Shown: positions 1-64,000 of the stretch, one piece after another
How the letters are laid out: every line of letters begins with the position of its first letter
Position numbering within the stretch: the first letter of the stretch is position 1
Source of the DNA: Variovorax sp. OAS795
GTDB taxonomy: Bacteria; Pseudomonadota; Gammaproteobacteria; Burkholderiales; Burkholderiaceae_C
DNA length: 64,000 nt
Assembly: GCF_040546685.1 (NCBI RefSeq)
Contig: NZ_JBEPOH010000001.1
Coordinates: 2,542,001-2,606,000, forward strand
Reading direction: 5' to 3'
Position numbers and translations under genes: made by a program
Notes under the pieces: generated by a model
What the model was told of the DNA's origin: nothing
What the model saw: only the letters and a program-made list of their open reading frames with translations
Database searches by the model: none

Positions 1-17
1 TTTTTCACCCTCACAAC

Positions 18-188
18 CTAGAGACGCTCATGGCGCGTTGGGGAAGCACTGGCGAAACTGCGAATGGGCTGTACGTTTGGGCGACGAACATGATCGTCGT
101 GCAGGAAATCACACAGGCAGTAATAAGAAGGGTCGCACAGGACCTCGTTGAAACTGGCGATCTTGAAAAGATCGGGCAGCTCATTCAT
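18..188 (-). CDS. Possible 56-aa protein of unknown function
   Basis: I do not recognise this short reading frame. It starts with ATG at 188, preceded by a GGAAG stretch, and ends at TAG. It reads as a 56-residue protein with hydrophobic and cysteine-containing segments. Its codons mostly end in C, G or T. The overlapping plus-strand frame from 30 instead uses several rare codons (ATA, AGA, AGG), which is why I prefer the minus reading. It lies in a less GC-rich stretch next to toxin/immunity remnants and could be chance. Confidence 0.25.
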   Translation of the reverse strand: MNELPDLFKIASFNEVLCDPSYYCLCDFLHDDHVRRPNVQPIRSFASASPTRHERL

Positions 189-214
189 TCTTCCGATTGG
201 ACGATGGTGGCGAT

Positions 215-444
215 GGTCGGGAGACCATACGGAGATCAAAGGTCAGAGCGGAGCTGGTGCAGCAGACAACGTGCGCGTAGGGCCGAACGGTGACGTCTGG
301 GTTCAACAGCCAACCGGTTCTTGGGTCCACACCGGCAACGCAAACGACATGATCGGTGGCAATGAAGCATCTGGTCGACGAGGTAAGGACCGAGAGCCTC
401 CATGGAAGCAGGATCGCGGTCGTAAACAACGGGGAGATTGGTGA
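215..444 (+). pseudogene. C-terminal remnant of a polymorphic-toxin-like protein
   Basis: The frame ending at TGA 442-444 encodes a stretch rich in Gly, Asn, Asp, Trp and Arg (NVRVGPNGDVWVQQP, then ASGRRGKDREPPWK). Such tails are typical of variable C-terminal toxin domains of Rhs or contact-dependent polymorphic toxins. No convincing start lies upstream: the frame opens only after a stop at 121, and TTG 148 leads into unrelated-looking residues. It is probably a displaced or truncated tip rather than an expressed protein. The next frame starts at ATG 444, sharing bases with the stop, as toxin and immunity genes often do. The exact toxin family is not assigned. Confidence 0.4.
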
Positions 445-913
445 TGAGTGAGCGAGAACTGAGCGACGTCGCTATGAAGGCTGCGTACTACTACAGCATT
501 CGATTGTTGATAAAAAACACGACCATGCCGGTGAGCGAGATCACGGCATCACTGGGCATGGAGCCAGATTACTCCTGGAGCGTGGGCGAGGATGGAATCG
601 CTTCAGTTATTCGTCCGTGCCCGTCACGCCTGCTCCTGGGGGTCGTCTCTCCTCCATCAAAGGCGGCGTGAGGCTATTTGATATTCCGATGGGGGCGGCA
701 GAAGCGGCATTGGTGGTGCAAGAGGAGGAATTGCGAGTGCGCTACGGACGTGGCCTCTGGGAGATGGTCGATGACCATCTAGCAGGTGCACCACCGGCCA
801 TGAGCAAAGAAATTCTTGCCCCCGGTGCTTGCGGGAACCTCAAGGTCGGTGTGGTAAGTATTTTTCCAGAGTCATTGACATGCGCTGTGCGACCCCTATT
901 GCAACGGAAGTGA
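444..913 (+). pseudogene. DUF4279-like immunity gene, apparently frameshifted
   Basis: ATG 444 overlaps the stop of the toxin-like remnant. The first about 50 residues (ending PVSEITASLGMEPDYSWSVGE) look like the N-terminus of DUF4279 proteins, which often act as immunity partners of polymorphic toxins. After about position 595 this frame loses similarity and stops at 671. Another frame, open to the TGA at 911-913, continues with plausible DUF4279-like text (LKVGVVSIFPESLTCAV). Joined, the pieces give about 156 residues, near the family's usual size, so I read them as one gene with an indel between about 590 and 617. The family call comes from recognition, not alignment; the second half could be a separate small gene. 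Confidence 0.4.
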
Positions 914-914
914 T

Positions 915-1280
915 ATGAAAATCCTGAAGTTAATCGCTGTTTTGCTGTTCGTGATCTACCCGCTCGCTTCGGCTTCTGGCTACTTGATCGTTTTGCGAAC
1001 AGACGCATATCAAGCGCTAGTCGCTTTTGTTGGGACATCCAACGAAATTAGAAAACAAGTCGGGGATCATCCCAGCATGCGGCTTCATTTCATCGGGTAC
1101 TCGATACGTGTATCCGGGCCAAGCGGAAGTGCCGAGTTTTCCGCCGATGTGGAGGGGGCCGAGGGGTCGGGCAAGTTGGCTGCAAGGCTGGTCAAAGCTG
1201 GGGATTGGAAGATCACGTCCGTAAGCCTCGATGGCCAGGAGGTTCATGCAGCTTCCCACGGTTCCAGTGGCACTAGGTAG
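915..1280 (+). CDS. Membrane-anchored Coa1-like small protein
   Basis: A 121-residue protein starting one base after the preceding stop, suggesting co-translation. Residues 1-30 form an N-terminal hydrophobic anchor or signal segment. The rest has the pattern of Coa1/Tim21-type domains found in small bacterial proteins of unknown role: a 'VSGPSGSAEFS' strand, then 'GAEGSGKLAARLVKAGDWKI' and a short final strand. In bacteria these are usually annotated only as cytochrome oxidase assembly protein 1 family, and nothing links this copy to the oxidase genes 4 kb away. It sits in the less GC-rich cassette region. Function unknown. Confidence 0.5.
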   Translation: MKILKLIAVLLFVIYPLASASGYLIVLRTDAYQALVAFVGTSNEIRKQVGDHPSMRLHFIGYSIRVSGPSGSAEFSADVEGAEGSGKLAARLVKAGDWKITSVSLDGQEVHAASHGSSGTR

Positions 1281-1367
1281 GATGACTTGTAGATCAAAAT
1301 TCCTTACCGGGCCACTGAAACGGATGAGCAATGATGTACCGCTTGATACCCGTGGTGAGCCGTTGCC

Positions 1368-1628
1368 ATGACTGTCTGGATTTTTATCCTGCTGATCGCC
1401 TCTGTAGCGGTCGGAGCAACCTACACCGTCCTTGGCCTGAAAGCCAATGATTACCTCAACGAAAAAGCCTCCAGCTTAGACCGTTCGATCGGGTGGATCT
1501 TCTGGTGGTCTTTCAGCAAGGACAAGTACAACGAGGAAGGCAAAAGGTTGTGCGCCCACGGGCAGGTGCTCGCACTGGCGATATTTGCTCTCTACGCCGG
1601 CTGGTACTTCGTTCTGTTGAGGAAGTAG
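1368..1628 (+). CDS. Small two-span membrane protein, unknown function
   Basis: An 86-residue protein with an N-terminal membrane helix (about residues 3-23), a polar middle rich in Asp, Lys and Asn, and a second helix near the C-terminus (about 64-82) ending in a positive tail. It precedes another small membrane protein by 5 bases, so the two are probably co-transcribed. No family is recognised. Such genes are frequent passengers next to toxin/immunity cassettes. Confidence 0.5.
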   Translation: MTVWIFILLIASVAVGATYTVLGLKANDYLNEKASSLDRSIGWIFWWSFSKDKYNEEGKRLCAHGQVLALAIFALYAGWYFVLLRK

Positions 1629-1633
1629 TTCCC

Positions 1634-1900
1634 ATGAAGCATTTCATTGCTATCTTGCTGGTCGGCCTGCCTGCACTCCACGGGTTCCATGTGTTCATGC
1701 CTGAAGTTGGAGCATTCCCACCGAACAACAGCGGGCGGCCGCTCAGTTGGAGTTCCATGGATCGGATCGCTGCTTCAGGGTTGCTGGGAAAGAGCGCGAT
1801 CCTTGCAATCGACTGCCTCTTGATCGGCGCCGGGATCAAGTTGCTCTTAGGCGCCCGTGGCCGCCGTGCAGGAAAGCAAGAAAACAAGCGCTTCGACTGA
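1634..1900 (+). CDS. Small membrane protein, unknown function
   Basis: An 88-residue protein starting at ATG 1634. It has an N-terminal hydrophobic helix (about residues 3-22) and a second one (about 55-75) followed by a basic tail. The reading frame is open further upstream, but that part overlaps the preceding gene, so I take the ATG just after it. No family recognised. It is the last gene of the less GC-rich segment. Confidence 0.45.
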   Translation: MKHFIAILLVGLPALHGFHVFMPEVGAFPPNNSGRPLSWSSMDRIAASGLLGKSAILAIDCLLIGAGIKLLLGARGRRAGKQENKRFD

Positions 1901-2013
1901 CGGCCCCCAACCGATGCGTGTTCGGCTATCGGCCATCGTCGGCCGGCCATCAAGACTGCACGTTGCTCAGACCAGGCGCCGCCGCTTCTTCCAAAGCCCG
2001 CGGCGCCGCTTTC

Positions 2014-2352
2014 CTAAAGCCCGTAGTACTTGTCCACCGTCCCGCTGTACGTATCGTCGTAGTCGGGCACCCTGTCGCTCGCGTAGCGGGGCGCGCCTTC
2101 GATCTGTGCCTTGTCCAGCGGCACGACGTAGCCATCCTGCGAGGTGTCGTACTTCAGCATGGACCACGGGATCGGGTAGCGGTCGGTGCCCATGCCGAGG
2201 AAGCCGCCGAACTCCATCACGGCGTACCGGACCTGGCCCGAGATCTTGTCGATCATGAGATCGTCGATGCTGCCGAGCTTGTCGCCCGCGTTGTTGTAGA
2301 CGGCTGTTCCCTCGACGCGTTCAGAAGAAATAATGGGATTGGCGCTCGCCAT
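2014..2352 (-). CDS. PRC-barrel domain protein
   Basis: A 112-residue soluble protein. The PRC-barrel fold fits residues about 8-80: an 'ERVEGTAVYNNAGDKLGSI' first strand, then DLMIDKISGQVRYAVM and a Gly-rich turn (GGFLGMG). Proteins of this kind are common stress-associated or RNA-processing accessory proteins in proteobacteria; the role here is unknown. The frame is open upstream, but ATG 2352 is preceded by GGAGA at a normal distance, so I take it as the start. The C-terminal tail is acidic and Tyr-rich. Confidence 0.75.
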   Translation of the reverse strand: MASANPIISSERVEGTAVYNNAGDKLGSIDDLMIDKISGQVRYAVMEFGGFLGMGTDRYPIPWSMLKYDTSQDGYVVPLDKAQIEGAPRYASDRVPDYDDTYSGTVDKYYGL

Positions 2353-2497
2353 GGAGAGTCTCCGGCCGGCACTTCTGGGGAATGTCGGCGTTGGTTGCAA
2401 TGCCCAGAGCGCAACTGTCGATCCTCAAAATCTGCGGCGCATCGGCCATGGCACCGTCGTGCTGTAGGAGCCGGTCGGGCGTGGGCAGCTTCTCAGC

Positions 2498-4090
2498 TCA
2501 GGCCAGGATCAGCAGCACGACGCAGGCTGCAGTCACGGCCACCGCGGTCATCTCGGCACGCGACATGCTGCGCACGCGGCGCACGGTCAGTGTCGCGAGT
2601 GGCAGCAGCAGTGCGAGGCCGATCCAGCGGTCCAGCGGCATGAGGCAGATGCGCGCAAGCGCCCACAGCCAGGCGCAGTGGCCGACAAAGCCCCAGAACT
2701 CGGCGCGGCTGGTGGGGGACGCAAGATCGAGTGCGCTGCGCCAGCCGCTGGCCACGGTGTCCCACCAGCTGATCTGTTCGTTGTCCAGCAGCTTGTAGAG
2801 GCCGTGCAGGGCCAGCACGCACAGGAGAACAGGGCCGAAGTAGAGGCTCCACAAGGCGATGCCGGTGTACAGCGGATGGTCGTAGCCTGTGCCGCCGCTG
2901 TTCACCCTCGCGGTGGCCAGCACGGTCATGCCGGCGCCGGCCAGCAGCGTGCCCGCCGATATGACGAGCTTCGGCATGCCGAGGCGAAGCAGGCCGCGCC
3001 CGGCGGCGAACAAGCCCAGGGCGAGGACGGTGGCGCCAAGGAAGTATTTCAGCGCTTCGACCGAACCCTTCCAGCCCTGGTGGGGCTGCGCGGCCCAGCG
3101 GCTCGAGACGGGCGGCTCCAGCGCGCTCGCGCCCGGGGCCCACTGCCGCGCGGGCTCCTGGCGGGCCGTCGTGAGCTGCCGGCTCCACTCTTCGCCCTCG
3201 GGCGCGAGTGCCGCGAGCGCCGCCTCCAGGTGATACAGGCGCCGCTTGTCGTCCAGGTCGTGCGGCACCAGGAGCGGCTTGGCGGAGGCGCCAGCGGCCA
3301 TGAGCGCCGGCAACTGGTCGCGCCAGTACATGGGAGCGGGCTGCGCATCGCAAGCCAGGGGCGCGGATGTTTCGCCCGGCTGCACCAGCGTCACGGCATT
3401 GGCCTCCATCTCGCTCTGGCGGCGCTCCGGGCGATCCCAGGTGCAGGCAAAGGCCAGGCCATCGAGGCCGCTGCCGGGCGCACCGCCCAGGACGATGCCG
3501 GGCCGGAACACGGGCAGCGGCTGCGTCGAGGTGTTGACGAGGCGCAGCGCCAGCATGAGGTGCACTTTGCCGCCGGCGGTCGGCGCAGCCCAGAGGCCGG
3601 GTGCGACGGGCTGCATGTCGCGCATCTCGAAGGTGAAGAAGGGAGCGCGCGCGGCGCCGGTCTCCCATTGCGGGGACAGGCCCTGGTTGATCGCGCCTTG
3701 CCAGGCCGCGCGAAACGGTGCCTCGAGCACGGGGCTTCGCGCCTGGCCGCGCGTGATCGCGGCGGCGATGGTGTCTGCAGGGGCAGGGGCCATGCCGGGC
3801 AGCCGGCGCTTCAGGGACTCCCAGGGCCCGGGCCGGGGCGCGGGTGCCGGCGCCGGGCCGGTGATCTGCCCCACGTACGCATGCAGCAGCTCCTGGCGCA
3901 AGGCCTCCACCTCGGCAGCCGGCGCGCCGGCGCTGCGCATCAGGCCGACAAGGAAGAAAGCCTCGGCCGCATTGCCGCCGAGGGTTGTCTCTCGCAAGGC
4001 GGTGGTGAACCGGGAGGGCTCCGATGCCAGCACCCAGGCCGGCAGGCAAAGCACGACAACACAGAGAACGCGGCGCAGGGAGTGCGTCAT
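2498..4090 (-). CDS. Membrane protein with C-terminal DUF805-like region
   Basis: A 530-residue protein with a clear signal peptide (about residues 1-22), a long periplasmic part without recognised motifs, and at least five membrane helices in the C-terminal third. Near the end is 'SRAEFWGFVGHCAWLW', which matches the Arg-x-Glu-Phe/Tyr-Trp core of DUF805 membrane proteins. The N-terminal half contains strand-rich text with VNTSTQPLPVF, suggesting a beta-sandwich. It ends about 145 bases before the PRC-barrel gene. Function unknown; the DUF805 assignment covers only the C-terminus. Confidence 0.6.
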   Translation of the reverse strand: MTHSLRRVLCVVVLCLPAWVLASEPSRFTTALRETTLGGNAAEAFFLVGLMRSAGAPAAEVEALRQELLHAYVGQITGPAPAPAPRPGPWESLKRRLPGMAPAPADTIAAAITRGQARSPVLEAPFRAAWQGAINQGLSPQWETGAARAPFFTFEMRDMQPVAPGLWAAPTAGGKVHLMLALRLVNTSTQPLPVFRPGIVLGGAPGSGLDGLAFACTWDRPERRQSEMEANAVTLVQPGETSAPLACDAQPAPMYWRDQLPALMAAGASAKPLLVPHDLDDKRRLYHLEAALAALAPEGEEWSRQLTTARQEPARQWAPGASALEPPVSSRWAAQPHQGWKGSVEALKYFLGATVLALGLFAAGRGLLRLGMPKLVISAGTLLAGAGMTVLATARVNSGGTGYDHPLYTGIALWSLYFGPVLLCVLALHGLYKLLDNEQISWWDTVASGWRSALDLASPTSRAEFWGFVGHCAWLWALARICLMPLDRWIGLALLLPLATLTVRRVRSMSRAEMTAVAVTAACVVLLILA

Positions 4091-4114
4091 GGGCGATGCC
4101 GGCCGGCGGCGGAG

Positions 4115-4573
4115 TCAGGGGCGGGCGAATCTTAGTGGAGTCGCCGGGCCTGCCTTGGACTTGGGCGATCGCTTGATGGCGCCGGATGCCGCAGCCCGCA
4201 CGATGCGCTGGAAGGTCGGGCACTCCATGTGGCTGGGGGCCGGGCAGGCCGCGGCATGCCGCAGGCCGTCGCGCATGGCGCTGAGCTTGCGGATGGTGCG
4301 GTCGAGTTCGTCGGCCTTGGCAGCGAGCATCCGGCGGTCGATGCGCGGCGTTCCACTGGGGGCGAACATCTGCGCAATCTCGTCGAGCGAAAAGCCCGCG
4401 GAGCGTCCCACCGCGATCAGCGCCAGCCGCTCCAGCACGCCCCCGTCGAACAGGCGGCGCAGGCCGCGCCGGCCGGTCGAGGCGATCAGCCCCTTTTCTT
4501 CATAAAAGCGCAGCGTCGATGCGGGAACGCCGGATTGCTGCGCCACTTCGGCGATGTCCAGGTGTGTCGTCAC
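4115..4573 (-). CDS. MerR-family transcriptional regulator
   Basis: A 152-residue regulator. The N-terminal winged helix-turn-helix is typical of MerR proteins: 'IAEVAQQSGVPASTLRFYEEKGLI' with the family's R-F-Y-E-x-x-G-L. A coiled-coil region follows, with 'HAAACPAPSHMECPTFQ' near the C-terminus; its two cysteines could bind a metal or sense redox, but this is not proven. The start is GTG 4573. It is divergent from a methyltransferase gene, with a SoxR-like palindrome in between, so it most likely regulates itself and that neighbour. Confidence 0.85.
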   Translation of the reverse strand: MTTHLDIAEVAQQSGVPASTLRFYEEKGLIASTGRRGLRRLFDGGVLERLALIAVGRSAGFSLDEIAQMFAPSGTPRIDRRMLAAKADELDRTIRKLSAMRDGLRHAAACPAPSHMECPTFQRIVRAAASGAIKRSPKSKAGPATPLRFARP

Positions 4574-4580
4574 CTCTTGA

Positions 4581-4598
4581 CCTCAAGTCGACTTGAAG
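4581..4598. promoter_or_regulatory. MerR-type operator between divergent genes
   Basis: CCTCAAGTCGACTTGAAG is an almost perfect palindrome with a 12-base perfect core (CAAGTCGACTTG). It overlaps a -35-like TTGACC at 4578-4583, with a possible -10 (CAGTCT or AGTCTA) 20 to 21 bases further. MerR-family activators bind exactly such palindromes in promoters with an over-long 19-20 base spacer. It faces the methyltransferase gene and lies directly upstream of the merR-type GTG. Confidence 0.65.
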
Positions 4599-4645
4599 TT
4601 GCACAGTCTAGCTTCCGCCGCTTCAGGCATGCAAGGAAAACGATC

Positions 4646-5491
4646 ATGAGCGTCAATCGACACACAGGCAGCGAACAGGCAGCACTCTGGAACGGCCCCG
4701 CGGGGCGCGCATGGGTCGATGCGCAGCCCTCGCTCGACCGCTTGTTCGCACCGTTCGAAGACATGCTGGTGCACGAGGCACGCGCCACGGCCGCACACCG
4801 GGTGCTCGACGTGGGCTGCGGCACGGGCGCCACCACGCTCGCCATGGCGCGGGCGCTCGGCGCCGGCGGGCGATGCGTCGGCGCCGACATCTCGGCGCCG
4901 ATGATCGCCACGGCCCGGTCGCGCGCTGAGCGCGAAGGTGCGGCGGCAAGCTTCATCTGCGCCGACGTGCAGCGGCATGCCTTCGAGCCCGTGAGTTTCG
5001 ATCTGATCGTTTCGCGCTTCGGCGTGATGTTTTTCGACAGCCCCGTGCAGGCCTTCGGGAACCTGCGCCATGCCGCGAGCAAAGGTGCGGCCCTGCGGGC
5101 CATCGCGTGGCGAAGCGCCGCGGAAAACCCGTTCATGACGACGGGCGAACGCGCTGCGGCACCGCTGCTGCCGAGCCTGCCGCCGCGCAAGCCCGGTGCG
5201 CCGGGGCAGTTCGCTTTCGCAGACCGGCAGCGGGTGGCTTCCATCCTCGAAGAGAGCGGCTGGGGCGGCATCGACGTCCGGCCGGTCGATGTCGAGTGCG
5301 CCATGCCCGGGAGCGATCTGATCGGCTACATCACGCGTCTCGGCCCGGTCGGGCTGGTTCTCCAGGATGCCGGGGAGCCCGTGCGCACCCAGGTGATCGA
5401 CGCGATGCGCGCTGCCTTCGCGCCCTATGTGCACGGCGCCGACGTCCGCTTCACCGCGGCCTGCTGGATGATCGGCGCGCAGGCCTCCTGA
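4646..5491 (+). CDS. SAM-dependent class I methyltransferase
   Basis: A 281-residue cytosolic enzyme. The SAM-binding loop is clear at about residues 53-61 (VLDVGCGTG), followed by the acidic end of strand 2 (GADIS) and a 'SFICADVQ' strand 3 region, the usual order of class I methyltransferases. Its substrate cannot be told. The frame is open far upstream, but ATG 4646 lies just past the MerR-type operator and gives the expected N-terminus. Control by the divergent MerR regulator is likely. It converges with the oxidase operon, whose last stop is 11 bases away. Confidence 0.8.
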   Translation: MSVNRHTGSEQAALWNGPAGRAWVDAQPSLDRLFAPFEDMLVHEARATAAHRVLDVGCGTGATTLAMARALGAGGRCVGADISAPMIATARSRAEREGAAASFICADVQRHAFEPVSFDLIVSRFGVMFFDSPVQAFGNLRHAASKGAALRAIAWRSAAENPFMTTGERAAAPLLPSLPPRKPGAPGQFAFADRQRVASILEESGWGGIDVRPVDVECAMPGSDLIGYITRLGPVGLVLQDAGEPVRTQVIDAMRAAFAPYVHGADVRFTAACWMIGAQAS

Positions 5492-5501
5492 GAACGGCTG
5501 T

Positions 5502-8030
5502 TCAACCCAGCAGCCGCGGCACCAGTTGCACCATGAGCGCGCCGATGATTCCCTGTGCCGTCACGCAATGCCACATCAGCCCGGTGTTGTCGATCGTCGC
5601 GCGGGCCTGGGGCTGCAGCCGCCCGGTCCACGAGCGCGCCAGCACGTAGCTTCCCATCAGCAGCAGCACGGCGACGTGGAAGGCCTGGTAGCCCAGCAGC
5701 ATGCCGACCGATGCACTCCAGCCTTGTGCGCGCGGGTCGAGGCCGGCCAGCAGGTGGCCGCCGACGTCGAGCGCGGCCGAGGCGGCTGCACAGAGCATGG
5801 CCATCGAAATGAGGAGGCGCAGCAGGCGCTGGGTGCGCGAAGCCGCCGTGCGCAACGCACGCGTCGCCAGTGCCATGGCGCCAGAGCCGGCCGCGAGCAG
5901 CAGCGCCGCGCCCAGGGGCCAGCGCGCCGCCGGCAACGCGGCGCCGGGCGGCGGGCAAACGTCGCTTGCCATGGCAAGGTGCACGTGGGTGTACAGCAGC
6001 GAGACGAAGATCGTCATGTCCACCGCAATCAGCACCACCATCGCCCACCACGAATGAGAGGCCTGGCCCTGTGCGCCGACCGGCAGGCGCACGCCGTGGC
6101 CCACGTCGGCCGTGGCGGCCGGGGGCACGCGGTCGGAATCCCAGAGCCAGCGCAGGATGCACGCCACGGCGAACACGCCGCATGCAGAGGCCAGCAGGGT
6201 CTGCGCCACCGTGAGAAGAAGAAAGAAACCCGCGGTGCCCGCTGCCGCCGCCAGCGGCCACCAGCTGTCGGAGGGCAGGCGCAGCAGGTGCATGGGGCGG
6301 GCGTCGCGCAGGCTTGTGATGAGCGTTTCGCGGCCGCCGAACGCCGTGCCCGGCAACCAGTGCGCCCCGGCCTCGACCTCTCGGGGCAGCGCCGGCTGCT
6401 TCCACAGCGGATAGGGCGAATCCACCTGCGGGATGCTGCGTGCGCCGTATTCGCGCGGCGGCAGCCATTCGAGCGTGCCCGCGCGCCACGGATCGCCGTG
6501 GTCGCGCGACGGGCGGCGCAGCGTGCGGAACGCATCGATGAAGAAGAGCAGCACGCCGGCCGCCAGGATGTAGGCGCCGACGGTCGACAGCATGTTGAGC
6601 GTGTTCCAGCCCAGGTCGGCGCCATAGGTGTAAACGCGCCGTGGCATGCCGAGCATGCCCGCGATGTGCATCGGAAAGAACGCGAGGTTGAAGCCGCCGA
6701 ACATGAGCCCGAACACCCAGCGGCCCCAGCGTTCCGAAAGGCAATGGCCGTTGAACAGCGGCGCCCAGTAGTAGAACCCCGCGAACACCGGAAACACCAT
6801 GCCGCCGATCAGCACGTAGTGCAGGTGCGCCACGATGAAGTAGCTGTCGTGCGCCTGCCAGTCGAAGGGCAGCACCGCCACCATCACGCCGGTGAGGCCG
6901 CCCAGCACGAAGATGAAATGAAAGCCGAGCAGGAACAGCGTGGGCGCATTGAGCGCGACGCGGCCGCGCCAGAAAGTGGCGATCCATGCGAACACCTGCA
7001 CGCCGCTCGGGATCGCGACGATGAAGCTGGCGGCCGACACCACCAGCAGCGACAGGTTGCCGAGGCCGGCGGTGAACATGTGGTGCGCCCACAGCGCAAA
7101 GCTCACGGCGCCCACGCCGATGAGCGCCAGCACCACGGCGCGGTGCCCCACCAGCGGCGTGCCCGCCAGGGTGGCCACCATCATCGAGACCATGCCCGCC
7201 GCGGGCAGGAAGATGATGTACACCTCGGGATGGCCGAAGAACCAGAACAGGTGCTGCCACAGCAGCGGATCGCCACCGCGCGCGGGAATGAAAAACGGCC
7301 AGTCGAATGCGCGCTCCAGTTCGAGCAGCAGCGTCGCGGCAATCACGGCCGGAAACGCGATGGCGATCATCAACGCGCTCACCAGCATGGCCCAGGCGAA
7401 GATCGGCATGCGCGCGAGCGTCATGCCCGGCGCGCGCGTGAAGAGGATGCCGACGATCAGCTCGATGGCGCCCGCAATGGCCGAGATCTCGATGAACCCG
7501 ATGCCCAGCAGCCACCAGTCGGCACCGCGCCCGGGCGAAAATTCCTTGCTGGTGAGCGGCGGGTACATGAACCAGCCGCCGTCCGGCGATTGGCCGAAGA
7601 ACAGGGTGCAGAAGAACGCGAGGCCACCGATCGCGTAGGCCCAGAACGCATAGGCCGACAGCAGCGGGAAGGGCAGGTCGCGCGCGCCGAGCATGCCCGG
7701 CAGCAGGTAGATGGCCACCGCCTCGACGATGGGCACCGCGAACAGGAACATCATCACGGTGCCGTGCATCGTGAAGAGCTGGTTGTAGGTCCGCGCGTCG
7801 ATCAGCCCGTTGTCGGGCACCGCGAGCTGCGTGCGCATCATGAGCGCCAGCACGCCGGCCAGCACGAAGAAGAGCATCGCCGTCGCGATGTAGAACACGC
7901 CGATGCGCGTGTTGTTCACCGCCGAAAGCTGCCGCCATCCGGTGGGCGGGCGCCATGCACGCTCGAGCGCCTCGCGCTCTCCGGCGGGGCGCGGCGGCAG
8001 GTCGGCAAGGGCGTCGAGAGTCTGCTTCAT
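5502..8030 (-). CDS. ctaD: Cytochrome c oxidase subunit I fused to subunit III
   Basis: An 842-residue inner-membrane protein. Residues about 30-510 are heme-copper oxidase subunit I with all metal ligands visible: H89, the GHPEVY block (H267, E269, Y271), HH 315-316, and H402/H404. Residues about 600-842 contain several more helices and an 'HSWWAMVVLIAVDMTIF' segment typical of subunit III, so it is a I-III fusion. The enzyme would reduce O2 to water and pump protons. It starts directly after the subunit II stop. Oddly, the position of the conserved K-channel lysine (PTGIK in most A-type oxidases) reads PSGVQ, with Gln345, and the D-channel asparagines are also replaced although D118 is kept. 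Confidence 0.9.
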   Translation of the reverse strand: MKQTLDALADLPPRPAGEREALERAWRPPTGWRQLSAVNNTRIGVFYIATAMLFFVLAGVLALMMRTQLAVPDNGLIDARTYNQLFTMHGTVMMFLFAVPIVEAVAIYLLPGMLGARDLPFPLLSAYAFWAYAIGGLAFFCTLFFGQSPDGGWFMYPPLTSKEFSPGRGADWWLLGIGFIEISAIAGAIELIVGILFTRAPGMTLARMPIFAWAMLVSALMIAIAFPAVIAATLLLELERAFDWPFFIPARGGDPLLWQHLFWFFGHPEVYIIFLPAAGMVSMMVATLAGTPLVGHRAVVLALIGVGAVSFALWAHHMFTAGLGNLSLLVVSAASFIVAIPSGVQVFAWIATFWRGRVALNAPTLFLLGFHFIFVLGGLTGVMVAVLPFDWQAHDSYFIVAHLHYVLIGGMVFPVFAGFYYWAPLFNGHCLSERWGRWVFGLMFGGFNLAFFPMHIAGMLGMPRRVYTYGADLGWNTLNMLSTVGAYILAAGVLLFFIDAFRTLRRPSRDHGDPWRAGTLEWLPPREYGARSIPQVDSPYPLWKQPALPREVEAGAHWLPGTAFGGRETLITSLRDARPMHLLRLPSDSWWPLAAAAGTAGFFLLLTVAQTLLASACGVFAVACILRWLWDSDRVPPAATADVGHGVRLPVGAQGQASHSWWAMVVLIAVDMTIFVSLLYTHVHLAMASDVCPPPGAALPAARWPLGAALLLAAGSGAMALATRALRTAASRTQRLLRLLISMAMLCAAASAALDVGGHLLAGLDPRAQGWSASVGMLLGYQAFHVAVLLLMGSYVLARSWTGRLQPQARATIDNTGLMWHCVTAQGIIGALMVQLVPRLLG

Positions 8031-8990
8031 CTACTTCAGCTGCGTGAGCCAGGCGGCGATCGATTGAAGGTCTGCCTCGGCGATGCGCGCGCCCGACGAG
8101 GGCATGCGCGCGCCGGGTTTGAGCTGCTGCGTATGGGCCACCCACGCCGCGAGCTGCCCGGGATCGTTGGGCACTGTGCCGGCGCCCAGGTGCAGCCGGC
8201 TCCCGACATGGGTGAGGTCGGGCCCGAGGCGGCTTTCCTCGCTCACGCCGCGCACCGTGTGGCAGGCGTTGCAGCGGTGCGCGAGGAAAGCCTCCCGGCC
8301 GCGCGCCACCTCGCTCGATGCCGACGATGTTGCGGATGCATTCGCGGGCCTGGCCTGCGCCGCCAACCATGCATCGAAGGCCGCGGGCTCTTCCGCGACC
8401 ACGTGCAGCGCCATGCGCGCATGCTGTTCGCCGCAGTATTCGGCGCACTGGCCGCGCCAGGTGCCGGGCCGGCCGGCCTGCAGCAGCAGGTGCTGCACGC
8501 GGCCGGGCAGCATGTCCATCTTGCCGCCGAGCGATGGCACCCAGAAGCTGTGGATCACGTCCGCGCTGCCGAGGCCGAAGTACACCGGCCGGCCGACCGG
8601 GATGCGGATCTCGTTGGCCGTGACCACCTCGGCCCCGGTGGCGGGGTCGCGATAGCGCACCTCCCACCACCACATGTGGCCGGTGACGCCGACGATCAGC
8701 GCGTCCGCCGGCGGAATGGGGCGCCATGGCGGCCGGTGCCATTCGCTGTAGACGAAGAGCGCCAACAGCACCACGGCCGGAAACACCAGGCCGCCGCCGA
8801 CGATCCACCAGCGCGTGCCGATGGCGCCGCGCTTGCGGCGCCCCACGGCAAGGGCGAGCAGCAGCATCACGCCGGCGAAGATCAGCGTGGCGCCCACCGT
8901 CAACACCACGCTCACGTCGAGCAGCGTGTCCGCCACGGGCCCCGCGGCGCGCAGGGCGGATTGGGGCTGCGCCTGGCTCGTTGCGGTCAT
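8031..8990 (-). CDS. ctaC: Cytochrome c oxidase subunit II with cytochrome c domain
   Basis: A 319-residue protein with two N-terminal membrane helices (about 25-50 and 61-82) and a periplasmic CuA domain. The CuA ligands are H147, C182, E184, C186, H190 and M193 (CAEYCGEQHARM). A C-terminal cytochrome c domain carries CNACH (240-244) and a likely axial Met near 296, the caa3-type arrangement: electrons pass heme c, then CuA, then subunit I. The start at 8990 overlaps the stop of the upstream lipoprotein gene (ATGA), and the next gene follows at once, so the three are translationally coupled. The reading frame open to 9422 is not coding upstream of this ATG. Confidence 0.9.
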   Translation of the reverse strand: MTATSQAQPQSALRAAGPVADTLLDVSVVLTVGATLIFAGVMLLLALAVGRRKRGAIGTRWWIVGGGLVFPAVVLLALFVYSEWHRPPWRPIPPADALIVGVTGHMWWWEVRYRDPATGAEVVTANEIRIPVGRPVYFGLGSADVIHSFWVPSLGGKMDMLPGRVQHLLLQAGRPGTWRGQCAEYCGEQHARMALHVVAEEPAAFDAWLAAQARPANASATSSASSEVARGREAFLAHRCNACHTVRGVSEESRLGPDLTHVGSRLHLGAGTVPNDPGQLAAWVAHTQQLKPGARMPSSGARIAEADLQSIAAWLTQLK

Positions 8991-9382
8991 TCGAGCGCAA
9001 GCAGGTAGGCCGCCATGTCGCGCGCATCGTCGGGCGAGACTCCCATTGCAGGCATCGTGGTGCCGGGCACGAGTGCGGCGGGCGCCACGATCCAGCGCAC
9101 CAAATGCTCGGCGCCGTTGGGCACCTCTCCGGCGATGTAGCTGCGGCGGCCGAAAGCCATGAGCGTGGGCCCCGTGCGTCCGCGCGCGGCCTGCACGTCG
9201 GGAATGGCGTGGCAGCTTCCGCACTGGTACTGGGCCAGCAGCAGGCGTCCGCGCTCGCGCTGCGCGGCGGGCGCGCGATCGGGTCGTTCTTCTGCCGTGC
9301 ACCCGCCCGCGAGCGCCGCCAGCGCCAGCAGGGCGAGCGGGAGCGCGCGGTACGGAGCGCGGTACGACGGTGCGGCCACCAT
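8987..9382 (-). CDS. Cytochrome c lipoprotein of the oxidase operon
   Basis: A 131-residue protein with a signal sequence ending in a lipobox-like 'LAALAGGC', so it is probably membrane-anchored. One heme c site is present (CGSCH), with a likely distal Met in 'TTMPAMGVSPDDARDM'. The C-terminal helix 'DMAAYLLALE' is typical of class I cytochromes c. It shares the ATGA overlap with subunit II, so it probably donates electrons to, or is a subunit of, this oxidase. ATG 9382 is the first Met that gives a proper signal peptide. Confidence 0.8.
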   Translation of the reverse strand: MVAAPSYRAPYRALPLALLALAALAGGCTAEERPDRAPAAQRERGRLLLAQYQCGSCHAIPDVQAARGRTGPTLMAFGRRSYIAGEVPNGAEHLVRWIVAPAALVPGTTMPAMGVSPDDARDMAAYLLALE

Positions 9383-9460
9383 GCCACCATTCTGCGGATT
9401 CGAACGCGGCCTGCGCCGACACGGCGGCGCTGGTGCGCGTCGGACAATGCCGCCAATCGA

Positions 9461-10333
9461 ATGCTGCCGATGGGTGCGCCGAAGACCATTCTTCTCACTG
9501 TTGCCGCGCTGGGCCTTGCAGGCGCGGCGGTGGGCGCGCTGGTGGTGTACGGCGGGCTCTACAACGTTGCGGCCACGGTGCAGCACACACAGCCGGTCCA
9601 TTCGCTGCTCGAAACCGCCATGCACCGGTCGGTGAAACTCCGGGCCCGCAGCATCGAGACTCCGCGGCTCGACGACGAGGCGATGGTGCTGCGCGGCGCC
9701 GCGTGCTTTCGGGACAAGTGCGTGCAGTGCCACGGCGCGCCGGGCGTCGCGCAGGGCGACATCGGCAAGAGCATGCAGCCGCTGCCCGGCCCCTTGGTCG
9801 ACGCGCGCCACCACTGGGCGCCGCGGGAGCTCTACTGGATCACCCGGCACGGCATCAAGATGAGCGGCATGCCGGCGTGGGAGTACAGGCTGTCCGACGA
9901 CGAGCTGTGGGCGGTGGTGGCCTTCCTCGCGCGCCTGCCCGATCTCAGCCCCAGGCAGTACGAGGAGGCGACGCGTGTCGGGCCGGCAGCCGTGCAGGGC
10001 GCCCCAGGCACGGCGGCCTGCGGCGCGGTGGCCAATGCATCGGCAGCCGTTGCGGGCGACGTCGCACGAGGCGCGCGCGCGCTCCACCAGTACGCCTGCA
10101 ATGCCTGCCACACCATTCCGGGTGTCACGAGTTCGTTCCCGAACGTGGGGCCGCCGCTCGTCGGCATCGGCGCCCGTACGCTGATTGCAGGCAAGCTGGC
10201 CAACACGCCGGACAACATGGTGCGCTGGTTGCGCCACACGCACGAGGTCGATCGCCGCACGGCCATGCCGGAGATGGGGGTGGCGGAGCAGGACGCACGC
10301 GACATCGCCGCGTACCTTGCGACACTGCGCTGA
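9461..10333 (+). CDS. Diheme cytochrome c
   Basis: About 290 residues with an N-terminal membrane anchor (about 8-30) and two cytochrome c domains. The heme sites are CVQCH (87-91) and CNACH (213-217); Met candidates are in KMSGMPAW (about 133-140) and MPEMG (about 275). It is divergent from the oxidase operon with 78 bases between start codons. It probably passes electrons from a dehydrogenase or quinol to the oxidase; its partner is not in the window. ATG 9461 and ATG 9470 are both possible starts. Confidence 0.8.
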   Translation: MLPMGAPKTILLTVAALGLAGAAVGALVVYGGLYNVAATVQHTQPVHSLLETAMHRSVKLRARSIETPRLDDEAMVLRGAACFRDKCVQCHGAPGVAQGDIGKSMQPLPGPLVDARHHWAPRELYWITRHGIKMSGMPAWEYRLSDDELWAVVAFLARLPDLSPRQYEEATRVGPAAVQGAPGTAACGAVANASAAVAGDVARGARALHQYACNACHTIPGVTSSFPNVGPPLVGIGARTLIAGKLANTPDNMVRWLRHTHEVDRRTAMPEMGVAEQDARDIAAYLATLR

Positions 10334-10345
10334 GGCGCATCCGCG

Positions 10346-10606
10346 TCAGTATTTGCCCGCTGTGCGCTCGTCGTCGACGGTTGCGATCCGCAGGCGCGCC
10401 CGCTCGTGCTTGATGACGAGTTCGGCGCATCGCTGCTGCGTGGAGGGGTCTGCGGGGCGTTCGCCGCAGTCGACGAAAAGCTGCGATTCGTCGAAGTCCA
10501 GGCCGTGGAGAATCTCCTGGCCGTGCGAATTGATGGCCAGCAGATTCTCGGCAGACAACTGGGCGCGCAGCGCGTCCGACATGGCGAGCGTCTGCAACGG
10601 CTTCAC
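10346..10606 (-). CDS. Small conserved-looking protein, unknown function
   Basis: An 86-residue soluble protein from GTG 10606, or 78 residues from ATG 10582. It is acidic, with SAENLLAINSHGQEILHG in the N-terminal half and a charged C-terminus. No family is recognised. It converges with the diheme cytochrome gene 13 bases away and lies 39 bases downstream of the Lys-rich secreted protein on the same strand, so the two may be co-transcribed. The frame is open further upstream only as a shadow of that gene. Confidence 0.45.
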   Translation of the reverse strand: MKPLQTLAMSDALRAQLSAENLLAINSHGQEILHGLDFDESQLFVDCGERPADPSTQQRCAELVIKHERARLRIATVDDERTAGKY

Positions 10607-10644
10607 CCGTTCGTCTTTGCCATGCCGGGGTCGCGCGCCATTCG

Positions 10645-11076
10645 TCACTTCTTCATTGCCTTGATGTCGGCCTTGCCCTTGGCTTCCTCGGCCTTGGCCT
10701 GCTTCACGCACGCATCCTTGGCGTCGCCCTTCTGGTCGTCGCACTTTTCCTTGGCGACCTCGTAGCGTGCTTCCACCTTGGCTTCGGCGACCTTGCGGGC
10801 GTTGCTGTCGCTGGGCTTCTGCTTCTGGTCGAGTTCGGCCTTGGCAATCTTTTCCTTGCCCTTGGCTTCTTCCATGCAGACGTCCTTGGCGTTGTCCTTC
10901 ATGGCGTCGCAGGCCGCCTTGGCCGACTTGTAGTCGGCCGCGATCTTGTCGCGCGCAGCCTTGAATTCGGCCATGGCCGGATCCGTCGCGGCGGAGGGTG
11001 TGGTGGTCACTTGCGCATGCACCTGGAAGGCGGTCAGGCAGGATGCTGCGGCACACATCAATAGCAGTTTCTTCAT
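10645..11076 (-). CDS. Secreted Lys/Ala-rich repeat protein
   Basis: A 143-residue protein with a clear signal peptide cleaved after VHA (about residue 22). The mature part is very rich in Lys, Ala, Glu and Asp, predicted as long helices, with four spaced cysteines (ACDAM, DVCME, EKCDD, DACVK) that could form disulfides in the periplasm. It is paralogous to the divergent gene at 11330-11764: both share PS-DxNARK/R and a similar cysteine spacing. Function unknown; such proteins appear in betaproteobacterial genomes without assigned role. Confidence 0.75.
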   Translation of the reverse strand: MKKLLLMCAAASCLTAFQVHAQVTTTPSAATDPAMAEFKAARDKIAADYKSAKAACDAMKDNAKDVCMEEAKGKEKIAKAELDQKQKPSDSNARKVAEAKVEARYEVAKEKCDDQKGDAKDACVKQAKAEEAKGKADIKAMKK

Positions 11077-11329
11077 GGTGTGATCTCCTGGACGCACGGT
11101 GGTTTTTCTTGCAACGGAAATGCCGGCGTCGAAATCAATATAGGAGCCGGCGGCGAACGACTGGTAGGACGCCTTGCGAAGCGTCCGTAAGCACGCGCCG
11201 ACGCTTGGGCCGCTGGATGCTTCCCGCATTCAGCGCCACCGCCGCCCGAAGTGCTCGGCCACGTCCTACCGGGCGAGCCCGCGCGGCGCGCACACTGCCC
11301 GGACGCGGATCCAGACAAAGGAGATCGCC

Positions 11330-11764
11330 ATGCAAAGACTTCACGCGTTGTTCGCCGCCGCCTGGATACTGGGCGCGGCAGTGCTGCCGGCGGGGGCGCA
11401 GGTCCAGCCGCCGCACCCGGCCGAGATCGATCCCAGTACCGTCGAATACGGCGCTGCCCGCAACCGGATCGGCGCCACGTCCAAGGCGGCCCTGGGGCAG
11501 TGCGAATTCCTGGCTGCGCCCGCAAAGACCGTCTGCGTCAAGGAGGCCCAGGGTCGCGAGAGGATCGCGCTGGCTGAACTCGACCAGCAGCGCAACCCCA
11601 GCGACGCCAACGCCCGCCGGCTCGCGGAAACGCGGGTCGCGGTGCACTACGAGATTGCTGTCGAAAAATGCAGGGACCTGCAGGAGGTCGACAGGGCTGC
11701 ATGCCTTTCGCGCGCCAGCGCCGAGGAAGCGAAGGCGCGCGCCGGCGTCAAGACCGGCCAGTGA
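11330..11764 (+). CDS. Secreted protein, paralogue of its divergent neighbour
   Basis: A 144-residue protein with a signal peptide (about 1-23, cleaved after GAQ or nearby). AAGGAG at 11318-11323 fixes the start. The mature part matches the 10645-11076 protein in order: AARNRI, CEF...VCVKEA, RIALAELDQQRNPSDANAR, EKCRDL, AACLSRA. It is more Arg-rich than the Lys-rich sister, and the four cysteines are kept. The two genes are divergent with about 250 bases between them and probably arose by inverted duplication. Function unknown. Confidence 0.75.
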   Translation: MQRLHALFAAAWILGAAVLPAGAQVQPPHPAEIDPSTVEYGAARNRIGATSKAALGQCEFLAAPAKTVCVKEAQGRERIALAELDQQRNPSDANARRLAETRVAVHYEIAVEKCRDLQEVDRAACLSRASAEEAKARAGVKTGQ

Positions 11765-11789
11765 ATGGGTACCCGAACCGCGCGGCCGT

Positions 11790-13571
11790 TCACGCGGTGG
11801 CGCTGGCCCAGTACTCGCGCGCAACGGCCTTGATGGTGCGCATCGCCTCCGGGTCGCCGTGCCACAGGGCCGAGAGATAGGCCTTGGCCTGTGCCATCGA
11901 GACATCGGGCGGGAGCGGCGGCACGGCGGCGTCGGTCACCATCTCGAGCAGCATCGGCCGGTCGGACGCAAAGGCGGCGTCCCAGGCCGGCCCGATGGCC
12001 TCGGGCGTGTCCACGCGCAGCGCCGCAAGGCCCAGCATCTCCGCGAAACGCGCATAGGGAAAGTCGGGCAGGTCCTGCGAGGCGTCGAATTTCGGATCGC
12101 CGCCGAGCACGCGCTGCTCCCAGCTCACGAGGTTGAGATCGCGGTTGTTGAGCACCAGCACCACCAGCCGCGGATCGGCCCAGTCGCGCCACATGCGGGC
12201 AAGGGTGATGAGTGCGTTCAGCCCGTTCATCTGCATGGCGCCGTCGCCGAGCATCGCGACAACGGGCCGGTCGGGGTGGACCAGCTTGGCGGCAATCGCA
12301 TAGGGAAGCGCGGGCCCCATGGTCGCGAGGCCGCCCGAAAGGCTGGCCTTCATGCCGCGGCGCAGCTTGACGTCGCGTGCGAACCAGTTGGCGGCCGTGC
12401 CGCTGTCGCAGGTCAGCACACTCTTATCGGGCAGGCGCGAGGACAGTTCCCAGAAGACGCGCTGCGGGTTCAGCGGCGAGGCCTCGACATGGGCGCGCGC
12501 CTCGAGCACGCGCCACCATTGCGCCACATCGGCCTCGATGCCCTGGCGCCACTCGCCATGCGCCTTGGGCTCCAGCAGCGGCAGCAGCGCGGCAAGCGTG
12601 GCGCGGCTGTCGCCGACCAGGCCCAGTTCGGCCGGGTAGCGCAGGCCCAGCGCGCGAGGGTCGGTGTCGATCTGCACGCAGCGCGCCTGTCCTTCGGGCG
12701 GCAGGAACTCGGCATAGGGGAACGAGGAGCCCACCATCAGCAGGGTGTCGCACTCTTCCATCATGCGCGAGCTGGGCCGGGTGCCGAGCACGCCGATGGC
12801 GCCGGTCACGAAGGGCAGGTCGTCGGGCACCGCGGCCTTCCCCAGCAAGGCCTTGGCGACGCCGGCACCGAGCCGATCGGCCCCCTCGATCAACGCGTCT
12901 GTCGCATGCAGGGCGCCCGCGCCCGCGAGGATGGCGACCTTGCGGCCTGCGTTGACGATGTCCGCCGCACGCTGCAGCGCCACCCCGTCCGGTACCGTCG
13001 CGCGGGCCGTGGCGCCGATGCCGCTGTGCACCGTGCCGTGTTCGCGCGGCGGCACGGGGACGGCGGGCAGCTCCTGCACGTCGTTGGGAAAGATCACGCA
13101 GGTCACGGCCTTGCGGTCGCGCGCGATGCGCATCGCGCGGTCGACCAGGTGGCGCACCTGTTCCGCGCTGGTGGCCATCTGCACGAACTCGTGCGCCACG
13201 TCCTTGAACAGGGAGACGAGGTCCACCTCCTGCTGGTAGTCGCCGCCGAGTGCGCTGCGCTTCTGCTGGCCCACGATGGCGACCACCGGCTGGTGGTCGA
13301 GCTTCGCGTCGTACAGGCCGTTCAGCAGGTGGATGGCGCCCGGACCCGAGGTGGCCAGGCACACGCCCACCTCGCCGGAAAACTTGGCATGCGCGCAGGC
13401 CATGAAGGCGGCGAGCTCCTCGTGCCGGCTCTGCACGAACTGGATCGCGCCGCCGGCCCTGTCGAGCGCGCCCATGAGGCCGTTGATGCCGTCGCCGGGG
13501 TAGCCGTAGACGCGACGCACGCCCCAGTCCTGCAGGCGCTGCACCACGAAGTCACTGACCGTTTGCTTCAT
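11790..13571 (-). CDS. PoxB-like thiamine pyrophosphate enzyme
   Basis: A 593-residue soluble enzyme with the three domains of TPP-dependent decarboxylases and oxidases: N-terminal PYR domain with the activating Glu (QSRHEE, E51), central domain, and C-terminal PP domain with the GDG...NN cofactor site (MLGDGAMQMN, then LVLNNRDLNLV). It resembles pyruvate oxidase/pyruvate dehydrogenase (quinone) relatives rather than catabolic acetolactate synthase. The likely reaction is pyruvate to acetate and CO2, but the substrate is not certain. ATG 13571 begins 'MKQTVSDFVVQRLQDWGV', the normal N-terminus. It is a single gene. Confidence 0.75.
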   Translation of the reverse strand: MKQTVSDFVVQRLQDWGVRRVYGYPGDGINGLMGALDRAGGAIQFVQSRHEELAAFMACAHAKFSGEVGVCLATSGPGAIHLLNGLYDAKLDHQPVVAIVGQQKRSALGGDYQQEVDLVSLFKDVAHEFVQMATSAEQVRHLVDRAMRIARDRKAVTCVIFPNDVQELPAVPVPPREHGTVHSGIGATARATVPDGVALQRAADIVNAGRKVAILAGAGALHATDALIEGADRLGAGVAKALLGKAAVPDDLPFVTGAIGVLGTRPSSRMMEECDTLLMVGSSFPYAEFLPPEGQARCVQIDTDPRALGLRYPAELGLVGDSRATLAALLPLLEPKAHGEWRQGIEADVAQWWRVLEARAHVEASPLNPQRVFWELSSRLPDKSVLTCDSGTAANWFARDVKLRRGMKASLSGGLATMGPALPYAIAAKLVHPDRPVVAMLGDGAMQMNGLNALITLARMWRDWADPRLVVLVLNNRDLNLVSWEQRVLGGDPKFDASQDLPDFPYARFAEMLGLAALRVDTPEAIGPAWDAAFASDRPMLLEMVTDAAVPPLPPDVSMAQAKAYLSALWHGDPEAMRTIKAVAREYWASATA

Positions 13572-13775
13572 CGGGACTCCATTTCGTTTCGTTCGCAGCG
13601 ATGTTCCGTGCGGGCCGGGAGCCGCAATGTCGTGCAATGCGCGTCACGGCCCGTCGGCGCAATCCCACAGCGGGCCCCCGCCAGACTGCTCCGACGCGCA
13701 AGCCCTGTGTCTTCCGACCCCAGCGGCGGATGAGCGGCGCACGATTCGTTTTCCTTCACCCACCAGGAGAGCAAC

Positions 13776-14090
13776 ATGCCAAGAGGTGACAAGTCGTCCT
13801 ATACGGACAAGCAGAAACGCCAGGCCGAGCACATCGAGAAGGGCTACGAGCATCGCGGCGTGGCCAAGCAGGAAGCCGAGAAGCGCGCGTGGGCCACCGT
13901 CAATGCCGAGACCGGCGGCGGCAAGAAGAGCGGCAGCGGGCGCGGCAAGGCCGAGGACCATGCACCTTCGCGCAAGGGCGGCCACAAGGGTGGTGCGGCT
14001 GCGGCCTCGCGCACGGCGGCCGAACGTTCCGCCTCCGCCAAGAAGGCGGCCGCCACCCGCAAGCGCAACGCCGAGAACCGCAGCCGCTGA
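13776..14090 (+). CDS. Small basic protein, 'plasmid stabilization' type
   Basis: A 104-residue, highly basic, Ala/Lys/Arg-rich protein. The N-terminus (SYTDKQKRQAEHIEKGYE) and the low-complexity C-terminus rich in KKAAATRKR resemble proteins often annotated as plasmid stabilization protein, although no plasmid role is known for most. A DNA- or RNA-binding role is plausible from charge only. AGGAGA precedes the ATG. It sits 20 bases before the CBS-domain gene, probably in one transcript. Confidence 0.6.
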   Translation: MPRGDKSSYTDKQKRQAEHIEKGYEHRGVAKQEAEKRAWATVNAETGGGKKSGSGRGKAEDHAPSRKGGHKGGAAAASRTAAERSASAKKAAATRKRNAENRSR

Positions 14091-14110
14091 ACCAACGCGA
14101 AGGAAACCCG

Positions 14111-14584
14111 ATGACCCGTGTATCCGAATTGATGACCCGCGGCGTGCGGACGCTCGCGCCCTCCGACTCCGTGGCCCTGGCCGCGCAGGCCATGGACGAG
14201 CTGGACATCGGCGCCGTTCCCGTCTGTGACGGCCAGCGCCTGATGGGCATGGTGACCGACCGCGACATCGTGCTTCGCGTGGTGGCGCAGAAAAGATCGC
14301 CGGACACCGCGCTGTCCGAGGTGATGTCCAAGGATGTCCAGTGGTGCACCGACACGGACGACGTCCAGGCGGTGATGGACCAGATGGCGAGCCGACAGGT
14401 TCGCCGCATGCCTGTCGTGGACCGCGACAAGCGGCTGGTGGGCATCCTCTCGCTCGGCGACGCCGCCGTGAAGGGCGACGCCCGCAAGGCCGGCCAGACG
14501 CTGGACACCATCTCGCAGCCGGCCGTGCCGGACCGCTCGAACCAGTCGGCGGCCAGCGGCCCCGCGGGCGGCGGCGCGTCCTGA
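14111..14584 (+). CDS. Twin CBS-domain protein
   Basis: A 157-residue cytosolic protein made of two CBS motifs. The first (about 1-60) contains VSELMTRGV and GMVTDRDIV; the second (about 65-125) contains VSEVM-like LSEVMSKDV and VDRDKRLVGILSLGD. Such pairs bind adenosine nucleotides and act as energy or stress sensors. The tail is disordered and Gly/Ser-rich. It follows the small basic protein by 20 bases with AAGGAA upstream of the ATG. No enzyme domain is attached, so its partner is unknown. Confidence 0.85.
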   Translation: MTRVSELMTRGVRTLAPSDSVALAAQAMDELDIGAVPVCDGQRLMGMVTDRDIVLRVVAQKRSPDTALSEVMSKDVQWCTDTDDVQAVMDQMASRQVRRMPVVDRDKRLVGILSLGDAAVKGDARKAGQTLDTISQPAVPDRSNQSAASGPAGGGAS

Positions 14585-14611
14585 ACCGGGCCTGGGTGCG
14601 CGGCGCGCGCC

Positions 14612-15010
14612 TCAGGAACCCGGGGTGTGCACGAAGCACAGCTTGTGGTTCTCGGGGTCCAGGCAGTAGGCCGCGTAGAAGTCCGGGGCATACCGGGGCC
14701 TGAGGCCCGGCGCGCCCGCGTCGACGGCCCCATGTGCCAGGGCGCTCTTCCACGCGGCATCGACGGCCTCGCGCGATGCGGCCAGGAAGCTCACCTGGGA
14801 TCCGTTGGCCGCGCCGGACGGTTCGCCATTGAACGGTCGGTCGATCACGAACTGCGGCCAGCGCGTGCCCGGATGGCGCCACAGCACACCGGCCGGTCCC
14901 ACGCGCGCAAGGTCGGTGAAGCGCACCATGCCGAAGTGGCGCAGCACCTCGTCGTAGAAGGCGGTCATTCGCCGCAGGTCCTGCACGCCGAGCTGGATGT
15001 GCGCATACAT
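14612..15010 (-). CDS. VOC (glyoxalase/dioxygenase-fold) protein
   Basis: A 132-residue single-domain protein. It begins MYAHIQLGVQDL with the first metal-ligand His of the vicinal-oxygen-chelate fold at residue 4, and ends with 'CLDPENHKLCFVH', where Glu in 'DPENHK' is the usual last ligand. These proteins are often annotated as glyoxalase or bleomycin-resistance relatives; the reaction cannot be told. It lies 16 bases after the isochorismatase-like gene on the same strand, so they are likely co-transcribed. Confidence 0.8.
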   Translation of the reverse strand: MYAHIQLGVQDLRRMTAFYDEVLRHFGMVRFTDLARVGPAGVLWRHPGTRWPQFVIDRPFNGEPSGAANGSQVSFLAASREAVDAAWKSALAHGAVDAGAPGLRPRYAPDFYAAYCLDPENHKLCFVHTPGS

Positions 15011-15026
15011 GGCCTTGCTCCTTTCT

Positions 15027-15623
15027 TCAGCGCCGCGCCGGCAGGCGGATGCGCGGTCCGGGCGTGGTGGAGACGCGCAGCGCCTCCTCCGCCTGGCGCA
15101 GGAAGCGCTCGTTGCGGGCCCGGCTCTGCGAGGCGACGCAGTCGCGCGGGACCACGGCTTCCAGGTCGCGCATGCCCGCATCGGCCACGGTGGCGACGAT
15201 GCACTGGTCGCTCGCCACGCCGGTCACGATGAGCCGGCTGGCTTTCAGGTAGGCGAGCAGCAGTTCGAGCGGCGTGGCGAAGAAGGCCGATTGCTTGGGC
15301 TTGAGAACGAAATAATCGTCTTCCTCGGGCAGCAGCGCCGAAGTGATCTCCGCGCCCGCGCCTCCCGCGGCGAGCGACATTTCCACCAGCTTCGGAAAGT
15401 CCGAGCGCCAGCGCCCCCGGTTGTCGTTGACATAGATGGTGGGCACGCCGGCGCGCGTGCAGCGCGCCTTCAGCGCCTTGATCCGGCCGGCAATGGCGTG
15501 CGCACCCGGCAGCAGCTTTTCGGCATCCGGAAAATCCCAGCAGCTGATCATGTCGATGATCAGCAGGGCCGTGCGGCCCGCGGCGGGCACGGGTGCAAGA
15601 ACGGGAGGCTGGGAGGGCGCCAT
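15027..15623 (-). CDS. Isochorismatase-family cysteine hydrolase
   Basis: A 198-residue cytosolic enzyme. The family triad is visible: Asp in ALLIIDMISCWDF (about 24), Lys in VLKPKQSAF (about 107) and Cys in GVASDQCIVATVADAG (about 142). This family hydrolyses amides such as nicotinamide or carbamoyl compounds, or isochorismate; the substrate is unknown. ATG 15623 gives a sensible N-terminus; the upstream open frame (to 15815) is not needed. It probably forms an operon with the VOC gene. Confidence 0.8.
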   Translation of the reverse strand: MAPSQPPVLAPVPAAGRTALLIIDMISCWDFPDAEKLLPGAHAIAGRIKALKARCTRAGVPTIYVNDNRGRWRSDFPKLVEMSLAAGGAGAEITSALLPEEDDYFVLKPKQSAFFATPLELLLAYLKASRLIVTGVASDQCIVATVADAGMRDLEAVVPRDCVASQSRARNERFLRQAEEALRVSTTPGPRIRLPARR

Positions 15624-15829
15624 GGGCCGAGGGTGAGGTGGGCGAAGCCCCCACGATTGCCAAAGCCGGCTGCGTGCGCCGTAGGAAAGCCGCGCGATGC
15701 GGCGAAAGTGGCCGCCAATGCCGGGGGTCGGGGCGAGACGTAGGAGGCCGCTTTCACCACGACGCGCGTTATCCCGCGCCGCCGAAGCCCAAGCTGTTCG
15801 ACCATGCGCGGTCACAAGGAGCTGTCCCG

Positions 15830-16630
15830 ATGAACACCACCGCTTCCAACCGGCCCTTTGCCATCGTCACCGGCGCGTCCTCCGGCATCGGCCTGGAACT
15901 GGCGCGTTGCTGCGCCACCGAGGGCTTCGACCTGCTGATCGCCGCCGATGAACCCGAGATCGAAGGCGCTGCCGTCCAGTTGCGCGCGCTCGGCGCCGAG
16001 GTCTTGCCGGTGCAGGCCGATCTTTCCACCACCGAGGGCGTCGACCGGCTGCTGGCCGCGGCGGGCCAGCGCCCGGTCTACGCGCTGCTGGCCAATGCGG
16101 GCCGCGGCCTCGGCCATGCGTTTCTCGACCAGAACTTTGCCGACGCGCGGCATGTGATCGACACCAACATCACGGGCACGGTGTACCTGATCCATGCGGT
16201 GGGCGGCGGCATGCGCGCGCGCGGCCTGGGACGCATCCTCATCACCGGCTCCATTGCGGGCTTCATGCCGGGCAGCTTCCAGGCGGTCTACAACGGCACC
16301 AAGGCCTTTCTCGATTCGTTCTCGTTCGCGCTGCGCGAAGAGCTGAAGGGCAGCGGCGTGACGGTGAGCTGCCTGATGCCCGGGCCGACCGACACGGAGT
16401 TTTTCGATCGCGCCGACATGCTCGACACCAAGGTCGGCCAGGACGACAAGAAGGCCGACCCGGCACAGGTGGCCCGGATCGGCTTCCAGGCGATGATGAA
16501 AGGCGAGGGCGACGTGGTCGCGGGCTGGAAGAACAAGCTCCAGGCCGCGATGGCCAACGTCACCCCGTCGGCGCTGCTCGCCAAACAGCACCGCAGGATG
16601 GCAGAGCCCGGAACGGCGGAACAGCGCTGA
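15830..16630 (+). CDS. Short-chain dehydrogenase/reductase
   Basis: A 266-residue classical SDR. It has the cofactor loop TGASSGIG (about 14-21), NAG in LLANAGRG, and the catalytic Ser/Tyr/Lys (ITGSIAG, then VYNGTKAF). A DE-like residue after strand 2 (AADEPE) suggests NAD rather than NADP, but this is weak. The C-terminus includes an unusual basic stretch (AGWKNKLQAAMANV). It is followed 16 bases later by the DUF3182 gene. Substrate unknown. Confidence 0.85.
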   Translation: MNTTASNRPFAIVTGASSGIGLELARCCATEGFDLLIAADEPEIEGAAVQLRALGAEVLPVQADLSTTEGVDRLLAAAGQRPVYALLANAGRGLGHAFLDQNFADARHVIDTNITGTVYLIHAVGGGMRARGLGRILITGSIAGFMPGSFQAVYNGTKAFLDSFSFALREELKGSGVTVSCLMPGPTDTEFFDRADMLDTKVGQDDKKADPAQVARIGFQAMMKGEGDVVAGWKNKLQAAMANVTPSALLAKQHRRMAEPGTAEQR

Positions 16631-16646
16631 CGCCGGGGCCATCGCC

Positions 16647-17819
16647 ATGGACACTTTCTTCGGTCCGGGAGTCGCCGTCGTGGACACGGTCCTCAACACC
16701 ACCGGCGGCAGCGTCGTCGTCTGGAGCGCCGATCCACAGGCCTACAGCAGCGACCACGAGCGCGCCACGCGCAAGAATTTTGCAGAGCGGCTCGCGGCGC
16801 TGAAGCAGTTCCGCTTCGCGGGCGAGTACGACGCCTCGCGCGCGCACGAGAACACGCCGCTGTACTTCGTGCCGAGCGATACCGTCTCCAGCACGCAGCT
16901 GGCGCGCTCGCTCGGCATCTCGACGCTGCACGACCTGTTCGGCGGGGTGGTTCCCTATCCCTTCGTCGCCACCAAGGCCATCACGCATCCGCTCGCCGGA
17001 CGGGCGGCCGCCTGTCCCGAAGGCTGGGCGCCGGCGTTCGCAGCAGCCGTGTCGGACGCGGTGCTCGAAGGCTACTCGGCGTTCTCGCTGGAGGACGCGC
17101 GATGGGCGGGGCGCCAGCTGCTGGAGAACGGCCCGGTGCGCGTCAAGCCCGTGTGCGCCACCGGGGGCCGCGGCCAGACGATGGTCGCCGGCGCCGAGGC
17201 GCTGGACGCCTGCCTGGCGGCCATGGACGAGCGCGAGATCGCGGCCAACGGCGTGGTCATCGAGGAGAACCTCGAGAACCCCGACACCTTCAGCGTGGGG
17301 CAGGTGATCGTCGACGAGCTGGTCGTGAGCTACTACGGGCGCCAGCGCATGACTCGGGACAACGCGGGGCAGAGCGTCTATGGCGGCTCCGACCTCACGC
17401 TCGCGCGCGGCAATTTCGATGCGTTGCTCGCCCGCACCGCGCCGCCTCCGGCGCTGGGCCTGGCCATCGAGCAGGCGCGGCGCTATCACCAGGCGGTGAT
17501 CGATTGCTTCCCGGGCTTCTTTGCCTCGCGCGTGAACTACGACGTGGCGCAGGGCGCGGGTGCCGGCGGCCAGCGGCGCTCGGGCGTGCTGGAGCAGTCG
17601 TGGCGCGTCGGCGGCGCAACCGGCGCCGAGATGGTGGCCATCGAATCCTTCTGGCGCGATCCGGCGCTCGACCGGATGCGCGTTTCATGCTTCGAGGCGT
17701 ATGGTGAGGCCGCGCCGATCCCGGCCGATGCCCAGGTGCACTACCGCGGCATCGACAGCCAGACGGGGCACCTCACCAAATACGCATTGCACAAGCCGTA
17801 TGACAGCGACACGACATAA
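16647..17819 (+). CDS. DUF3182 family protein
   Basis: A 390-residue protein matching the DUF3182 pattern as I recognise it: a short N-terminal domain with SSDHERATRKNFAERLAALK, then a large domain with RVKPVCATGGRGQTMV and IEENLENPDTFSVGQ that resembles an ATP-grasp core (Lys/Arg, Glu and Gly-rich loop). ATP-grasp activity is inference. It overlaps the following hydrolase gene by 20 bases, so translation is coupled, and it sits among SDR and hydrolase genes. Function not established. Confidence 0.7.
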   Translation: MDTFFGPGVAVVDTVLNTTGGSVVVWSADPQAYSSDHERATRKNFAERLAALKQFRFAGEYDASRAHENTPLYFVPSDTVSSTQLARSLGISTLHDLFGGVVPYPFVATKAITHPLAGRAAACPEGWAPAFAAAVSDAVLEGYSAFSLEDARWAGRQLLENGPVRVKPVCATGGRGQTMVAGAEALDACLAAMDEREIAANGVVIEENLENPDTFSVGQVIVDELVVSYYGRQRMTRDNAGQSVYGGSDLTLARGNFDALLARTAPPPALGLAIEQARRYHQAVIDCFPGFFASRVNYDVAQGAGAGGQRRSGVLEQSWRVGGATGAEMVAIESFWRDPALDRMRVSCFEAYGEAAPIPADAQVHYRGIDSQTGHLTKYALHKPYDSDTT

Positions 17820-18579
17820 CTTCATCGACATATCGGTAGACGGACAGCACATTGCCGGAACGCTGGTTGCCGCTTCCACCATGGTGCCCGGCGTTCTGCT
17901 GGTCCACGGCTGGGATGGCAGCCAGGAGCAGTACATCGCGCGCGCACACGAGATCGCCGCGCTCGGCTGCGTCTGCCTCACCTTCGACCTGCGCGGCCAC
18001 GCGCGCCATGCCTCGCTGCGCCAGGAGGTCACCCGCGAGGACAACCTGCGCGACGTGCTCGCCGCCTACGACACGCTCATCAGCCACCCGACCGTGGACC
18101 CCAACGCCATCGCCATCGTGGGCAGCAGCTACGGGGGCTACCTGGCGGCGCTGGTGAGCGCCATGCGGCCGGTGCGCTGGCTCGCGCTGCGGGCACCGGC
18201 GCTCTACCGCGACCGCGAGTGGCTGGCGCCCAAGGGGCAGCTGAGCCGGCCCGACCTCGTGGCCTACCGGCGCACGCTGGTCGGTCCGCGCGACAACCGT
18301 GCGCTGGCCGCTTGCGAAGCGTTCACGGGTGACGTGCTGATCGTCGAGTCGGAGCACGACCAGATCGTGCCGCACCCCGTGATCGAGAACTACCTGGGCG
18401 CGTTCAAGCGCGTCCGGTCCGCCACCTACCGCGTGCTTTCGGACGCCGACCATGCGCTCTCGAAACAGGCGCACCGCCAAGCCTATGGGCAGCTGCTCGT
18501 GTCCTGGATGACCGAGATGACCATCGGCGCCCGGGCGACCGGCGCCATGACGCGGCCCGTGGCCGCGAGTCCTGCATAG
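17800..18579 (+). CDS. Alpha/beta hydrolase
   Basis: A 259-residue enzyme of the dienelactone-hydrolase/prolyl-oligopeptidase-like branch. The nucleophile lies in 'GSSYGGY' (Ser near residue 109), the oxyanion strand in 'VLLVHGWDG', the acid in 'VESEHDQIVPH', and the His in 'SDADHALS'. ATG 17800 lies inside the DUF3182 gene end (20-base overlap). It is cytosolic, since no signal peptide is seen. Substrate unknown; coupling to DUF3182 suggests a shared pathway. Confidence 0.8.
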   Translation: MTATRHNFIDISVDGQHIAGTLVAASTMVPGVLLVHGWDGSQEQYIARAHEIAALGCVCLTFDLRGHARHASLRQEVTREDNLRDVLAAYDTLISHPTVDPNAIAIVGSSYGGYLAALVSAMRPVRWLALRAPALYRDREWLAPKGQLSRPDLVAYRRTLVGPRDNRALAACEAFTGDVLIVESEHDQIVPHPVIENYLGAFKRVRSATYRVLSDADHALSKQAHRQAYGQLLVSWMTEMTIGARATGAMTRPVAASPA

Positions 18580-18588
18580 GAGATTCCC

Positions 18589-19074
18589 ATGAAGACAGCA
18601 AACCCGCGGCCGCTGCCGGTGCTGCGAACCGGGCTCGCGGCCGGTACCCTGGCAAGCCTTGCCTCCACCGGGGCGCTGATGCTGTGCGGCCGCCGCGAGG
18701 CCGGCAGCATGGTGGCGCCGACCAATGCCACCAGCCACTGGCTCTGGGGCGACCAGGCCTTCGAGGTGCGCGAGCCCACCCTCAAGCACACCGGGATCGG
18801 CTACGCCACGCACCATGCGAGCGCCATCTTCTGGGCGCTGCTCTACGCCTGGCTGCATGCCAGCCGCCACCCGGCCCAGTCGGTGCCCGCGGCGCTTGCG
18901 AGCGCTGGTGCCGCCACGGCGGTGGCCTGCGCGGTCGACTACACGATCACCCCCAAGCGGCTCACGCCGGGTTTCGAGCACCATCTTTCCAGGCGCTCGA
19001 TGGGCATCGTCTACGGGCTCTTCGCGGTGGGATTGGCCGCGGGCTGCCTGTTGGCGCAGCGCGGGCGCGGGTAG
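18589..19074 (+). CDS. Membrane protein, unknown function
   Basis: A 161-residue protein with about four membrane helices (about 13-33, 78-95, 100-120 and 136-156). The second helix is preceded by 'HTGIGYATHHASAIFWALLY', rich in His and possibly ligand-binding. The start ATG 18589 has AGGAG at 18578-18582 overlapping the hydrolase stop region. It is the last gene of the SDR-DUF3182-hydrolase run. No family assigned with confidence. Confidence 0.6.
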   Translation: MKTANPRPLPVLRTGLAAGTLASLASTGALMLCGRREAGSMVAPTNATSHWLWGDQAFEVREPTLKHTGIGYATHHASAIFWALLYAWLHASRHPAQSVPAALASAGAATAVACAVDYTITPKRLTPGFEHHLSRRSMGIVYGLFAVGLAAGCLLAQRGRG

Positions 19075-19170
19075 TGCGCCGTGCTACGTGCACACAAGGA
19101 GCTTTCCTACGCCGTGCCGCTTTCAGTCCTTCCATCGTTCAGCTTCCATCAACCCAACCGGAGCCCCACG

Positions 19171-19668
19171 ATGCCCACCTCCACAAAGCGTGCAGCAGCC
19201 GATGCCTGCAGCCTCCTCGACACCGACCACCGCAACGTCAAGAAGTTGTTCAAGGAGTACGAGGAGCTGACCCAGTCGAAAGCTGCCAGTGCGCAGCAGA
19301 AAAAGCGTGAACTCGCAACCCAGATCTGCAACGAGCTGACCGTCCATGCGCAGATCGAGGAAGAAATCTTCTACCCCGCCTTGCGCGAGGCGATCAAGGA
19401 AACCGATCTGCTGGACGAGGCCGAGGTCGAGCATGGCAGTGCCAAGGAACTGATCGCGCAGATCGAATCGGCCACCGACGTGGACGAGAAGTTCGACGCC
19501 AAGGTCATCGTGCTGGGCGAGTACATCGACCACCACGTCAAGGAAGAGCGCAACGAGATCTTCGTCAAGGCACGCGCCGCCAAGGGGCTCGACCTGGTCG
19601 CCATGCGCGATCAGCTTGCCACGCGCAAGGAAGAGCTGATGGAAGAACTCACCGGCATGACCGCCTGA
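19171..19668 (+). CDS. Hemerythrin-domain protein
   Basis: A 165-residue soluble protein with the diiron hemerythrin ligand pattern: His in LDTDHRNV, H-x3-E in VHAQIEEEIFYP, His in EVEHGSAKEL, and HH-x4-E in YIDHHVKEERNEIF. Bacterial members bind O2 or sense O2, NO or iron. Its C-terminus is charged and helical. It is followed by a strong terminator and then a second hemerythrin gene that is more diverged. Confidence 0.85.
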   Translation: MPTSTKRAAADACSLLDTDHRNVKKLFKEYEELTQSKAASAQQKKRELATQICNELTVHAQIEEEIFYPALREAIKETDLLDEAEVEHGSAKELIAQIESATDVDEKFDAKVIVLGEYIDHHVKEERNEIFVKARAAKGLDLVAMRDQLATRKEELMEELTGMTA

Positions 19669-19691
19669 GCGGCCGTCCTGCAGCAGCCACC

Positions 19692-19733
19692 GACACCTCC
19701 CGGCCGGTCGCCGGCCGGGGTGTCTTCTTTTTT
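19692..19733 (+). terminator. Rho-independent terminator after the first hemerythrin gene
   Basis: GACACC and CCCGGCCGG pair across a TCG loop with CCGGCCGGG and GTGTC, leaving one small bulge, and are followed by a T-rich run (TTCTTTTTT). This is one of the clearest terminators in the window. It separates the two hemerythrin genes into different transcripts, or attenuates the second. Confidence 0.85.
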
Positions 19734-19753
19734 ATCCCGCCCCGGAGCTCACC

Positions 19754-20353
19754 ATGACAAGCATCGTCTCCCGGCTGTTTCCCACGGCGACCAACATGAT
19801 TCGCCTGGATCACACGCATGTGCTCTCCACTTTCCACCAGTACAAGGCCAGCGCGCCGTCGCGCGTGAAGAAGGGCCTGGTCAACACCATCTGCACCGCG
19901 CTCGAAATCCATGCCCAGCTCGAGGAAGAAATCTTCTATCCCGAGATGCGCAAGGTCTGCGACGACGAGCGCATCACGAAGTCGCTCGACGAGCACTCCG
20001 AGATGCGCCGCCTCATCGGCCTCTTGCGCACCATGGAGCCCGAAGCGCGCGACTATGACGAGACGCTGACGTCGCTGATGCGCGACGTGATGCACCACGT
20101 GGCCGACGAGGAAACCATCTTGCTGCCCGCGGCCGAGAAGCTGCTCGAGGACAGGCTCGGCGAGCTGGGCGCGCAGATGACCAAGCGCCGGCTGCAGCTC
20201 GCGGGGCCGCGCACCGGCGAGATCGCGCTCGACATGGGCCGCGCGGCATCGGGCAATACCGCGGCGATTGCAATGGTCGGGTTGGCCGCCGCCGGCCTGC
20301 TGCTGGCGCGGCGTTCGGGCCCTTTGCGGCGGCGCTGGCACGCGCGCGCCTGA
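19754..20353 (+). CDS. Hemerythrin-domain protein with C-terminal membrane anchor
   Basis: A 199-residue protein. The iron ligands resemble those of its neighbour: IRLDHTHV, IHAQLEEEIFYP, LDEHSEMRRL and MHHVADEETILLP. After the four-helix domain, residues about 170-187 form a hydrophobic helix (AAIAMVGLAAAGLLLA) with a positively charged end (RRSGPLRRRWH), so it is probably a tail-anchored inner-membrane protein with a cytosolic hemerythrin domain. CGGAG precedes the ATG. It converges with the amine oxidase gene 11 bases away. Confidence 0.8.
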   Translation: MTSIVSRLFPTATNMIRLDHTHVLSTFHQYKASAPSRVKKGLVNTICTALEIHAQLEEEIFYPEMRKVCDDERITKSLDEHSEMRRLIGLLRTMEPEARDYDETLTSLMRDVMHHVADEETILLPAAEKLLEDRLGELGAQMTKRRLQLAGPRTGEIALDMGRAASGNTAAIAMVGLAAAGLLLARRSGPLRRRWHARA

Positions 20354-20363
20354 CCGGGGCGCC

Positions 20364-21677
20364 CTACAGCATGTCCCGCAGGCGGTAGTACAGCATTCCC
20401 AGCACCAGCGCCGGCGTGCGCAGCATGGTGCCGCCAGGGAAGGCGTGGTGCCCGATGCGGGCGAAGAGATCGAAGCGTTCGGCCTGCCCCGCGATCGCCT
20501 CGGCCGCCAGCTTGCCCGCCATGCCGGTGAGCGCGAGGCCGTGGCCGGAGAAGCCTTGCAGGTAGTAGATGTTGGTGCCCAGGCGCCCGAAGTCCGGCGC
20601 CTGGTTCATCGTGATGTCGACGAAGCCGCCCCATGCGTGGTCGATGCCCAGGTCCGAAAGCTGCGGAAACACCGCGAGCATGCTCTTGCGGATCTTCTCG
20701 ATGAGGTTGCGCGGCGTCCTGGCGCTGTAGCTGTCGCCCGAGCCGAACAGCAGGCGATGGTCCGCGCTGAGGCGGAAGTAGTCGAGGACGAAGTTGGTGT
20801 CCGACGCCGCTGGCCGGCCGCGCATGAGCGCATCGGCGCGGTCCTTGCCCATGGGCTCGGTGGCGATCATGTAGGTGCCCACGGGCATGATGCGCGACGA
20901 CACCTCGGGCGCCACGTCGTCGCCGTATTCGGCCAGGTACACGTTGCCCGCCAGCACCACGAAGCTGCACCGCACCTCGCCCTGCGCGGTCTTGACCACG
21001 GGGCGAGGCCCGCGCTCGATCACCTGGGCCGCCGAGTTCTCGTGCAGCTGTGCGCCCGCGGCGCGCGCCGCACCCGCCAGGCCGAGCGAATATTTCAGCG
21101 GATGCAGGTGGCCCGAGCGCGCATCGAAGGTGCCGGCGTGGAAACGTTCACTGGCCACGCGCTCTGCGACTTCCCTCGGGCCCAGCCATTGGAGTGGGTA
21201 GCCGTGCACACGCTGCACATGGTCCATCCATGCGCGGAGCGCGCGCGACTTCGACGGCTTGACCGACAGATTGAGATAGCCGGGCTGCCAGTCGCAGTCG
21301 ATCGCGTAGCTCGCGATCCGCTCCTGCATCAGGTCCAGTCCTTCGACCGAGATGTTCCAGGCCCGGCGCACGTCCTCGGGCGAGAACTGGTCTTCGATGG
21401 CTTCTTCGCCATCCGAGCCGAAGCCCACGATCACCTGGCCGCCGTTGCGCCCCGATGCGCCCCAGCCGACGCGCTGCGCCTCCAGCAGCACCACGGCAAA
21501 GCCGCGCAGCGCAAGCTCGAGCGCCGCCGACAAGCCCGCAAGTCCGCCGCCCACCACGCAGACATCGGCCGTGGCAATGCCTTCGAGCGGACGCGCGGCC
21601 TCGAACCGCACGGCCCGCTCGACGCTGGCTTCGTAGTATGAATTCTCGACGACGCCGAGTTCCTTGCGCAGCAGCAA
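20364..21677 (-). CDS. puuB: FAD-dependent amine oxidase (gamma-glutamylputrescine oxidase type)
   Basis: A 437-residue DAO-family flavoprotein. The FAD-binding Rossmann motif VCVVGGGLAGLSAALELA (about 39-56) and GWGASGRNGGQV match the PuuB/OrdL branch, and the C-terminus (YYLQGFSGHGLALTGMAGKLAAEA) is the FAD-contacting end. Members oxidise N-alkyl amines such as gamma-glutamylputrescine. The start is TTG 21677, right after the TGA of the homospermidine synthase gene, so coupled translation is likely. The polyamine context supports a putrescine-type substrate, but the exact one is inference. Confidence 0.75.
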   Translation of the reverse strand: MLLRKELGVVENSYYEASVERAVRFEAARPLEGIATADVCVVGGGLAGLSAALELALRGFAVVLLEAQRVGWGASGRNGGQVIVGFGSDGEEAIEDQFSPEDVRRAWNISVEGLDLMQERIASYAIDCDWQPGYLNLSVKPSKSRALRAWMDHVQRVHGYPLQWLGPREVAERVASERFHAGTFDARSGHLHPLKYSLGLAGAARAAGAQLHENSAAQVIERGPRPVVKTAQGEVRCSFVVLAGNVYLAEYGDDVAPEVSSRIMPVGTYMIATEPMGKDRADALMRGRPAASDTNFVLDYFRLSADHRLLFGSGDSYSARTPRNLIEKIRKSMLAVFPQLSDLGIDHAWGGFVDITMNQAPDFGRLGTNIYYLQGFSGHGLALTGMAGKLAAEAIAGQAERFDLFARIGHHAFPGGTMLRTPALVLGMLYYRLRDML

Positions 21678-23102
21678 TCACGTCACCCGGAAGTTGAGAA
21701 ACTGCCAAGGGTCGTCCTTGTCGGTCTCTTCCTTGAACAGCGGGCTGCGGTCCTTGAGCGGCGTCCAGTCGCCATACACGCCCACCACTTCGCCGAGGTA
21801 GGGCAGGGCCGCCTCCAGCACCACGCGGTGGTCCAGGTCGTCGGGTTCCACCAGGCCCGCATCCGGGTTGCGCAGGGCCCACAGCATCCCGCCCAGGATG
21901 CCGGCCACCACCTGCAGGCTGGTGGCGCTGTTGGCGGGCGCGAGTTCGCGTGCCTGTTCGATGGTGAGCCGCGAGCCATACCAGTAGACGCCCTTGGGAT
22001 TGCCCATCAGCAGCACGCCCAGTTCGTCCATGCCGTGGACGATCTCGTCGCGCACGATGCGCTGGCGGTGCTGCAGCTGCCAGTTCTTGCCCGCCACTTC
22101 ATGCAGCGAGAGCACGGCGTCGTCGCAGGGGTGGTAGGCGTAGTGAACGGTGGGACGGTACACCACCTCGCCGTCCTTGCGCAGCGTGAGGTGGTCGGCA
22201 ATGGAGATCGATTCGGCATGCGTGACCAGGAAGCCGTGGTACGGGCCCTCGATCGGCGTCCAGCTGCGCACCCGCGTGCCGATGCCGGGACGTGCAAGGT
22301 AGATGGCGGCATCGCTGCCGAAGCCATGGCGCGCCGCATCGGCCGGCCAGTGCCGCTCGTGCGTGCCCCATCCGAGTTCGGCCGGCTGCAGCCCTTCGTC
22401 GACGAAGCCATCGACCGACCAGGTGTTGACGAACTCGTTGCGCTCCTTGCGCTGGCGCGCGACCTGGGTGTCGCGCTCGGCGATGTGGATCACCTTGATT
22501 TCGAGCTTCTGCGCCAGCGCGGCCCATTCCTCGTAGCCCACCGGCATCGATTCGAGTTCGGCGTGGGTGTCTTCCGCGATGTTCAGCAGCGCCTGCTTGA
22601 GAAGCGCCGAAACCACGCCAGGGTTGGCGCCCTGCGTGATCACGGCCGTGGGCCCGCCACGCTTGTCGAGCCGCCAGGCCAGCACTTCCTCGCGCAGGCT
22701 GTAGTTCGAACGGCGCGAAGGCGGGAGTCCGGGGTCGTCGTAGCGGCCGCGCCAGGGCTCGTTGCAGGTGTCGAGGTAGAACGCCCCGCGTTCGCGGCAC
22801 AGCTTGATGAGCGCGAGGCTGGAAACATCGACCGAGAGGTTGACCAGGAAATCGCCCTTGCGGACCAGCGGCTCCAGCACGGCGGCAAAATTGCCTTCTT
22901 CCAGCCGCGCGGGAATGACTTCGACGCCCATTTTCTTCGCGAGGCCGGTGCGGTCCTCGCCGGGTTTCACGATCTTGATGTCCGAGGCCTCGAGGCCGAA
23001 ATGGCGCAACAGCAGGGGCAGCAGCGCCTGCCCGATGGACCCGAAGCCGATCATCGTCAGCTTGCCCCCGAAGCGCGCGAGCAGTTCGTTCTTCTTGGTC
23101 AT
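21678..23102 (-). CDS. hss: Homospermidine synthase
   Basis: A 474-residue enzyme of the saccharopine-dehydrogenase-related family. The N-terminal NAD-binding segment is TMIGFGSIGQALLPLLLRHF (about 15-34), followed by characteristic stretches YLDTCNEPW, TQGANPGVVS and NPKGVYWYGS. It makes sym-homospermidine from putrescine using NAD as a bound cofactor. ATG 23102 starts MTKKNELLARF; the open frame to 23138 is not needed. It is directly followed by an amine oxidase gene, giving a two-gene polyamine unit. Confidence 0.85.
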   Translation of the reverse strand: MTKKNELLARFGGKLTMIGFGSIGQALLPLLLRHFGLEASDIKIVKPGEDRTGLAKKMGVEVIPARLEEGNFAAVLEPLVRKGDFLVNLSVDVSSLALIKLCRERGAFYLDTCNEPWRGRYDDPGLPPSRRSNYSLREEVLAWRLDKRGGPTAVITQGANPGVVSALLKQALLNIAEDTHAELESMPVGYEEWAALAQKLEIKVIHIAERDTQVARQRKERNEFVNTWSVDGFVDEGLQPAELGWGTHERHWPADAARHGFGSDAAIYLARPGIGTRVRSWTPIEGPYHGFLVTHAESISIADHLTLRKDGEVVYRPTVHYAYHPCDDAVLSLHEVAGKNWQLQHRQRIVRDEIVHGMDELGVLLMGNPKGVYWYGSRLTIEQARELAPANSATSLQVVAGILGGMLWALRNPDAGLVEPDDLDHRVVLEAALPYLGEVVGVYGDWTPLKDRSPLFKEETDKDDPWQFLNFRVT

Positions 23103-23270
23103 TGCATACCCCCTGGATGCCGCTTTCGTTGGCCCCAATCTGTCCCCGGCGCAAGGGCGGATGCGTCAGCTTGCCTTTGCCGATGGTGTAGGAGGACTCC
23201 ATCGTCGGATTTCGCCGGGCTCATGGTAGAAACCGGCCACCTTGCGCACGTTGCGCATCGCGTCGAACCG

Positions 23271-24911
23271 ATGTCAGAAAACCTCACCCTCCGAATTTCC
23301 ACTGCCGCAACCGGCTTGCGCCGTGCCGTGGCGCTGTGGCTGCTGTTTGCGCTGGGCATGCTGTTGCTCGGCGGCTGCGCCGGCCTGCCGGCGGGCGTGG
23401 AGCGCAAGCCATCGATGGCTATCACGGACAGCGCCGACACGCTGCTGGGGCGGATGGTCGCAGCGGCATCGCCGCCGGGGCAGGACTTGAGCGGCTTCCG
23501 CCTGCTGCCGATGCCGCAGTATTCGCTGCATGCGCGCGTGGAGCTTGCGCGCCGTGCCCAGCGTTCCATCGACCTGCAGTACTACCTGGTGCAGAACGAC
23601 GAGACCGGGCGCTACCTGCTGCGCGAACTGCGCAATGCGGCAGAGCGCGGGGTGCGCGTGCGCTTGCTGGTGGACGATCTCTACACCGCGGGCGCCGACA
23701 CGCTGTTCGCGGGCCTGGCGGCGCATCCGAACGTCGAGGTGCGGATGTTCAATCCGTTTCCGGCGGGGCGGGACCGGCTGGGCACGCGCTGGACCGCCTC
23801 GCTGTTCGACTTCGACCGCGTGCACCGCCGCATGCACAACAAGCTGTTCGTGGTGGACAACACGATGGCCGTGATGGGCGGGCGCAACATCGCCAACGAA
23901 TACTTCCTGCGCGACGGCGGCTCCAACTTCATCGACATCGACACGCTGGTGGCCGGCACCGTGGTGCCGAGGCTCTCTTCGCTGTTCGACATGTACTGGA
24001 ACAGCCCTTACGTGTATCCGGTCGAATCACTGGTGTCGATGCGCGGCGCCACGCCCGAGCAGCTGCGCGCGCGCTTCGAGCAGCTGACCGGCGGGCCGGA
24101 CACGCTGCATCCCGAGCCCATCGTGTCCACCGACCTGCTGGGCAACAACGCGCTGGCCAAGGACCTGGACGAAGGCGTGCTGTCGCTGGCCTGGGCACGC
24201 GCCGAGGCATACGCCGACGCGCCCGCCAAGGCGCTGGGCCCCACGGACGAAGCCCGCGGCCTGCCGGCCGACGAGTCGACCGACAGCGTGCTCTACAACG
24301 TGCGGCGCTACATACGCGGCGCGCAGCACGAGGTCCTGCAGACCACGCCCTACCTGATCCCGGGACGCGGCGGCATGGAATCGATCCGCACCGTGCGGCA
24401 GAAGGGCGTGGGCTACACCATCGTCACCAACTCGCTCGCGGCCACGGACGAATCGCTGGTGCACATCGGCTATCGCCGCTACCGGCCCGAGATGCTGCGC
24501 CTGGGTGTCGAACTCTACGAGCTCAGCCCCAAGCGCGTGGAGGAAACCCGGCGCTTCGGCATGTACGGCTCGGCCAGCGGCCGGCTGCACGGCAAGTCGG
24601 CGGTGGTCGACCGCAACATCGTCTTCATCGGGTCGATGAATTTCGATCCGCGCTCGATGCTGCACAACACCGAGATCGGCATCTTCATCTTCAGCCCGCA
24701 GATCGCGCAGCAGCTCACCAGCCTGATCGGGTTCATCCGCCTGGACGGCGCCTACCAGCTGCAGCTGGGGCCGCGCGGCGGCATCGAGTGGGTGAGTCCG
24801 GCGTCGGGGGACGGCGCCGACACCATCCTGCACGTGGAACCGGAAACCGATTTCTGGGCGCGCTGGAAGCTGGAGCTGTTCGCCCCGCTGGTGCCGGAGA
24901 GCCTGCTCTGA
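23271..24911 (+). CDS. Phospholipase D-family lipoprotein, cardiolipin-synthase-like
   Basis: A 546-residue protein with a signal peptide and lipobox (LGGC, Cys36), then two HKD catalytic motifs: HNKLFVVD (H189, K191, D196) and HGKSAVVD near residue 440, each followed by the usual N or S (GGRN, GSMN). This resembles ClsC-type enzymes that join phospholipids to make cardiolipin, or a periplasmic phospholipase D. Lipidation would place it on the outer face of the inner membrane or in the outer membrane. The frame opens at 23222, but ATG 23271 gives the signal peptide. Confidence 0.8.
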   Translation: MSENLTLRISTAATGLRRAVALWLLFALGMLLLGGCAGLPAGVERKPSMAITDSADTLLGRMVAAASPPGQDLSGFRLLPMPQYSLHARVELARRAQRSIDLQYYLVQNDETGRYLLRELRNAAERGVRVRLLVDDLYTAGADTLFAGLAAHPNVEVRMFNPFPAGRDRLGTRWTASLFDFDRVHRRMHNKLFVVDNTMAVMGGRNIANEYFLRDGGSNFIDIDTLVAGTVVPRLSSLFDMYWNSPYVYPVESLVSMRGATPEQLRARFEQLTGGPDTLHPEPIVSTDLLGNNALAKDLDEGVLSLAWARAEAYADAPAKALGPTDEARGLPADESTDSVLYNVRRYIRGAQHEVLQTTPYLIPGRGGMESIRTVRQKGVGYTIVTNSLAATDESLVHIGYRRYRPEMLRLGVELYELSPKRVEETRRFGMYGSASGRLHGKSAVVDRNIVFIGSMNFDPRSMLHNTEIGIFIFSPQIAQQLTSLIGFIRLDGAYQLQLGPRGGIEWVSPASGDGADTILHVEPETDFWARWKLELFAPLVPESLL

Positions 24912-24924
24912 GGCGCGCTGCGCG

Positions 24925-25428
24925 CTAGTGCTGCAGGCGCCCGCTGAGGTAGGGCTCGGGATCGACGGCGGTGCCGTTCTTGCGGATCTCGAAGTGCACC
25001 TTCACGCGGTCGGTGTCGCTCTTGCCCATCTCGGCGATCTTCTGGCCCTGCCGCACGACCGCGTTCTCCTTCACGAGGATGGTCTGCGCATGCGCGTAGG
25101 CGGTCAGGAAGGTCTCGTTGTGCTTGATGATGACCATGTTGCCGTAGCTGCGCAGCTCGCCGCCCACGTACACCACGCGGCCGTCGGCCGAGGCGACGAT
25201 CGGGTCGCCGGCATTGCCCGCGATGTCGAGGCCCTTGTTGCGCACGCCGTCGAACCGGGCAATGGTGGTGCCGGCCGCGGGGCGGATGAACATGGCCTGC
25301 GGCTGCTGGACCGGCGGCGGTATGTTCACGCCGGGCCGCGGGGGCGGCAGCGGGGTGGTGCAGGCGGCCAGGCCGGCCGCCAGGAGAACGGCGGCGCCGG
25401 TACGGAAAGCGAATTGTTGAAGGTGCAT
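24925..25428 (-). CDS. NlpD-like M23 lipoprotein, degenerate LytM domain
   Basis: A 167-residue lipoprotein (lipobox LAAC, Cys about 22). After a Pro-rich linker comes a LytM/M23 domain very close to E. coli NlpD in wording: NKGLDIAG, ASADGRVVYVG, YGNMVIIKHN, AYAH and KVHFEIR. As in NlpD, the first zinc ligand His is replaced by Asn, so it should be non-catalytic and act as an activator of a cell-division amidase. It lacks the LysM domain of NlpD and is much shorter. It ends 14 bases from the convergent PLD-family gene. Confidence 0.75.
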   Translation of the reverse strand: MHLQQFAFRTGAAVLLAAGLAACTTPLPPPRPGVNIPPPVQQPQAMFIRPAAGTTIARFDGVRNKGLDIAGNAGDPIVASADGRVVYVGGELRSYGNMVIIKHNETFLTAYAHAQTILVKENAVVRQGQKIAEMGKSDTDRVKVHFEIRKNGTAVDPEPYLSGRLQH

Positions 25429-25536
25429 GGCTCTGTTGGAACGATTTCGTTGCGGAGGGTTCCTTGGGGTCGGCGCGCCTTGCGAGCCACCGCGGCGCAT
25501 GCTAGCAAACTCGCGAAAGCTGCCCGCCGGGGGCAG

Positions 25537-26043
25537 CTACTTGAGCGGAATAGGGGTACCCCGGTCGATGGGCACCGCCGTGACGCTGTTCTTGGGCGAA
25601 CCGTCGATCAGCAGGTCGGAATAGGTGAGGTAGACCAGCGTGTTGCGCTTGGCATCGACCATGCGCACCACGCGCAGGCGCTTGAAGAGGATCGACAGCC
25701 GTTCGGTGTAGACCTCCTCGCGCCTGGGCAGCGGCTGCGTGACGCTCACCGGGCCGACCTGGCGGCAGGCGATGGAGGCCTCCGACTTGTCCTCGGCCAC
25801 GCCGAAAGCGCCGGCCAGCCCGCCGGTCTTGGCGCGCGAGACATAGCAGGTCACGCCATTGACCTTGGGATCGTCGTAGGCCTCGACCACGATCTTGTGG
25901 TCGGGGCCGATGAGCTTGAACGCGGTGTCCACGTCGCCCACCACTTCGGCATGCGCCGCCGCGGCCAGGGCAAGGCCGCAGCCGAGGGCGCCAAGGCGCA
26001 GCAGGGCGGTGGTGCGGAAAGGGGTGCGCAGTGCCTGGTCCAT
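25537..26043 (-). CDS. creA: CreA-family periplasmic protein
   Basis: A 168-residue protein with a signal peptide (cleaved after AHA, about 32). The mature part matches Cre[36 protein letters not shown] and a C-terminal [10 protein letters not shown]. CreA is a small periplasmic protein of unknown function in many proteobacteria. It follows the Nudix gene by 5 bases and is likely in the same transcript. Confidence 0.8.
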
Positions 26044-26048
26044 GGGTT

Positions 26049-26600
26049 TCAAACAATGCTGAGTTCGTGCACCCGGTCGAAGCTGCCGCGCCGCCGGTCT
26101 TCGAAGAAGTGCTCCAGCGCCTCGCGCACGGTGCGAAAGGCGATCTCTTCCCACGGAATTTCTTCCTCGGTGAAAAGCCGGGCCTCGATGGTCTCGTGGC
26201 CGGGATCGAAACGGTCGTCGAGCAGGCGCGCGCGGTAGAACAGGTGCACCTGGCCCACGCGCACCACGCTGATCACCGCGAACAGTCCCTGCATCTCGTA
26301 GTGGGCGCCGGCCTCCTCGTCGGTTTCGCGGGCCGCGCCCTGGGCCGCGGTCTCGCCCAGCTCCATGAATCCCGCGGGCAGCGTCCACTTGCCCCAGCGC
26401 GGCTCGATGTTGCGCTTGCACAGCAGCACCTTGTCGCCCAGGACGGGAATGGTGCCCACCACGTTCAGCGGATTCTCGTAGTGGATGGTGCTGCAGGCCG
26501 GACAGACCGCGCGCTCCTTGGTGTCGCCGTCGTCAGGGACGCGATAGACCACGGCGGTGCCGCAGTTCTTGCAGTGCTTGAGGGGGACGCGCAGGATCAT
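26049..26600 (-). CDS. Nudix hydrolase with N-terminal zinc ribbon
   Basis: A 183-residue enzyme. The N-terminus has two CxxC pairs (CKNCG, CPACS), a zinc ribbon like that of NudC-type or ADP-ribose pyrophosphatase relatives. The Nudix box, centred about residues 77-98, begins GFMELGE and carries the REx2EE core (ARETDEEAG). It hydrolyses a nucleoside diphosphate linked to some group; the substrate is unknown. It is followed by creA at 5 bases and preceded by the FAH-family gene at 12 bases. Confidence 0.85.
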
Positions 26601-26612
26601 GAGGGTGGAGGC

Positions 26613-27314
26613 TCAAACGACCTTGACGGTCAGCTTGGGCAGGCCGGCCACTTCGCCGACCAGCGTGTCGCCCGCCACCACCGCGGCCACGCCCTCGGGC
26701 GTTCCGCTGTAGATCAGGTCGCCGGGCTGCAGGTCCCAGGCGGCCGACAGGTGCTCGATGGTTTCCGCCACGTTCCAGATCAGCTTGCTCACGGTGCTGC
26801 GCTGGCGGTCGACCCCATTCACCTGCAGCGAGATCTCGGCGCTCTCGGCGTCGCCGGCCTCTGCCACGGGCACGATCGGGCCGATGGGGGCGCTCTGCTC
26901 GAAGCCCTTGCCGATGTCCCACGGGCGGCCCTGCTTCTTCATCTCGCCCTGCAGGTCGCGGCGCGTCATGTCCAGCCCGACGGCGTAGCCGTAGATGTGC
27001 TTGTGCGCATCGGCCGCCTTGATGTTCTTGCCGCCGGTGCCGATGGCGACCACGAGCTCGATCTCGTGGTGCAGGTTCTTGGTGAGCGAGGGGTAGGCCA
27101 TGGTGCCGGTCTGGCCTTCGTCGACCACCAGCAGCGCGTCGGTCGGCTTCATGAAGAAGAAGGGCGGTTCGCGGCCGGTGAAGCCCATTTCCTTGGCGTG
27201 ATCCTCGTAGTTGCGGCCCACGCAATAGATGCGGTGCACCGGAAAGCGGGCGGCCTGGCCGGCCACGGGAACGGAAACGGCGGCGGGCGGGGCGAAAACA
27301 AACTCGGAAGCCAT
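26613..27314 (-). CDS. Fumarylacetoacetate hydrolase family enzyme
   Basis: A 233-residue enzyme consisting of the C-terminal FAH domain: YCVGRNYEDHAKEMG, the metal ligand block NLHHEIELVVAIG, and the closing GDLIYSGTPEGVAAV. Members include fumarylpyruvate hydrolase and related C-C hydrolases and decarboxylases. It is divergent from a maleylacetoacetate/maleylpyruvate isomerase gene 87 bases away, which together suggest the gentisate-type ring-cleavage end steps, maleylpyruvate to fumarylpyruvate to fumarate and pyruvate. No ring-cleavage dioxygenase is in the window. Confidence 0.85.
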   Translation of the reverse strand: MASEFVFAPPAAVSVPVAGQAARFPVHRIYCVGRNYEDHAKEMGFTGREPPFFFMKPTDALLVVDEGQTGTMAYPSLTKNLHHEIELVVAIGTGGKNIKAADAHKHIYGYAVGLDMTRRDLQGEMKKQGRPWDIGKGFEQSAPIGPIVPVAEAGDAESAEISLQVNGVDRQRSTVSKLIWNVAETIEHLSAAWDLQPGDLIYSGTPEGVAAVVAGDTLVGEVAGLPKLTVKVV

Positions 27315-27401
27315 TGCGTCTGTCCTTTTCAGCGAAACGGGGGAAAAACGGCAGTGTGCCAGAGGCAGGCCGGGGCTGCCGGTGAGCGCTATGCTCCGGG
27401 A

Positions 27402-28043
27402 ATGATGAAGCTGCACAACTACTTCCGCTCCTCGGCGTCGTTCCGGGTGCGCATCGCACTGAACCTCAAGGGCCTGGCGTTCGACTACGTGCCGGTGCAC
27501 ATCGCCCGCGGCGACCACCGCACGGGCCCGTACTCGGCCATTTCGCCCGACATGCTGGTGCCGCTGCTCGAAGACGAGGGCGAGCGCTTTTCGCAGTCGA
27601 TGGCCATCATCGAATACCTCGACGAGACCAACCCCGAGCCGCCGCTGCTGCCGAGCGATCCGGTGGGCCGCGCGCACGTGCGCGCGCTGTCGCAATCGAT
27701 CGCCTGCGAGATCCATCCGCTGAACAACCTGCGGGTGCTCAAGTACCTGGTGAAGGAGCTCAAGCTCGACGACGTGGCCAAGAATGCCTGGTACCGCCAC
27801 TGGGTGCGCGAAGGCATGCTGGCCTTCGAGCGCCAGCTGGCGCAGGGCCCGGGCGGCATCTTCTGCCATGGCGACACGCCCACCATGGCCGACTGCTGCC
27901 TGGTGCCGCAGATCTTCAACGGCAAGCGCTTCGACTGCGACTTCAGCGGCTTGCCGCGCACCATGGCGGCCTACGAGGCCTGCATGCAACTCGACGCCTT
28001 CCAGCGCGCGCAGCCCTCGCAGGCGCCCGACGCGGAAGCCTGA
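27402..28043 (+). CDS. maiA: Maleylacetoacetate/maleylpyruvate isomerase (zeta-class GST)
   Basis: A 213-residue cytosolic glutathione-dependent isomerase. The zeta-class signature SSASFRVRIALNLKG at about 9-23 has Ala where many carry Cys (SSCS). The thioredoxin-like N-domain includes 'QSMAIIEYLDE' (glutathione contact) and the all-helical C-domain follows. It isomerises maleyl- to fumaryl-acetoacetate or -pyruvate, fitting the divergent FAH-family gene. It is followed by pgeF 4 bases later. Confidence 0.85.
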   Translation: MMKLHNYFRSSASFRVRIALNLKGLAFDYVPVHIARGDHRTGPYSAISPDMLVPLLEDEGERFSQSMAIIEYLDETNPEPPLLPSDPVGRAHVRALSQSIACEIHPLNNLRVLKYLVKELKLDDVAKNAWYRHWVREGMLAFERQLAQGPGGIFCHGDTPTMADCCLVPQIFNGKRFDCDFSGLPRTMAAYEACMQLDAFQRAQPSQAPDAEA

Positions 28044-28047
28044 GCGC

Positions 28048-28839
28048 ATGACCGGGCCGGCCACGATGGACGCGCACTGGCTCGTGCCCGACTGGCCCGC
28101 GCCGCCCCATGTGCGGGCGGTGTGCACCACCCGGCACGGCGGTGTCTCGGCCGGCCGCTACGAAAGCCTCAACCTCGGCGACCACGTGGGCGACCTGGCC
28201 GCGGACGTCGCCGCGAACCGCCGCGTGCTGGAGCAAGCCATCGGCGCGCGTCCGGTCTTCCTGCAGCAGGTGCACGGCACCGGCGTCGTGGCGCTGGAGG
28301 CCGGCGACACGCACGACGGCACGGCGGCCGATGCCTGCACCGCCACGGCCGTGGGGCTCGCCTGCACGGTCATGGTCGCCGATTGCCTGCCGGTGCTTTT
28401 CACCGACGGGTCGGGCCGGCGCGTGGCCGCCGCGCATGCCGGCTGGCGCGGCCTTGCCGGCGGGGTGCTCGAAGCCGCCGCGGCGTGCTTCACGCCCGGG
28501 CCGGGTGCCGGAACCCCGCAGGGCGCCCACACCGTCATGGCGTGGCTGGGCCCCTGCATCGGACCGAAGGCGTTCGAGGTCGGGCCCGAGGTCAAGGCGG
28601 CGTTCGAGGCGCATGCGCCCGAGGCCGCAAGCTGCTTCCGCCCCGGCCCCGCAGCCGGCAAATGGCTCGCCGACCTGCCCGCGCTCGCGCGCCAGCGCCT
28701 GCGAACGGCCGGCGTGGACGCGGTGTATGGCAACGACGGCAGCGACGGCTGGTGCACCGTCGCGAACCCTTCACGGTTCTTTTCGCACCGGCGGGACGGG
28801 GTCAGCGGACGCTTCGCCGCTTTGGTCTGGAAGGCCTGA
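28048..28839 (+). CDS. pgeF: Peptidoglycan editing factor PgeF (YfiH, laccase-fold)
   Basis: A 263-residue protein of the YfiH/DUF152 family. Metal-site motifs are QQVHGTGVV, VADCLPVLF and AAAHAGWRGLAGG, plus a conserved CIGP. Known members act as a purine nucleosidase/multicopper-fold enzyme or correct misincorporated residues in peptidoglycan precursors; I follow the PgeF name. ATG 28048 begins just after the maiA stop; an alternative ATG lies six codons in. The 3' end overlaps a convergent small gene by 69 bases. Confidence 0.85.
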   Translation: MTGPATMDAHWLVPDWPAPPHVRAVCTTRHGGVSAGRYESLNLGDHVGDLAADVAANRRVLEQAIGARPVFLQQVHGTGVVALEAGDTHDGTAADACTATAVGLACTVMVADCLPVLFTDGSGRRVAAAHAGWRGLAGGVLEAAAACFTPGPGAGTPQGAHTVMAWLGPCIGPKAFEVGPEVKAAFEAHAPEAASCFRPGPAAGKWLADLPALARQRLRTAGVDAVYGNDGSDGWCTVANPSRFFSHRRDGVSGRFAALVWKA

Positions 28840-29100
28840 GTCCTTGTTGGCTGCGGCCTCGGCGGCCGCCGCGGCGGCCGCCAGGCGCGCCGCCTCCTGC
28901 GCCTCGGCTTCGCGCTGCCTCATCGCGCGGCGCCGGCCCGGGGTGGCCATCAGGTAAACCACCAAGGCCACTGGGGCCAAACCGTAGAGAAGAAATGTGA
29001 AGATGGCACCCAGCACGCTGCCCGTGGTGCTGGTGGCCTCTGCCACGGCCATCATCACGGCAACATAGAGCCAGCCGATCACGATCAGGTGGATGAACAC
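28771..29100 (-). CDS. Small two-helix membrane protein with Ala-rich tail
   Basis: About 109 residues from GTG 29100. Two hydrophobic helices (about 3-20 and 32-52) are followed by a basic stretch (GRRRAMRQREAEAQEAARLAA) and an Ala/Glu-rich, probably helical, tail. The frame is open to 29268, but the residues upstream look non-coding and would overlap the phaC leader region. It overlaps the end of pgeF on the other strand by 69 bases. No family recognised. Confidence 0.5.
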   Translation of the reverse strand: MFIHLIVIGWLYVAVMMAVAEATSTTGSVLGAIFTFLLYGLAPVALVVYLMATPGRRRAMRQREAEAQEAARLAAAAAAAEAAANKDSGLPDQSGEASADPVPPVRKEP

Positions 29101-29210
29101 AACAAGTTTCAGTCGTAAGTGGGTGGGCGGCGTTGTGGACGCCTTGTGAAATGCAGCATACTCAAAACACGAGAAGCCATCCGTACCGACCCAGGCGAGC
29201 ACCAGGAGAC

Positions 29211-30990
29211 ATGATGAAGCAACAAGCGACGGGGGCTGCCGACGCGTTCGCGCCCTTCCAGAAGGCACTTTCAGAGGGATGGAACAAGGCGCTGGAATCT
29301 TTCCAGCAATCCGCCGGGCAGGGGGCTTCGGCCTTCAACTTCACGGGCGGCACGCCCCTGTGGCAAATCCCGCAGATGCCGCAGATGCCGCAGGGGGCCA
29401 AGATGGCCGAGCTGCCCAAGGTCTCCATCGACCCCGAAAAGCTCCAGTCCATCCAGCAGCAGTACATGGCCGACGCCACCGACCTCTGGCGCCAGGGTTT
29501 CGCTGCCAGGCCCGAGGGCGACAAGCGCTTTGCCTCCGATGCCTGGGGCAGCAACCCGCTCGCGGCATTCTCGGCCGCGGTGTACCTGCTCAACGGCCGC
29601 ACGCTGCTGAACATGGCCGAGGCCATCGACGCCGACGAAAAGACCAAGGCGCGCCTGCGCTTCGCCATCGAGCAATGGATGGCGGCCTCGTCGCCGAGCA
29701 ACTCGCTCGCCTTCAATGCGGAGGCGCAGAAAAAAGCCATCGAGACGAAGGGCGAGAGCATTGCCAGGGGCATCCAGAACCTGCTGCACGACGTCAAGCA
29801 GGGCCACCTGAGCATGACCGACGAGAGCGCCTTCGAAGTGGGGCGCAACGTGGCGACCACCGAGGGCGCGGTGGTGTTCGAGAACGAGCTGTTCCAGCTG
29901 CTCGAATACAAGCCGCTCACGGCCAAGGTGTACGAGCGGCCATTCCTGCTGGTGCCGCCGTGCATCAACAAGTTCTACATCCTCGACCTGCAGCCCGAGA
30001 ATTCGCTGATCCGCCTATGCCAACGAGCAGGGCCACCGCGTCTTCGTGGTGAGCTGGCGCAACCCCGACGAGTCGCTGGCCAATGCCACCTGGGACGACT
30101 ACATCGAGAACGCCGCCATCAAGGCGATCCACACGGTGCAGGAGATCAGCGGCAGCAAGCAGATCAACACGCTCGGCTTCTGCGTGGGCGGCACCATTCT
30201 CTCCACCGCGCTGGCCGTGCTCGCGGCGCGCGGCGAGAAGCCGGCGGCGTCGGTCACGCTGCTCACCACTTTCCTGGACTTCAGCGACACCGGCATTCTC
30301 GACATCTTCGTCGACGAGCCGATGGTGGCCTACCGCGAGATGCAGCTGGGCAAGGGCGGGCTGCTGCCGGGCATGGACCTGGCCTCGACCTTCAGCTTCC
30401 TGCGCCCGAACGACCTGGTGTGGAACTACGTGGTGGGCAACTACCTGAAGGGCGAAACACCGCCTCCGTTCGACCTGCTCTACTGGAACAGCGACGCCAC
30501 CAACCTGCCGGGCCCGTTCTACACCTGGTACCTGCGCAACACCTACCACGAGAACAAGCTCGCCAAGCCCAACGCGCTCACCGTCTGCGGCGAGAAGATC
30601 GACCTCGGCAACATCGACATCCCGGCCTACATCTACGGCTCGCGCGAAGACCACATCGTGCCCATCGGCGGCGCCTACGCATCCACGCAGCTTCTGCCCG
30701 GCAAGAAGCGCTTCGTCATGGGCGCCTCGGGCCACATCGCGGGCGTGATCAATCCGCCGGCCAAGAAAAAGCGCAGCCACTGGATCCGCGACGACGGCAA
30801 GTTTCCGAAAACGCAGGCCGAATGGCTGGCCGGTGCGGCCGAGCACCCCGGCAGCTGGTGGACCGACTGGGCACAATGGCTCAAGGGCCACGCGGGCAAG
30901 CAGGTCGCGGCGCCCAGGGCCTACGGCGACGGCAAGAAGTTCAAGGCCATCGAGCCGGCCCCGGGGCGCTACGTCAAGGCCAGGGCCTGA
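29211..30990 (+). pseudogene. phaC: Class I PHA synthase PhaC, frameshifted by one inserted C
   Basis: PhaC polymerises 3-hydroxybutyryl-CoA into PHB on granules. ATG 29211 with AGGAG upstream opens a normal N-terminus. At 30012-30018 the sequence reads CGC-C-TAT where CGC-TAT (Arg-Tyr, as in RYANEQGHRVF) is expected, so one extra C at 30014 or 30015 shifts the frame. The correct continuation is open in another frame to TGA 30988-30990 and carries the whole catalytic core: lipase-like box GFCVGGT (Cys about 324), Asp about 480 (EDHIVP) and His about 508 (SGHIAG) in the repaired 592-residue protein. As written, the first frame instead runs on into phaA. Could be a sequencing error or a real mutation. 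Confidence 0.85.
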
Positions 30991-31049
30991 GCCGCGTCTT
31001 CCGACAACAACCCACGCACCCACTTCAAATCACTTCAACGGAGAACCTC

Positions 31050-32228
31050 ATGGAAGACATCGTCATCGTTTCGGCTGCACGCACGGCGGTCGGCAAGTTC
31101 GGCGGCTCGCTCGCCGGCATTGCAGCCACCGAGCTGGGCGCCCTCGTGATCAAGGAAGTGATTGCGCGCGCCAACCTTACGGCCGACCAGGTCGGCGAGG
31201 CGATCATGGGGCAGGTGCTGGCCGCGGGCGCGGGCCAGAACCCCGCACGCCAGGCATGGCTCAAGAGCGGCGGCGCCAAGGAAACCCCGGCGCTCACCAT
31301 CAACGCGGTGTGCGGCTCCGGCCTCAAGGCCGTGATGCTCGCGGCGCAGGCCGTGGCCACCGGCGACAGCGAGATCGTGATTGCCGGCGGACAGGAGAAC
31401 ATGAGCGCCGCGCCGCACGTGCTGCCCAACTCGCGCAACGGCCAGCGCATGGGCGACTGGAAGCTGGTCGACACCATGATCGTGGACGGCCTGTGGGACG
31501 TCTACAACCAGTACCACATGGGCATCACGGCCGAGAACGTGGCCAAGAAGTTCGGCATCGACCGCGCCGCGCAGGACGAGCTCGCGCTCGGCAGCCAGAC
31601 CAAGGCCGCGGCCGCGCAGGACGCGGGCAAGTTCAAGGACGAGATCGTCGGCGTGAGCATTCCGCAGAAGAAGGGCGAGGCAATCGTCTTCGACAAGGAC
31701 GAGTTCATCAACCGCAAGACCAGCGCCGACGGCCTCGCAGGCCTGCGCCCCGCGTTCGACAAGGCCGGCGGCGTGACCGCGGGCAATGCCTCCGGGCTGA
31801 ACGACGGCGCGGCTGCCGTGATGGTGATGACCGCCAAGAAGGCTGCATCGCTCGGCCTCAAGCCGCTGGGCCGCATCGCGAGCTTTGCCACCGCGGGTCT
31901 CGACCCGGCCATCATGGGCATGGGCCCCGTGCCCGCGTCCACCAAGGCGCTGCAGCGCGCTGGCTGGAAGGCCGCCGACCTCGACCTGCTCGAGATCAAC
32001 GAAGCCTTTGCCGCGCAGGCCTGCGCGGTGAACCGGGAGATGGGCTGGGACGTGAACAAGGTGAACGTGAACGGCGGCGCCATTGCCATCGGCCACCCCA
32101 TCGGCGCGTCGGGCTGCCGCATCCTGGTGACGCTGCTGCATGAGATGCAGCGCCAGAACGCCAAGAAGGGCATTGCCTCGCTGTGCATCGGCGGCGGCAT
32201 GGGCGTGGCGCTGACGATCGAGCGATAG
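31050..32228 (+). CDS. phaA: Acetyl-CoA C-acetyltransferase (beta-ketothiolase)
   Basis: A 392-residue thiolase that condenses two acetyl-CoA to acetoacetyl-CoA, the first PHB step. The catalytic residues are Cys88 (NAVCGSGLK), His in GGAIAIGHPIGASG (about 348) and the second Cys in SLCIGGGMG (about 378). GGAGA lies upstream of ATG 31050. It follows phaC by 59 bases and is its likely operon partner. Because of the phaC frameshift, the upstream phaC frame is open into this gene in the same frame. Related thiolases in fatty-acid breakdown cannot be excluded, but the pha context is strong. Confidence 0.9.
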   Translation: MEDIVIVSAARTAVGKFGGSLAGIAATELGALVIKEVIARANLTADQVGEAIMGQVLAAGAGQNPARQAWLKSGGAKETPALTINAVCGSGLKAVMLAAQAVATGDSEIVIAGGQENMSAAPHVLPNSRNGQRMGDWKLVDTMIVDGLWDVYNQYHMGITAENVAKKFGIDRAAQDELALGSQTKAAAAQDAGKFKDEIVGVSIPQKKGEAIVFDKDEFINRKTSADGLAGLRPAFDKAGGVTAGNASGLNDGAAAVMVMTAKKAASLGLKPLGRIASFATAGLDPAIMGMGPVPASTKALQRAGWKAADLDLLEINEAFAAQACAVNREMGWDVNKVNVNGGAIAIGHPIGASGCRILVTLLHEMQRQNAKKGIASLCIGGGMGVALTIER

Positions 32229-32289
32229 GGCTTCCTCGGGCGGCGCACGTTGTGCACCGCCTAAATTTTGGGCAAATTGATTATTTACT

Positions 32290-32366
32290 TTGTAAAACAA
32301 CGACTTGCGTCGCCTTTACAAGGAAGAACATCAGTTATCCCCAAAGTTGTCCACGGAAATTGGGGA
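32290..32366. other. AT-rich convergent intergenic with two palindromes
   Basis: Between phaA and the convergent LysR gene lie two stem-loops. The first, 32290-32321, pairs TTGTAAA with TTTACAA around an inner CGAC-TTGC-GTCG. The second pairs TCCCCAA (32338-32344) with TTGGGGA (32360-32366). Two 9-mers, TTATCCCCA (32335-32343) and TTGTCCACG (32347-32355), differ by one or two bases from the DnaA-box pattern. Neither stem has a T-run, so they are not classic terminators; they may still stop transcripts from both sides. Confidence 0.35.
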
Positions 32367-32426
32367 CGGCGCGCGCTTCTTCACGATCCGCCTGCAAGTC
32401 CTTGTTTCCAGTAGAGCGGCGCGCCC

Positions 32427-33338
32427 TCACGCAATGGCAGCCTGCTCGCCGGCATAGTGCCGGCACAGCGTCTCGACCAGCGCCTGCGCATAGATAGGCA
32501 GGGCCGCCCGGTCGCGCACCAGCAGGTAGCGCTCCCGCACGCACCAGGCATCGCTGAGGTCGATCAACGCGAGCTGCATGCTCTCCTGGTTGCGCCGCGC
32601 CGCCGACTCCGGCACCACCCCGATGCCCACGCCGCTGCCGATCATCCGGCACATGGCGTCGAAGCTTCCCAGCTGGATGCGCAGCTTCTGCCGCTTGCCG
32701 AGGTTGTCGGTGATCTGCGCCAGGAAGGCCTGCAAGGTGCTGCCTTGCTGCATGCCGATCGCGTCCTCGTCCAGGGTCTCGGCGAATGAAATCCTGCGGC
32801 GCTTCGCGAAGCGGTGCCTGCGCGAGGTGACGAGCACCAGCCGGTCGGTGCTGAAGTGGATGGCTTCCAGCCCCAGCGTGTCGACCCGGCCCGCGACGAT
32901 GCCGATGTCGGCACGGCCGTCGAGCACGCCGCGCGGGATCTGAGCATTCGGTTTTTCCTGAAGGTCGACGTTGATGCGCGGGTTGTGCGCCAGGAAACCG
33001 GGCAGGATTTCCGGCAGGAAATCGGTCACCGCCGTGGTGTTGGCGAACACGCGCAGGTGGCCGCGCAGGCCGCCGCCATATTCGAGCAGGTCGGCACGCA
33101 GCTGCTCGGTCTGGTGCAGCACCAGCCGCGCATGGTGCAGAAACGCTTCTCCGGGTGGCAGCAGGCGCACGCCGCGGGCCTCGCGCTGCAGCAGCTGCAG
33201 GCCGGCCTGGTTTTCGAGCGCCTTGATGCGCGCGCTGGCCGCCGCGAGCGACAGGTGCTGCCGCTCGGCGGCGCGGGTGAGGTTGCCGAGCTCGGCCGTG
33301 GCAACGAAAAGGCGCAGGTCGGTCAGGTCGAAAAGCAT
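32427..33338 (-). CDS. LysR-family transcriptional regulator
   Basis: A 303-residue regulator: N-terminal winged HTH (about 4-62, with DLRLFVATAELGNLTRAAER and LSLAAASARIKALE), followed by the ligand-binding periplasmic-fold domain (about 90-295). ATG 33338 gives the usual LysR start; the open frame to 33443 is a shadow. It is divergent from a Bug-type binding protein gene and a CoA-ester catabolic cluster, which it most likely controls, with the palindromes at 33354-33386 as its site. Confidence 0.85.
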   Translation of the reverse strand: MLFDLTDLRLFVATAELGNLTRAAERQHLSLAAASARIKALENQAGLQLLQREARGVRLLPPGEAFLHHARLVLHQTEQLRADLLEYGGGLRGHLRVFANTTAVTDFLPEILPGFLAHNPRINVDLQEKPNAQIPRGVLDGRADIGIVAGRVDTLGLEAIHFSTDRLVLVTSRRHRFAKRRRISFAETLDEDAIGMQQGSTLQAFLAQITDNLGKRQKLRIQLGSFDAMCRMIGSGVGIGVVPESAARRNQESMQLALIDLSDAWCVRERYLLVRDRAALPIYAQALVETLCRHYAGEQAAIA

Positions 33339-33353
33339 GCGCCATCGTACCCA

Positions 33354-33386
33354 AGCCTTCGGAAATACAGAAGGCTGGGTTCCGAA
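33354..33386. promoter_or_regulatory. Two overlapping palindromes, probable LysR operator
   Basis: AGCCTTC (33354-33360) pairs with GAAGGCT (33370-33376), and TTCGGAA (33358-33364) pairs with TTCCGAA (33380-33386). Both are perfect 7-base inverted repeats, interlocked. They lie in the 106-base gap between the LysR gene and the divergent Bug-protein gene, where LysR proteins normally bind. Two alternative palindromes would fit a regulator that shifts between two bound states. Confidence 0.5.
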
Positions 33387-33444
33387 ATCGCAGATTGCGG
33401 AGGGCTGCATGGCGCAGCACCATGCAGCCATGGAGACACACACA

Positions 33445-34437
33445 ATGAAATTCCGCGCATCCCGTGCATTCGCGCTACCGCTTCTTTCGCTGGCCGCTTC
33501 GGCGCTGATGGCCGCCGGCCCGGCCCATGCGCAGCCTTACCCTTCGCGGCCCGTCACGCTGGTCGTGCCGCAGGCCGCGGGCGGCACCAACGACATCGTC
33601 GGCCGGCTCGTGGGCCAGAAGCTCGGCGAGGTGTTGAACAACGCCAGCGTGGTGGTCGACAACCGCCCGGGCGCGGGCGGCAACATCGGCACGCAGCTGG
33701 TCGCCAGGGGGCCGAAGGACGGCTACACGCTACTCATGACCATCAGCAGCAGCCAGGCGATCAATCCGGCGCTCTACAAGAACCCGGGCTTCGACCCGGT
33801 GAAGGACTTCAGGCCCGTGGGCCTCGTGGGCGCGGTGCCCAACGTGCTTCTGGTCAACCCCTCGTTTCCGGCCAGGGATTTCAACGAGTTCCTGAAGCTC
33901 GCGCGGCAGAAGGGCGCCAACTACCAGTACGCCTCCGCGGGCAACGGCACGCTCAACCACCTGCTCGGCGAAATGCTCAACAGCATGGCCGGCATCTCGC
34001 TGCAGCACGTGCCGTACAAAGGCGTGGCGCCCGCGCTCAACGACGTGCTCGGCGGGCAGTTGCCGATCGTCTTCGCGAGCCTGCCTTCGGCGCTTGCGCA
34101 CATCAAGGCGGGCAAGCTCCGCGCGCTGGCCGTGAGCGGCGACAAGCGCTCGCCGGTGCTGCCCGACGTACCCGCCATCGGCGAGGCGGTGCCGGGCTAC
34201 AACGGCACGCTCTGGATCGGCCTGTTCGCGCCTGCCGGGGTGCCGGCCGACGTGCTGGCCGCCCTGCAGGACGCCACGCGCAAGGCGCTGGCCGCCAAAG
34301 ACCTGCGCGACAAGCTCGACCAACAGGGCGTGGAGATCGCGGCGCCCACCACCCCCGAGCAATTCTCGAAGCTGCTGCAGGACGACCTCGCCAAATGGGC
34401 GCGCATCGTCAAGGCCTCCGGCGCGATGGTGGACTGA
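33445..34437 (+). CDS. Bug-type tripartite tricarboxylate transporter binding protein
   Basis: A 330-residue periplasmic protein with a signal peptide cut after AHAQ (about 30). Family landmarks are YPSRPVTLVVPQAAGGTNDIVGR, DNRPGAGGNIGTQ, GYTLLM and YKGVAPALNDVLGGQ. Bug proteins bind carboxylates such as dicarboxylates, hydroxyacids or aromatic acids; the ligand cannot be told. It heads the catabolic cluster, and the hydratase gene starts directly after its stop. No TctA/TctB membrane partner is in the window, as usual for Bug proteins. Confidence 0.9.
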   Translation: MKFRASRAFALPLLSLAASALMAAGPAHAQPYPSRPVTLVVPQAAGGTNDIVGRLVGQKLGEVLNNASVVVDNRPGAGGNIGTQLVARGPKDGYTLLMTISSSQAINPALYKNPGFDPVKDFRPVGLVGAVPNVLLVNPSFPARDFNEFLKLARQKGANYQYASAGNGTLNHLLGEMLNSMAGISLQHVPYKGVAPALNDVLGGQLPIVFASLPSALAHIKAGKLRALAVSGDKRSPVLPDVPAIGEAVPGYNGTLWIGLFAPAGVPADVLAALQDATRKALAAKDLRDKLDQQGVEIAAPTTPEQFSKLLQDDLAKWARIVKASGAMVD

Positions 34438-35343
34438 ATGAACCCTTCGAACCCCGACACATCCCGCCCCGCGATCGACGCCGAGGCGCTCGCGAAGCTC
34501 CAGGCCTGGCAAGGCCGCAGCGAAACGCTGGCCGACGACCTCACAGCGGCCCCGGTGCGGGCACTCTCCGCCACGCTCGACCGCGACGATCCGCTGCCCG
34601 TGCCCGGCACGCGGCTGCCCGAACTCTGGCACTGGCTCTACTTTCTCCCGCACCATCGCGAGTCCGAGATCGGCGAGGACGGGCATGCCAGGCGCGGCGG
34701 CTTCCTGCCGCCCGTGCCGCTGCCGCGCCGCATGTGGGCCGGCGGCCGGCTGGCATGGGAGGCGGGCAATCCGCTGCAGGTGGGCGACAAGGTGGAGCGC
34801 ACCTCGACCATCGCGTCCGTCACCCACAAGGCGGGGCGCAGCGGCGAGCTGGTGTTCGTGCTGGTGCGCCATGAAGTGCGCAATGAGCGCGGCCTGGCGC
34901 TGACCGAGGAGCACGACATCGTCTACCGCGCCGCCGCGGCGCCCGGCGAAAAGGCCCCGCCGCCCACGCCGGCACCCAAGGACGCGGCCTTCAGCCGCGA
35001 GATCGTGCCGGACGACGTGCTGCTGTTCCGCTATTCGGCGCTCACCTTCAATGGCCACCGCATCCACTACGACCGCCGCTACGTGACCGAGGTCGAGGGC
35101 TATCCGGGCCTCATCGTGCACGGGCCGCTGATCGCCACGCTGCTGGTCGACCTGCTGCGCCGCAATGCGCCCGGCGCACGGCTCGCGCGCTTCGAATTCC
35201 GCGCCGTTCGGCCGACCTTCGACACCGCGCCGTTCCGGCTGCACGGCAAGCCGGCCGATGGCAGCGACGGCAAGACCTTCAGCCTGTGGGGCGAAGACGC
35301 CGACGGCTGGCTCACGATGCAGGCGACGGCCGTGCTCGCATGA
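34438..35343 (+). CDS. MaoC-like CoA-ester hydratase (mesaconyl/itaconyl-CoA type)
   Basis: A 301-residue enzyme with two hot-dog domains. The second (from about 190) carries the hydratase-2 motif: RYSALTFNGHRIHYDRRYV (catalytic Asn/His and Asp-like). This layout matches FAS1-like dehydratases such as mesaconyl-C4-CoA hydratase and the itaconyl-CoA hydratase of itaconate degradation. It follows the Bug gene immediately and precedes a CaiB-type CoA transferase and a CitE-type lyase, which favours the itaconate or related C5-dicarboxylate pathway: acid to CoA ester to citramalyl-CoA. Confidence 0.8.
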   Translation: MNPSNPDTSRPAIDAEALAKLQAWQGRSETLADDLTAAPVRALSATLDRDDPLPVPGTRLPELWHWLYFLPHHRESEIGEDGHARRGGFLPPVPLPRRMWAGGRLAWEAGNPLQVGDKVERTSTIASVTHKAGRSGELVFVLVRHEVRNERGLALTEEHDIVYRAAAAPGEKAPPPTPAPKDAAFSREIVPDDVLLFRYSALTFNGHRIHYDRRYVTEVEGYPGLIVHGPLIATLLVDLLRRNAPGARLARFEFRAVRPTFDTAPFRLHGKPADGSDGKTFSLWGEDADGWLTMQATAVLA

Positions 35344-35363
35344 CAAGCAAGGAGAACAAGCCC

Positions 35364-36545
35364 ATGACAAGGCCCCTGGACGGGATCACCGTCGTCTCGC
35401 TCGAACACGCCATCGCGGCGCCGTTCTGCACCCGGCAGCTCGCCGACCTCGGCGCGCGCGTCATCAAGGTGGAACGCCCCGGCGCCGGCGACTTCGCACG
35501 CGCCTACGACGAACGCGTGGGCGGCGAGGCCTCGCACTTCGTCTGGGTGAACCGCTCCAAGGAAAGCCTCACGCTCGATCTCAAGCAGCCCGAAGCGCTC
35601 GCGGTGCTGCAGGAGCTGGTGGCCGAGGCCGACGTGCTGGTGCAGAACCTCGCGCCCGGCGCGGCCGCGCGCATGGGCCTGGGCGCCGAGGCGCTGCAGG
35701 CGAAGCATCCGCGGCTCATCGTCTGCGACATCTCGGGCTACGGCGAAGACGGGCCGTACCGCGACAAGAAGGCCTACGACCTGCTGATCCAGAGCGAGGC
35801 GGGTTTTCTCTCGGTCACTGGGACGCCGGAGGATCCGTGCAAGTCGGGCAATTCCATCGCCGACATCGCGGCGGGCATGTACGCGTACACCGGCATCCTG
35901 GCCGCGCTGCTGCAGCGCGGCAAGACGGGCAAGGGCTCGCACATCGACGTGTCGATGCTCGAGTCGCTGGCCGAGTGGATGGGCTACCCGATGTACTACG
36001 CCTACGACGGCGCACCGCCGCCGCCGCGCAGCGCCGCCTCGCACGCCACCATCTATCCCTACGGGCCGTTTCCCGCCGGAGACGGCGGCACGGTGATGCT
36101 GGGGCTGCAGAACGAGCGCGAGTGGCGCCTGTTCTGCGAGAAGGTGCTGCTGCAGCCGGCGCTTGCGTCGGACACGCGCTTCGACAGCAACGCACGGCGC
36201 AATGCGCACCGCGACGCATTGCGCGCCATCATCGTGGAGACCTTCGCCGCGCTCGGCGCCGTGCAGGTGCTCGAGCGGCTCGACGCCGCGCAGATTGCCA
36301 ATGCGCGCATGAACGACATGGCGGGGCTCTGGGCGCATCCGCAATTGCAGGCGCGCGAGCGCTGGCGGCAGGTGGGCTCGCCGGCGGGCAATATTCCGGC
36401 CTTGCTGCCGCCGGGGCGCCAGAGCGCCTTCGACTACCGCATGGACGCCGTGCCGGCCGTGGGCGAGCACAGCGACGCGATCCTGCGCGGCCTGGGGCGC
36501 AGCGACGCCGAGATTGCCGCGCTGCGCAAGGCGGGCGCGGTGTGA
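35364..36545 (+). CDS. CaiB/BaiF family CoA transferase
   Basis: A 393-residue class III CoA transferase. The N-terminal MTRPLDGITVVSLEHAIAAPFCTRQLADLGARVIKVE is classic, and DLLIQSEAGFLSVTG contains the region of the catalytic Asp. ATG 35340 overlaps the preceding stop and would add eight residues, but AAGGAG at 35348-35353 is at the right distance for ATG 35364, so I prefer it. In this cluster it would activate a dicarboxylate such as itaconate, mesaconate or citramalate by CoA transfer. Its GTGA overlap with the next gene shows tight coupling. Confidence 0.85.
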   Translation: MTRPLDGITVVSLEHAIAAPFCTRQLADLGARVIKVERPGAGDFARAYDERVGGEASHFVWVNRSKESLTLDLKQPEALAVLQELVAEADVLVQNLAPGAAARMGLGAEALQAKHPRLIVCDISGYGEDGPYRDKKAYDLLIQSEAGFLSVTGTPEDPCKSGNSIADIAAGMYAYTGILAALLQRGKTGKGSHIDVSMLESLAEWMGYPMYYAYDGAPPPPRSAASHATIYPYGPFPAGDGGTVMLGLQNEREWRLFCEKVLLQPALASDTRFDSNARRNAHRDALRAIIVETFAALGAVQVLERLDAAQIANARMNDMAGLWAHPQLQARERWRQVGSPAGNIPALLPPGRQSAFDYRMDAVPAVGEHSDAILRGLGRSDAEIAALRKAGAV

Positions 36546-37411
36546 GCGCGGCCACGCACGCCGCGCTCGCATTGGCGCGCACCTTTCTCTTCGTGCCCGC
36601 CGACCGCCCCGAGCGCCACGCGCGCGCACTGGCCAGTGGCGCGGGCGCCGTGATCGTCGACCTGGAAGATGCCGTGGCGCCCGATCGCAAGGCGGCGGCG
36701 CGCGCACAGCTGCGCGCGTCTTTCTCCGCATTGCCGGCCGGACAAAGGGAGCGGCTCCTGGTGCGCATCAATGCGACCGGCACCGCATGGCACGAGGGCG
36801 ACTGCGCGCTGGCAGGCGAGCTCGTGGCCGAGGGACTCGCCGCCGGCGTGATGCTGCCCAAGGCCGAGCAGGCCGACGACCTGCATCGGCTCGCGGTGGC
36901 CCTCGGGCCCGCGGGCGCGCTCGTGCCGCTGGTCGAATCGGGCGCGGGCCTGGAGGCCGTGGCCCAACTCGCCGCAGCCCCCCGGGTGCTGCGGCTCGCG
37001 TTCGGCAACCTCGACTTCCAGGCCGACCTGGGGTTGGCCTGCGATGCCGGCGAGGCCGAGCTGGTGCCGGTGCGGCTGGCGCTGGTGCTGGCCTCGCGCC
37101 GCGCGGGGCTTGCGGCTCCCATCGACGGCGTCACGCCCGACTGGCGTGATGCCGGGCGGCTTGCGGCCGATGCCGCGCGCGCACGCCGTGGCGGCTTCGG
37201 CGCCAAGCTCTGCATCCACCCCGACCAGGTGGCGCCGGTGCACGCGGCACTGGGCCCGGGCAGCGACGAACTGGCCTGGGCGCGCCGCGTGCTCGATGCG
37301 ACCCGCGCCGCCGGCGGCGGCGTGGCGAGCCTCGACGGACGCATGGTCGACGCACCCGTCGTGCGGCTGGCCGAGCGCCTGCTCGCACTCGCTGCACAAA
37401 CGGCGCCCTGA
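36542..37411 (+). CDS. HpcH/HpaI (CitE-like) CoA-ester lyase, probably citramalyl-CoA lyase
   Basis: A 289-residue enzyme of the CitE family. It has LFVPADRPERHARAL (substrate CoA arm), VIVDLEDAV (metal Asp/Glu), LVRINATGT and GKAEQ-like LPKAEQADD, and the closing GFGAKLCIHPDQVAPV. It splits CoA esters of C4-C5 hydroxy acids, for example citramalyl-CoA into acetyl-CoA and pyruvate. The start GTG 36542 overlaps the CoA transferase stop (GTGA). Its products would feed the neighbouring PHB pathway. Confidence 0.85.
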   Translation: MSAATHAALALARTFLFVPADRPERHARALASGAGAVIVDLEDAVAPDRKAAARAQLRASFSALPAGQRERLLVRINATGTAWHEGDCALAGELVAEGLAAGVMLPKAEQADDLHRLAVALGPAGALVPLVESGAGLEAVAQLAAAPRVLRLAFGNLDFQADLGLACDAGEAELVPVRLALVLASRRAGLAAPIDGVTPDWRDAGRLAADAARARRGGFGAKLCIHPDQVAPVHAALGPGSDELAWARRVLDATRAAGGGVASLDGRMVDAPVVRLAERLLALAAQTAP

Positions 37412-37458
37412 CGGGTGCCGCGGATTTCCACACGAAGACGACACACGAGACAAACGAG

Positions 37459-38463
37459 ATGACATCGACAAGGAACCGGACCTCGCGCGCCATGCTCGCG
37501 GCCACCCTGGGCGCCTGCCTGCTCGGCGGGCAGGCGCCTGCGGCGGCACAGGCCCCCTGGCCCGAAAAGCCCATCACCATGGTCGTGCCGTATTCGGCCG
37601 GCGGACCCACGGACGTGGTCGCGCGCATGCTCGCGATTCCCATGGGCAAGTCGCTCGGGCAGACCGTGATCGTCGAGAACACCGTGGGCGCGGGCGGCAC
37701 CATTGCACCCGGACGCGTGGCCAAGGCGGCGCCCAACGGCTACACCATCCTCATCCACCACATGGGCATGGCCACCGCGCCCGCGCTCTACAAGAAGCTC
37801 GGCTACGACCCGCTGAAAGACTTCGAATACGTCGGGCAGGTGATGGATGTGCCCATGACACTGCTCTCGCGCAAGGACTTTCCGGCCAACAACTTCCAGG
37901 AGCTGCTGGCCTACGTCAAGATCCACAAGGACAAGGTCACGCTCGCGAACGCCGGCGTCGGCGCCGTGTCGCAGCTCTGCGGCATGCTCTTTGCGCACCA
38001 GATCGGTGTGCAGCTCACCACCGTGCCCTACAAGGGCGCCGGTCCCGCGCTCAACGACCTCATGGGCGGGCAGGTCGACCTGCTGTGCGACCAGACCACC
38101 CAGACCGCGCCGGTCATCAAGGACGGCAATCGGGTCAAGGTGTTCGGCGTGACCACGCCCCGCCGGCTGTCCAGCATGCCCAACATCCCCACGCTCGACG
38201 AGCAGGGGCTGAAGGGCTTCGACGTGAAGGTGTGGCACGGCATCTATGCGCCCAAGGGCACCCCGCCCGCGGTGATGGATAAGCTCAACGCCGCCTTGCG
38301 CGCCGCGCTGCAGGACGACATGGTGAAGCAGCGCTTCGCCGAACTCAGCACCGAGGCCGTGCCGATGGACAAGGTGACGCCCGAGGCGCTGCGCAGGCAC
38401 CTGGTGGCGGAGACCGAGAAGTGGGGGAAGGTGATCCGCGCGGCCGGGGTGCAGGCCGACTAG
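37459..38463 (+). CDS. Second Bug-type binding protein of the catabolic cluster
   Basis: A 334-residue periplasmic binding protein with a signal peptide (cut after AAAQ, about 31). Landmarks are WPEKPITMVVPYSAGGPTDVVAR, NTVGAGGTIAPGR, DGYT-like NGYTILI and PYKGAGPALNDLMGGQ. It is distinct from the first Bug protein at 33445, so the cluster can recognise two ligands or two forms of one acid. The gene is 47 bases after the lyase. It converges with a cinA-like gene with a 4-base overlap at the stops. Confidence 0.9.
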   Translation: MTSTRNRTSRAMLAATLGACLLGGQAPAAAQAPWPEKPITMVVPYSAGGPTDVVARMLAIPMGKSLGQTVIVENTVGAGGTIAPGRVAKAAPNGYTILIHHMGMATAPALYKKLGYDPLKDFEYVGQVMDVPMTLLSRKDFPANNFQELLAYVKIHKDKVTLANAGVGAVSQLCGMLFAHQIGVQLTTVPYKGAGPALNDLMGGQVDLLCDQTTQTAPVIKDGNRVKVFGVTTPRRLSSMPNIPTLDEQGLKGFDVKVWHGIYAPKGTPPAVMDKLNAALRAALQDDMVKQRFAELSTEAVPMDKVTPEALRRHLVAETEKWGKVIRAAGVQAD

Positions 38464-39008
38464 GCCGCGGGGGATTGCGCCTGCAGCGTCTCTTCGAAGA
38501 GCCGCAGCAACTGCCGGGCGAACACATCCATGTTCGACACGCGGTCCGGATCGCCGGTCTCGAAGGTCCGGCTTGCCACGACCGCACCGTGGATGGCCAC
38601 GCACACATGGCCCGGCGCATCGCCGTACGGACTGCCCGAGGGCCCGGCCGCGCCGCTCTCGGCAATGCCCCATGTCGCGCGGTGGCTCTCGCGGATCTTG
38701 CCTGCAATGAACCTCGCATAGGGCTCGGTCTCCGAGCGCATGCCGTCGGCCATGTCCTCCGGCACCAGCCCCAGCAGCGCCTTGGCGGCGCGGCGCGAGT
38801 AGACCACCGCGCCACCGAGGAAGAACGCCGAGGCGCCCGGTATCGCGAGCAGCGCGGCCGACACCAGGCCGCCGGCCGACGATTCGGCCACGGCCACGGT
38901 CTGGTGCCGCTCGCGCAGCGTGGCGCCGATGCGGGCGGCGAGAACCGGAAGCGGCTCGAGGCCGGTAGCGGCGGCAGGCCCCGAAAGGCCGGACATCTCC
39001 AGAGTCAT
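38460..39008 (-). CDS. CinA-family C-terminal domain protein
   Basis: A 182-residue single-domain CinA protein (nicotinamide-nucleotide amidase type). It has the characteristic VAVAESSAGGLVSAALLAIPGAS near the N-terminus, GGAVVYSRRAAKALL and TWGIAESGAAGPSGSPYGD. Members deamidate NMN for NAD recycling; the activity of this copy is not proven. It lies on the strand opposite to its neighbours, with a 4-base stop overlap to the Bug gene. Confidence 0.85.
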   Translation of the reverse strand: MTLEMSGLSGPAAATGLEPLPVLAARIGATLRERHQTVAVAESSAGGLVSAALLAIPGASAFFLGGAVVYSRRAAKALLGLVPEDMADGMRSETEPYARFIAGKIRESHRATWGIAESGAAGPSGSPYGDAPGHVCVAIHGAVVASRTFETGDPDRVSNMDVFARQLLRLFEETLQAQSPAA

Positions 39009-39199
39009 ACTTTCGAACTCCTCGAAGGCGCAGGAATGCGCAAGTAGGTACAGAGTCGCGCATATGGTTGCACATCTGCGCCGAATGACAGCTGCTTGCA
39101 AGCTTGGCTCAGTGTTTTCCTCAGAGTTGGGTGGCTTGAAACTCGCTAGAGTGAAGGCGGCCGTTCAGGCTTTTGCGTCGCACACATCAAGGAATATTT

Positions 39200-39937
39200 A
39201 TGAGCAAGAAAGTTGCATATGTCACCGGAGGCATGGGTGGCATCGGAACTGCCATCTGCCAACGCCTGCACAGGGACGGCTTTACCGTCATCGCGGGCTG
39301 CGGTCCGACGCGCGACCATGCCAAATGGCTGGCCGAGCAGAAGGCCGAGGGCTTCGAGTTCCACGCGTCGGTCGGCAATGTCGGCGACTGGCAATCCACC
39401 GTCGAGGCGTTCTCTGCCGCCAAGGCAGCGCACGGCCCCATCGACGTGCTGGTCAACAACGCCGGCATCACGCGGGACCGCATGTTCCTCAAGATGACCC
39501 CCGAGGACTGGAGCGCGGTGATCGAGACCAACCTCAACAGCATGTTCAACGTCACCAAGCAGGTGGTGGGCGACATGGTCGAGAAGGGCTGGGGCCGCAT
39601 CATCAACATCAGCTCGGTCAACGGCGCCAAGGGCCAGGCGGGCCAGACCAACTACTCGGCCGCCAAGGCCGGCATGCACGGCTTCACGATGGCGTTGGCG
39701 CAAGAACTGGCGAACAAGGGCGTCACGGTCAACACGGTGAGCCCGGGCTATATCGGCACCGACATGGTGAAAGCCATCCGCCAGGAAGTGCTCGACAAGA
39801 TCATCGCCACCATCCCGGTCAAGCGCCTGGGCGAGCCGAGCGAAATCGCCTCCATCATCTCGTGGCTCGCCACGGACGAGGGCGGCTACAGCACGGGGGC
39901 CGATTTCTCGGTCAACGGCGGCCTCCACATGCACTGA
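39200..39937 (+). CDS. phaB: Acetoacetyl-CoA reductase
   Basis: A 245-residue SDR. The cofactor loop is VTGGMGGIGTAIC (about 8-20). The NNAGITRD and SSVNGAKGQAGQTNYSAAKAG stretches contain the Ser-Tyr-Lys triad, and VNTVSPGYIGTDMV is typical of PhaB. It reduces acetoacetyl-CoA to (R)-3-hydroxybutyryl-CoA, with NADPH as usual. It lies 7 kb downstream of phaA instead of next to it. AAGGAA precedes the ATG, and a strong terminator follows. Confidence 0.9.
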   Translation: MSKKVAYVTGGMGGIGTAICQRLHRDGFTVIAGCGPTRDHAKWLAEQKAEGFEFHASVGNVGDWQSTVEAFSAAKAAHGPIDVLVNNAGITRDRMFLKMTPEDWSAVIETNLNSMFNVTKQVVGDMVEKGWGRIINISSVNGAKGQAGQTNYSAAKAGMHGFTMALAQELANKGVTVNTVSPGYIGTDMVKAIRQEVLDKIIATIPVKRLGEPSEIASIISWLATDEGGYSTGADFSVNGGLHMH

Positions 39938-39964
39938 CCGCGCTGACTGGAACCTGATCGAAAG

Positions 39965-39985
39965 ACCCGCTCCGGCGGGTTTTTT
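39965..39985 (+). terminator. Rho-independent terminator after phaB
   Basis: ACCCGC and GCGGGT form a six-base stem around a short TCCG loop, directly followed by a run of T. It ends the phaB transcript 28 bases after the stop and separates it from dctA. Confidence 0.8.
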
Positions 39986-40064
39986 CATTGGAGGAATGTG
40001 GCTTCCACGATTGGAAAACGGCTGAAACGGGCCTACAGTTTCCAACTCTTCCGGAGGCAAGCAA

Positions 40065-41408
40065 ATGGCAGACACAACAACCACACCGCCCAGAAAACTC
40101 CCCCTCTACCGTTCGCTCTACGTGCAGGTGATCACCGCGGTGGTCATCGGCGTGCTGCTCGGCCACTTCTACCCCGACATCGGCGCCGCGATGAAACCGC
40201 TGGGCGACGGCTTCATCAAGCTGATCAAGATGATCATCGCGCCGATCATCTTCTGCACGGTGGTGGTGGGCATCGCGGGCATGGAGGACATGAAGAAGGT
40301 CGGCAAGACCGGCGGGCTCGCGCTCCTGTACTTCGAGATCGTGAGCAGTGTCGCGCTCGTGGTGGGGCTGTTGCTGGTCAACCTCCTGCAGCCCGGCGCG
40401 GGCATGAACATCGACCCCGCGACGCTCGACACCAAGGCCATCGCCTCGTACACCGGCCCCGGCAAGATGACCGGCACGGTGGACTTCCTGCTCAACGTCA
40501 TCCCCAACACCGTGGTCGATGCCTTCGCCAAGGGCGAGATCCTGCAGGTGCTGCTGATCGCGGTGCTGTTCGGCTTTGCGCTGCACCGCTTCGGCGGGCG
40601 CGGCACCTTGGTGTTCGACGTGATCGAGAAGGGCTCGCACGTGCTCTTCGTGATCGTCGGCTACATCATGAAGCTCGCGCCCATCGGCGCCTTCGGCGCC
40701 ATGGCGTTCACCATCGGCAAGTACGGCCTGGGCAGCCTGTTCTCGCTCGGCAAGCTGATGGGCACGTTCTATCTCACCTGCCTGCTGTTCATCTTCGTGG
40801 TGCTGGGGGGCATCGCGCGCTTCCACGGCTTCAGCATCTGGAAGTTCATCAAGTACATCAAGGAAGAGCTGCTGATCGTGCTGGGCACCTCGTCGAGCGA
40901 ATCGGTGCTGCCGCGCATGATGGAGAAGATGGAGAACCTGGGCGCGAACAAGGCCTGCGTGGGGCTCGTCATTCCCACCGGCTACTCGTTCAACCTGGAC
41001 GGCACCTCCATCTACCTGACGATGGCGGCGGTGTTCATCGCGCAGGCCACCAACACGCCGATGACGCTGATGCAGGAGATCACGCTCCTGGCCGTGCTGC
41101 TGCTCACCTCGAAGGGCGCGGCCGGCGTCACGGGCAGCGGCTTCATCGTGCTGGCGGCCACGCTGTCGGCGGTGGGGCACGTGCCGGTGGCCGGCCTCGC
41201 GCTCATCCTGGGCATCGACCGCTTCATGTCCGAGGCCCGTGCGCTGACCAATCTGATCGGCAACGGCGTGGCGACCATCGTGGTGGCCAAGTGGACCAAC
41301 GAACTCGACACCGCAAGGCTGCAGGCCGGGCTCAACAACGAGAACTGGGTCGAGTCCCAGGAGCCCGAGGTGCTCGAGGGCGCACGCGTCAGCAAGATGG
41401 CCGATTGA
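40065..41408 (+). CDS. dctA: C4-dicarboxylate:cation symporter DctA
   Basis: A 447-residue inner-membrane DAACS transporter with about eight helices plus two re-entrant loops. Signature regions are [20 protein letters not shown], the serine-rich hairpin [17 protein letters not shown], and [20 protein letters not shown] with the TNLIGNG motif near the C-terminus. It takes up succinate, fumarate, malate or aspartate with protons. It is a single gene between the phaB terminator and the Kef-type gene. No DctBD sensor is nearby. Confidence 0.9.
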
Positions 41409-41490
41409 CGAGGCTCCCGACGGCCTGATGATGACCCGCTGATGGCCGTGTGAAGTCGAGGGAAAGGCATCGTTCCTGCAAAATGGGACG

Positions 41491-43194
41491 ATGCCCCACA
41501 GCGTTTCCCTGATCAACACCATCGCCGCCGGCTTGGGGCTGGCGCTTGTCTTCGGCTTCCTGGCGGTGCGGCTGCGCTTGCCGGCCCTGGTGGGCTACCT
41601 GCTCGCGGGCGTGATCATCGGCCCGTTCACGCCGGGCTTCGTGGCCGATGCGGGCATTGCCTCGCAGCTGGCCGAGATCGGCGTGATGCTGCTGATGTTC
41701 GGCGTGGGCCTGCACTTTTCGCTCGACGACCTGCTCGCGGTGCGAAAGATCGCCTTGCCCGGCGCGCTGGCGCAGATTGCCGTGGCCACGCTGCTGGGCG
41801 GCGCGCTGGCGCTCTGGTGGGACTGGCAGTGGGGCGAGGCGCTGGTCTTCGGCCTCGCGCTGTCGGTGGCGAGCACGGTGGTGCTGCTGCGGGCGCTCGA
41901 GCACCTCGGCATTCTCGATTCGTTCACCGGCCGCATCGCCGTGGGCTGGCTGGTGGTGGAGGACCTGGCCATGGTGCTGGTGCTGGTGCTGCTGCCGCCG
42001 CTCGCGGGCGCCATGGGTGGCCATGCAGGCAATCCGGCGGGCGGCCCGCCCGATCCACTCTGGCAGACGCTCGGGCTCACGCTCCTGCAGGTGGGCGGCT
42101 TCGTGGCGCTCATGCTGGTGGTCGGAAGGCGCGCCTTTCCGTGGATCCTCTGGCAGGTCACGCGCACCGGCTCGCGCGAACTGTTCACGCTGTGCGTGAT
42201 CGCGGCCGCCGTGAGCATCGCCTTCGCATCGGCGGCGCTGTTCGGCGTGTCGTTTGCGCTTGGCGCCTTCTTTGCGGGCATGGTGATGCGCGAGTCGGAG
42301 TTCAGCCACCGTGCGGCGGAAGAGTCGCTGCCGCTGCGCGATGCCTTCGCGGTGCTGTTCTTCGTCTCTGTGGGCATGCTCTTCGATCCCTCGGTGCTCG
42401 TCGACCGGCCGCTGCAGGTGCTGGCCGTGGTGGGCGTGATCGTGCTGGGCAAGTCGCTGGCCGCCTGCGCGCTGGTGCTCGCGTTCCGCTATCCGCTGCG
42501 CACCGCGCTCACCGTGAGCGCGAGCCTCGCGCAGATCGGGGAGTTCTCGTTCATCCTGGCGGGGCTGGGCGTGTCGCTCGGCGTGCTGCCGGTCGAAGGG
42601 CAGAGCCTCATTTTGGCCGGCGCGCTGATCTCCATCGCCACCAATCCCTTGTGGTTCAGCCTGATCGCGCCGCTGCAGAAATGGCTGCATGCGCGTTTTC
42701 CCATCGCGCGGGGGCTCGAGTCGCGCGACCATCCGCTGGCCGAATTGCCGATCACCACCGAAGCCCGCTTTCTCTCCCGGCAGGTCGTGCTGGTGGGCTA
42801 CGGCCGCGTCGGGCGGCGCATTGCGGCCGAGCTCGAGGCCAATGACGTTCCCTATGTGGTGGCCGAGCAGAACCGCGAACTGGTCGAGAAGCTGCGCGAG
42901 GCCGGCGTTGCGGCCGTGTGGGGCGATGCGGCCGACGCGGAGGTGCTGATCCAGGCGCACATCGCGCGGGCACGCGTGCTGGTGGTCGCGACGCCGGATG
43001 CCATCCACGTGCGCCAGATGATGGAGATTGCGCGCACGCTCAATCCAGCCATCGAAACCGTGATCCGCAGCCACAACGAGGACGAGGCGCGGCTGTTGAC
43101 CCAGGAGACCACTGCCACGGTCTTCCTCGGGGAACAGGAGCTGGCGCAGGCCATGGCCCGCGACGTGGTGCGCCGGGCGGCCGCGGTGGCGTGA
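41491..43194 (+). CDS. ybaL: Kef/YbaL-type cation:proton antiporter with RCK domain
   Basis: A 567-residue CPA2 transporter. About 12 membrane helices fill residues 1-390 (with PALVGYLLAGVIIGP and LMLFGVGLHFSLDDL-like text), followed by a cytosolic TrkA-N nucleotide-binding domain starting at VVLVGYGRVGRRIAAEL (about 430). It matches YbaL or KefB/C-like potassium efflux antiporters; the TrkA-C domain is absent. Function in K+ or pH homeostasis is inferred from the family. It is a single gene. Confidence 0.8.
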   Translation: MPHSVSLINTIAAGLGLALVFGFLAVRLRLPALVGYLLAGVIIGPFTPGFVADAGIASQLAEIGVMLLMFGVGLHFSLDDLLAVRKIALPGALAQIAVATLLGGALALWWDWQWGEALVFGLALSVASTVVLLRALEHLGILDSFTGRIAVGWLVVEDLAMVLVLVLLPPLAGAMGGHAGNPAGGPPDPLWQTLGLTLLQVGGFVALMLVVGRRAFPWILWQVTRTGSRELFTLCVIAAAVSIAFASAALFGVSFALGAFFAGMVMRESEFSHRAAEESLPLRDAFAVLFFVSVGMLFDPSVLVDRPLQVLAVVGVIVLGKSLAACALVLAFRYPLRTALTVSASLAQIGEFSFILAGLGVSLGVLPVEGQSLILAGALISIATNPLWFSLIAPLQKWLHARFPIARGLESRDHPLAELPITTEARFLSRQVVLVGYGRVGRRIAAELEANDVPYVVAEQNRELVEKLREAGVAAVWGDAADAEVLIQAHIARARVLVVATPDAIHVRQMMEIARTLNPAIETVIRSHNEDEARLLTQETTATVFLGEQELAQAMARDVVRRAAAVA

Positions 43195-43212
43195 TGCGCG
43201 GGAGCGAGCGGT

Positions 43213-43617
43213 TCAGAGGTCTTCGATGACGAGCGTGCGGTAGCGCTGCGCGATGGAATACGGGACGGTGCGCACCAGTTCCATCACGCGGTTCGCCTCG
43301 TCCTCGTTTTTGGTCTTGACCAGCAGGGCAGTGTGCCCTTCGCGCGCGAGCTTGGTGTAGGCGCGCACCGTGGCGGCATCGGTGCCGGCGGAGGGCAGGG
43401 GATCGTCCGATTCGGTCACGGTGGGCGTGATCTCGGCCAGCAAGGTGGCCGGCGGGATCAGGTAGATCTCGTCGCCGCTCACGCCTTTTTCGATCAGTTT
43501 GTGGCCGATGCGGTTGGCATCCTCCGCGCTCGGAAACATCACGATCGAGTAGCCCGACGGATAGAAGGCGCCGCCGATCGTGGCCCGCATCCGGGGCTCC
43601 AGGTAGAAGTTCTTCAT
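43213..43617 (-). CDS. Hypothetical cytosolic protein
   Basis: A 134-residue protein starting at ATG 43617, with an AGGAGG-type site upstream (in GCAGGAGGCAGCAC). It has an alternating strand/helix look, with SIVMFPSAEDANRIGHKLIE and HTALLVKTKNEDEANRVMELVR as two similar helix-strand units, possibly an internal duplication. No family recognised. It converges with the antiporter gene and is divergent from the hom leader region. Confidence 0.6.
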   Translation of the reverse strand: MKNFYLEPRMRATIGGAFYPSGYSIVMFPSAEDANRIGHKLIEKGVSGDEIYLIPPATLLAEITPTVTESDDPLPSAGTDAATVRAYTKLAREGHTALLVKTKNEDEANRVMELVRTVPYSIAQRYRTLVIEDL

Positions 43618-43780
43618 GTGCTGCCTCCTGCGTGATGCCGGTTGATTCAGTTCTTCGTTACGCGCCACACGCTAGGCCTGGCGCTGAGGCGCGGCTGTAG
43701 GCCCGCTCCCCGAATTTCCGCAGGCTGGGCGCGAAAATCTTCGGCGCCGGCGCGGCGGGCTCTTGTACACTCCCACCTTC

Positions 43781-43918
43781 ATGCCGAGCCATCACTTCGT
43801 CCCCACCGCCGTCTGCGCAGCCTCCGTGGCGCGCATCGGGTCGCCTGCCTTTGCGCTGGCGAACGGGTCGCGGGTTGCTGCTCGAATGATTACCACCATT
43901 ACCACCGCGGCCCCCTGA
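43781..43918 (+). CDS. Leader peptide with Ile-Thr-Thr-Ile-Thr-Thr, hom attenuation
   Basis: A 45-codon frame ends with ATG ATT ACC ACC ATT ACC ACC GCG GCC CCC TGA, so the last ten codons read MITTITTAAP. Four Thr and two Ile codons stand consecutively about 60 bases before a terminator and about 110 bases before hom, just as in thr-type attenuation leaders. ATG 43781 (a TACACT -10-like box at 43766-43771 makes it nearly leaderless) or the internal ATG 43886 can start it. The Thr/Ile bias and the position before a threonine-pathway gene make chance unlikely. Confidence 0.75.
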   Translation: MPSHHFVPTAVCAASVARIGSPAFALANGSRVAARMITTITTAAP

Positions 43919-43925
43919 GCACGCG

Positions 43926-44011
43926 CAGGTGGCCGTTTCGGCAGCCACCTGGTGTATCGCTCTTCTCCGAATGAATGAACCCAGCCCTGGCAGCTGGGTT
44001 TCTTGTTTTTT
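43926..44011 (+). promoter_or_regulatory. Transcription attenuator before hom
   Basis: CAGGTGGC (43926-43933) pairs perfectly with GCCACCTG (43944-43951). Then AACCCAGC (43978-43985) pairs perfectly with GCTGGGTT (43993-44000), followed by TCTTGTTTTTT, an intrinsic terminator 16 bases before the hom start. The first strand can alternatively pair with the CGGCC at the leader stop. If ribosomes stall at the Thr/Ile codons when these amino acids are scarce, the upstream hairpins should rearrange and let transcription reach hom. The exact antiterminator pairing is not settled by eye. Confidence 0.75.
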
Positions 44012-44026
44012 CATCCGGAGATTTCC

Positions 44027-45388
<1,362 letters not shown>

Positions 45389-45488
45389 GACAGAATCAGG
45401 CACGGCGGGCCTGGCTGCCGCTGGAACGGGAGCGGCAATGGGTTTCGATGGGCACTGTGTACTTCAATGGGAACGGCAGGCGCCGCGC

Positions 45489-45824
45489 ATGAAGCGCGGA
45501 CTCCTCGCTGCTGCGCTGCTGGCGGTGGCCGCATCCGCCTTCGCGCAAGCCCCCTCGGCGGAGCCGCCGGGCGCCGCATCGTGCCAGGCGGAAGAAGCCG
45601 CGCTGGAGCGGGACATCGACCTTGCGCGCTCCCGGGGCCAGATGCTGCGCCGGCGGCAACTGGCCGAAAACCTCGCCGCGCTGCGCACGCGCTGCGAGGC
45701 ATCCGAGCCTTCCATGAACCGTGCCGCGCGCATCGGCAAGCTGGAGCACGACATCCAGCTGCTCAGGGCAGAACTCGAACACGCCGAGGAGCAATTGCGC
45801 GAGTTGAAGAACGAGCGGCCCTGA
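45489..45824 (+). CDS. DUF1090 family periplasmic protein
   Basis: A 111-residue protein with a signal peptide (about 1-19, ending AFA). The mature part is a charged helix-rich domain with C-x(n)-C spacing (ASCQAEEAALERDIDLARS, LRTRCEAS) typical of DUF1090 (YqjC-like), continuing as a coiled coil. The frame is open 51 bases upstream, but ATG 45489 gives the signal peptide. Function unknown. Confidence 0.7.
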   Translation: MKRGLLAAALLAVAASAFAQAPSAEPPGAASCQAEEAALERDIDLARSRGQMLRRRQLAENLAALRTRCEASEPSMNRAARIGKLEHDIQLLRAELEHAEEQLRELKNERP

Positions 45825-45833
45825 GGCCCGGCG

Positions 45834-46685
45834 CTACAGCCTGGGCAGCTGCATGCGCAGGCGGCGCGCCGCTTCTTCCTCGCGCGCGTCGTCCACTTCG
45901 CGCAGCACATTGCCGAGGTCGACCGGCCCGGTGTCGCGCACGTGCGTGCCGGTCAGCACCGACTCGACGCGCAGCAGGCCGCGCTCGTACAGGTGCCAGA
46001 TCTCGTCGCCGTAGTGCGTGCGCAAGAGCGCCGGCGCAAACTGGCCGAAGAAGTTGCGCAGGTTCTCCACGTCGCGCAGCAGCATGCGCCGCGCGTGGTT
46101 GTTGCCCGCCGCATCCACGGCCTGCGGCAGGTCGATCACCACCGGGCCGTCGGCCGCGAGCAGCACGTTGAACTCGGAGAGGTCGCCGTGCACGACGCCC
46201 GCGCACAGCATGCGCACCACCTCCTTCAACAGGCTGGCGTGGTGCTGAACGGCCTCTTCGGCGGTGAAGGCCACGTCGTTCAGTCGCGGGGCCGCATCGC
46301 CGTTGGCGTCGGTCACCAGCTCCATCAGCAGCACGCCTTCCAGGAAGTTGTAGGGCACCGGCACGCGCACGCCCGCGGCCGCGAGACGGTAGAGCGCATC
46401 GACCTCGGCGCTCTGCCAGATGGCCTCGGTCACCTGGCGGCCGAAGCGCGTGCCCTTGGCCATGGCGCGCGTCTCGCGCGAGTTGCGCACGCGGCGGTTC
46501 TCGGTGTAGTCGACCGCCTGGCGGAAGCTGCGCTTGTCGGCTTCCTTGTAGACCTTGGCGCAGCGCGTCTCGTCGCCGCAGCGCACCACGTAGACCATGG
46601 CTTCCTTGCCGCTCATGAGCTGGCGGACCACGGTGTCGATCAGGCCTTCGTCGACCAGCGCCTGCAGGCGTGGCGGTGCTTTCAT
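45834..46685 (-). CDS. RIO-type serine protein kinase
   Basis: A 283-residue RIO1-family protein kinase. The ATP-binding Lys is in CAKVYKEADKRSFR. The catalytic loop is 'GVVHGDLSEFNVLL' with Asp, and the metal-binding Asp is in 'VVIDLPQAVD'. Bacterial RIO kinases are uncommon and their substrates are mostly unknown; archaeal and eukaryal ones help ribosome maturation. The start ATG 46685 follows an ordinary spacing; the longer open frame (to 46766) is not required. Confidence 0.8.
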   Translation of the reverse strand: MKAPPRLQALVDEGLIDTVVRQLMSGKEAMVYVVRCGDETRCAKVYKEADKRSFRQAVDYTENRRVRNSRETRAMAKGTRFGRQVTEAIWQSAEVDALYRLAAAGVRVPVPYNFLEGVLLMELVTDANGDAAPRLNDVAFTAEEAVQHHASLLKEVVRMLCAGVVHGDLSEFNVLLAADGPVVIDLPQAVDAAGNNHARRMLLRDVENLRNFFGQFAPALLRTHYGDEIWHLYERGLLRVESVLTGTHVRDTGPVDLGNVLREVDDAREEEAARRLRMQLPRL

Positions 46686-46805
46686 TGATGTTGCTCCCTC
46701 GGGGTCGGCGGACGGATTGTGAGGAAGGCCCTCGGGCTTTCCGGCCGGACTGTCAGGCCGCATCATGCCTGTGCGTGGAGCGGCATTGGCGCGCCCGGCG
46801 TGATC

Positions 46806-46824
46806 TGATCCGCAATTTGGATCA
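46806..46824. promoter_or_regulatory. Palindrome upstream of the AtuA-like operon
   Basis: TGATCCGCAATTTGGATCA has perfect TGATCC/GGATCA arms and sits in a 195-base AT-richer gap, 57 to 75 bases before the AtuA-like start. It could be an operator for a GntR- or TetR-type regulator of the following operon; no such regulator gene is adjacent. Confidence 0.4.
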
Positions 46825-46880
46825 ATCGATCTGAATTTTCTATTTCACGGATGATGGAAGGCTCCCTAAAGTCGGCTCCG

Positions 46881-48275
46881 ATGAATGCCATTGCACCGCC
46901 TCCACTGCTGATCGGCTGCGCCGCGGGTTTTTCCGGCGACCGCACCGATGCCGCCGGCCCGGTGGTCGATACGCTGGTCGCGCGGCTCGCGCGCGGGCCC
47001 GAGGGACAGCGCGCCTTCCTGATCTTCGAGACGCTGGCCGAGCGCACGCTCGCGCTGGCCCAGCTGCGCCGCCGCGACAATCCGGAGGCGGGCTATGAGC
47101 CCCTGCTCGACGCCATGCTCCGGCCCGTGCTGGCGCGCTGCCTGGCGCACGGCATCCGCATCGTGAGCAATTTCGGCGCGGCCAACCCGCGCGCCGCGGC
47201 ACGCCACATCGCCCGCATGGCGCGCGCGCTCGGCGCCGGCGCGCCGCGCATCGCGGTGGTGGAGGGCGACGATCTTTCGGGCCCCGAACACCTGGCGCTG
47301 CTGCACGAAACGCTGGGCGCGCAGTTGGAGGGGCTGCGCATCGTCAGCGCCAATGCCTACATCGGCGCCGAGCCGATCGCCGCCGCGCTCGACGCGGGCG
47401 CGCAGATCGTCGTGTGCGGCCGCGTGGCCGACCCGTCGCTCACGGTCGGTCCCGCCATGTCGCACTTCGGCTGGCGCGCCGACGACTGGCTGCGCCTCGG
47501 ACGCGCCACCATGGCGGGCCACCTGCTCGAATGCGGCGCGCAGGTCTGCGGCGGCTACTTCGCCGATCCCGGCTACAAGGACGTGCCGGGGCTCGAAGCC
47601 GTGGGCTTCCCCATCGCCGAGATCGATGCCGACGGAAACTGCACGATCGGCAAGGCCGAGGGCACCGGCGGCCTCGTGAGCGAAGCCACCGTGAAGGAGC
47701 AACTGCTGTACGAAGTGCACGACCCGGGCGCCTACCTGACGCCCGACGTCGTGGCCGACATCGGCGAGGCCGAGGTGAAGCAGCAGGCGGGTGCGGCGGA
47801 TCGCGTGGCGCTGTCCGGCGTGCGCGGGCATGCGCGGCCGAGCCACTACAAGGTGAACGTCTGCCATGAGGGCGGCTGGCTTGCGGAGGGCGAGATTTCG
47901 TACGCCGGCCCGCGTGCCGAGGCCCGTGCGCGGCTCGCGGCGGAGGTGCTGCGCAAGCGGCTCGATGGCCTGGCGCTGCGCGTGGACCTGATCGGCGCGC
48001 TGAGCATCCTGGGCGACGATGCCGGCCGCACGCTCGCGGACACGCCCGACACGGGCCTTCGCGACGTCCGCCTGCGCGTCGCGGCCACGCATGCCGACCG
48101 GGCCGCGGCCGAGCGCCTCGGGCGCGAAGTGATGGCGCTCTACACCTGCGGGCCCGCGGGCGGCGGCGGGGTGCGCACCGCGCTCACGCCGCGGCTCAAC
48201 ACGCTGTCGTGCCTGCTGCCGCGCGAGGCGGTGCCGGTGCGCTTCGAACTGCTCGGCGCAAAGGCCCTGGCATGA
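46881..48275 (+). CDS. AtuA-like (DUF1446) protein
   Basis: About 464 residues from ATG 46881 (474 from ATG 46851). The DUF1446 pattern is clear: LIGCAAGFSGDR near the N-terminus, IVSNFGAANPRAAA, SANAYIGAEPI, CGRVADPSL and KAEGTGGLVS. AtuA belongs to the acyclic terpene (citronellol/geraniol) utilisation operon in Pseudomonas, but many homologues occur in other carboxylate-degradation clusters. It overlaps the next small gene (ATGA) and is followed by a Bug protein, which suggests catabolism of an imported organic acid. Confidence 0.8.
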   Translation: MNAIAPPPLLIGCAAGFSGDRTDAAGPVVDTLVARLARGPEGQRAFLIFETLAERTLALAQLRRRDNPEAGYEPLLDAMLRPVLARCLAHGIRIVSNFGAANPRAAARHIARMARALGAGAPRIAVVEGDDLSGPEHLALLHETLGAQLEGLRIVSANAYIGAEPIAAALDAGAQIVVCGRVADPSLTVGPAMSHFGWRADDWLRLGRATMAGHLLECGAQVCGGYFADPGYKDVPGLEAVGFPIAEIDADGNCTIGKAEGTGGLVSEATVKEQLLYEVHDPGAYLTPDVVADIGEAEVKQQAGAADRVALSGVRGHARPSHYKVNVCHEGGWLAEGEISYAGPRAEARARLAAEVLRKRLDGLALRVDLIGALSILGDDAGRTLADTPDTGLRDVRLRVAATHADRAAAERLGREVMALYTCGPAGGGGVRTALTPRLNTLSCLLPREAVPVRFELLGAKALA

Positions 48276-48649
48276 ACATGAACCTGAATTCCGCATCGGA
48301 CTCCATCGAAGTGCCCCTGTACCGCGCCGCCCATGGCCGCACGGGCGACAAGGGCGACCGCTCCAACATCAGCGTGATCGCCTGGCACCCGGAGCTCTAC
48401 GCGTTGCTGGCCGAACAGCTCACGCCCGAAAGCGTTTCGGCCCGGTTTCGGCACCGTGTGCCCGCGCGGGTGCAGCGCTTCCTGCTGCCCCGGCTGCATG
48501 CGATGAACTTCGTGCTCGACGCGGTGCTCGACGGCGGTGTCAACGATGCGCTGAACCTCGATGCGCATGGCAAGGCGCTGTCGTTCCTGCTGCTCGACAT
48601 GCCGGTGCGCGTGCCGCGATCGCTGGCGCATCTTCTGGCGGGGCCGTAG
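48272..48649 (+). CDS. AtuA-associated C-terminal domain protein
   Basis: A 125-residue protein corresponding to the domain that is fused to, or follows, AtuA-type proteins: VPLYRAAHGRTGDKGDRSNISVIAW at the N-terminus and LNFVLDAVLDGGVNDALNLDAHGK-like text (MNFVLDAVLDGG) near the end. The start ATG 48272 overlaps the previous stop. The pair probably forms one enzyme from two chains. Reaction unknown. Confidence 0.75.
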   Translation: MNMNLNSASDSIEVPLYRAAHGRTGDKGDRSNISVIAWHPELYALLAEQLTPESVSARFRHRVPARVQRFLLPRLHAMNFVLDAVLDGGVNDALNLDAHGKALSFLLLDMPVRVPRSLAHLLAGP

Positions 48650-48695
48650 CCGTCGCCTCTCCATTTTCCCTATCCATCCATCCGGAGACAAAACA

Positions 48696-49664
48696 ATGAA
48701 ACGACGTACCCTGACCCTTTCGGCCGCCGCGCTGGCCCTGGCGCCGCTGCTCGGACATGCCCAGCAAGGCTTTCCGGAAAAGCCCATCACCTTCATCGTG
48801 CCCTTTGCGGCCGGCACCGCCACCGACCAGATCGCACGCGCGCTGGGCAACAGCATCACGGCAGAAACGAAGCAGCCGGTCGTGATCGACAACAAGGCCG
48901 GCGCGAGCGGCTTCATCGCCTCGCAGCAGGCCGCCAAGGCCGCACCGGACGGCTACACGGTGCTCATCACCACCAACACCACGCACGCCGCCAACGAGCA
49001 CCTGTTCAAGAAGCTGCCCTATGACCCGGTGAAGGATTTCGCGCCCATCGCGGCGCTCGGCAAGGGCGGGCAGATCATGGTGGTGAACCCCTCGTTCCCC
49101 GCAAAGAGCGTGGCCGAGTTCGTCGCGCTCGCGAAGAAGGAGCCGGGCAAGTACAGCTTCGGCAGCGGCAGTTCGTCCAGCCGCATGGCGGGCGAGCTGC
49201 TGCAGCAGATGGCCGACATCAAGCTGCTGCACGTGCCCTACAAGAGCAACACGCTGGCCGTGACCGACCTCTTGGGCGGGCAGATCCACATGATGATCAC
49301 CGACGCGGCCACGGGCCTGCCGCAAATCAAGGGCGGCAAGCTGCGCGCGCTGGGCGTGTCGAGCGCGGCGCGTTCGCCGCTCGCGCCGGACGTGCCCACC
49401 ATCTCGGAAGCCGGCGTGAAGGGATATGAAATGGGCTACTGGTTTGCGGCCTATGCGCCCGCCAAGACGCCCCCGGCCGTGGTCAAGCGCCTCAACGAGC
49501 TGCTGGTGAAGGCCGCCAAGAGCGAATCCGCGAAGGCGGCCTTCTATGAACCCACCGGCACCGAAGTGTTCACCACCTCGCCCGAAGAGCTTGCCAGGTT
49601 CCAGACAGCCGAATCGCAGAAGTGGGGCCGGATCGTGAAGGCAGCGGGCATCGAGGCCGAGTAG
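48696..49664 (+). CDS. Third Bug-type binding protein
   Basis: A 322-residue periplasmic binding protein with a signal peptide (cut after GHAQ, about 22). Landmarks are FPEKPITFIVPFAAGTATDQIAR, DNKAGASGFIASQ, DGYTVLITTNT and PYKSNTLAVTDLLGGQ. It follows the AtuA pair by 46 bases with a CGGAG site, so it is probably its uptake component. The AtuA pathway's acid is unknown. It converges with the luxR-type gene, whose 3' end overlaps it by 121 bases. Confidence 0.9.
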   Translation: MKRRTLTLSAAALALAPLLGHAQQGFPEKPITFIVPFAAGTATDQIARALGNSITAETKQPVVIDNKAGASGFIASQQAAKAAPDGYTVLITTNTTHAANEHLFKKLPYDPVKDFAPIAALGKGGQIMVVNPSFPAKSVAEFVALAKKEPGKYSFGSGSSSSRMAGELLQQMADIKLLHVPYKSNTLAVTDLLGGQIHMMITDAATGLPQIKGGKLRALGVSSAARSPLAPDVPTISEAGVKGYEMGYWFAAYAPAKTPPAVVKRLNELLVKAAKSESAKAAFYEPTGTEVFTTSPEELARFQTAESQKWGRIVKAAGIEAE

Positions 49665-50533
49665 GCGGGCAGGGCGACCAGCCCGAATTTATCGATGGCG
49701 CTGGGCGCGGACGCCGGCGCCAGAAGCGGCATCGGCCTTTGCGCGCCGGGCCCTGCAACCCCGGGCCGCGCGAGGTGCCAGCGCCGGCTGTGCTGCCCCT
49801 GCTTCGCGAACACATGGGCCAGGTGCTTCTTGACCGTGTTGACGCTGATGCCGAGCCGCTCGGCGATCTGCTTGTTGGACATGTCGCGTTGCATCAGCGA
49901 AAGCACTTCGTCCTCCCGTTCGGTGAGCCGCACGGCAGTCAATGCGGCACCCGATGCCGCGTGCCCTCCGATGGCCGCCCATCGCAGCACGGACAGGTAG
50001 AGCGCCTGCAGCACCGGACCCGGAAAGCCCAGCGTGCCCGCAAAGACGGCATCCAGTGATTGTGCGAACTGTGCTGCGCTTGCCCGCCACTCGACGCAGC
50101 CGCGCGCCTGGATCCGGATCGCCGCATCCAGCCCTTGCGCCGAGGGCTGCTCCCAGCCAAGGAGCCAGTCGGTGGGGTGGTTGCTGCGGTGCAGTTCGTC
50201 CACTTGGTCCATGCCTTCCTGCGAGAGCAGGGCGATGTCGACCAGCAGGAGGCGAGGGGTGCGCTTTCGGCAGCAGGCCGCCAGGTCGGCGATGCCGCTC
50301 AGCTCCGCGCGCTCGACCCGGTACATGCGGCCGCTCGCTTGCGCCGAGGCCAGCAGGCCCGAATGCAAGAGCGTCGATGTGCGGCCCCGGCACGTGGCGA
50401 TCAGCACTGGAACACAGCTTTCGAAGGTGCAAGGCGCCAATGGCGGCGCGGCGCGAAAGTCTGGCGGCATCGGCTGCGAATCTGCGCTGCGCAGGGTTTC
50501 GAGCCCCGCCAAAGAGCGTGGGACTTGTTGCAT
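49544..50533 (-). CDS. LuxR-family regulator with CsgD-like degenerate receiver
   Basis: A 329-residue regulator. Residues about 40-190 resemble the CsgD-type pseudo-receiver (LLLVDIALLSQEGMDQVDELH, then GCVEWRASAAQFAQSLDAVFAG), followed by a GerE/LuxR helix-turn-helix (LTEREDEVLSLMQRDMSNKQIAERLGISVNTVKKHL, about 205-245). CsgD-like proteins switch on biofilm matrix genes. It is divergent from the type I secretion operon and most likely regulates it. Its C-terminus continues about 60 residues past the HTH into the Bug gene's antisense, which is unusual and may reflect a lost stop or an indel. Confidence 0.7.
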   Translation of the reverse strand: MQQVPRSLAGLETLRSADSQPMPPDFRAAPPLAPCTFESCVPVLIATCRGRTSTLLHSGLLASAQASGRMYRVERAELSGIADLAACCRKRTPRLLLVDIALLSQEGMDQVDELHRSNHPTDWLLGWEQPSAQGLDAAIRIQARGCVEWRASAAQFAQSLDAVFAGTLGFPGPVLQALYLSVLRWAAIGGHAASGAALTAVRLTEREDEVLSLMQRDMSNKQIAERLGISVNTVKKHLAHVFAKQGQHSRRWHLARPGVAGPGAQRPMPLLAPASAPSAIDKFGLVALPAYSASMPAAFTIRPHFCDSAVWNLASSSGEVVNTSVPVGS

Positions 50534-50838
50534 TTATTTCCCCCGGGGTGCTTGTCGGGTGCGCCCTCGAATTAATGATAAAGGGTTACATAGTTGCGCG
50601 GACCGTTTCCCGGCCCCTGCAAGGTATCGAGATGTGTGCCGGCTTGGCGGCCCCACCGCTGCCCGGCGCGTCATCCTTTGGGTGACAACTTTCGACCTAT
50701 GGACAGTGCGCGGGCTCGAAGTTCAGCATCTTCTCCCCTTTGCTGATTCGTGAACCTGGTCCCATCGCCAGCCCACGCACCTCGTTCGGAGTTGCGCCGT
50801 TCTCCATCGGCCGTGTCTTCAACCAACAAGGAGCGTCT
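50534..50838. promoter_or_regulatory. Shared promoter region of regulator and secretion operon
   Basis: This 305-base gap lies between the divergent LuxR gene and the secreted-protein gene. It is less GC-rich near 50575-50595 (AATTAATGATAAAGG), the best place for promoters of the LuxR gene. No clear pair of -35 and -10 boxes is seen for the operon. AAGGAG at 50828-50833 is the ribosome site for ATG 50839. Nothing coding is seen. Confidence 0.4.
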
Positions 50839-53800
50839 ATGCCCGCGACTTTCACACCCGGCTCGACAGTGACCCTGGACGAAACCGCCGGTTTGCAGAA
50901 CCCTGTCGCCACGCCGGTACCCGCGGGTGACGCCAACGACAACGACATCGCCACGAGTTCGTTGCCCGCCGCGTTCACCACCCGGCTGACTGCGCTGGGG
51001 GCGGGAGCCCCGACCAAGGCCGCCGTGAGCGGCTACAACGGGAGCAACACGGGCACCAACGCGTTCACGTTCAGCGCCACCGGCACCGTGACCGACCTCT
51101 CTTTCGTGGGCTTGTCCGGCGCTCCGCTCGATAACTTCGACAGCGGCCTCGATACCGCCGATGGCGAAAGCATTTTCCTGTTCACCGATGCGACCAACAA
51201 CAACGTCGTCTACGGCAAGACCGCCGGCAACGTGATCGTGTTCGCGGCCTACCTGGAAGAAACGGGCACGCCCGTGACGGGCGCCAAGATCTGGATGGTT
51301 CAGTACGAGGCGATCGCACACGGCGACACGGCCAACGCCGACGATGCGGTCACCCTGCTCGACAAGGTGTTCGTCGGCGTCAGCCAGGACGCGGAGTTCA
51401 ACCTCGCGGACGCACCCTCGGGCCAGAACCTGTTCCTGATGTTCACCAAGGCCAACCCGACCATCGTCAACGGCCGCATCTCGGACGTGACGATCATCGC
51501 GACCGGCAAGGACCCGGCCAACCAGTCGGGCGCCAATTCGGCCAGCACCGCCGACGACATCAACATCTCGACCGGCGACACGATCAACTCCAGCAAGGCG
51601 GGCGGCCCGACCACGTTCGGCACCAACAGCCAGATGATCACGGAGCAGGAGGGCATCCGCTTCACCTTCGTGACTGGCGCCAGGGCCGACGTCACCATTC
51701 CGAACTTGGACCAGAACGAGGCCGACCTGGAGTCGAACATCGACTTCACCGGCATGTTCGGATCGCGGACGGCCGACTTCGACGTGGTGCAGCTGCAAAG
51801 CGGCAAGAGCGCGCAGGTCAAGGTCACGGCGTACAGCACGGCGGTCGAGTCGGGCAACAGCTTCATCGACGGCTATGCGAACGACCAGATGATCTCGATC
51901 ACCAGCGTGCGCGTGCTCGACTCCGTCACGGGCGCAGTCTATGAAACCTACTCCAACGGCACCGAGGCCGCGCTGAGTTCGGCCATCGCCATCAGCATCA
52001 GTGGCGGCGTCGCGACGATCACCGGCGTGAAGGCCGGCTACTCGATCGAATACACCACGTCGGCGGACCACAACCGCGTGCTGGTCGAGAACGGCGCGGC
52101 CCTCAATGCCTCGGGCAACACGCATGCCGACTTCGACATCGGCGGTTTCCGGCTGCTGCAGGTGTCGGCCGCGACGGCGGAAGTCGGCTCGATGATGAGG
52201 TTCGAGGACGACGGGCCCTCCATCGTGCTGGCCACACCCACCGACACCGCGGTGGTCAACACGCAGGACGCCGACACCATCGGCGTGCTGACCGATACCG
52301 CCACCACCAGCTTCGCGGGCGCCTTCGGCACGACCTCGAGCAGCTACGGCGCCGACGGGGCAGGCTCGATTGGCACCGCGTTTGCGCTCGGCGTGAAGTC
52401 GCAAGGCGGCGACTCGGGGCTCAAGAGCGATGGCGCGACCATCTACCTGTACCAGGTGGGCGGCAAGGTCATCGGTTCGACGTCCGCCACGGAAGGCGGC
52501 ATTCTTGCGGGCAACACCATCTTCGACCTGGCCGTGAGCACGGGCGGTTCCGTGACGCTGCAGCAGTTTGCCGAGATCGACCATGCGCTTCCGGGGTCTT
52601 CCTCGAACTACGCGGCCCAGCAGGCCACGATGGCCGACGACCTCGTCACGCTCAGCGGTTCGGTGACGCTCACCGATGCGGACGGCGACACCGCGAACGA
52701 TTCGAAGGTGCTGAACATCGGCGCCAACATCAAGTTCGACGACCACGGACCGTCGGTCACGCTCGCTGCGCCCACCGACACGGCCGTGCTCAACGTCCAG
52801 GACGCACAGACCATCGGCGCCAACACCGACTCCGCCGTGCAGGATTTCTCGACCGCTTTCGGCGTGACCGCCAGCAGCTATGGCGCCGACGGCGCAGGCT
52901 CCACCGCCTCGGTCTTCGCGCTGGGCGTGGCCACGGCGGGCGGCGCATCCGGGCTCACGAGCGATGGCGCCGCGATCAAGCTGTATCTGGTGGCCGGAAG
53001 CGTCATCGGCTCGACGGCAGCAGCCGTCGGCGACATCAACGCGGGCAACACCATCTTCGACGTGGCGGTGAGCGCGGGCGGTTCGGTGACCTTGCGGCAG
53101 TTCGCGGAAATCGATCACGCGCTGCCGGGGGTCGGGTCCAACTACGCGGCGCAGCAGGCCACGCTGGCCGATACCTTGATCACCCTCACCAACACCGTGA
53201 CGCTGACCGACGGCGACGGCGACACGGCAAGCGATTCGAAGGTGCTCAACATCGGCGCCAACATCAAGTTCGACGACAACGGCCCGACAGTGACCGCCAT
53301 CTCCGACCTCAACGGAGCGAACGACGCCCAGCCCATTGCCGGCACCTACAACTTCGCCGTGGGCGCCGACGACGTGGACAACGCCTCGACCGACGGCATC
53401 GTGCTGACCGGCCTCACCGGAACGACCGCCGGCGGCCGGCCCATTACCGGTGCAGCCGTTTCGCACTTTGCCGAAACCGACACCACGGTCACCTACCACT
53501 TCAGCTTCAACTACTACGCCGGGCCCACGTCGACGACCACGCAGGCGGCGACCGGCACGGTCATCTTCAACAAGGCCGACGGTACCTACAGCTTCGACCT
53601 GGACCAGGTCTTCGGCGGACAGACGACCTTCTCCACGGGTGCACCGCAGGCCTCCTTCAACTACGACACCGAAGGCAACAACTCGCCCGAGATCGTGGTG
53701 CAGCAGTACAGCAGCGATTTCTTCGGCGTGCTGTCCGCCAGGGCGGCGACGCCGCCGAGCGACACCAGCGACCTGGTCTCGGGCGGCGATCATGTGTTCA

Positions 53801-54519
53801 CGGCGGGCGAGACCTTCAACAGCATCAGCGCTGGTTTCGTCAATGTCGCGACCAACACCCTGGGCGTGAACTCCGACACCGTGCAGGCCGGCGAGCTGCT
53901 GAACTTCGACTACTACCGGTCGAATCCGGTGAGCAACCCCACGGTGGTGAGCCCGCCGCCGCGGCCCGACGCCACCATCGTCGGCACGGACCGGGCCTAC
54001 GCCGACGCGATCAACATCACCATCGACCAGATCACCGACGGAGAAGACGTGGCGGTCCTGCTGAAGCTGGTCAACAAGACCGACAGCAGCATCACGACCA
54101 CCCGGCTCCTGGTGGCCAACGCGGCGACGGACTACCAGGCGGGCACCGGGGGCCAGAAGATCGTGAGCATCGGCCTGGACGACTACGACAGCGCCAACTT
54201 CAAGATCTCGGGCGTGCAGGTCATGAGCAGCACCGAGGACGTCACCGGCACGGGCGTGAGCCTGAGCACCCATGGCGCGGTGAACCTGACGGCGGCCGGC
54301 ATGAACTACGCCGATACGGCGGACAACGACGTGTTCAAGATCATCAAGATCGAGGTGATCACGTCGTCCACCATCAACTCGGACGTGGACCTGAACTTCA
54401 CAGGCCAGCTGGTCGACGGCGATGCGGACTTCGCGGGCTTCGATTTCGACGTGCACCTGGAGATCGACGGCGTGGCGAACCTGATCGGCACCACCCAGCA
54501 AACGGAGGCGATCGCGTAG
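50839..54519 (+). CDS. Large DUF5801/RTX-like exoprotein, type I secretion substrate
   Basis: A 1226-residue acidic protein without an N-terminal signal peptide, rich in Gly, Asn, Asp, Thr and Ser and almost free of Cys. Residues about 455-632 and 633-810 are two copies of a DUF5801-type unit, each ending in (D/G)DGDTA(N/S)DSKVLNIGANIK, and a third begins at 811 before the sequence diverges. These units are typical of big calcium-binding adhesins and RTX proteins. Canonical GGxGxDxx nonapeptide runs are not visible. The C-terminus should carry the secretion signal. The exporter genes follow directly, so it is the likely substrate, exported to the surface or medium, perhaps as a matrix adhesin. 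Confidence 0.8.
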   Translation: MPATFTPGSTVTLDETAGLQNPVATPVPAGDANDNDIATSSLPAAFTTRLTALGAGAPTKAAVSGYNGSNTGTNAFTFSATGTVTDLSFVGLSGAPLDNFDSGLDTADGESIFLFTDATNNNVVYGKTAGNVIVFAAYLEETGTPVTGAKIWMVQYEAIAHGDTANADDAVTLLDKVFVGVSQDAEFNLADAPSGQNLFLMFTKANPTIVNGRISDVTIIATGKDPANQSGANSASTADDINISTGDTINSSKAGGPTTFGTNSQMITEQEGIRFTFVTGARADVTIPNLDQNEADLESNIDFTGMFGSRTADFDVVQLQSGKSAQVKVTAYSTAVESGNSFIDGYANDQMISITSVRVLDSVTGAVYETYSNGTEAALSSAIAISISGGVATITGVKAGYSIEYTTSADHNRVLVENGAALNASGNTHADFDIGGFRLLQVSAATAEVGSMMRFEDDGPSIVLATPTDTAVVNTQDADTIGVLTDTATTSFAGAFGTTSSSYGADGAGSIGTAFALGVKSQGGDSGLKSDGATIYLYQVGGKVIGSTSATEGGILAGNTIFDLAVSTGGSVTLQQFAEIDHALPGSSSNYAAQQATMADDLVTLSGSVTLTDADGDTANDSKVLNIGANIKFDDHGPSVTLAAPTDTAVLNVQDAQTIGANTDSAVQDFSTAFGVTASSYGADGAGSTASVFALGVATAGGASGLTSDGAAIKLYLVAGSVIGSTAAAVGDINAGNTIFDVAVSAGGSVTLRQFAEIDHALPGVGSNYAAQQATLADTLITLTNTVTLTDGDGDTASDSKVLNIGANIKFDDNGPTVTAISDLNGANDAQPIAGTYNFAVGADDVDNASTDGIVLTGLTGTTAGGRPITGAAVSHFAETDTTVTYHFSFNYYAGPTSTTTQAATGTVIFNKADGTYSFDLDQVFGGQTTFSTGAPQASFNYDTEGNNSPEIVVQQYSSDFFGVLSARAATPPSDTSDLVSGGDHVFTAGETFNSISAGFVNVATNTLGVNSDTVQAGELLNFDYYRSNPVSNPTVVSPPPRPDATIVGTDRAYADAINITIDQITDGEDVAVLLKLVNKTDSSITTTRLLVANAATDYQAGTGGQKIVSIGLDDYDSANFKISGVQVMSSTEDVTGTGVSLSTHGAVNLTAAGMNYADTADNDVFKIIKIEVITSSTINSDVDLNFTGQLVDGDADFAGFDFDVHLEIDGVANLIGTTQQTEAIA
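52201..53268 (+). repeat. Two tandem 534-base repeats inside the exoprotein gene
   Basis: Copy A is 52201-52734 and copy B is 52735-53268, each exactly 178 codons. They start with TTCGA-GAC-type codons for F(E/D)D and end with AACATCAAG. At protein level about 65-70 percent of residues appear identical by eye (SSYGADGAGS, AEIDHALPG, NYAAQQAT, SKVLNIGANIK). The start of a third copy (FDDNGPTVT) follows at 53269, but the rest has diverged. Unequal recombination between copies would change protein length. Confidence 0.8.
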
Positions 54520-54608
54520 CGAGCCCTCGGGCAAGGGGCCGCGGCAGTGCGGCGCCTTGCGACCCGGCCTGCGCCCAGGCGTAACGATTGTCCAATCCGA
54601 GAGGTGGC

Positions 54609-56393
54609 ATGAAACCGCAGGAAAAGCCCGGCGAATTGCGGCAGGCGGTGACGGCGCTCAGGGGCTACTTCGTGCGCGCGGCGTGGTTCAGCGCGTGCTC
54701 CGCGCTGCTGCTGCTGGCGCCGAGCGGCTACATGCTCGAGGTGTATGGGCGCGTGGTGAACAGCCGCAGCGCGCTCACGCTGGCCATGCTGACCTTGCTG
54801 GTGCTGGCCGCCTTCTGCCTCATGGAAGTGCTCGAGTGGGCGCGCACCGAGGTGATGTACCGCGCCGGGCGGAAGCTGGACCAGAAGCTGCGCAACCGCG
54901 TGTTCGCAGCCATTTTCGAAGCGGGCCTGAAGCGCCTGCCGGGCGGAACCGCGCAGCCGCTCAACGACCTTCGCACCCTGCGCGAGTTCCTGTATTCGCC
55001 GCCGCTGCTGGCGCTGATGGAGGCGCCGGTGGCGCTGGTCTGCATGGGGCTCATGTTCGCCATCAGCCCGGTGCTGGGGTGGTCGGCCGTGGTGGGCTCG
55101 CTGCTGCAGGTGTTCGTCGGCTGGCTCAACGACCGGAACACGCGGCCGCCGCTGGTGTCGGCCAACCGGTGCGCGATCGAAGCGCAGCAATATGCCGACG
55201 CCGCACTGCGCAACTCGCAGGTCATCGAGTCGATGGGCATGCTGCGCGACGTGCATCGCCGCTGGATGGCGAGGCGGCGCGAATTCCTGCAGCGCGAGGC
55301 CGTGGCCTCGGACAGCGCCGGAAGCTACCAGGCGCTGAGCAAGTTCCTGCAGGTCACCACCGGCTCCCTGCTGCTCGGCCTGGGGGCCTGGCTGCTGCTG
55401 AGGAACCAGCTGAACGGCGATGCGGGAATGATGGTGGTCGGCTCGATCCTGGGCGGGCGTGCGTTGGCGCCACTGGTGCTGCTGGTGGCGCAGTGGCGCA
55501 TGGTGGTCAATGCCTCCGATGCATGGCAGCGCCTGGACAGCCTGCTGGCTGCCATCGCGCCGCGGCCGGACACGATGCCCTTGCCGCCGCCCAAGGGCGC
55601 GCTGCAGGTCGAGAGCGTGGTGGCCGGGGCCCCGGGCGGCGGCTCGGCCATCCTGCGGAACGTGGGCTTCGCCCTGGCGCCGGGCGAGGTGCTTGCCGTG
55701 GTGGGTCCTTCGGCCGCGGGGAAGACGACCCTGGCACGCCTCTTGGTGGGCCTGTGGCCGGCGGCCAGCGGCAAGGTGCGGCTGGACGGCGCGGACGTGT
55801 TCGCATGGGACAAGACGGAGCTCGGCCCGCACATCGGCTATCTGCCGCAGGAGGTCGAATTGCTGGAGGGCACGCTGGCCGAGAACATCGCGCGCTTTGC
55901 CGAGGTGCGGCCCGGGAAGGTCAGGGCGGCCGCCATGGCCGTGGACCTGCATGGCTGGATCATGAGCCTTCCGCTGGGCTACGACACGCCCATCGGCCCT
56001 GAAGGCGCGGTGCTGTCGGGCGGGCAGCGGCAACGGGTGGCACTGGCGCGCGCGCTCTACGGCCAGCCTGCGCTGGTGGTGCTCGACGAGCCGAACTCGA
56101 GCCTCGACGACGCTGGCGACGCGGCGCTGGCAGCTGCCATCCTGGCGCTGAAGGCGCGCGGCACCACCTTCGTCGTGATGACGCACCGCACCAGCGTGCT
56201 GGCGGTGGCCGACAAGATGCTGGTGCTGTGCGATGGCGCGATGCAGGGCTTCGGCGCGCGCGACGAGGTGCTGGCCGCGCTGCGGCAGGCCGGCCAGCAG
56301 GCGGTGGACCGGATGCGCAAGGCCGCCAACCAGTCCGTCTCGCGCCAGGGCGAGGCCGGCAATGCGGTGGGCGTTGCGCCAGCGGCGAGTTGA
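54609..56393 (+). CDS. Type I secretion ABC transporter, first subunit
   Basis: A 594-residue permease-ATPase: six-helix ABC transmembrane domain (about 25-310) and a nucleotide-binding domain with Walker A GPSAAGKTT, signature LSGGQRQR, Walker B LVVLDEPN and the H-loop in MTHRTS. All catalytic residues are present. It resembles PrtD/HasD-type exporters and lacks the N-terminal C39-like domain of HlyB. A GAGAGGTGG ribosome site precedes ATG 54609. It is followed 5 bases later by a second, different ABC exporter, so the two may form a heterodimer. Confidence 0.85.
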   Translation: MKPQEKPGELRQAVTALRGYFVRAAWFSACSALLLLAPSGYMLEVYGRVVNSRSALTLAMLTLLVLAAFCLMEVLEWARTEVMYRAGRKLDQKLRNRVFAAIFEAGLKRLPGGTAQPLNDLRTLREFLYSPPLLALMEAPVALVCMGLMFAISPVLGWSAVVGSLLQVFVGWLNDRNTRPPLVSANRCAIEAQQYADAALRNSQVIESMGMLRDVHRRWMARRREFLQREAVASDSAGSYQALSKFLQVTTGSLLLGLGAWLLLRNQLNGDAGMMVVGSILGGRALAPLVLLVAQWRMVVNASDAWQRLDSLLAAIAPRPDTMPLPPPKGALQVESVVAGAPGGGSAILRNVGFALAPGEVLAVVGPSAAGKTTLARLLVGLWPAASGKVRLDGADVFAWDKTELGPHIGYLPQEVELLEGTLAENIARFAEVRPGKVRAAAMAVDLHGWIMSLPLGYDTPIGPEGAVLSGGQRQRVALARALYGQPALVVLDEPNSSLDDAGDAALAAAILALKARGTTFVVMTHRTSVLAVADKMLVLCDGAMQGFGARDEVLAALRQAGQQAVDRMRKAANQSVSRQGEAGNAVGVAPAAS

Positions 56394-56398
56394 CGGCC

Positions 56399-58123
56399 AT
56401 GAAGCAAGCCTCGTTCTTCAACCGCAGCGAACTGACGCGTGCCCTCTGGGGTTTCCGCAGGGAGTTCCTGTTGGTCGGCGCGCTGAGCTGCCTGGCCAAC
56501 CTGCTGATGCTCGTGCCGACGGTCTACATGCTGCAGATCTTCGACCGCGTGCTGTCCAGCCAGAGCGAGATGACCCTGCTCGCGGTCTCGGCGATCACGC
56601 TGCTGCTGTTCGTGGCGCTGGCCTTGTCGGAATGGCTGCGTTCGCGCCTCCTGGTGCGGGCCAGCCTGCGCTTCGACCGGCAGCTGAGCACCCGGGTGTT
56701 CAACGGGAGCTTCCAGGCCTATCTCGGCCAGCCGGCGAGCGCGAAGTCCAGGCCTTTTTCAGACCTCAACCACATCCGCCAGTTCTTCACCGGCCCCGGT
56801 GTCTTCGCGCTCTTCGATGCGCCCTGGGCGCCGATCTACATCGCGGTGATCTTCTTTCTCCATCCCTGGCTCGGCGTCGTGTCGCTGGCGTTTGCGCTGG
56901 TCCAGGGTGCGCTGGCGTGGTTCGGCCAGCGGCGGACTGTCGCACCGGCACAAGAGGTCCAGAAGGCCGCGGGCGACGCGATGAGCGACCTGCAGGGCAA
57001 GTTGCGCAACATCGAGGTGCTCGAATCGATGGGCATGATCGCCAACCTGCAGCGGCGCTGGAACCGCCAGCATGCGGCTTGCATGGCCGAGGGCTCTCGC
57101 GCGCAGGACGTCATCGGCCGCGTGGCGGCGTGGAGCAAGTTCATCCGCTACAGCCAGCAGTCGCTGGCCCTGGCCGCGGGCGCGCTGCTGGTGATCGATG
57201 GCCAGCTGTCGCCGGGCGCGATGATTGCCGCCAACGTGCTGATGGGCCGCGCGCTGGCGCCCATCGACCAGCTGGTCGGCACCTGGCGCAGCTTCGTCTC
57301 GTGCCGCAGTGCCTTCCATCGGCTGGAGAAACTGCTGGCCGAATTTCCCGCGCCGGGGCATGTTCCTTCGCGGGCCGCGCCCACGGGCGCCATCGGCTTG
57401 CATGGCGTCTGTGTCGGTGTCCCCGGGCGCGCAACGCCGATCCTGAAGAATATTTCGTTCTCGGTGCCGGCGGGAACCGTGGTTGCCGTGCTCGGGCCAT
57501 CGGGGTCGGGCAAGTCGACGCTGGCGAAGGTCATGGTCGGCATCTGGAGCGCATCGGCGGGCGCGGTGCAGCTCGACGGCGCACCGATCGGTGCCTGGGA
57601 CCGGCAGGCGCTGGGGCCGCACCTGGGCTACCTGCCGCAGGACGTGGAGTTGTTCGGCGGCACCATCGCCGAGAACATCGCGCGGCTCGGCGAGGTCGAT
57701 TCGCGCAAGGTCATCGAGGCTGCACGCAGTGCCGGCATGCACGACGCGATCCTGCGCTTTCCGAAGGGCTATGACACGCCCATCGGCGATGCGGGCGGCC
57801 TGCTTTCCGGCGGCCAGCGGCAGCGCATCGGGCTGGCGCGCGCGATCTATGGCGATCCTTCGCTCATCGTGCTGGACGAGCCGAACGCCAACCTGGACGA
57901 CGCCGGGGAGGCCGCGCTCGTGCGGGCCCTGCGCGAACTCAAGGCCAAGGGAAAAACGGTGTTCCTGGTGACGCATCGCCAGGCTGCGGTGGCCGTGGCC
58001 GACCGCCTCATGGTCCTGAACGATGGCGCCCTGGCGGCGGACGGGCCGCGCGACGTCACGCTCGCGTTTCTTCGCCGCGCGCAGCCCGCCGTGCGAACGG
58101 CGGCGCTGGCGCAGTCCGCATGA
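56399..58123 (+). CDS. Type I secretion ABC transporter, second subunit
   Basis: A 574-residue permease-ATPase with the same layout as the preceding gene and complete motifs: Walker A GPSGSGKST, signature LSGGQRQR, Walker B LIVLDEPN, H-loop VTHRQA. It differs from the first subunit over most of its length (roughly half the residues). Either each ABC works as a homodimer for different cargo, or the two make one heterodimeric exporter. ATG 56399 lies 5 bases after the first gene's stop. Confidence 0.85.
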   Translation: MKQASFFNRSELTRALWGFRREFLLVGALSCLANLLMLVPTVYMLQIFDRVLSSQSEMTLLAVSAITLLLFVALALSEWLRSRLLVRASLRFDRQLSTRVFNGSFQAYLGQPASAKSRPFSDLNHIRQFFTGPGVFALFDAPWAPIYIAVIFFLHPWLGVVSLAFALVQGALAWFGQRRTVAPAQEVQKAAGDAMSDLQGKLRNIEVLESMGMIANLQRRWNRQHAACMAEGSRAQDVIGRVAAWSKFIRYSQQSLALAAGALLVIDGQLSPGAMIAANVLMGRALAPIDQLVGTWRSFVSCRSAFHRLEKLLAEFPAPGHVPSRAAPTGAIGLHGVCVGVPGRATPILKNISFSVPAGTVVAVLGPSGSGKSTLAKVMVGIWSASAGAVQLDGAPIGAWDRQALGPHLGYLPQDVELFGGTIAENIARLGEVDSRKVIEAARSAGMHDAILRFPKGYDTPIGDAGGLLSGGQRQRIGLARAIYGDPSLIVLDEPNANLDDAGEAALVRALRELKAKGKTVFLVTHRQAAVAVADRLMVLNDGALAADGPRDVTLAFLRRAQPAVRTAALAQSA

Positions 58124-58166
58124 CCCCGACGCCGCCTTGTGACCCATCCAAGGCCCGGAGCTTCAA

Positions 58167-59540
58167 ATGGCCAAACCGAATCTACTCAGGGATGTCACTG
58201 CCACCCCCTTGCCGATCGATGACGTCGAGCCATTGCGGGACGATGCGGATGGTTCGGGGGGCGACTTCGGGCGCGCCGGGCGCATCGGCGCATGGGCCCT
58301 GGCGATCGGCTTCGGCGGGTTCCTCGTGTGGGCTGCATTCGCCCCGCTGGACGAGGGCGTGCCGAGCCAGGGGCAGGTGGCCATCGACACCAAGCGCAAG
58401 GCGGTGCAGCACCAGATCGGCGGCATCCTCAAGGAGGTGCGGGTGGGCGAGGGCGACCAGGTGCAGGAAGGCCAATTGCTGTTCAAGCTGGACGACGCCG
58501 CATCCAGGGCGAGCTTCGAGACCGTGCGGCAGCGCTACCTGGGATTTCGCGCCATACAGGGCCGCCTGCTGGCCGAACAGGGGGGCCAGAACAGCATCGA
58601 CTTTCATCCGGACTTGCAGGCGGCGGCCTCGGACCCGCTGATCCGCCAGCACATGTTCAACCAGGAGCAACTGCTCAGGTCGCGCCGCGCGGCCTTGCGC
58701 GCCGACCTGCAATCGATCGAGGAGAACATCCAGGGCCAGCAGGAGTTGTCCCAGGCGTATTCGAGCATGCTGGTCAGCCGGCGACAGCAGCTTTCGCTTC
58801 TGCACGAAGAACTGGGCCAGACGCGCAAGATGGTCGGCGAGGGCTTTGCGCCGCGCAACCGCCAGCTGGAAATGGAGCGCCAGGTCGCCGAATCGAACAC
58901 CTCCATTGCCGAACTCATCGGCAACATGGGCCGTGCGCGGCGTTCCATCGCGGAGCTTCGCCAGCGTGCCATTGCCAGGCAGCAGGAATACCACAAGGAA
59001 GTGGAAACGCAGCAGGCCGAAGTCAGCCGCGAAGTGCTCGGCGACTACGAGAAGTTCGTCGCCCTGCGCGACGAACTGGGCCGCACCGAGATCCGCTCGC
59101 CCGCTTCGGGCCAGGTGGTGGGGCTGGTGGCGCAAACCGTGGGCGGCGTGGTTGCGCCGGGGCAGAAACTGATGGACGTGGTGCCCGCCAACGAGCCCTT
59201 GCTGCTCGAGACCCGGGTGCCCCCGCACCTGATCGACCGCGTGCGTGCCGGCATTCCGGTGGATGTGCGCTTCTCGACCTTCGCCCATTCTCCGCAGCTG
59301 GTGGTGCAGGGCAAGCTGGCTTCGGTCTCCGGCGACCTGCTGGTCGACCCGCAGACCAACGCGAGCTACTACCTGGCGCGCGTGGCCGTGACGCCGGAGG
59401 GCCTGCAGAAGCTCGGCAAGCGTTCGCTGCAGCCGGGCATGCCGGTGGAGGTGGTCTTCAAGACCGGAGAGCGCTCGCTGCTCGTCTACCTTTTGCATCC
59501 GCTCACCAAGCGCATCGCAGCCTCGATGACGGAAGAATGA
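58167..59540 (+). CDS. HlyD-family membrane fusion protein
   Basis: A 457-residue periplasmic adaptor with one N-terminal inner-membrane helix (about 40-60). The lipoyl-like half (GILKEVRVGEGDQVQEGQLLFKLDD) flanks a long coiled coil (about 140-290), and the second half (AQTVGGVVAPGQKLMDVV) is followed by a beta-barrel domain. It links the ABC exporter to TolC. Its ATGA overlap with the next gene shows operon coupling. Confidence 0.9.
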   Translation: MAKPNLLRDVTATPLPIDDVEPLRDDADGSGGDFGRAGRIGAWALAIGFGGFLVWAAFAPLDEGVPSQGQVAIDTKRKAVQHQIGGILKEVRVGEGDQVQEGQLLFKLDDAASRASFETVRQRYLGFRAIQGRLLAEQGGQNSIDFHPDLQAAASDPLIRQHMFNQEQLLRSRRAALRADLQSIEENIQGQQELSQAYSSMLVSRRQQLSLLHEELGQTRKMVGEGFAPRNRQLEMERQVAESNTSIAELIGNMGRARRSIAELRQRAIARQQEYHKEVETQQAEVSREVLGDYEKFVALRDELGRTEIRSPASGQVVGLVAQTVGGVVAPGQKLMDVVPANEPLLLETRVPPHLIDRVRAGIPVDVRFSTFAHSPQLVVQGKLASVSGDLLVDPQTNASYYLARVAVTPEGLQKLGKRSLQPGMPVEVVFKTGERSLLVYLLHPLTKRIAASMTEE

Positions 59541-60874
59541 AGGTGAAGCAAAAAAAGCTGCTTGTCTTCGCTGCTGCCGGCCTGCTCTGCGGGCAGGCCT
59601 GGTCGCTCGATCTGTCCGAAGCCTATGGGGAAGCGCTGGTGCAGGACTCCACCATCCGCGCCGTGCGGGCGGCCACCGATGCGCGGCGCGAGCGCTTGCC
59701 GCAGGCCAGGGCGCAGCTGCTTCCCAGCGTGTCGGCGAGCGTCTCGCGCTTTCGAAACTCCCTGGAGCGAACATCGCCGGATGGCGCGGGGCAACTCCTC
59801 ACCGCCAACCTGCGCTACACCAGCAGCAGCGAGGTGCTCACTTTGCGCCAACCCCTCTTTCGCATGCAACTGATGGCCGACTACCGCCAGGCGCGGGCGC
59901 AGGTCGACGATGCCGAGGCCACGCTGGAACGCGAGACCCAGAACGTCGGCGTCCGCGTGAGCGGCGCCTATTTCGAGGCGCTCCTGGCCGAGGAACATCT
60001 TGCGCTGGTGCTGGCGCAGAAGACCGCCTACACGACCCAGTTCGATGCCGCCGAGAAGCGCTTCGGCGCAGGCCTGGGCACGCGCACCGACATCGACGAA
60101 GCGCGTGCGGCGCTGGACCTCAACGTGGCGCAGGAACTCGAGGCGCGCCAGAACCTGGACTTCACGCGCCGGCAGATCCAGAGCCTGGTCAATCGCCCGA
60201 TCGACCGGCTGGCGCCGCTCGATTCGTCGAGGATGCGGCTGATCCCGCCGGTGCCCGCCCAGCTCGAAGCCTGGGTCGCGCAGGCTGAAACCGGCAGCCC
60301 CGAACTCCAGTCGCTCGTCGCGCAAGTGGAAGCCGCCAGGAACGAGGTGGAGAAGGCCCAGGCCGGCCACTATCCGACCCTCGACGCCGTCGCCCAGTGG
60401 TCGCGCAGCGACAGCGACACCATCACCAGCATCAAGACCCGCTACACCAACCGCTCCATCGGCGTGCAGCTCAGCATTCCCCTCTATTCGGGCGGCCATG
60501 TGAGTTCGACGGTGCGGCAGGCGCTCGCGAACCAGCTGCGTGCGGAGGAAGCCCTCGAGGCCATGCGCCGCGACCTGAGCGTGCGGCTGCACCGCGAGTT
60601 CCGCGGCGTGACGGAGGGCGTGCTGAAGGTCAGGGCGCTCGAACAGGCGGTGCGTTCCGCCGAGCAGGTCGTCATCTCGAACAGCCGGTCGTTCGAGGCC
60701 GGCAGCCGCACCTTGCCCGACGTGCTGAACGCGGAGCAGCAGAAAGTCTCGGCGCAGCGCGACCTGGCGCAGGCGCGCTTCATCTACCTGATGTCGCGCG
60801 TGCGCCTGCAGGCGCTGGCGGGTGGCGCCAAGACCGAGGTCATCGAGGAGATCAACGGCTGGCTCGTGCGCTGA
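59537..60874 (+). CDS. TolC-family outer-membrane channel of the secretion system
   Basis: A 445-residue outer-membrane efflux protein with a signal peptide (about 1-23, cut near WSL). The two TolC repeats are visible: helical stretches of about 120 residues with AYFEALLAEEHLALVLAQ and GVLKVRALEQAVRSAEQ, and the LSIPLYSGGHV and VLTLRQPLF strands. The start ATG 59537 overlaps the hlyD-type stop. It provides the outer-membrane exit of the T1SS. Like PrtF/TolC-type proteins of dedicated systems, it is encoded with them. Confidence 0.9.
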   Translation: MKVKQKKLLVFAAAGLLCGQAWSLDLSEAYGEALVQDSTIRAVRAATDARRERLPQARAQLLPSVSASVSRFRNSLERTSPDGAGQLLTANLRYTSSSEVLTLRQPLFRMQLMADYRQARAQVDDAEATLERETQNVGVRVSGAYFEALLAEEHLALVLAQKTAYTTQFDAAEKRFGAGLGTRTDIDEARAALDLNVAQELEARQNLDFTRRQIQSLVNRPIDRLAPLDSSRMRLIPPVPAQLEAWVAQAETGSPELQSLVAQVEAARNEVEKAQAGHYPTLDAVAQWSRSDSDTITSIKTRYTNRSIGVQLSIPLYSGGHVSSTVRQALANQLRAEEALEAMRRDLSVRLHREFRGVTEGVLKVRALEQAVRSAEQVVISNSRSFEAGSRTLPDVLNAEQQKVSAQRDLAQARFIYLMSRVRLQALAGGAKTEVIEEINGWLVR

Positions 60875-60883
60875 CCCGGCCGC

Positions 60884-61378
60884 TCAGATGACGGGCACGC
60901 TGGTTTCCTTCAGCACCCGCAGCACGAAGTGCGACTTGCTGTGGCGGATGCCCGGAATCTTGTAGAGCTTCTCGCGCAGCAGCCGCTCGTAGTCGCGCGT
61001 GTCGCGCACCGCAATGCGGATGTAGTAGTCGTAGTCGCCCGACACGAGATACGCCTCCTGGATCTCCGGAATGGTCGCCAGCACGCGTCCGAAGTCGTAG
61101 AGCGTTTCATCGGTGTGGCTTTCTAGCGTGACCTGGACGATCACCGAGTCGTGATAGCCGAGCTTGGCCGGATCGACGTCGATGGTGTAGCGCTTGATCA
61201 CGCCCTGGGCTTCGAGCTTCTTGATGCGCGTCCAGCAACTGGTGGGTGACAGGCCGACCTCGTGGCCGATCTCCTGCAGGGTCTTGCGCGAGTCGAGCAG
61301 CAGCACCCGAAGGATCGCCATGTCGATCTTGTCGAAAGATCCTTCTCCGTTGGAGGGTGTTTTCCGAAGATTTTTCAT
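60884..61378 (-). CDS. Lrp/AsnC-family transcriptional regulator
   Basis: A 164-residue regulator. The N-terminal winged HTH (about 18-70, [25 protein letters not shown]) and C-terminal RAM/ligand domain (about 80-155, [22 protein letters not shown]) match Lrp/AsnC proteins that sense amino acids. ATG 61378 is preferred over TTG 61399. It is divergent from an acetolactate-synthase-like gene with 65 bases between starts, so it very likely controls that gene in response to an amino acid such as leucine. Confidence 0.85.
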
Positions 61379-61443
61379 TGATCGGCCGAAAGAGGACAAA
61401 AAAAGGAAGCAAATTCTGCATCAGAACCGGAAGAATCGACGGC

Positions 61444-63225
61444 ATGCGACTGCTCGACCTTCCCCCGGTTTCCACTTCCTTCCCCGCCCACCCCGCGGCC
61501 CGCGTGCGCAACGGGGCCGAGGCCCTGCTCGACACGCTGGTCGAATGCGGGGTCGACACGCTTTTCGGCTATCCGGGCGGCGCCGCGCTGCCGCTATATG
61601 ACGCGCTGCATGGCGAGCCGCGGCTGCGCCACGTGCTGGTGCGGCACGAGCAGGCCGCCGTGCATGCGGCCGAAGGCTATGCGCGCACCACGGGGCGCGT
61701 GGGCGTGGTGCTGGTCACCTCGGGGCCCGGCGTGGCCAACACGATCAGCGGCCTGCTCGATGCGATCAGCGACTCGGTGCCGCTCCTGTGCATCAGCGGA
61801 CAGGTGGCGACGGGCGTGATCGGCACCCAGGCCTTTCAGGAAAGCGATGCGCTCGGCATGTCGCGCCCGGTGACCAAGTGGAACCAGCAGGTGCGCGCGG
61901 CCGGCGACGTGCCGCAGCTGGTGCGGCATGCGCTGCAGATTGCCGCCTCGGGCCGGCCCGGGCCGGTGTTGCTCGACGTGCCCAAGGACGTGCAGCTCAT
62001 GCAGCTGGACCACGGTGCCGAACCTCGCCCGCTGCGTGCGCTGCGCGCGGGCAGGGTGGCGCTGCCGCCCAAGGCCATGCTGCAGCGGGCGGCCGACCTG
62101 ATCGGCGCGGCGCGCAGGCCGGTACTCTATGGCGGCGGCGGGCTGGTCAACTCGGGCCCCGCCGCATGCGAGGCCTTCGCGCAGCTGGTGCACCGTCTGC
62201 ACGCGCCGTGCACGCTCACGCTCATGGGGCTTGGCGCCTTTCCCGCGTCGGACCCGAAGTTCATCGGCATGCTGGGCATGCACGGCATGCTCGAAGCCAA
62301 CCTGGCCATGCACGAGGCCGACCTCGTGGTGTGCGTCGGCGCACGCTTCGACGATCGCGTGACCGGCAAGCTCGACGAGTTCTGCCCACACGCGCGCAAG
62401 ATCCACATAGACATCGATCCGGGCAGCATCAACAAGGTGGTGAAGGTCGACGTGCCGATGGTGGGCGATTGCGGCGCCGTGGTCGAGGCCCTTCTTGCAA
62501 TGCTGCCCGCGGACGGCTTTGCGCCCGAGCGCCTGGCGCCCTGGTGGCAGCGCATCGAACGCTGGCGCGCGGAAGATTGCCTCGGCTTCACGCCGCGCGC
62601 CGATGCCATCCTGCCGCAGCAGCTGATGGCGTCGCTGCAGCGCGCCATCGCCGGGCGCGACGCCATCGTGTCGACCGACGTGGGCCAGCACCAGATGTGG
62701 GCCGCGCAATACCTGCGCTTCGAGCGTCCGAGGCGCTGGCTCACGTCGGGCGGCGCCGGCACCATGGGCTACGGCTTGCCGGCCGCCATCGGCGCGCAGG
62801 TCGCGCACCCCGGCGCGCTCACGGTGTGCGTGAGCGGCGACGCCTCGGTGCTCATGAACATCCAGGAGCTTTCAACCGCCGTGCAGCACCGCGCGCCGGT
62901 GAAGCTGGTGCTGTGCAACAACGGCTACATGGGCATGGTGCGGCAGTGGCAGGAGCTCAACCACGGCAACCGCCTGAGCCACAGCTGGAACGAGGCGCTG
63001 CCCGATTTCGTCGCGCTCGCCAAGGCTTTCGGCTGGGGCGCGCGGCGCGTGTCGGATCCGGCGGAACTCGAGGCGGCGCTTGCCGAATGCGTAGGCAGCG
63101 AAGGGCCGTTCTTCCTCGACGTGCAGGTTGCTGCGCAAGAGAACTGCTTTCCGATGATGCCGGCAGGGTGCGGGCACCACCGGGTGATGCTTTCGAAGGA
63201 CCGGTGGTACGAAGAAGAATCTTGA
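61444..63225 (+). CDS. ilvB: Acetolactate synthase large-subunit-like TPP enzyme
   Basis: A 593-residue TPP enzyme. The activating Glu69 is in [16 protein letters not shown]; the central domain has [12 protein letters not shown]; the PP domain has [16 protein letters not shown] and [15 protein letters not shown], close to IlvB. The reaction is pyruvate plus pyruvate (or 2-oxobutyrate) to acetolactate. No small subunit gene follows, so it may use ilvN elsewhere or be a stand-alone variant. The Lrp-type gene is divergent. Frames open upstream of ATG 61444 overlap the regulator. Confidence 0.8.
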
Positions 63226-63237
63226 GGGTTTGACTTC

Positions 63238-63342
63238 CTCTCCCTCTGGGAGAGGGCGGGGGTGAGGGCATGTGCCTCTGAAGAGGCGCGGCCGTTTCGT
63301 GGAAGCCGATGCCCTCACCCCAACCCTCTCCCAGGGGGAGAG
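63238..63342. repeat. Large imperfect palindrome (REP-like element)
   Basis: The 34-base arm 63238-63271 pairs with 63309-63342 with 31 of 34 matches, around a 37-base loop. Each arm contains the GGTGAGGG and CTCCC blocks of the dispersed GC-rich palindromes common in proteobacterial intergenic regions. It sits between two convergent genes, where it may serve as a bidirectional transcription stop or RNA-stability element. Confidence 0.75.
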
Positions 63343-63397
63343 GGGGCAAGAAGCCCCCTAGAGGGAGAGGGAGAAACAAGGGGAGGGCTCGGCCGAC

Positions 63398-64000
63398 TCA
63401 GGACTTGATGAACGCCAGCAAATCCGCGTTGAACTTGTCCTTGTGCGTGTCCGTCAGGCCGTGCGGCGCGCCCGGGTAGACGATGAGCTTGTTGTTCTTC
63501 ACCAGCTTGGCCGATGCCAGGCCCGCGGCGGCGATCGGCACGATCTGGTCGTCGTCGCCGTGGACGATCAGCGTCGGCACGTCGAACTTCTTCAGGTCTT
63601 CGGTGAAGTCGGTCTCCGAGAACGCCTTGATCGAGTCGTAGGTGTTCTTGTGGCCGGCCATCATGCCCTGCGCCCACCACGCGTCGATGAGGCCCTGCGA
63701 GACCTTCGCGCCCGGCCGGTTGAAGCCGAAGAACGGACCCGTGGGCACGTCCTTGTAGAACTGCGAGCGGTTGGCGAGCTGCGCCGCGCGCAGGCCGTCG
63801 AACACCTCCATCGGCAGGCCGCCCGGGTTGGCCACGGTCTTCAGCATCTGCGGCGGCACGGCCGAGATCAGCGCGGCCTTGGCCACGCGCTTGGTGCCGT
63901 GGCGGCCGATATAGCGCGCCACCTCGCCGCCGCCGGTCGAGAAGCCGACCAGGATGGCGTTCTTCAGGTCCAGCGTCTCGATGACCGTGGCGAGGTCGTC
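63398..64000 (-). CDS. Alpha/beta hydrolase (chloroperoxidase/esterase type), 5' end outside
   Basis: At least 200 residues; the frame runs to the window edge, so the N-terminus is missing. The nucleophile motif GFSTGGGE lies near 63950 (minus strand), the acid in [10 protein letters not shown] and the His in [15 protein letters not shown]. This order and '[15 protein letters not shown]' are typical of non-heme chloroperoxidase/arylesterase-like hydrolases. The shorter frame from GTG 63922 is only part of it. Substrate unknown. Confidence 0.85.

Follow-up and report, generated by a model that had tools for sequence, protein, structure and literature searches.

A probable threonine/isoleucine attenuator with a near-leaderless reading frame and a relay of exclusive RNA helices precedes a second homoserine dehydrogenase gene in Comamonadaceae

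A second copy of the homoserine dehydrogenase gene hom (hom2) in Variovorax sp. OAS795 is very probably controlled by a ribosome-mediated attenuator, in which translation of a near-leaderless reading frame would sense the supply of threonine (and isoleucine) and act on hom2 through mutually exclusive RNA helices. Judged by sequence comparison, this would be a Thr/Ile attenuator of a known kind with a new architecture. Comparative analyses support both the codon run and the exclusive helices, and from these we infer control of hom2 by tRNA charging, together with leaderless translation, sensing by the ribosome and the two outputs, termination and Shine-Dalgarno masking. The elements lie at the following positions of the window (the whole 64-kb stretch of DNA analysed):

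43766..43771, forward strand: -10-like box TACACT, with a predicted transcription start at or just before the leader ATG; present at 61/61 genus loci
43781..43918, forward strand: leader ORF, 45 amino acids plus stop, with a near-leaderless ATG; frame kept in 61/61 genus loci and 42/42 loci elsewhere
43886..43906, forward strand: regulatory codons Met-Ile-Thr-Thr-Ile-Thr-Thr
43908..43917, forward strand: segment A, overlapping the final codons and the stop; partner, B
43926..43935, forward strand: segment B; partner, A or C
43938..43952, forward strand: segment C; partner, B or the terminator arm-loop-arm (T)
43964..43975, forward strand: anti-Shine-Dalgarno strand, TCTCCG and then ATGAA
43978..43985, forward strand: T1, the terminator 5' arm
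43981-43997, forward strand: span of the C:T antiterminator on the terminator side
43993..44000, forward strand: T2, the terminator 3' arm
44001..44011, forward strand: T-rich tail of the terminator; at least 7 T in 10 bases in 54/58 aligned members
44010..44021, forward strand: strand pairing with the anti-Shine-Dalgarno strand, including the hom Shine-Dalgarno GGAGA at 44017-44021
44027..45388, forward strand: hom (second copy, hom2), 453 amino acids, without an ACT match

The leader frame, MPSHHFVPTAVCAASVARIGSPAFALANGSRVAARMITTITTAAP, runs from the ATG at 43781 to a TGA stop at 43916-43918, and a gap of 9 nt separates the TACACT box from the ATG. This frame, both hairpins, the T-tailed terminator and the spacing to hom had been proposed in the initial annotation and were borne out base by base: the arms of the 8-bp hairpin are 43926-43933 and 43944-43951, and the hom ATG at 44027 lies 16 nt past the T-rich tail and 26 nt past the terminator stem. 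The pattern of Ile-Thr-Thr-Ile-Thr-Thr codons, ATHACNACNATHACNAC, occurs once in the 64-kb window and in 0 of 100 shuffles. A terminator scan of 601 bases on both strands returned four sites against a shuffle mean of 0.5, three of the four being the hom leader stem, while the 250-nt leader folds with a z of -2.24, equally low in 2 of 200 shuffles. A strict sigma-70 promoter search at the leader found none, the conserved part being the -10-like box only. Rfam gave no match in the window at the gathering threshold; at E up to 10, region 43700-44060 gave four matches, the best of them a snoRNA (E 0.053) and none an attenuator leader. Immediately after hom2 and in the same orientation, 45438-45824 encodes a DUF1090-like protein.

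Orthologues of the window hom (at least 70% identity to it) numbered 61 in a sample of 100 genomes of the genus, and the leader, hairpins and terminator accompany all 61. Every upstream region reads TACACT, 8-12 nt and then a first ATG, in frame with ATGATTA.C and the stop. Between this ATG and the Thr run the spacing varies, with eight different lengths of 69 to 108 nt, each a multiple of three; when the upstream half was examined for a third-position excess as a sign of coding, the result was negative, with 3245/2668/2517 changes at positions 1/2/3. Comparison within the genus indicates that the upstream half keeps a reading frame with an unconstrained amino-acid sequence. Two genes of the other hom type (L063 and L064; 57% and 56% identity), fetched for comparison, are without the leader.

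Beyond the genus, a pattern search of 349 family genomes yielded the first carriers in other genera, and a covariance model run on 399 family genomes detected the leader in 46 genomes of 17 genera at E ≤2.3e-17. Strong members outside the own genus amount to 42 loci in 16 further genera; named carriers are Acidovorax benzenivorans, Acidovorax sp. Leaf78 and a Giesbergeria MAG. In 42/42 of these leaders the ATG is preceded, at 6-10 nt, by a TACACT, TATACT, TATGCT, TAAACT or TAGACT box, a count that is partly selected because, of the candidate boxes ahead of an in-frame ATG, the one with the best score was taken. Across all 103 leaders examined (61 in the genus and 42 elsewhere), the box stands 6-12 nt before the ATG, and the first ATG past it is in frame. 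The near-leaderless design suspected at the outset, and considered odd for an attenuator, is thus the predicted rule among these leaders. The initial annotation had also staked its reading on the codon run being conserved in relatives, and a Thr-rich run is present in 103/103 predicted leaders, each an ORF with a run of codons for pathway products. In the 42 leaders from other genera, threonine makes up 41% of the last ten residues versus 6% of the rest. The second Ile of the run is often Met in other genera, and Thr is therefore probably the main signal. In genus g125 (L122 and L127) the Thr run has no ATG close by, which leaves the leaderless ATG as the start that has to be used there; an internal start at 43886 as the sole start is ruled out, as g125 has no ATG at that place.

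Downstream of the 46 leader loci, a homoserine dehydrogenase was found in 43 (tblastn, at least 50% identity). Weak family matches numbered eight (E 8e-5 or worse): L140-L143, whose loci were read and rejected as hom leaders, and those of G249, G118, G243 and G149. Outside the family, the covariance model detected no hom leader in 300 order or 229 class genomes, searched with stricter large-set filters: of the five non-own order matches, three (L145, L147 and L148) precede thrS and two (L144 and L146) are put down to chance, and the three non-own class matches all look like chance. In a protein search of 250 family genomes, several hom genes at 56-62% identity were among the matches listed; five such homs without a model match, whose upstream regions were read, comprise three behind an aminotransferase-like gene and two with another leader. 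The homs of G298, G138 and G284 stand behind the same aminotransferase-like gene as hom1.

Related arrangements were seen at other loci. In genus g12 (G324 and G241; L263 and L264), hom follows a near-leaderless Thr/Ile leader with another set of hairpins; it also has a Shine-Dalgarno hairpin, which in L263 is perfect. At L145, L147 and L148 (the last two identical to L152 and L153), in two other Burkholderiales families, a near-leaderless Thr-rich leader precedes thrS; its A, B and C segments are similar and it is without a U-tract, and thrS is a second copy in G525 and G569. A third arrangement occurs at the thrS of the own genome (L149, G000:C1 about 2300562) and at L155, L169, L171 and L177, where a short ORF with Arg-Thr-Thr-type codons and a U-tailed hairpin lie upstream; this looks like a separate thrS attenuator.

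The comparative evidence supports a relay of exclusive helices in the predicted leader RNA, A:B, B:C, C:T and T1:T2. In an alignment of 58 distinct members, standard pairs fill 92.9% of cells in A:B, 95.9% in B:C, 92.9% in C:T and 96.3% in T1:T2, against at most 67% when a partner is slid by 1-3 columns. Column-wise compensatory pairs are few (2, 0, 2 and 3, respectively, with slid versions reaching 0-3), and B:C covariation shows no excess over shuffles, slide +3 scoring 0.122 versus 0.089 for the true register. Low variation is expected at these positions because the bases serve two helices. As a stronger test, segments were swapped between genera, using one sequence per genus from 17 genera and the mean of 60 draws. 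Native segments beat exchanged ones for A:B (z -2.9), B:C (-3.5), C:T (-4.15) and T1:T2 (-4.5), and the control pairings A:T (+0.7), B:T (+0.5) and A:C (+1.0) are unsupported in the same 17 genera. On all distinct segments, with kinship uncontrolled, 0 of 2000 permutations were as good for each of the four links. At the C:T mismatch position (C column 75, T column 143), the 58 members carry A/A in 32, G/C in 14, U/A in 8 and G/A in 4. The stems had been expected to covary if the initial reading was sound, and by re-pairing across 17 genera each link does so; an exclusive terminator and antiterminator with evolutionary support are present, with pairing kept and few compensatory columns.

A fifth helix, between the anti-Shine-Dalgarno strand and the Shine-Dalgarno strand, gave -14.6 kcal/mol in native pairs versus -11.4 in exchanged ones (z -4.9; 15 genera, in the 38/58 rows with an automatically found hom start). 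This helix is compatible with T1:T2 and, in a nested fold, incompatible with C:T. The 8-bp hairpin of the initial annotation is real and is one link of the relay; segment A, the C:T antiterminator and the Shine-Dalgarno helix had been missed. A simple two-hairpin model (43926-43951 plus the terminator) was rejected, as it offers no explanation for segment A, for C:T or for the conservation of the terminator loop.

The effect of ribosome position was calculated by masked folding, an equilibrium calculation in which RNA covered by the ribosome is removed, with the last covered base assumed at A-site +12, and the rest is folded. With half of T2 emerged, the mean probability of C:T over the 58 members is high while the A-site is on the first Ile codon (-27, 0.85) or on either of the Thr codons after it (-24, 0.86; -21, 0.83); it falls to 0.38 once the second Ile is reached (-18) and to 0.20 and 0.21 on the Thr codons beyond (-15/-12). 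With T2 complete, T1:T2 rises from 0.27-0.33 at early codons to 0.72-0.89 past the same boundary. These folding probabilities put the predicted switch point at the step from the second Thr codon to the second Ile, and on their basis early stalling would mean ON and further progress OFF; with the ribosome at the stop codon the outcome is intermediate. The sign is opposite to that of a classical trp parity, in which a stalled ribosome covers segment 1 and 2:3 is the antiterminator; that scheme was rejected, B:C also missing the terminator.

Forced-state energies with a complete terminator arm favour ON at early codons in 28-33 of 58 members (mean -0.5 to -1.3 kcal/mol); from codon -18 to codon -3 this number drops to 2-9. 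Ribosome position shifts the fold as expected in the mean of 58, and the window's own copy is marginal: at early codons OFF is favoured by 4.0-5.8 kcal/mol, the main weakness of the case there. We attribute this preference to a C-U mismatch at one of the ten pairs of its segment A with B, a mismatch common to several relatives. In the window copy the ON state would accordingly have to be kinetic.

We propose a transcription start that coincides with the leader ATG or lies no more than about 3 nt from it, which would make translation leaderless. A ribosome held at the first Ile, Thr and Thr codons would leave A exposed, A:B would form and C would be freed; C could then pair with the emerging terminator, so that transcription would continue and the ribosome site of hom would be more open (ON). 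A ribosome moving on would cover A, allowing B:C to pair and the terminator to form (OFF), and in any read-through messenger of the OFF state the Shine-Dalgarno would be hidden.

How this output is divided between termination and translation is the point at which another explanation fares best. Control could be mainly translational, the relay governing Shine-Dalgarno access only and the U-tract hairpin being a minor or constitutive terminator; we consider this unlikely, yet well within reach of the data. The covariation of the Shine-Dalgarno helix across 15 genera speaks for it, as does the persistence of the relay in 4 of 58 members, from three genera, in which a full U-tract is absent: L122, L127 (g125), L132 (g122) and L136 (g88), with 3, 1, 4 and 6 T, respectively, in the 10 bases after T2. 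The Shine-Dalgarno helix is seen in L122 and L136. L132, which alone represents g122 among the 38 rows of the Shine-Dalgarno tests, has its Shine-Dalgarno paired in the OFF fold; L127 is outside those rows. In these U-tract-poor members the output is, on sequence grounds, probably translational. Against a general translational role stand the T-rich tail retained in 54 of the 58 and the T1:T2 link, whose mean z is larger than that of any other link. Moreover, the Shine-Dalgarno opens only in part in the ON fold: it is unpaired at 0.29 with C:T forced versus 0.05 with T1:T2 forced (ON higher in 36 of 38), and a pseudoknot could keep it hidden in ON.

The signal itself might be the nascent peptide rather than tRNA charging, with the conserved ARMITT.T.AA. 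tail arresting the ribosome, with or without a small ligand. That the tail, including Ala-Arg-Met, is far better conserved in the genus than the remaining peptide fits such an arrest, which we nevertheless regard as improbable: the tail tolerates I to M, T to S, A, N or P, and loss of ARM in g125, and its DNA doubles as segment A. Still less probable is a reversed logic, with hom2 switched on once translation is complete because a ribosome at the stop codon would cover part of B and favour C:T. With the ribosome there, C:T does reach 0.81 at half T2 (mean of 58), but at complete T2 the OFF state is favoured (T1:T2 0.63, C:T 0.32), and an enzyme of the Thr pathway would rise when Thr is plentiful. 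Terminators between genes are common, yet chance or a plain intergenic terminator without a regulatory role is next to excluded by retention in 17 genera, five helices with re-pairing support and a codon run that no shuffle reproduced.

The gene controlled by the proposed Thr/Ile attenuator belongs to a distinct group. The own genome holds two hom matches, the leader-bearing hom2 and a copy at 55% identity. The suggestion that hom here is a second copy is confirmed. The other copy (L002) lies after a gene end that we take, without a search, for that of an aminotransferase. A tree was built from 28 leader-bearing and 48 hom1-type proteins, with 22 of 46 leader loci left out (wrong frame taken or short locus), and in it the leader-bearing proteins form one clade with support 0.999. 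The tree also rejects the idea that leader-bearing homs at 50-55% identity are hom1, identity alone being unable to separate the lower ones. An ACT match is absent from all 9 hom2 proteins searched (that of the window, L107, L117, L122 and L123 with an E limit of 1; L182-L185 with an E limit of 0.1) and present in 7 of 7 hom1-type proteins. Because hom2 retains its C-terminal region, it may still have a diverged ACT-like domain. The attenuator would offer a reason for having a second hom in which no ACT domain is recognisable: its synthesis may be controlled in place of enzyme feedback.

In three genomes of genus g73 (G474, G276 and G353; L124/L270, L125/L271 and L126/L272), the leader precedes an ORF of 114-119 amino acids that matches the C-terminal domain of hom2, the catalytic part being missing (blastp E 3e-18 to 1e-27 against L117; hhalign 98.5%). 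L117, from the same genus, is a full-length hom2. The orphan ORF of G276 is annotated as homoserine dehydrogenase in Oryzisolibacter propanilivorax, and a protein search with it returned no other stand-alone relative at E 0.001, a search of limited reach that missed the sister ORFs too. Its unexpected occurrence behind the leader suggests that the C-terminal domain alone may have a use. Tentatively, and with somewhat less than even confidence in the scheme as a whole, the leader may be an interchangeable control module: a terminator plus Shine-Dalgarno lock in most Comamonadaceae carriers, translation alone where the U-tract is lost or weakened in three genera, attached to the orphan hom2 C-terminal domain in three genomes of one genus, and with a similar leader on thrS in other Burkholderiales families.

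Several described systems share parts of this design. PMC3766115, which treats Rfam attenuators and gamma-proteobacteria, names a threonine attenuator motif in Rfam. In Sinorhizobium meliloti, the RNA of the rnTrpL/trpL attenuator begins at the ATG of the leader ORF (PMC7298713); an attenuator leader RNA starting at its ORF ATG would be common to both, the 5' end being stated there and predicted here, whereas the amino acid (Trp), the target trpE(G) and the bacterial class differ. Leaderless transcripts occur in Burkholderia (PMC4603805). The metXZ RNA element of beta-proteobacteria, with six conserved regions and a pseudoknot upstream of metX/metZ, shares the broad bacterial group, a neighbouring pathway and a predicted terminator-antiterminator switch; a leader peptide is not mentioned in section 10 of PMC4239095, and the present leader sits before hom2, not metX/metZ. 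Threonine and homoserine do not occur in the excerpt of PMC2965389. Among the open-access titles and abstracts listed, none described the hom2 leader.

The hom2 leader adds a well-supported attenuator in another bacterial group, with 103 near-leaderless leaders and a relay whose every link is open to compensatory mutation. Its natural variants appear to have changed the output from termination to translation.

His-type multi-hairpin attenuators likewise use a chain of alternating helices to relay ribosome position to a terminator; their codons and parity differ, and they are not known to have a Shine-Dalgarno lock. A close counterpart is the thrL attenuator of the Escherichia coli thr operon, which shares a Thr/Ile-rich leader peptide, the choice between terminator and antiterminator, and Thr codons immediately preceding the RNA segment on whose availability the ON state depends. 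The initial annotation likened the codon bias of the leader to that of enterobacterial thr operons; the likeness holds for the codon logic and fails for the RNA architecture. Unlike thrL, which controls thrABC, the hom2 leader has no Rfam match and would control a single hom through a four-link relay instead of one antiterminator, from a near-leaderless start and with an extra Shine-Dalgarno lock.
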